Part shown: positions 1 to 14,775 of the stretch, one piece after another | Position numbering within the stretch: position 1 is the first letter of the stretch | Layout of the letters: each line of letters begins with the position of its first letter | Origin: Candidatus Margulisiibacteriota bacterium | GTDB lineage: Bacteria; Margulisbacteria; WOR-1; O2-12-FULL-45-9 | DNA: 14,775 bases | Assembly (NCBI GenBank): GCA_018814265.1 | Contig: JAHIZU010000106.1 | Coordinates: 1-14,775, forward strand | Direction of reading: 5' to 3' | The notes under the pieces: model-generated | What the model was told of the DNA's origin: nothing | The model's database searches: none | Seen by the model: the letters and a program-made list of their open reading frames with translations, nothing else | Made by a program: the position numbers and the translations under genes

Positions 1-2
1 CC

Positions 3-1565
3 GACCGTTTGCATAATATGAGAACGCTCCAGTATAAAGCCTCTGACAAAAGATATGAAAAAGCCTTCGAAACCCTTAACGTGTACGCGCGAATCGCAGA
101 TATCCTGGGGATGTGGCAGCTAAAACGCGAGCTGGAGGATTGGAGTTTTCTTTATCTTGAGCCGGATAAATTCAAGGCTATTGAACAACGACGTTCCCGA
201 ATTTTTCAGGCAAGCGAAAATGATATTGCCAAAATAAAATTGGCCATTGAGCAAAATTTTGCAACTGCTGGGCTGAAAGTTGAAATTCCCCTTGAAGGTC
301 GCCATGTTTATGAGCTTTATCAGAGGATGCAGCAGAGGGGGATTACCGACGTGGAGCAATTGACGGCAACTGATATTTGGCGTTTGAACATTGTTGTGCC
401 TGAGCGGGCAGGCTCTTATGTGGCGCTGGGGCGCCTGCATGAGCTTTATGAGCCGATACAGAAGGAACTTTGTGACTACATTGGTGACCCAAGGTCCAAC
501 GGCCATCGGTTTTTACATACCTATGTTGTTGTGCCGCTTTTTGGCAGATTGTTAGTCCAGATCCGTGACCGTAAAATGTTCGCCCATTACCGTTTTGGGA
601 TTATGGGTTTGAGCCCTGCTGAGCGGGAACAGGAAAAACAAAGACAGACCTGGCTGACAGCCGCCAGAAGCCATTTAGAAGAAGGCGGGCTGTCAACTGA
701 GGAGACCTATGAAATAATTCGCCTGGTCAGCGCCCCGATAAAAGCCTATACGCCGAATGGGGATGAAATAGAATTGCCTTTTGGTTCAACTGTGCTTGAT
801 TTTGCCCGAAGTGTCCATGAGGAGGTCTTATATGCAGCTGCTGGAGGAATTGTCAATGGACAACGGGTGGAAATTTTTCATGAACTGCAATATGGTGACC
901 GGGTAGACGTTATTAAGGACGAGGCGGTAATTCCTACACTTGAATGGCTGGAACATGTCCGGACACCGGAGGCCAAAAGTTCTATCAGAGTCTTTTTGTC
1001 TATTCAGGCAAATATAGATATCTATGCTGGCGCCTTGAAGGCCTTGGACGCGGCTTTAAAAAAATATTTTATTCCAGCAAAAGATCTGATCGAAACAGAT
1101 TTGTTTAGCCGATTTGTCAGGACGTATGGGTCTAGCGATTCGCAGGCCTTTCTGCTGGAAATTGGCAAAGGCCGAAGAAATGTCGAAAAGATAGTGAGGG
1201 AGTTGCGGGCTTATTATCGAAAGCTATTTAAGAGGATTATTAAAAAGGCTGCTGAGCAACCTGATGAGTTCTCCCCATATTATTTATCGATTGAGACCGA
1301 GGATGAACGCGGAAAATTAAAGATCCTGGTTAATGAATTAGATTCCATGGGCTATAACATTCATGATATTTTTCAAGCGGACTCTGAAAAACCGGAAAAG
1401 GCAATTATTGTTTTTGCCGTTGATCTATTGCCAAGGCGTGGGTTGGCGGGGACGCTCAGACGGATCCAAACAATTCAGGTCCAGACAATTGCTGCCACAG
1501 TTGGGGCAACAACCTTGCTAAGGCCGGACGGCGTGGAAGCCTTGAGAAGGCGCAGGAGAATATAA
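3..1565 (+). CDS. RelA/SpoT homologue with degenerate synthetase domain (5' end outside window)
   Basis: The gene enters the window already open: the first codons read DRLHNMRTL, the end of a RelA/SpoT HD hydrolase domain, so the TTG at position 9 is not a start. The order is HD end, (p)ppGpp synthetase-like region (about nt 290-600), TGS (about 735-930), a helical region (about 1010-1230) and a divergent ACT-like end (about 1270-1500) closing with an arginine run. The synthetase region is recognisable (CDYIGDPRSNG, FLHT) but key residues are changed. The EIQIRT glutamate is Val (555-557), the DLxAxR arginine is Asn (387-389) although the Asp (372-374) remains, GYQS is GHRF, and GRPK has lost its PK. 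No cysteine-rich CC/ZFD domain lies between the helical part and ACT. I infer loss of synthesis; hydrolase activity is possible but most of the HD domain is off the window. Its stop lies 4 bases from the convergent polA stop. Confidence 0.85.
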   Translation, partial: DRLHNMRTLQYKASDKRYEKAFETLNVYARIADILGMWQLKRELEDWSFLYLEPDKFKAIEQRRSRIFQASENDIAKIKLAIEQNFATAGLKVEIPLEGRHVYELYQRMQQRGITDVEQLTATDIWRLNIVVPERAGSYVALGRLHELYEPIQKELCDYIGDPRSNGHRFLHTYVVVPLFGRLLVQIRDRKMFAHYRFGIMGLSPAEREQEKQRQTWLTAARSHLEEGGLSTEETYEIIRLVSAPIKAYTPNGDEIELPFGSTVLDFARSVHEEVLYAAAGGIVNGQRVEIFHELQYGDRVDVIKDEAVIPTLEWLEHVRTPEAKSSIRVFLSIQANIDIYAGALKALDAALKKYFIPAKDLIETDLFSRFVRTYGSSDSQAFLLEIGKGRRNVEKIVRELRAYYRKLFKRIIKKAAEQPDEFSPYYLSIETEDERGKLKILVNELDSMGYNIHDIFQADSEKPEKAIIVFAVDLLPRRGLAGTLRRIQTIQVQTIAATVGATTLLRPDGVEALRRRRRI

Positions 1566-1569
1566 ACTA

Positions 1570-4410
1570 TTAGTGTCCTGATTCAGCCCAGTTTTTCCCG
1601 GTCCCCAAATCTACTTTGACCGGAACTTTTAAAGCGAGAGCCGCGACCATTTCTTCCTCAACAATCTTTTTGATTTTTTCAACTTCTTCTTTTGGGCATT
1701 CAAATACTAATTCATCGTGGACTTGAAGGAGCAGGCGAGATTGGTAGTCAGTAGCCTGTAGGCTGTTAAATATTTTGACCATGGCAACTTTGATCATGTC
1801 CGCCGCGGTCCCCTGGACTGGCGTGTTGATCGCGGTTCGCTCGGCAAATGAACGCAAACCATGGTTAGGGTTGTTTATGTCAGGCAGCGGCCTCTTCCTG
1901 CCCAGCATGGTCGTGACATAACCGTTTTCTTTAGCTTGTTTAATGGTCTTATCTATGAATTCTTTAACGCCTGTGTGTTTATTAAAATACTTGCTGATGT
2001 ACTCGGCTGCTTCTGTCCTTTTGATCTTTAATTGTTTGGCCAGGCCGAAATCGGAAATGCCATAGATAATGCCAAAATTAACGGTCTTGGCAGCGGCGCG
2101 GCTAATCCCAAGCTCGTCAGCAGTTAATTGATGTATGTCGTGGTTTTCCTGGAAAGCGGCCAGCAATACCGGATCCTGACTTAGATCCGCCAGGATGCGC
2201 AGTTCGATCTGTGAATAGTCGGCCGCGATCATGACCCAATCCTTTTTTCCTGGCACAAAGGCTGCGCGGATGCGCTTGCCCCAGTCGCCCTTGGCCGGGA
2301 TATTCTGCAGATTTGGCTTGGAACTGGACAGCCGACCCGTGGCGGTGATGGTTTGATTAAAAGAAGTATGTATGCGGCTGGTTTTTGTATGGACCAGGGT
2401 AGGGAGGACATCGACATAAGTGGATTTTAGTTTGGTCAGCTGACGATAGGCCATAAGTTTTTCCGCGATCTCAAATTTTTGCGCGGCCAGCTCTTCTAAT
2501 ACTTCCACGTTAGTGGAGATGCCGGTCTTGGTGCGCTTGATCACCGGCAGCTGCAGTTTTTCAAATAGGATCTTTGATAATTGTTTAGGGGAATTGAGGT
2601 TAAAGGTCTCTCCGGCAATGGCATAGATATCTTCTTCCACATCCTTGAGTGATTTTTCCATCTCCTTGGACATTTTGTTTAGGAGCGCTGCATCCAGGCT
2701 AATGCCATTGCTTTCCATCTCAACCAGCACGGCGATCAGCGGCATTTCAACCTCATAAAAAAGCTTGTCCAGCTTTTGGCCTTTAAGCGCCAGCTTGAAT
2801 ATTTCGTATAAGCCAAAAGTTACGTCAGCGTCCGAGGCCGCGTAATCAATGGCTACCTCAATGGGCACCTCAGCAAAGTTCTCATATTCCGCGTCTTTGC
2901 CGATCAATTCTACTAATTTGATCATTTCCCGGCCCAAAAATTGTTTACCCAGTGTTTTTAAGGCGTATTTGCCGGAAATCGGATCAAGCAGGTAAGCTGC
3001 CACCATGGTGTCAAAGAGCGGGCCGCTGACCTCAAGGCCGGCATTTTTTAGTATCTCGATATCATACTTAATATTATGGCCGATCTTTAATTTGTCCGAA
3101 CTGAATAAAGGTTGTAATCTGTCCAGCACAATCTTTAAAGGAACCTGAGACTGAACGTCTCGGTTCCTTTTGTCGGAACCGCGAAGCACCTCGACTTCGC
3201 TCGGTGCTGCCCTGAGCATCTCGACTCCGCTCGATGCTGCCCCGAGCTTGTCGAGGGGCTTGCCGAAGGGTTTATTCGCAGGTTCCGATTTGTGTCCGAT
3301 AGGTATATAGAAGGCAGACTTTGCTTCTGTGGAGATCGACAGACCGACGATCTTGGCAGTAAAGGGATCTAGGCTGGTGGTTTCCAGATCAAAAGCAAAC
3401 GCCTGGGCGGCTTGGAGTTTCTTGATCAATTTGGCCAGGGTTTCTTCGCTTTGCACGCAGGTAAAATCCAATTCAGAGATCTTGATCCTCTTTTTTTCTA
3501 TGATCTCTTCGGTTTGGTATCCCTCAACTCCCTGGCTGTATTTTTTGACCAGGCGGTCAAATTCCAGTTTAGTAAATAACGGCAGGACTTTTTGCCAATT
3601 GATGCCAGTGCGTTTGCATTTATCAAAATCAATTTCAATCGGAACATTGGTGACAATGGTTGCCAGCATCTTGCTTAGTTTTGCCAGCTCAATGTTCTTT
3701 TTAATGTTCTCTTTGAGCGCTTTTTTAGTTATACGGTCAACATTCTCCAGAATATTCTCTAAAGTCCCGAATTCTTTTAATAGCTGGGCCGCTGTTTTGT
3801 CGCCAACCTTGGGCACGCCGGGAATATTGTCTGAAGCATCGCCCTTTAACGCCTTAAAATCAATTATTTGACTGGCCTGAATGCCGTAACGGTCTGTGAC
3901 TTCCTTTTCTCCGTAAAGCATGGTATCGGTTATGCCTTTACGCGTGGTCAGCACCTTAATCTTCTTGCTTACCAGCTGCAGCGTATCAAGGTCGCCGGTT
4001 AATATCTCAACCGTGTACCCTTGTTGCTCTGCTTCTTTGGCCAGGGTGCCAATTACGTCGTCGGCTTCAAAACCAGCGATCTCATAGATCGGGATATCAA
4101 GGGCTTCCGCGATTTGTTTTACGTAAGGGAACTGTTCGCGCAGGCTGGGCGGGGCCTTGTCGCGAGTGGCTTTATATTCTTTATACTCTTTATGCCTGAA
4201 GGTTGGCTCAGGCCGGTCAAAAGAAATTGCTACAAAATCAGGTTTTTCGTCCAGAACTTTGAGCAGCATGGTGGTAAAACCGTAGATGGCATTGGTAGTA
4301 ATGCCGCTAGTGGTGCGCATGGTGTCGGGCAGGGCATAGAAAGCGCGGTAGGCGAGGGAGTTTCCGTCTATTAGGACGATCAGGGGGTCGTGTGTTTTAG
4401 GATTTTTCAC
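1570..4410 (-). CDS. polA: DNA polymerase I, with a repeat-encoded insertion
   Basis: Complete PolA of 946 residues with three domains. The 5' nuclease comes first (LIVLIDGNSLAYRAF, GFEADDVIGTLA, GDASDNIPGVPKVGDKTA). The 3'-5' exonuclease keeps all acidic residues (D341/E343 in FDLETTSL, D450 in GHNIKYD, D527 in YAASDAD), so proofreading should work. The polymerase has motif A D731 (ADYSQIELR), motif B (KTVNFGIIYG) and motif C H898-D899-E900 (VHDELVFE). The role is Okazaki fragment processing and repair synthesis. I chose the GTG at 4410: the frame stays open to 4566, but only inside tsf, and homology begins just after this GTG. The start overlaps the last 14 bases of tsf, which suggests translational coupling. 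Residues about 375-424, between two exonuclease core strands, are encoded by a nested palindromic repeat (3140-3286) and have no place in the family. Placement after rpsB-tsf is unusual. Confidence 0.95.
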   Translation of the reverse strand: MKNPKTHDPLIVLIDGNSLAYRAFYALPDTMRTTSGITTNAIYGFTTMLLKVLDEKPDFVAISFDRPEPTFRHKEYKEYKATRDKAPPSLREQFPYVKQIAEALDIPIYEIAGFEADDVIGTLAKEAEQQGYTVEILTGDLDTLQLVSKKIKVLTTRKGITDTMLYGEKEVTDRYGIQASQIIDFKALKGDASDNIPGVPKVGDKTAAQLLKEFGTLENILENVDRITKKALKENIKKNIELAKLSKMLATIVTNVPIEIDFDKCKRTGINWQKVLPLFTKLEFDRLVKKYSQGVEGYQTEEIIEKKRIKISELDFTCVQSEETLAKLIKKLQAAQAFAFDLETTSLDPFTAKIVGLSISTEAKSAFYIPIGHKSEPANKPFGKPLDKLGAASSGVEMLRAAPSEVEVLRGSDKRNRDVQSQVPLKIVLDRLQPLFSSDKLKIGHNIKYDIEILKNAGLEVSGPLFDTMVAAYLLDPISGKYALKTLGKQFLGREMIKLVELIGKDAEYENFAEVPIEVAIDYAASDADVTFGLYEIFKLALKGQKLDKLFYEVEMPLIAVLVEMESNGISLDAALLNKMSKEMEKSLKDVEEDIYAIAGETFNLNSPKQLSKILFEKLQLPVIKRTKTGISTNVEVLEELAAQKFEIAEKLMAYRQLTKLKSTYVDVLPTLVHTKTSRIHTSFNQTITATGRLSSSKPNLQNIPAKGDWGKRIRAAFVPGKKDWVMIAADYSQIELRILADLSQDPVLLAAFQENHDIHQLTADELGISRAAAKTVNFGIIYGISDFGLAKQLKIKRTEAAEYISKYFNKHTGVKEFIDKTIKQAKENGYVTTMLGRKRPLPDINNPNHGLRSFAERTAINTPVQGTAADMIKVAMVKIFNSLQATDYQSRLLLQVHDELVFECPKEEVEKIKKIVEEEMVAALALKVPVKVDLGTGKNWAESGH
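3140..3286. repeat. Double-hairpin palindromic repeat, copy inside polA
   Basis: This is the same element as at 9325-9391. The first 28 bases (3140-3167) and the two halves of the second hairpin (3175-3186 and 3271-3286) match that copy base for base. The outer ends GGAACCTG (3140-3147) and CAGGTTCC (3279-3286) are inverted. Without the 84-base nested insert the element is 63 nt, or 21 codons; with it, 147 nt, or 49 codons, so the polA frame is kept both ways. The linker between the hairpins is 7 nt here against 11 in the intergenic copy, and that difference makes the element a multiple of three. It resembles in concept the Rickettsia palindromic elements that insert into genes in frame, but I do not recognise the sequence as one. 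Confidence 0.85.
3187..3270. repeat. Nested 84-nt repeat inside the polA palindromic element
   Basis: This segment interrupts the loop side of the second hairpin of the surrounding element (after GCGAAG, before TTTATTCGC). It holds two 30-nt tandem units, each a hairpin with a 12-nt loop: AGCACC/GGTGCT (3185-3190 with 3203-3208) and AGCATC/GATGCT (3215-3220 with 3233-3238). The stems differ by a compensatory C-G to T-A pair. It is translated as two 10-residue repeats, AASSGVEMLR and AAPSEVEVLR. The remainder (CTTGTCGAGGGG and similar) resembles CTCGACTTCGCTCGG-type repeats that I recall from many environmental bacterial genomes. Confidence 0.75.
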
Positions 4411-4996
4411 CCAATTGATATCTGGTAAATCTTCTAATAACGATATTTTCGCCGATCTTAGCGACCAGGTCAGACAACAGGTCTTTAATGCTTGTTTTGG
4501 GATCCTTAATATAGGGCTGGTCCAGCAAGCAGATCTCAGAGTAAAACTTCTCAATTCGTCCTTCAACTATTTTTTGCCTGGCTTTTTCCGGTTTGCCTTC
4601 CTGCTTGGCCTGGGTCTCCAAGATATCCTTTTCATGAGCAATAATGCCTTCCGGCACATCCTCACGGGAAACATATTGCGGATTAGAAGCGGCGATCTGC
4701 ATGCTGATATCTTTAACAAAGGCCTGGAACTCAATGTTCTTGGCCACAAAATCAGTTTCGCTGTTCACTTCCACTAAAACACCGAGCTTGCCGCCGATAT
4801 GGATGTAAGAATCAACTAAGCCCTGGGCCGCGACCCGGCCGGCGCGTTTAGCTGCCGAGGCCAGACCTTTCTTCCGGAGGATATCAGAAGCCTTTTCCAT
4901 GTCACCATTGGCTTCGGCTAAAGCTTTTTTGCAATCCATCATGCCGCAGCTGGTTTTTTCTCTGAGTTTTTGAATTGATTCCACGCTGATAGTCAT
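4397..4996 (-). CDS. tsf: Elongation factor Ts
   Basis: EF-Ts, the guanine nucleotide exchange factor that recycles EF-Tu-GDP in the cytoplasm. The N-terminal UBA-like domain (residues 1-55, LREKTSCGMMDCKKAL) is followed by the core with the EF-Tu-contacting TDFVAKN motif at residues 81-87. At 199 residues it is the short form typical of cyanobacteria and Thermus rather than the roughly 280-residue proteobacterial form. The ATG at 4996 has a GGGGGAG Shine-Dalgarno (5001-5007) inside the 12-base gap after rpsB. The gene is the middle of the rpsB-tsf-polA operon, and its last codons contain the GTG start of polA. Confidence 0.97.
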   Translation of the reverse strand: MTISVESIQKLREKTSCGMMDCKKALAEANGDMEKASDILRKKGLASAAKRAGRVAAQGLVDSYIHIGGKLGVLVEVNSETDFVAKNIEFQAFVKDISMQIAASNPQYVSREDVPEGIIAHEKDILETQAKQEGKPEKARQKIVEGRIEKFYSEICLLDQPYIKDPKTSIKDLLSDLVAKIGENIVIRRFTRYQLGEKS

Positions 4997-5008
4997 TTAT
5001 CTCCCCCG

Positions 5009-5845
5009 TTAAAATCCGGTACGTTTTTCTTCTGGCTTTTCTACGATCTCAGCCTTGACCAGCCCGGCTTCTTCGATCCTTTGTTCTTCGCTTAAGACGT
5101 TTACTTCTTCAGGCGTGTCTAAAGGCACCGCGATCTCGTCAGTCTTCTCTTCAATCGGCTTAGCGATTTCTCGACCGGTTATGACTGCTTCAGCCACGAT
5201 GCGGGTCAGCAGCTTGATCGCCCGAATAGCGTCATCGTTGCCCGGCATTGGATATTCAACCTCGTCAGGATCTGCGTTGGTATCAATAATAGCCACAATA
5301 GGAATGCCCAGCTTTCTGGCTTCATTGACCGCGGTCTGTTCCTTTTTTGTGTCAACGACGAAGACGACGGCTGGCAAGCCGGTCATCTGTCTGATGCCGC
5401 CCAGTCCGCGGACGAGTTTCCTGTGTTCGCGTTCGATCAAGATAACCTCTTTCTTGGGCAAAAGATCAAAAGTTCCTTCTTCCTTCATTTTCTCGATCTC
5501 GTTGAGCCGGGCGATGTTCTTTTTTAATGTCTTAAAATTGGTCAGAGTGCCGCCCATCCAGCGCTGGTTAACATAGAACATGCCGCAGCGTTTAGCTTCT
5601 TCTTCAATTGCTTCCTGGGCCTGCTTTTTTGTGCCGATAAAGAGAACGGTGCCATTGTTGGCCATGGCGTTTTTAATGAATTCGTAGGCTTTATCGATCA
5701 GCGGGATCGATTTATTAAGATCTATAACATGGATGTCATTCCGCGCAGCATAGATGTATCTTTTCATTTTTGGATTCCAGCGCTTGCTCTGATGGCCAAA
5801 ATGGACACCAGCCTCAAGCAATTCTTTCATACTAACAACCGGCAT
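5009..5845 (-). CDS. rpsB: 30S ribosomal protein S2
   Basis: Small-subunit ribosomal protein S2. Family signatures run through the protein: [19 protein letters not shown] at the N terminus, then [26 protein letters not shown] and [29 protein letters not shown]. The final 45 or so residues (about 234-278) are a Glu/Lys-rich tail beyond the conserved fold, which makes the protein 278 residues long, somewhat longer than usual. The ATG at 5845 is set by a strong AAGGAGGT Shine-Dalgarno at 5851-5858. tsf follows after 12 bases, the nearly universal order. A candidate promoter lies just upstream, at the end of the preceding gene. Confidence 0.98.
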
Positions 5846-5878
5846 TTTTTACCTCCTTATGGGTCAAAACGAGAATTT

Positions 5879-5907
5879 ATCTTATCACAATAGCCTTAAA
5901 TTTGCAA
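5879..5907 (-). promoter_or_regulatory. Candidate sigma70-type promoter for rpsB-tsf-polA
   Basis: On the minus strand TTGCAA (-35, 5902-5907) is followed after 17 bases by TAAGAT (-10, 5879-5884), ahead of the rpsB Shine-Dalgarno. The -35 overlaps the last codons of the upstream barrel gene. Both boxes match consensus at 4 of 6 or better. Spacing is right, but the match is moderate, and read-through from the upstream genes is also possible. Confidence 0.35.
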
Positions 5908-6996
5908 TATCGGCGGCTGTTTCCGGCTAAAAAAGGTTTCCGGAAAGCCATCCAGCGGCCAGCCGCGTTCATCCAGAGACAGGGAGAAATAAGAGGTAGC
6001 ATTGTTGGCGAAGTTGCCATAGGGATGATAGGCATAGTGGAAGCCGATGCCGGCAAAATTCAGGCTAACACCGAAAGTAAAATTATTTTGAATGCCGTTG
6101 GGTTGCGGATCCTGGTCCATGCCGCCCCTGAGCGTCAGGAAATGATTGGGCGAGAACTCCAGGCCAAGGTGGGTGGTGGTTGGTTTGGCGCTCTGCAGGC
6201 TAAGGTCTGCGTCGGCCACGGCGGTCAGTTCCAGGGGCGAGAGAATAGCTGACTCGAACTCTTCACCCATCAGAAACATTCTGGTGCCGATCTTGATCGA
6301 CAGGGGTAAATCCTCTTCCTGGCCGCTGCGGTAGTGGATCTTGCCCGAACTTAAGAGGTTCTGGCCGACCAGGCCAAAAGAAAGCCAGCCCAAGCCTTTT
6401 TGGAGGAAACCAACATCAATGTTCATGCCTGAGCCGTAGGCGTCATTGAGTTCATTGCCGTCCTGAGAAAAGAACTTGAGATTAATGCCCAGGGAGACTT
6501 TTTCCGAAAGTTTCCTGCCGTAGGAAGCCAGCAGCACGCTGTTGCCGAAGTTTGATCTCTGCAGCAGGGTGCCGGCAGTGTCCCGGATATCGATGGCGGT
6601 GACCGCGGCCGCCGCATAGCCGATACCAATGGCGCTTCTTTCTCCCAGCGGATAAACCCCGCCTAAAACTGTGTACTGCACTTCTTCTAATAAACTGCCG
6701 GACATGCTGGTGAACTCAAAGGCGTCAATTTCGCCCAAGCCGGCCGGGTTATTAAAAATAGTGTCACTATTTTCCGCCACGGCAACGTAAGCCTTGCCCA
6801 TTCCTAAGGCCCGGGCGCCGACACCAATGGCCAACGGATCGAATGCCGTCTGTGCAAATGACCAAGATACAAGTAACAAGAACCAAGCAATAACCAAGAA
6901 ACAAATTCCAATAACCAATTTCGGAATTTTGAATTTTGAATTTGAAATTTGTTTGTATCTTGTATCTTGTTTCTTGGTTATTGGTTTATAACCCAT
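5896..6996 (-). CDS. PorV/PorQ-like (UPF0164-type) outer-membrane beta-barrel protein
   Basis: Predicted outer-membrane barrel of the PorV/PorQ/UPF0164 type. After the signal peptide comes the family hallmark GVGARALGMGKAYVAVAEN (residues 58-76), then NNPAGL, and alternating beta strands through to the C-terminal region. In FCB bacteria PorV is a type IX secretion shuttle that binds cargo C-terminal domains; other family members have unknown roles, so that function is not assigned here. The ATG at 6996 (preceded by AAGGGGAAG) overlaps the upstream gene by 19 bases. The signal peptide has a long polar n-region (1-26), a hydrophobic core (27-46) and likely cleavage after SFA (residue 48). Residues 4-46 are encoded by a palindromic repeat (6861-6987), so the export signal seems to come from repeat DNA. 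Internal TTG codons are alternative starts. Confidence 0.8.
   Translation of the reverse strand: MGYKPITKKQDTRYKQISNSKFKIPKLVIGICFLVIAWFLLLVSWSFAQTAFDPLAIGVGARALGMGKAYVAVAENSDTIFNNPAGLGEIDAFEFTSMSGSLLEEVQYTVLGGVYPLGERSAIGIGYAAAAVTAIDIRDTAGTLLQRSNFGNSVLLASYGRKLSEKVSLGINLKFFSQDGNELNDAYGSGMNIDVGFLQKGLGWLSFGLVGQNLLSSGKIHYRSGQEEDLPLSIKIGTRMFLMGEEFESAILSPLELTAVADADLSLQSAKPTTTHLGLEFSPNHFLTLRGGMDQDPQPNGIQNNFTFGVSLNFAGIGFHYAYHPYGNFANNATSYFSLSLDERGWPLDGFPETFFSRKQPPILQI
6861..6987. repeat. Long A/T-rich imperfect palindrome encoding a signal peptide
   Basis: The arms run 6861-6912 and 6925-6987. The core is a perfect 17-bp inverted repeat, CAATAACCAAGAAACAA at 6888-6904 against 6967-6983. The sequence is made of reiterated words (ACCAAG, ATACAAG; GAATTTT, GTATCTT) of the kind I recall between genes in many uncultured bacteria. 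It contains the stop codon of the upstream FlgD-like gene (6978-6980) and the signal peptide codons of the PorV-like gene. Confidence 0.75.
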
Positions 6997-7307
6997 ATCT
7001 TCCCCTTGCCAACCCTTTGTCCTGAAGTGGTAACGACCTGATAGAGGTAGATGCCATTGCCGACAATTTCGTTGGAGTAGCTATATCCATCCCAGCCGGT
7101 TTTATTGGTCACGCCGCCTTGCAGGTTAAAGTTCATTCTTTGCATCAGGCGGGCGGACATATCATATATATAGAGCAGCGCTTCGGTGGTTGTGTCAGAG
7201 GTGCACTCAAAGGTTGTGGCCTGTCCGCCAACAGGATTAAAAGGGTTGGGATAGTTGATGACGGTGGCAGCCAGGATCAATGTTAGTAACCAGCTAAGTT
7301 TTTTCAT
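6978..7307 (-). CDS. Small secreted FlgD-Ig/T9SS C-terminal-domain-like protein
   Basis: A 109-residue protein: a short signal peptide (MKKLSWLLTLILAATV, 1-16) followed at once by a single Ig-like domain. The domain has the INYPNPFNP opening (17-25), LLYIYDMSARLM, TGWDGYSYSNEIVGNGIYLY, and a closing GKGKIWVINQ. This pattern is that of FlgD-Ig and type A sorting domains, normally found at the C terminus of large surface proteins. Here it stands alone with its own export signal. The ATG at 7307 has only a weak AAAGG upstream. The stop lies inside the palindromic repeat and overlaps the start of the PorV-like gene by 19 bases, so the two are probably co-translated. Whether they interact is unknown. 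It could also be the remnant of a longer gene, but the clean signal peptide argues against that. Confidence 0.7.
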   Translation of the reverse strand: MKKLSWLLTLILAATVINYPNPFNPVGGQATTFECTSDTTTEALLYIYDMSARLMQRMNFNLQGGVTNKTGWDGYSYSNEIVGNGIYLYQVVTTSGQRVGKGKIWVINQ

Positions 7308-7341
7308 GCTTGATAGCCTTTGGGGTCGATTGGGTTAATTA

Positions 7342-7350
7342 TGCTATAAT
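7342..7350 (+). promoter_or_regulatory. Extended -10 promoter for the yggS cluster
   Basis: TGCTATAAT is a perfect -10 hexamer (7345-7350) with the TGN extension (7342-7344). There is only a poor -35 match (TTGGGG, 7320-7325), as expected of extended -10 promoters. Transcription would begin near 7357, about four bases before the GTG of yggS, which leaves no room for a Shine-Dalgarno. Confidence 0.6.
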
Positions 7351-7360
7351 AAACAACAAG

Positions 7361-8062
7361 GTGTCAATTAGAGAAAACTTGCAAGTTGTTAGAGAGCGGA
7401 TCAAGCAGGCCGCGCAGTCAGTTCGACGCGACCCCCAGGAAATTAAACTCATTGCCGCGGTTAAAGCCCTGCCCACCGAGCTGGTTTTAGAAGCCTTAGA
7501 AGCCGGCCTCACCGATATTGGTTATAATAAAGTGCAAGAGGCCCAAGCCAAACAGGCAGCCATCAGGGCCAAGTTTCCTCAGGTAACCTGGCACATGATC
7601 GGGCATTTGCAGCGGAATAAAGTTAGACAGGCGCTTGATAATTTTGATATAATACAAACAGTTGACTCGGAACGGCTGGCAAGGGAAATAGAACTTAGAG
7701 CGCAGAGCACGGAATACAGAACACAGGTTCCGATTTTGATCGAAGTTAATACCTCGGGTGAAGAGACAAAATACGGCATACCTATTGATTCGACCATTGA
7801 TTTTTTGCAAAAGATATCTAAATTTGGTAATATTAAAGTCCAAGGCTTAATGACCATAGGCCTCTTTACAAGCGATCTGGAAAAAGTCAGGCCCTGTTTT
7901 AGGCAGTTGAGAGAATTAAGCGAAAAAATTAAAAATTTGAGCCTGCCCAATGTGGAGATGAAATATCTCTCCATGGGCATGACTGATGATTTTGAAGTCG
8001 CGATCCAGGAAGGCTCAAATATGGTGAGAATTGGCCGAGCAATTTTTGGTCAAAGGAGATGA
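7361..8062 (+). CDS. yggS: YggS/PipY/PROSC-family PLP homeostasis protein
   Basis: Pyridoxal phosphate-binding protein of the YggS/PLPHP family, a single TIM barrel that buffers PLP and influences amino-acid metabolism; it has no established enzyme reaction. Visible family features are the PLP lysine K35 in AAVKALP, WHMIGHLQRNKV, VNTSGEETKYGI, GLMTIG, and the phosphate-binding end SMGMTDDFEVAIQEG/VRIGRAIFG. The usual GEN(R/Y)VQE appears as GYNKVQE. At 233 residues the length is typical. I chose the GTG at 7361 because the family starts with an SI-EN helix there, and because an upstream extension (to the TTG at 7310) would run through the promoter. No Shine-Dalgarno precedes this GTG. sepF follows at once, an order shared with cyanobacteria (pipY) and Gram-positives (ylmE). 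Confidence 0.93.
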   Translation: MSIRENLQVVRERIKQAAQSVRRDPQEIKLIAAVKALPTELVLEALEAGLTDIGYNKVQEAQAKQAAIRAKFPQVTWHMIGHLQRNKVRQALDNFDIIQTVDSERLAREIELRAQSTEYRTQVPILIEVNTSGEETKYGIPIDSTIDFLQKISKFGNIKVQGLMTIGLFTSDLEKVRPCFRQLRELSEKIKNLSLPNVEMKYLSMGMTDDFEVAIQEGSNMVRIGRAIFGQRR

Positions 8063-8068
8063 TTGAAA

Positions 8069-8509
8069 ATGGTTGAAGGTCTGTTTAAAAGGGCAAAAGC
8101 TTTTATCGGGATGGAAGAAGAAGGAGAAGAAGAAAAGCCATACGGCCAGCAGCTGGATATGTCGACTATTTTAAAGGGCAAAAGGGAAGCCAAGGGTGAG
8201 CCAGGCTATGAGGTCATGGTCTATGAACCAAAGGTTTATGAGGACTCCTTAAATATTTCCACTAATCTGCGTTCCGGCTCGCCAGTGATCATAAATTTAA
8301 AGCATCTTGACCCGACCGAAGGCACCCGCTTAATTGATTTTGTTTGCGGCACGGCTTATGCCATTGACGGGCACATGATGAAGATCGGGGAAACCATCTT
8401 TCTTTTTACCCCCAATAGTATTGCCATAACTTCTGCAGAGGAACGCTCATCACTCGAGGAAGAAATAACATTTGAACAGGAAAAGCGAGAAACATTTTTC
8501 TCCCGCTAA
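8069..8509 (+). CDS. sepF: Cell division protein SepF
   Basis: SepF, the cytoplasmic protein that polymerises into rings, anchors FtsZ to the membrane and aligns protofilaments. The N terminus (MVEGLFKRAKAFIGM) looks like the amphipathic membrane-binding helix. An acidic linker follows, then the conserved globular domain from about residue 47: VMVYEPKVYED, SGSPVIINLKHLD, RLIDFVCGTAYAIDGHMMKIGETIFLFTPNSI. The tail is charged. At 146 residues it is normal for the family. Two starts share the AAGGAG at 8053-8058: TTG at 8063 (4-base spacing) and ATG at 8069 (10-base spacing); I prefer the ATG, with modest certainty. The Shine-Dalgarno lies within the end of yggS, so translation is probably coupled. 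Confidence 0.92.
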   Translation: MVEGLFKRAKAFIGMEEEGEEEKPYGQQLDMSTILKGKREAKGEPGYEVMVYEPKVYEDSLNISTNLRSGSPVIINLKHLDPTEGTRLIDFVCGTAYAIDGHMMKIGETIFLFTPNSIAITSAEERSSLEEEITFEQEKRETFFSR

Positions 8510-8521
8510 TGAGGTAATAGG

Positions 8522-9319
8522 TTGACAACGATCGGTTTTATTGGCGGCGGCAAGATGGCCGAAGCCATAATTAAAGGTTTGCTCTCATCTAAAATAGTCG
8601 AACCCCATGATATTTGCGCTTTTGATATTGCCGGGAGCCGCTTAAACCAGCTGTTCAAGGCTTTTCGCATCTCGGCTGACCTGAAAGATAATCAGCAGGT
8701 GCTGGCTAATTCACAGACGGTTATTTTAGCGGTCAAGCCCCAGGATATGGACACGGTCCTGGCTGGCCTGGAAATTAGCGCTGATAAATTGGTCATTTCT
8801 ATTGCCGCGGGAATCACCCTGGCTTATCTGGAAAAAAAGTTTCCTGGCCTGCCAGTTGTCCGCGTGATGCCCAACAACCCGGCGTTGGTCCAGGCGGGGA
8901 TCTCGGCGATCGCCGCCGGAAAAAACGCTAAAAGGGAACATCTGGAGCAGGCCAAAAAGATCTTTGGGGCGGTTGGCCAGGTGGTGGAAGTTGATGAAAA
9001 ACTAATGGACGCGATTACCGGGCTTTCCGGTTCTGGGCCAGCTTTTGTATATCTGGTTATCGAGGCTCTGGCCAAGGCTGGAGAGGATCTGGGGATCGAT
9101 AAGAAAGAAGCTGAGAAACTGGCGATCGGCACTGTTATGGGCGCAGCCCAGACCATGCTGCAGACAGGCAAGTCGGCTTCAGAGCTCAGGGAAATGGTTG
9201 CCTCGCCGGGCGGCACCACAATCGCCGGCTTAAAAGTCCTGGAAGAAAAGAAATTTTTTGCTGCCCTGGTGGAAGCGGTTAAAGCAGCAGCGGAAAGATC
9301 CAAAAAATTAAGTAAGTAA
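8522..9319 (+). CDS. proC: Pyrroline-5-carboxylate reductase
   Basis: Catalyses the last step of proline synthesis, NAD(P)H-dependent reduction of 1-pyrroline-5-carboxylate. The N-terminal Rossmann fold has GFIGGGKMAEAI (5-16), then AVKPQDM, SIAAGITLAYLEKKFP and VRVMPNNPALVQAG. The C-terminal helical dimerisation domain holds the substrate loop LSGSGPAFVYLVIEALA and the family signature region ELREMVASPGGTTIAGLKVLE. At 265 residues it is full length. The start is TTG at 8522, with GAGGT (8511-8515) six bases upstream; no ATG fits. It is embedded between sepF and yggT, and sepF-proC adjacency is also known in cyanobacteria. Confidence 0.97.
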   Translation: MTTIGFIGGGKMAEAIIKGLLSSKIVEPHDICAFDIAGSRLNQLFKAFRISADLKDNQQVLANSQTVILAVKPQDMDTVLAGLEISADKLVISIAAGITLAYLEKKFPGLPVVRVMPNNPALVQAGISAIAAGKNAKREHLEQAKKIFGAVGQVVEVDEKLMDAITGLSGSGPAFVYLVIEALAKAGEDLGIDKKEAEKLAIGTVMGAAQTMLQTGKSASELREMVASPGGTTIAGLKVLEEKKFFAALVEAVKAAAERSKKLSK

Positions 9320-9324
9320 CATAT

Positions 9325-9391
9325 GGAACCTGAGACTGAACGTCTCGGTTCCATAACGTTTAAGGAACCGCGAAGTTTATTCGCAGGTTCC
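9325..9391. repeat. Double-hairpin palindromic repeat, copy between proC and yggT
   Basis: Two 28-nt imperfect hairpins separated by 11 bases. Hairpin 1 (9325-9352) has stem GGAACC + GAGAC, loop TGAAC and one bulged T on the 5' side. Hairpin 2 (9364-9391) has stem GGAACC + GCGAA, loop GTTTA and one bulged A on the 3' side. The outer ends GGAACCTG/CAGGTTCC and the inner ends CGGTTCC/GGAACCG are also complementary, so a single end-to-end fold is an alternative. It starts 5 bases after the proC stop and ends 14 bases before yggT. A second copy sits inside polA (3140-3286). Confidence 0.85.
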
Positions 9392-9405
9392 TTGGAAAAA
9401 TAAGC

Positions 9406-9663
9406 ATGGACTTCATAATTTTTGTTGTCAATTTTCTTTTTTCAGCTTCTTATGTGCTTTTGGCTGTCAGAGCTGTTTTGCCCTGGATCCGGCACAATAA
9501 ACAGGATTCGCTGCTCCGACCGATCTATTTATTGACCGATCCGGTCTTGTCAGTTATTCGGCTGGGACTGCCGCCGGCCAGGATCGGCATGGATGTCTCG
9601 CCCTATGTGGTGATCGTTCTGCTCTGGATCGCTCAAAAGGTGATTTTGAAGATGTTGTCGTAA
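9406..9663 (+). CDS. yggT: YggT-family integral membrane protein
   Basis: Small YggT-family protein of 85 residues with two predicted membrane segments (about residues 2-26, FVVNFLFSASYVLLAVRAV, and 65-82, VSPYVVIVLLWIAQKVIL). The conserved loop between them, PIYLLTDPVLSVIRLGLPP, matches the family (normally ...TDP.L...R...P). The role is not well defined; in cyanobacteria, plastids and Gram-positives the family is linked to cell or chloroplast division and membrane organisation. The ATG at 9406 has no good Shine-Dalgarno (only TTGGA), because the double-hairpin element ends 14 bases upstream. It closes the yggS-sepF-proC-yggT group. Confidence 0.9.
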   Translation: MDFIIFVVNFLFSASYVLLAVRAVLPWIRHNKQDSLLRPIYLLTDPVLSVIRLGLPPARIGMDVSPYVVIVLLWIAQKVILKMLS

Positions 9664-9780
9664 GTCGGTATTGGTATCGGTAACGTCTCGGTTTAGTTTT
9701 GGTTGTGGATGTTGTCAGCACAAGAACGATAACAAAACCCATAACGAGACTAAATACGATACCGATACCCAAACCAAAAA
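9664..9780. repeat. Long imperfect palindrome between yggT and the sugar kinase
   Basis: The left arm (about 9666-9690, GGTATTGGTATCGG ending in GTCTCG) pairs imperfectly with 9745-9769 (CGAGAC ... CGATACCGATACC). The inner parts (GTTTTGGTTGTG and ACGATAACAAAACC) also pair partly. The whole gap up to the kinase Shine-Dalgarno is this structure. Like the other palindromes here it is built of short reiterated words. It could act as a transcript hairpin, but no T-run follows it. Confidence 0.6.
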
Positions 9781-9793
9781 CAGGAGGCATTAG

Positions 9794-10714
9794 ATGTCAG
9801 TTTTAATCGTTGGCTCCATTGGTCTAGATACAGTTGAAACGCCTTTTGGCAAGAAACAGGATATCCTGGGTGGTTCAGCTATCCATGCTTCGATCTCCTC
9901 CAGTTTCTACGCTGACACGGCCATCGTTGGCGTGGCTGGCAGCGATTTTCCCAAGGAGTATTTGGAGTTTTTAAGATCCAGGAACATTGATGTCGAGGGC
10001 ATCCAGATTTTACCGGGAGAGACTTTTCGCTGGTCAGGCTATTATGAATACGATATGAACCAGGCCCATACCAAGGATACCAAGCTAAATGTTTATACCC
10101 TGTTTGATCCCAAGATCCCTGATAAGCTCAAGGATGCTGAATTTGTTTTTCTGGCTAACCTTGACCCTGAGCTGCAGCTCAAGGTCCTTGATCAATTGAA
10201 AAAGCCAAAACTGGTGGCCATGGATACCATGAATTTTTGGATCGAAAATAAGCGGGAGGCTTTGCACGAAGTGATCAAGCGGGTGGATGTTGTTTTAATG
10301 AACGATGGCGAGGCCCGCCAATTTATGGAAACCCCGAATATTCCGATCGCTGCTGCGCGTCTCCTGAAACTGGGCGCGAAATCCGTGATCATTAAAAAAG
10401 GCTAACACGGAGCCTTGCTGTTCTCAGCTGACGGCCATTTTTCCGCGCCGTCGTACCCGCAGGATATGCTGCGCGATCCCACCGGGGCGGGTGACTCGTT
10501 TGCCGGCGGCTTTATCGGCCATTTGGCCAAAACAGATGATCTGTCCGAGGGCAATATCCGTCGGGCGATCATTGTTGGCTCGGTCATGGCTTCTTACAAT
10601 GTCGAGGATTTCAGCCTTGACCGGATGAAACGGCTGACACCGAAGGAGATCTTTGGACGCTTTGAAGAATTTCGGCGCTTTTCCGAATTCGAAGCGATAG
10701 CTGCGCCGCATTAA
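9794..10714 (+). pseudogene. PfkB-family sugar kinase interrupted by an in-frame TAA
   Basis: PfkB/ribokinase-fold kinase of about 305 residues, broken by one stop codon. The first part (9794-10405, 203 residues) has the family start VLIVGSIGLDTVETPFG, the sugar-site GGSAIHASISSS, FRWSGYYEYD, AMDTMNFWIENKREAL and LMNDGEARQF. The frame stops at TAA (10403-10405) in KKG*HGALLF, where related kinases have KKGEHGALL or similar, so one G-to-T change of GAA explains it. Translation continues in the same frame to 10714 with the catalytic DPTGAGDSFAGGF. Without that part the product cannot be an active kinase. Real mutation, sequencing error and strain variation cannot be separated here. A TTG at 10415 after ACGGAG could allow reinitiation. 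The start ATG has AGGAGG at 9783-9788. The aldolase follows after 18 bases. Confidence 0.8.
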
Positions 10715-10732
10715 AAACTAGGAGGAGAAATA

Positions 10733-11452
10733 ATGATTAAGGAGTTTCAAAGGATCGGTAAGTTTTTGTTTCAAGAAGGATTAATTGATTCGCATGGCGG
10801 TAATATGAGCCTGTTGGAGGGAGATCGGATCTTCATCACCCGCCGGGATTCCATGCTGGGGGACCTTAGGGAAAGCGATATTGTTGAAGTTGGTCTGGAG
10901 ACTGGGCCGGAAGACGGGCAGGCCTCGCGGGAATTGCCGACCCATCGGGCTATTTACAAGCTGGGCAAAGCCAAGGCCATAGTCCACGCGCATTCCGCGA
11001 ATGCTATTGCGCTGTCTATTACCGACAATAAGATCGTGCCGCAGGATGCCGAAGGCCTGTACTTTTATAAGGCCGCGCCGATCGTTCGGGTGCGTGACGG
11101 TATTGGTTCGGAAGAGACCGTTCGCCTGCTGCCGAATTTTTTGGGCGGCGAGAATGTGATTGCCGTGGTCAAGAGCCACGGTAGTTTTGCTGTTGGCAAT
11201 AGTTTGGCCGAGGCCTACAAGTACACTTCATCCTTAGAAAATTCCTGCAAGATCATTGTGGCCATAAGATCTTCTGGCGGTAGAGGACCAGGTTCAGGAG
11301 GAGGAAGAGTACCAGGAGTAGGGGGGAGAGACATAGGACAAGGACGGGGCCCGGTAGGCGGGGGACATGGACGAAGAGACAAGGGTGGATATAAGTCAGC
11401 CATTCCGCCCGGCATCGGAGTTATGGACAGAAGCCGGCGCCACAAACGATGA
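10733..11452 (+). CDS. Class II aldolase/adducin-family protein with Gly/Arg-rich tail
   Basis: Zinc-dependent class II (fuculose-type) aldolase fold. The expected metal ligands are H85 and H87 (VHAHSANAIA) and H149 (VKSHGSFAVG), and E67 (ASRELPTHR) is the likely catalytic glutamate. SHGGNMS (20-26) and ITRRDSMLGDL (35-45) form the phosphate-binding side. The substrate is unknown; a sugar phosphate made by the neighbouring PfkB kinase is a reasonable guess, as in aldolase/kinase pairs for deoxysugar disposal. The fold ends near residue 180. Residues 182-239 are low complexity, rich in Gly, Arg and Pro, with RGG-like repeats, and finish SRRHKR. The start ATG is well supported by AGGAGG at 10721-10726. 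The stop TGA overlaps the ATG of rel (ATGA), so rel translation probably depends on this gene. Confidence 0.85.
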   Translation: MIKEFQRIGKFLFQEGLIDSHGGNMSLLEGDRIFITRRDSMLGDLRESDIVEVGLETGPEDGQASRELPTHRAIYKLGKAKAIVHAHSANAIALSITDNKIVPQDAEGLYFYKAAPIVRVRDGIGSEETVRLLPNFLGGENVIAVVKSHGSFAVGNSLAEAYKYTSSLENSCKIIVAIRSSGGRGPGSGGGRVPGVGGRDIGQGRGPVGGGHGRRDKGGYKSAIPPGIGVMDRSRRHKR

Positions 11453-13410
11453 CAGAGTTTGAAGCCTTATTATCCGGATTAAAAAGTTATAATCCCCAGG
11501 CGGATCTTGGGGTGGTCAGGAAGGCGTATGCTTTTGCCGACCACGCCCATCGGGAACATAAGAGACTTTCCGGCGAACCCTATATTACCCATCCTTTGGC
11601 AGTGGCATCGATCCTGGTGGAGCTCGAGCAGGACCCTTTGACCATTGCCGCGGCGCTGCTGCATGATGTGGTTGAGGATGCTGAGGTTAGCCGCGAGGAC
11701 CTGACTAAAGAATTCGGGGCTGAAGTGGCCAAGCTGGTTGAGGGTGTTACAAAATTGAGCCAGCTGACCTTTACCAGCCGCGAAGTCCGCCAGGCTGAAA
11801 ATTTCCGCAAAATGTTCGTGGCCATGGGTGAAGATTTTCGGATCATTGTTATCAAGTTATCGGACCGCCTGCACAATATGCGCACCTTAAAATACCTGCC
11901 CCCGCCCAAACAAAAGGATACTGCTTTAGAAACCCGCGAGATCTTTGCTCCTTTAGCCCATCGCTTAGGCATGTGGCGCTTGAAGTGGGAGCTGGAGGAC
12001 CTGGCGTTTTCTTTTTTAGAGCCGGACAAGTACGAGGAGGTCAAGGGCTGGGTGACGGAAAGCCGCGGCGCGCGCGAAAGATATATCAAGAGTTTTATTG
12101 AAGAGTCCACGGCCATGCTGAAAAAGGTTGGCGTTGATGGCCATAGCTACGGCCGGCCCAAACATTTCTACAGCATTTACCACAAGATGGTCGATCAGAA
12201 TTTAGACTTTGATGAGATCTATGATCTGACAGCTGTCCGGATCGTTGTTGACACCATCAAAGAGTGCTATGCCGTGCTGGGTCTGGTCCACGCGGCCTGG
12301 AAGCCGATCCCAGGGAGGTTCCGCGATTATATTGCCATGCCCAAATCAAATGGTTATCAATCCTTGCACACCACAGTCATCGGGCCGTCCGGCAAACCAG
12401 TGGAGATCCAGATCCGGACCAAGGAAATGCACCGGATAGCGGAATATGGCATTGCTGCCCACTGGCGCTACAAAGAAAAAGATACTGATAAGGGGCTGGA
12501 CCAGAAAATGTCCTGGTTTCGGCAAATGCTGGAATGGCAGGATGAGCTGAAGGATGCCAAGGATTTTATGGAAAGCTTAAAGATCGATCTTTTTGTTGAT
12601 GAAGTTTTTGTTTTTACGCCCAAGGGTGATGTTTTTGGCCTGCCGATCGGCGCGACGCCGGTTGATTTCGCCTATCATGTGCATACCGAGGTTGGGCATC
12701 GCACAGTTGGTGCGCGGGTCAACGGCCGGATCGTGCCTTTGGATTTTAAATTGCGCCACGGCGACATTGTTGAGATGCTGACCGGGAAAAAAGATAATCC
12801 CAGCCGGGATTGGGTGAGGTTTGTTAAGACCGCGGGAGCGCGGGTTAAGGTCAATAACTGGTTTAAGAAGCAGCGCGGCGTCAAAAAGGAAGAAGCTGCG
12901 CAGGCCATTGTGGCCAGGGAAGACGAGCCGCAGGTCAAGCCATTGCTCGTGCCGCGGCCCAGGGTTAAAGCCAAGTCAGCGGTCACGGTTTCCGGCCTGG
13001 AGAACGTCCTGGTCCGTTTTTCCCGCTGCTGCCGGCCGATCCCCGGTGAGGAGATCATTGGATTTGTAACTCGGGGCAAAGGCATTACTGTTCATCGCCA
13101 TGATTGTCCCAATGTGATAAGCCAGGATATCCCAAAGGAGCGAGTTATCCGGGTAGATTGGAATCCCAAAAGAGAGATCGTGTTTCCAGTGGAAGTAGAG
13201 GTTGAGGCTTTTGATCGAGTAGGGGTGCTCAAGGATATTCTGGGCCAGATCTCGGAGATAAAGACCAATGTTTCAGCTGCCAAGATCTCCACCAAACGCG
13301 GCAGTTCCGCGTTTTTGCGCCTAACGGTTGATGTAAAAGATAAGCAGCATCTTGAACAGGTTATCAAAGCCATCCGCAGTTTAAAAGATGTCTATGATGT
13401 GCATAGGTAG
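11449..13410 (+). CDS. rel: Bifunctional (p)ppGpp synthetase/hydrolase, Rel type, shortened linker
   Basis: RelA/SpoT enzyme that makes and degrades the alarmone (p)ppGpp in the stringent response. The HD hydrolase is intact (H48, H72-D73 in HDVVED, D139 in SDRLHNMRT). The synthetase is intact too (GRPKHFYS 235-242, D259, R264, Y303 in GYQSLHTT, E319 in EIQIRTKEMH). TGS follows (about 383-445), then the cysteine-rich domain (C527, C528, H549, C553) and ACT (about 580-650). It has 653 residues, while related full-length enzymes have about 720-750. The missing part is the helical domain between TGS and the cysteine-rich domain, reduced here to roughly 35 basic residues. It starts at the ATG overlapping the aldolase stop and has no Shine-Dalgarno, so coupling is expected. 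It is a paralogue of the degenerate copy at the window's left end. Confidence 0.96.
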   Translation: MTEFEALLSGLKSYNPQADLGVVRKAYAFADHAHREHKRLSGEPYITHPLAVASILVELEQDPLTIAAALLHDVVEDAEVSREDLTKEFGAEVAKLVEGVTKLSQLTFTSREVRQAENFRKMFVAMGEDFRIIVIKLSDRLHNMRTLKYLPPPKQKDTALETREIFAPLAHRLGMWRLKWELEDLAFSFLEPDKYEEVKGWVTESRGARERYIKSFIEESTAMLKKVGVDGHSYGRPKHFYSIYHKMVDQNLDFDEIYDLTAVRIVVDTIKECYAVLGLVHAAWKPIPGRFRDYIAMPKSNGYQSLHTTVIGPSGKPVEIQIRTKEMHRIAEYGIAAHWRYKEKDTDKGLDQKMSWFRQMLEWQDELKDAKDFMESLKIDLFVDEVFVFTPKGDVFGLPIGATPVDFAYHVHTEVGHRTVGARVNGRIVPLDFKLRHGDIVEMLTGKKDNPSRDWVRFVKTAGARVKVNNWFKKQRGVKKEEAAQAIVAREDEPQVKPLLVPRPRVKAKSAVTVSGLENVLVRFSRCCRPIPGEEIIGFVTRGKGITVHRHDCPNVISQDIPKERVIRVDWNPKREIVFPVEVEVEAFDRVGVLKDILGQISEIKTNVSAAKISTKRGSSAFLRLTVDVKDKQHLEQVIKAIRSLKDVYDVHR

Positions 13411-13460
13411 GGAGCTACTTCTTATTTCTTGCTTTTTTTCATAAAGGGATTTTTAAGACT

Positions 13461-13575
13461 ATCAGATGACCAGATAATCAGAACTGGAATATCAGAGTAT
13501 TGGAGAATCAGATCTTTCTGGTATTCTGGTAATCTGATCCTCCAGCTCCGGTCTTCTGATTTTCTGGTACTCTGA
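13461..13575. repeat. Long imperfect palindrome after rel
   Basis: The left arm (about 13461-13513) is built of words such as ATCAGA, CCAGAT and GAATATCAGA. The right arm (about 13517-13575) is its imperfect reverse complement (TCTGGTATTCTGG, AATCTGATCC, GGTACTCTGA). The two arms could fold into a hairpin of more than 50 pairs with interruptions around a very short turn near TTTC. It lies 50 bases after the rel stop and may serve as a barrier to read-through, but no clear T-run follows directly. Confidence 0.65.
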
Positions 13576-13626
13576 CACCACTGTCAATGGAGTAGGGGAT
13601 GCGCTTTTTTACTGAAATTACCCAGA

Positions 13627-13676
13627 AAACCCTTTGACGGTATCTAATGAAGGCGTATAATCACGTCAAAGGGGTT
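13627..13676 (+). promoter_or_regulatory. Strong promoter enclosed by an inverted repeat, upstream of the protease
   Basis: TTGACG (-35, 13634-13639), a 16-base spacer and TATAAT (-10, 13656-13661) form a near-consensus sigma70-type promoter. A 13-bp inverted repeat with one mismatch encloses it: AAACCCTTTGACG at 13627-13639 and CGTCAAAGGGGTT at 13664-13676. The left arm contains the -35; the right arm contains the likely start of transcription and the AAAGGGG Shine-Dalgarno (13668-13674). The half-sites are 33 bp apart centre to centre, about three helical turns, which suits a regulator binding one face of the DNA. Confidence 0.6.
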
Positions 13677-13679
13677 AAT

Positions 13680-14775
13680 GTGTATCCAAAAAACGGAATC
13701 ACAACAGTACTAATAATTTTTGTCTTTTCTTTATTTTTTTGCCTTCCTTCTTTTTCTTACAACCAAGCAGAATATGAACAGGCAATATTAAAAGAAAGGG
13801 AGACACAAAGGACTTTAGAAACCGAGAAGTATTATGACGAAAGGATAGGGGAATATGTTGATGTTGTTGCTGGTGAGATATTGGTAAAATTTAAGCCCTC
13901 GGTTTCAGCCCAATCCATTAATTTATTGAGTGGAAAGAATCATTTGAAAATTGTTAGAGCACTTCAAACGGCTGGGGCTTATCTGTTTTCTGTCTCGGAT
14001 GAGGGCAAGAGCATTTCGGTGAAGGAAATGGTTGAAATTTATAAAAAACTATCGAATGTTGAATATGCTGAGCCAAATTTCATTTATCATGGTTTCTCAG
14101 TTGTTCCAAATGACGTTTATTATTCTTTGCAATGGGGCTTAGCAACTATTGAAGCTCCTCTCGCTTGGTGCGAAGAAACTGGCATTTCAAATGTCATAAT
14201 AGCAGTAGTTGATTCAGGGATTGATTTGCTTCATCCCGATTTGATTAATAAATTGATGACATCTCCAGGCGGTTGGGATTTTGTTGATAACGATAGCGAT
14301 CCTAGTGATGAGCTTGGTCATGGAACTCATGTGGCTGGTATTGCAGCGGCTTCTACTGATAATAATTTGGGAATTGCTGGGCTCTCTTGGGGATGTAAAA
14401 TCATGGCTGTGAGAGTCATTGACGCCAATAATCAAGCGTCTACGACAGACGTATCTGATGGAATTATTTATGCAGCTAATAATGGAGCAAATGTGATTAA
14501 CCTTAGTTTGGGTGGGCCTGGATATTCGAGTGAAATGAATGCCGCGATCCAGTACGCGCACAGTAAGGGTTGCGTTATAGCTGCTTCAGCTGGTAATGAC
14601 GGAATGACAACCAATTATGTTAATTATCCTGCTTCTTATGATAATGTCATAAGTGTTGCTGCAACAAATAATAGTGATTCTCATGCATATTATTCAACTT
14701 ACAATAATTATGTTGATGTAAGTGCACCTGGAGGAGAATTATTCTACTTACATGATCCTAGAGCTATATATAGTA
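13680..14775 (+). CDS. Secreted subtilisin-like serine protease (S8), 3' end outside window
   Basis: The open frame runs off the right edge; 365 codons are visible. The signal peptide (about 1-27, hydrophobic GITTVLIIFVFSLFFCLPSF) may be a lipoprotein type because of the Cys. A propeptide follows (about 60-140: GEILVKFKPSVSAQSINLL, YKKLSNVEYAEPNFIY). The catalytic domain begins near LQWGLATIEAPLAW and shows the Asp (VVDSGIDLLHPDL), the His (LGHGTHVAGIAA) and the oxyanion Asn (AASAGNDG). The catalytic Ser would lie beyond the window. The GTG at 13680 is chosen because the ATG two bases earlier is out of frame and stops after ten codons; AAAGGGG precedes it at 5 bases. Codon third positions are richer in A/T than in rel, hinting at a different origin. 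The likely role is extracellular or cell-surface proteolysis. Confidence 0.88.
   Translation, partial: MYPKNGITTVLIIFVFSLFFCLPSFSYNQAEYEQAILKERETQRTLETEKYYDERIGEYVDVVAGEILVKFKPSVSAQSINLLSGKNHLKIVRALQTAGAYLFSVSDEGKSISVKEMVEIYKKLSNVEYAEPNFIYHGFSVVPNDVYYSLQWGLATIEAPLAWCEETGISNVIIAVVDSGIDLLHPDLINKLMTSPGGWDFVDNDSDPSDELGHGTHVAGIAAASTDNNLGIAGLSWGCKIMAVRVIDANNQASTTDVSDGIIYAANNGANVINLSLGGPGYSSEMNAAIQYAHSKGCVIAASAGNDGMTTNYVNYPASYDNVISVAATNNSDSHAYYSTYNNYVDVSAPGGELFYLHDPRAIYS

Follow-up and report, generated by a model that had tools for sequence, protein, structure and literature searches.

A palindromic insert in frame in DNA polymerase I of a Margulisbacteria genome, probably a non-autonomous IS200/IS605-like hairpin pair

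What kind of DNA lies in frame in the exonuclease domain of a DNA polymerase I gene, how did it arrive there, and how does the protein bear it? The question is raised by the window, a stretch of 14,775 nt which constitutes contig C285 of the draft genome G000 (1,484,015 bases in 301 contigs, 80.5% complete). The polA gene lies on the reverse strand, in a 998-codon open frame (1573–4566) with a likely ATG start at 4410 (946 aa). It is identified by Pfam and NCBIfam matches, and its product scores 1107 bits against the NCBIfam DNA polymerase I cut-off of 720. Six of the 7 PolA records at 66–74% identity are named Saganbacteria, WOR-1 or Margulisiibacteriota.

The polA insert and its intergenic counterpart

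The insert (3140–3286) measures 147 nt, or 49 codons, and is made by two inverted hairpins, hereafter A units. The first (3140–3167, forward strand) has the modular structure GGAACC-T-GAGAC-TGAAC-GTCTC-GGTTCC, and is joined by a 7-nt linker (3168–3174) to the second (3175–3286, reverse strand). The loop of the latter is broken by a guest sequence, B (3186–3269, reverse strand; 84 nt, 28 codons), located between the loop TAAAC and the 3' stem. Without the guest, the element measures 63 nt, exactly 21 codons. An earlier note, made from the letters of the window, had equated the polA segment with an intergenic element at 9325–9391, and the two are indeed the same hairpin pair, the latter free of a guest. 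The intergenic element includes a forward unit (9325–9352) identical to the first polA unit at 28/28 nt, a linker of 11 nt (9353–9363), 4 nt longer than in polA, and an uninterrupted reverse unit (9364–9391) equal to the second polA hairpin once the nested block is removed. Searching the 1.48-Mb genome with the 28-nt left block returned 22 matches at up to 3 mismatches, and none with the reversed control, which excludes chance.

An AlphaFold2 model of the window PolA, built from 50 aligned PolAs, has a mean pLDDT of 86.5 and puts the insert in one predicted disordered loop. Residues 377–418 of 946 have pLDDT values below 50 and no secondary structure, and are flanked by a strand (365–370) and a helix (425–436); ten-residue means around the insert range from 82 to 97. 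D341, E343, D450, Y523 and D527, presumed by analogy with the Klenow fragment to serve the exonuclease, do not vary across the 50-PolA alignment. The presumed catalytic residues are kept, as the earlier note had held. The protein carrying the insert is presumably functional as a polymerase. The hairpins formed in the mRNA might suggest that the insert is removed or skipped (by splicing or ribosome bypass), yielding a protein devoid of it. This is highly improbable, as coding copies keep the frame open through the insert, which removal would not need.

Elsewhere in the window, a sugar-kinase-like gene (9794–10714, named by eye) is apparently split by an in-frame stop into frames lying end to end (9794–10405 and 10415–10714). 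Two RelA/SpoT-like proteins, also named by eye, are encoded at 3–1565, running off the contig end, and at 11449–13410. An inverted repeat of the AACCAAGAAAC type resides at 6885–6986, early in the gene spanning 5896–6996, and short TCTGG/CCAGA-rich repeats were noted by eye in the intergenic DNA at 13446–13590.

A hairpin family and its candidate transposase

A units were searched as GRAACC-T-N5-TRAAC-N5-GGTTYC, mismatches being counted at fixed letters. The source genome contains 73 matches (36 exact, 11 with one and 26 with two mismatches); 5 more are found at up to 3 mismatches, to a total of 78, as against 10 in the reversed control. In the majority of the 73 matches the stems stay complementary despite differing letters. 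Variants are found both of the inner (GAGAC/GTCTC, GCGAC/GTCGC, GCGAA/TTCGC) and the outer stems (GGAACC/GGTTCC, GAAACC/GGTTTC, GGAGCC/GGCTCC). Scanning for this structure in the loci that were fetched revealed at least 83 A units in the source genome, a lower bound because B-carrying units on contigs C44 and C112 fell outside the scan. Merged at 120 nt, the units make up 51 elements: 30 (+,-) pairs, 19 singles, one (-,+) and one (-,-) pair. Inner stems are unequal in all 30 (+,-) pairs; reshuffling gave a mean of 7.3 equal pairs, and never reached zero in 2000 trials. The unpaired T at the bulge is found in 122 of 146 A units, a biased proportion, since most loci had been fetched with patterns containing this T. 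The loop reads TGAAC or TAAAC in 139/146, in a scan that required a TRAA loop start and paired stems.

In the DNA flanking the hairpins no conserved tetranucleotide was detected 5' of them (less than 0.4 bit at all of the 12 positions scored per side), and neither a GTAG nor a CGTC tag. Flank pairing and duplication were analyzed in 81 units, 2 of the 83 having flanks too short. The outer flank pairs with the inner one over at least 4 bp in 21/81 units, against 1.3 expected from reshuffled flanks, which rules out random flanks; the letters of the pairing residues vary from copy to copy. This complementarity may reflect insertion at the centre of small palindromes, or fold-back copying of a flank. 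Dinucleotide direct repeats mark 26/81 units, but many of them are self-complementary AT..AT, and target duplication was not taken to be a rule: flanks feature no general target-site duplication, but TC..TC (9) and AT..AT (15/81) motifs recur. No pair of empty and filled sites with a clean A unit arrival was found at the nucleotide level.

Unit A was detected, at up to one mismatch, in 27 of the 57 genomes searched, the source genome included, with reversed controls amounting to 3 in total. All carriers belong to the same class (27/31 genomes), class being the kinship label attached to the searched genomes; none of the 26 genomes from other classes of the phylum has the repeat. Copies range from 1 to 67 per genome, the source genome having 67. 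A few single-hit genomes look like chance, as G022, where the stems of the single match are unpaired. An assembly or binning artefact might be suspected in a draft of 301 contigs, and is given a negligible probability in view of this distribution, of the like insert found in another PolA record (P0002), and of the recurrence of the protein on 2 contigs. These two, the longer of which measures 15,686 bases, both list a protein of 946 aa, taken as the window's own PolA since it showed no difference in the 231 residues aligned; the contigs may or may not be independent, but their agreement makes assembly error less likely.

Y1_Tnp matches, 53 in number, were found in 38 genomes, and 31 with fetched loci (2 from the source genome, 29 from relatives) were scanned for A units. 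At 5 loci (L103, L220, L226, L242, L244) A units lie close on both sides of the gene, and at four of them, L220 being the exception, the nearest ones are mutually inverted. At 5 more (L227, L228, L230, L240, L245) a unit lies on one side, within about 200 nt; at the other 21 none was found within this distance. Seven of the 10 A-flanked proteins were scored against transposase profiles, and all 7 lie above the IS200/IS605 cut-off (NF033573, 55 bits) and below that of RAYTs, the REP-associated tyrosine transposases (80). A PDB comparison of one A-flanked protein gave matches to transposases of known structure, including that of ISHp608. IS608 TnpA is reported to accommodate an unpaired T in a pocket and to touch a loop T (PMC8266576); unit A retains both the unpaired T and the loop. 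Since A units stand beside some IS200/IS605-type transposase genes, unit A is probably a non-autonomous IS200/IS605-like derivative. At one locus of the source genome (L169 2206–2700, contig C211), the frame of an IS200-type tnpA crosses a B-carrying A unit, and terminates within the next A unit.

It could be argued that the units are REPs, spread by a RAYT. Their size, inverted arrangement and unequal partners resemble those of the REP dimers described by Di Nocera et al. (2013, PMC3733652), and the source genome encodes a RAYT-type protein on contig C151, above the RAYT and below the IS200/IS605 cut-off. Yet no A unit lies within about 1.5 kb of this gene (in a 3.3-kb locus), the tested A-flanked proteins all score as IS200/IS605, and the flanks are devoid of either REP tag; a REP origin is therefore disfavoured, and we deem it unlikely.

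We thus read the polA insert, with a probability of about 0.75, as a non-autonomous copy of an IS200/IS605-like element of this Margulisbacteria class, probably of Saganbacteria/WOR-1. Full copies are arranged as hairpin(+)-tnpA-hairpin(-), and dispersed copies as two inverted 28-nt hairpins separated by a short linker, or as a single one. The HUH transposase TnpA, of the single-tyrosine type, would recognize the element folded in single-stranded form through the unpaired T and the TRAAC loop, cut and rejoin it on single-stranded DNA, and so move A units, insertion presumably taking place on single strands. Copies of 3n length falling in a surface loop or an interdomain linker would add some 10–49 tolerated residues and survive; the first polA unit is free of stops in 5/6 reading frames, which fits such survival. 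Repeat B, also of 3n length, would have entered the loop of the second polA hairpin, probably later. The hairpin pair is probably selfish DNA. Several observations weigh against this reading, the absence of an empty/filled pair with a clean A unit arrival among them. IS200/IS605 ends, like REPs, have a tetranucleotide 5' of the hairpin (PMC6006769), and neither such a guide nor a fixed target emerged from the flanks of A units; flank complementarity is not expected of IS200/IS605 insertion; and, besides the 21 Y1_Tnp loci lacking a close unit, the unit-rich genomes G028 (46 units), G013 (15) and G014 (12) have no Y1_Tnp match.

In-frame copies, nested guests and the PolA loop

Fourteen of the 51 elements of the source genome reside in open frames extending for at least 40 codons on each side. 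In 11, the host gene is supported by Pfam or NCBIfam domains flanking or spanning the insert: polA, metH, gltB, ileS, lnt, leuS, miaA, moeA, and genes for a family-2 glycosyltransferase, an FAD (DAO) oxidoreductase and a FlgD-Ig-like protein. The insert falls between Pfam domains in metH, gltB, ileS, lnt and leuS. The products of metH, gltB, ileS and leuS, cut by contig or locus ends, are under the NCBIfam whole-protein cut-off, as is that of moeA; Pfam domains pass in all five. No domain support was found for the other three elements (C221, C68, one on C15). Relatives yielded 62 elements, 21 of which reside in frames of at least 60 codons on each side, counted by open frame alone. Elements with matching linkers occupy the same site across genera in leuS, bioF and the DAO gene. 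For bioF, a gene so identified by eye, one and the same in-frame A pair with a shared linker was seen at L174, L248 and L253, which belong to genomes from two families. In each of 7 comparisons the identity of the element (91–98%) exceeded that of both its flanks (60–91%), but the loci had been chosen for pattern match, and a higher conservation of the elements was not retained as a result; in this comparison only the matching linkers are free of locus-choice bias.

Each of the 16 copies of B found is lodged in an A unit, where the TRAAC loop meets the 3' stem; in one of them a contig end truncates an arm. The search relied on a 29-nt core with up to 3 mismatches (control 0), and would let more distant copies escape; a B-like piece at L030 is outside A. 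B copies of 42 and 84 nt keep the frame, and the last 42 nt of the polA guest match the common 42-nt B at 36/42. Other guests were found in this genome. A guest of 24 nt resides at the same junction on contig C169, and one of 20 nt at the opposite loop edge on C130; the latter breaks frame length, and lies outside domain-supported genes. Guests of the type CCTGCCTGCCGGCAGGCA... are found at loop edges in C130, G021 and G025, and in the DAO gene of G025 another palindrome occupies the matching place. The leuS pair and its linker recur in G009, where B is missing; G000 is exactly 42 nt longer, with no duplication. On grounds of parsimony, the polA guest probably arrived after the A pair; for leuS, loss of B in G009 is an alternative. 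P0002, which has the same pair and no guest, was discarded as the ancestral state of the window polA insert, since P0001 and P0002 are not sisters in the trees, and the guest question is for this reason argued from leuS only.

The site of the insert was examined in PolA proteins of relatives. In 26 of 30 same-class relatives the alignment with the window PolA breaks at the place of the insert, in two matches ending at 423–429 and resuming at 472–484 of the 998-aa frame; the match is continuous in G021, partial in G003 and G018, and missing in G028. None of 20 aligned PolA proteins has the A pair, L068 stopping short of the site, and it is not the case that relatives all carry an unrelated conserved domain there. 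The loop was surveyed by eye, at the peptide level, in the best 120 of 1347 PolA homologs. Among these, 11, the window PolA included, have A-like pieces, some of them short (P0026, P0029–P0031, P0080), and 9 a different palindrome (VGTGLVPV / QPQGLSLH / GRPQGPPLH). At the DNA level the loop was confirmed in the window, in G021, which has an A pair with a different guest, and in G015, which has the second palindrome. Taken with the census and the structure model, the absence from most relatives supports the proposal of the earlier note that a palindromic repeat, dispersed and of mobile type, has inserted into an exonuclease-domain loop without breaking the frame. In the same loop, a B-like palindrome stands alone in a Margulisiibacteriota MAG (L030 3209–3295), and an unrelated one (GGCGAGGCATCCTGCCTCGCC) in a Buchananbacteria MAG (L051 6062–6181). 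Comparing by eye hairpin ends with the polA codons present at the site in relatives gave no convincing microhomology.

Alternatively, polA may have received the A pair in a single event early in the history of the class, most lineages having since lost it by precise excision. Such a history is compatible with an IS200/IS605 mechanism, as single-strand transposition permits excision, and competes with repeated insertion at one site. The window PolA, P0002 and P0095 share site, orientation and frame of the pair at the peptide level, and the window and G021 share the 7-nt linker at the DNA level. P0001 and P0002 are rejected as one clade (p-AU 1.3e-35, 26 rows), and elements with matching linkers are common to genera in the three genes mentioned above. 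On a FastTree phylogeny of 109 of the 120 PolAs (P0110–P0120 dropped, loop removed), the A label requires 8 changes, but so does the unrelated palindrome in the same loop, and independent arrivals at this loop hence do happen; no excision footprint was observed. An ancient insert is a serious contender, to which we give somewhat less than even odds.

A tentative and rather doubtful idea is that hairpins home to hairpins, new palindromes entering, or rewriting, the tips of existing ones. If true, it would account for B at one junction in all 16 copies found and for other guests at loop edges, for stems extending into copy-specific flanks and arms changing in step, and for elements recurring at one site across genera in leuS, bioF, the DAO gene and polA. 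REP dimers inside palindromes, reported in PMC3733652, provide a partial precedent.

Known systems and significance

Unit A resembles IS200/IS605 elements, such as ISHp608, in having at some copies a small HUH-Y1 TnpA gene, and in its end hairpins, where the unpaired T and the loop bases are kept and the stems vary in step. In contrast to IS200/IS605 ends, A hairpins revealed no guide tetranucleotide or fixed target, are mutually inverted with nothing conserved outside, and occur also as single units. Likeness to REPs, BIMEs, REPINs and TIR-associated repeats, as described in PMC3733652, is found in the short hairpins and unequal inverted dimers, to which the (+,-) pairs (30/51 elements) correspond. 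According to the same source, some REP dimers reside inside palindromes, and REPs lie in frame in genes of many species, DNA polymerase I among them. Unit A differs in lacking the GTAG/CGTC tag, and the genes found at the units are IS200-type, not RAYT-type. Coding palindromes are known from Rickettsia (PMC10969869 and PMC3733652). The parallel with these elements, drawn in the earlier note, holds as an analogy: both are palindromes in frame in protein genes, here 11 supported genes at the DNA level, the likeness being drawn from published descriptions. The elements described here differ in being 28-nt hairpin pairs with a transposase association.

The literature searched returned nothing joining Saganbacteria with a palindromic repeat, PMC3733652 being the closest paper. 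As far as the searches show, novelty lies in the bacterial class, in the link of coding hairpins to IS200/IS605-type genes, in a guest whose place within the loop is fixed, and in a PolA loop that has been used repeatedly. In a non-rickettsial lineage, mobile hairpins have repeatedly turned into coding sequence, and some copies have a candidate enzyme next to them. With orthologous elements available in leuS, bioF and the DAO gene, and a PolA loop entered also by unrelated palindromes, one may ask whether coding palindromes are neutral passengers, how long they persist, and by what route a second repeat reaches the loop of an earlier one.
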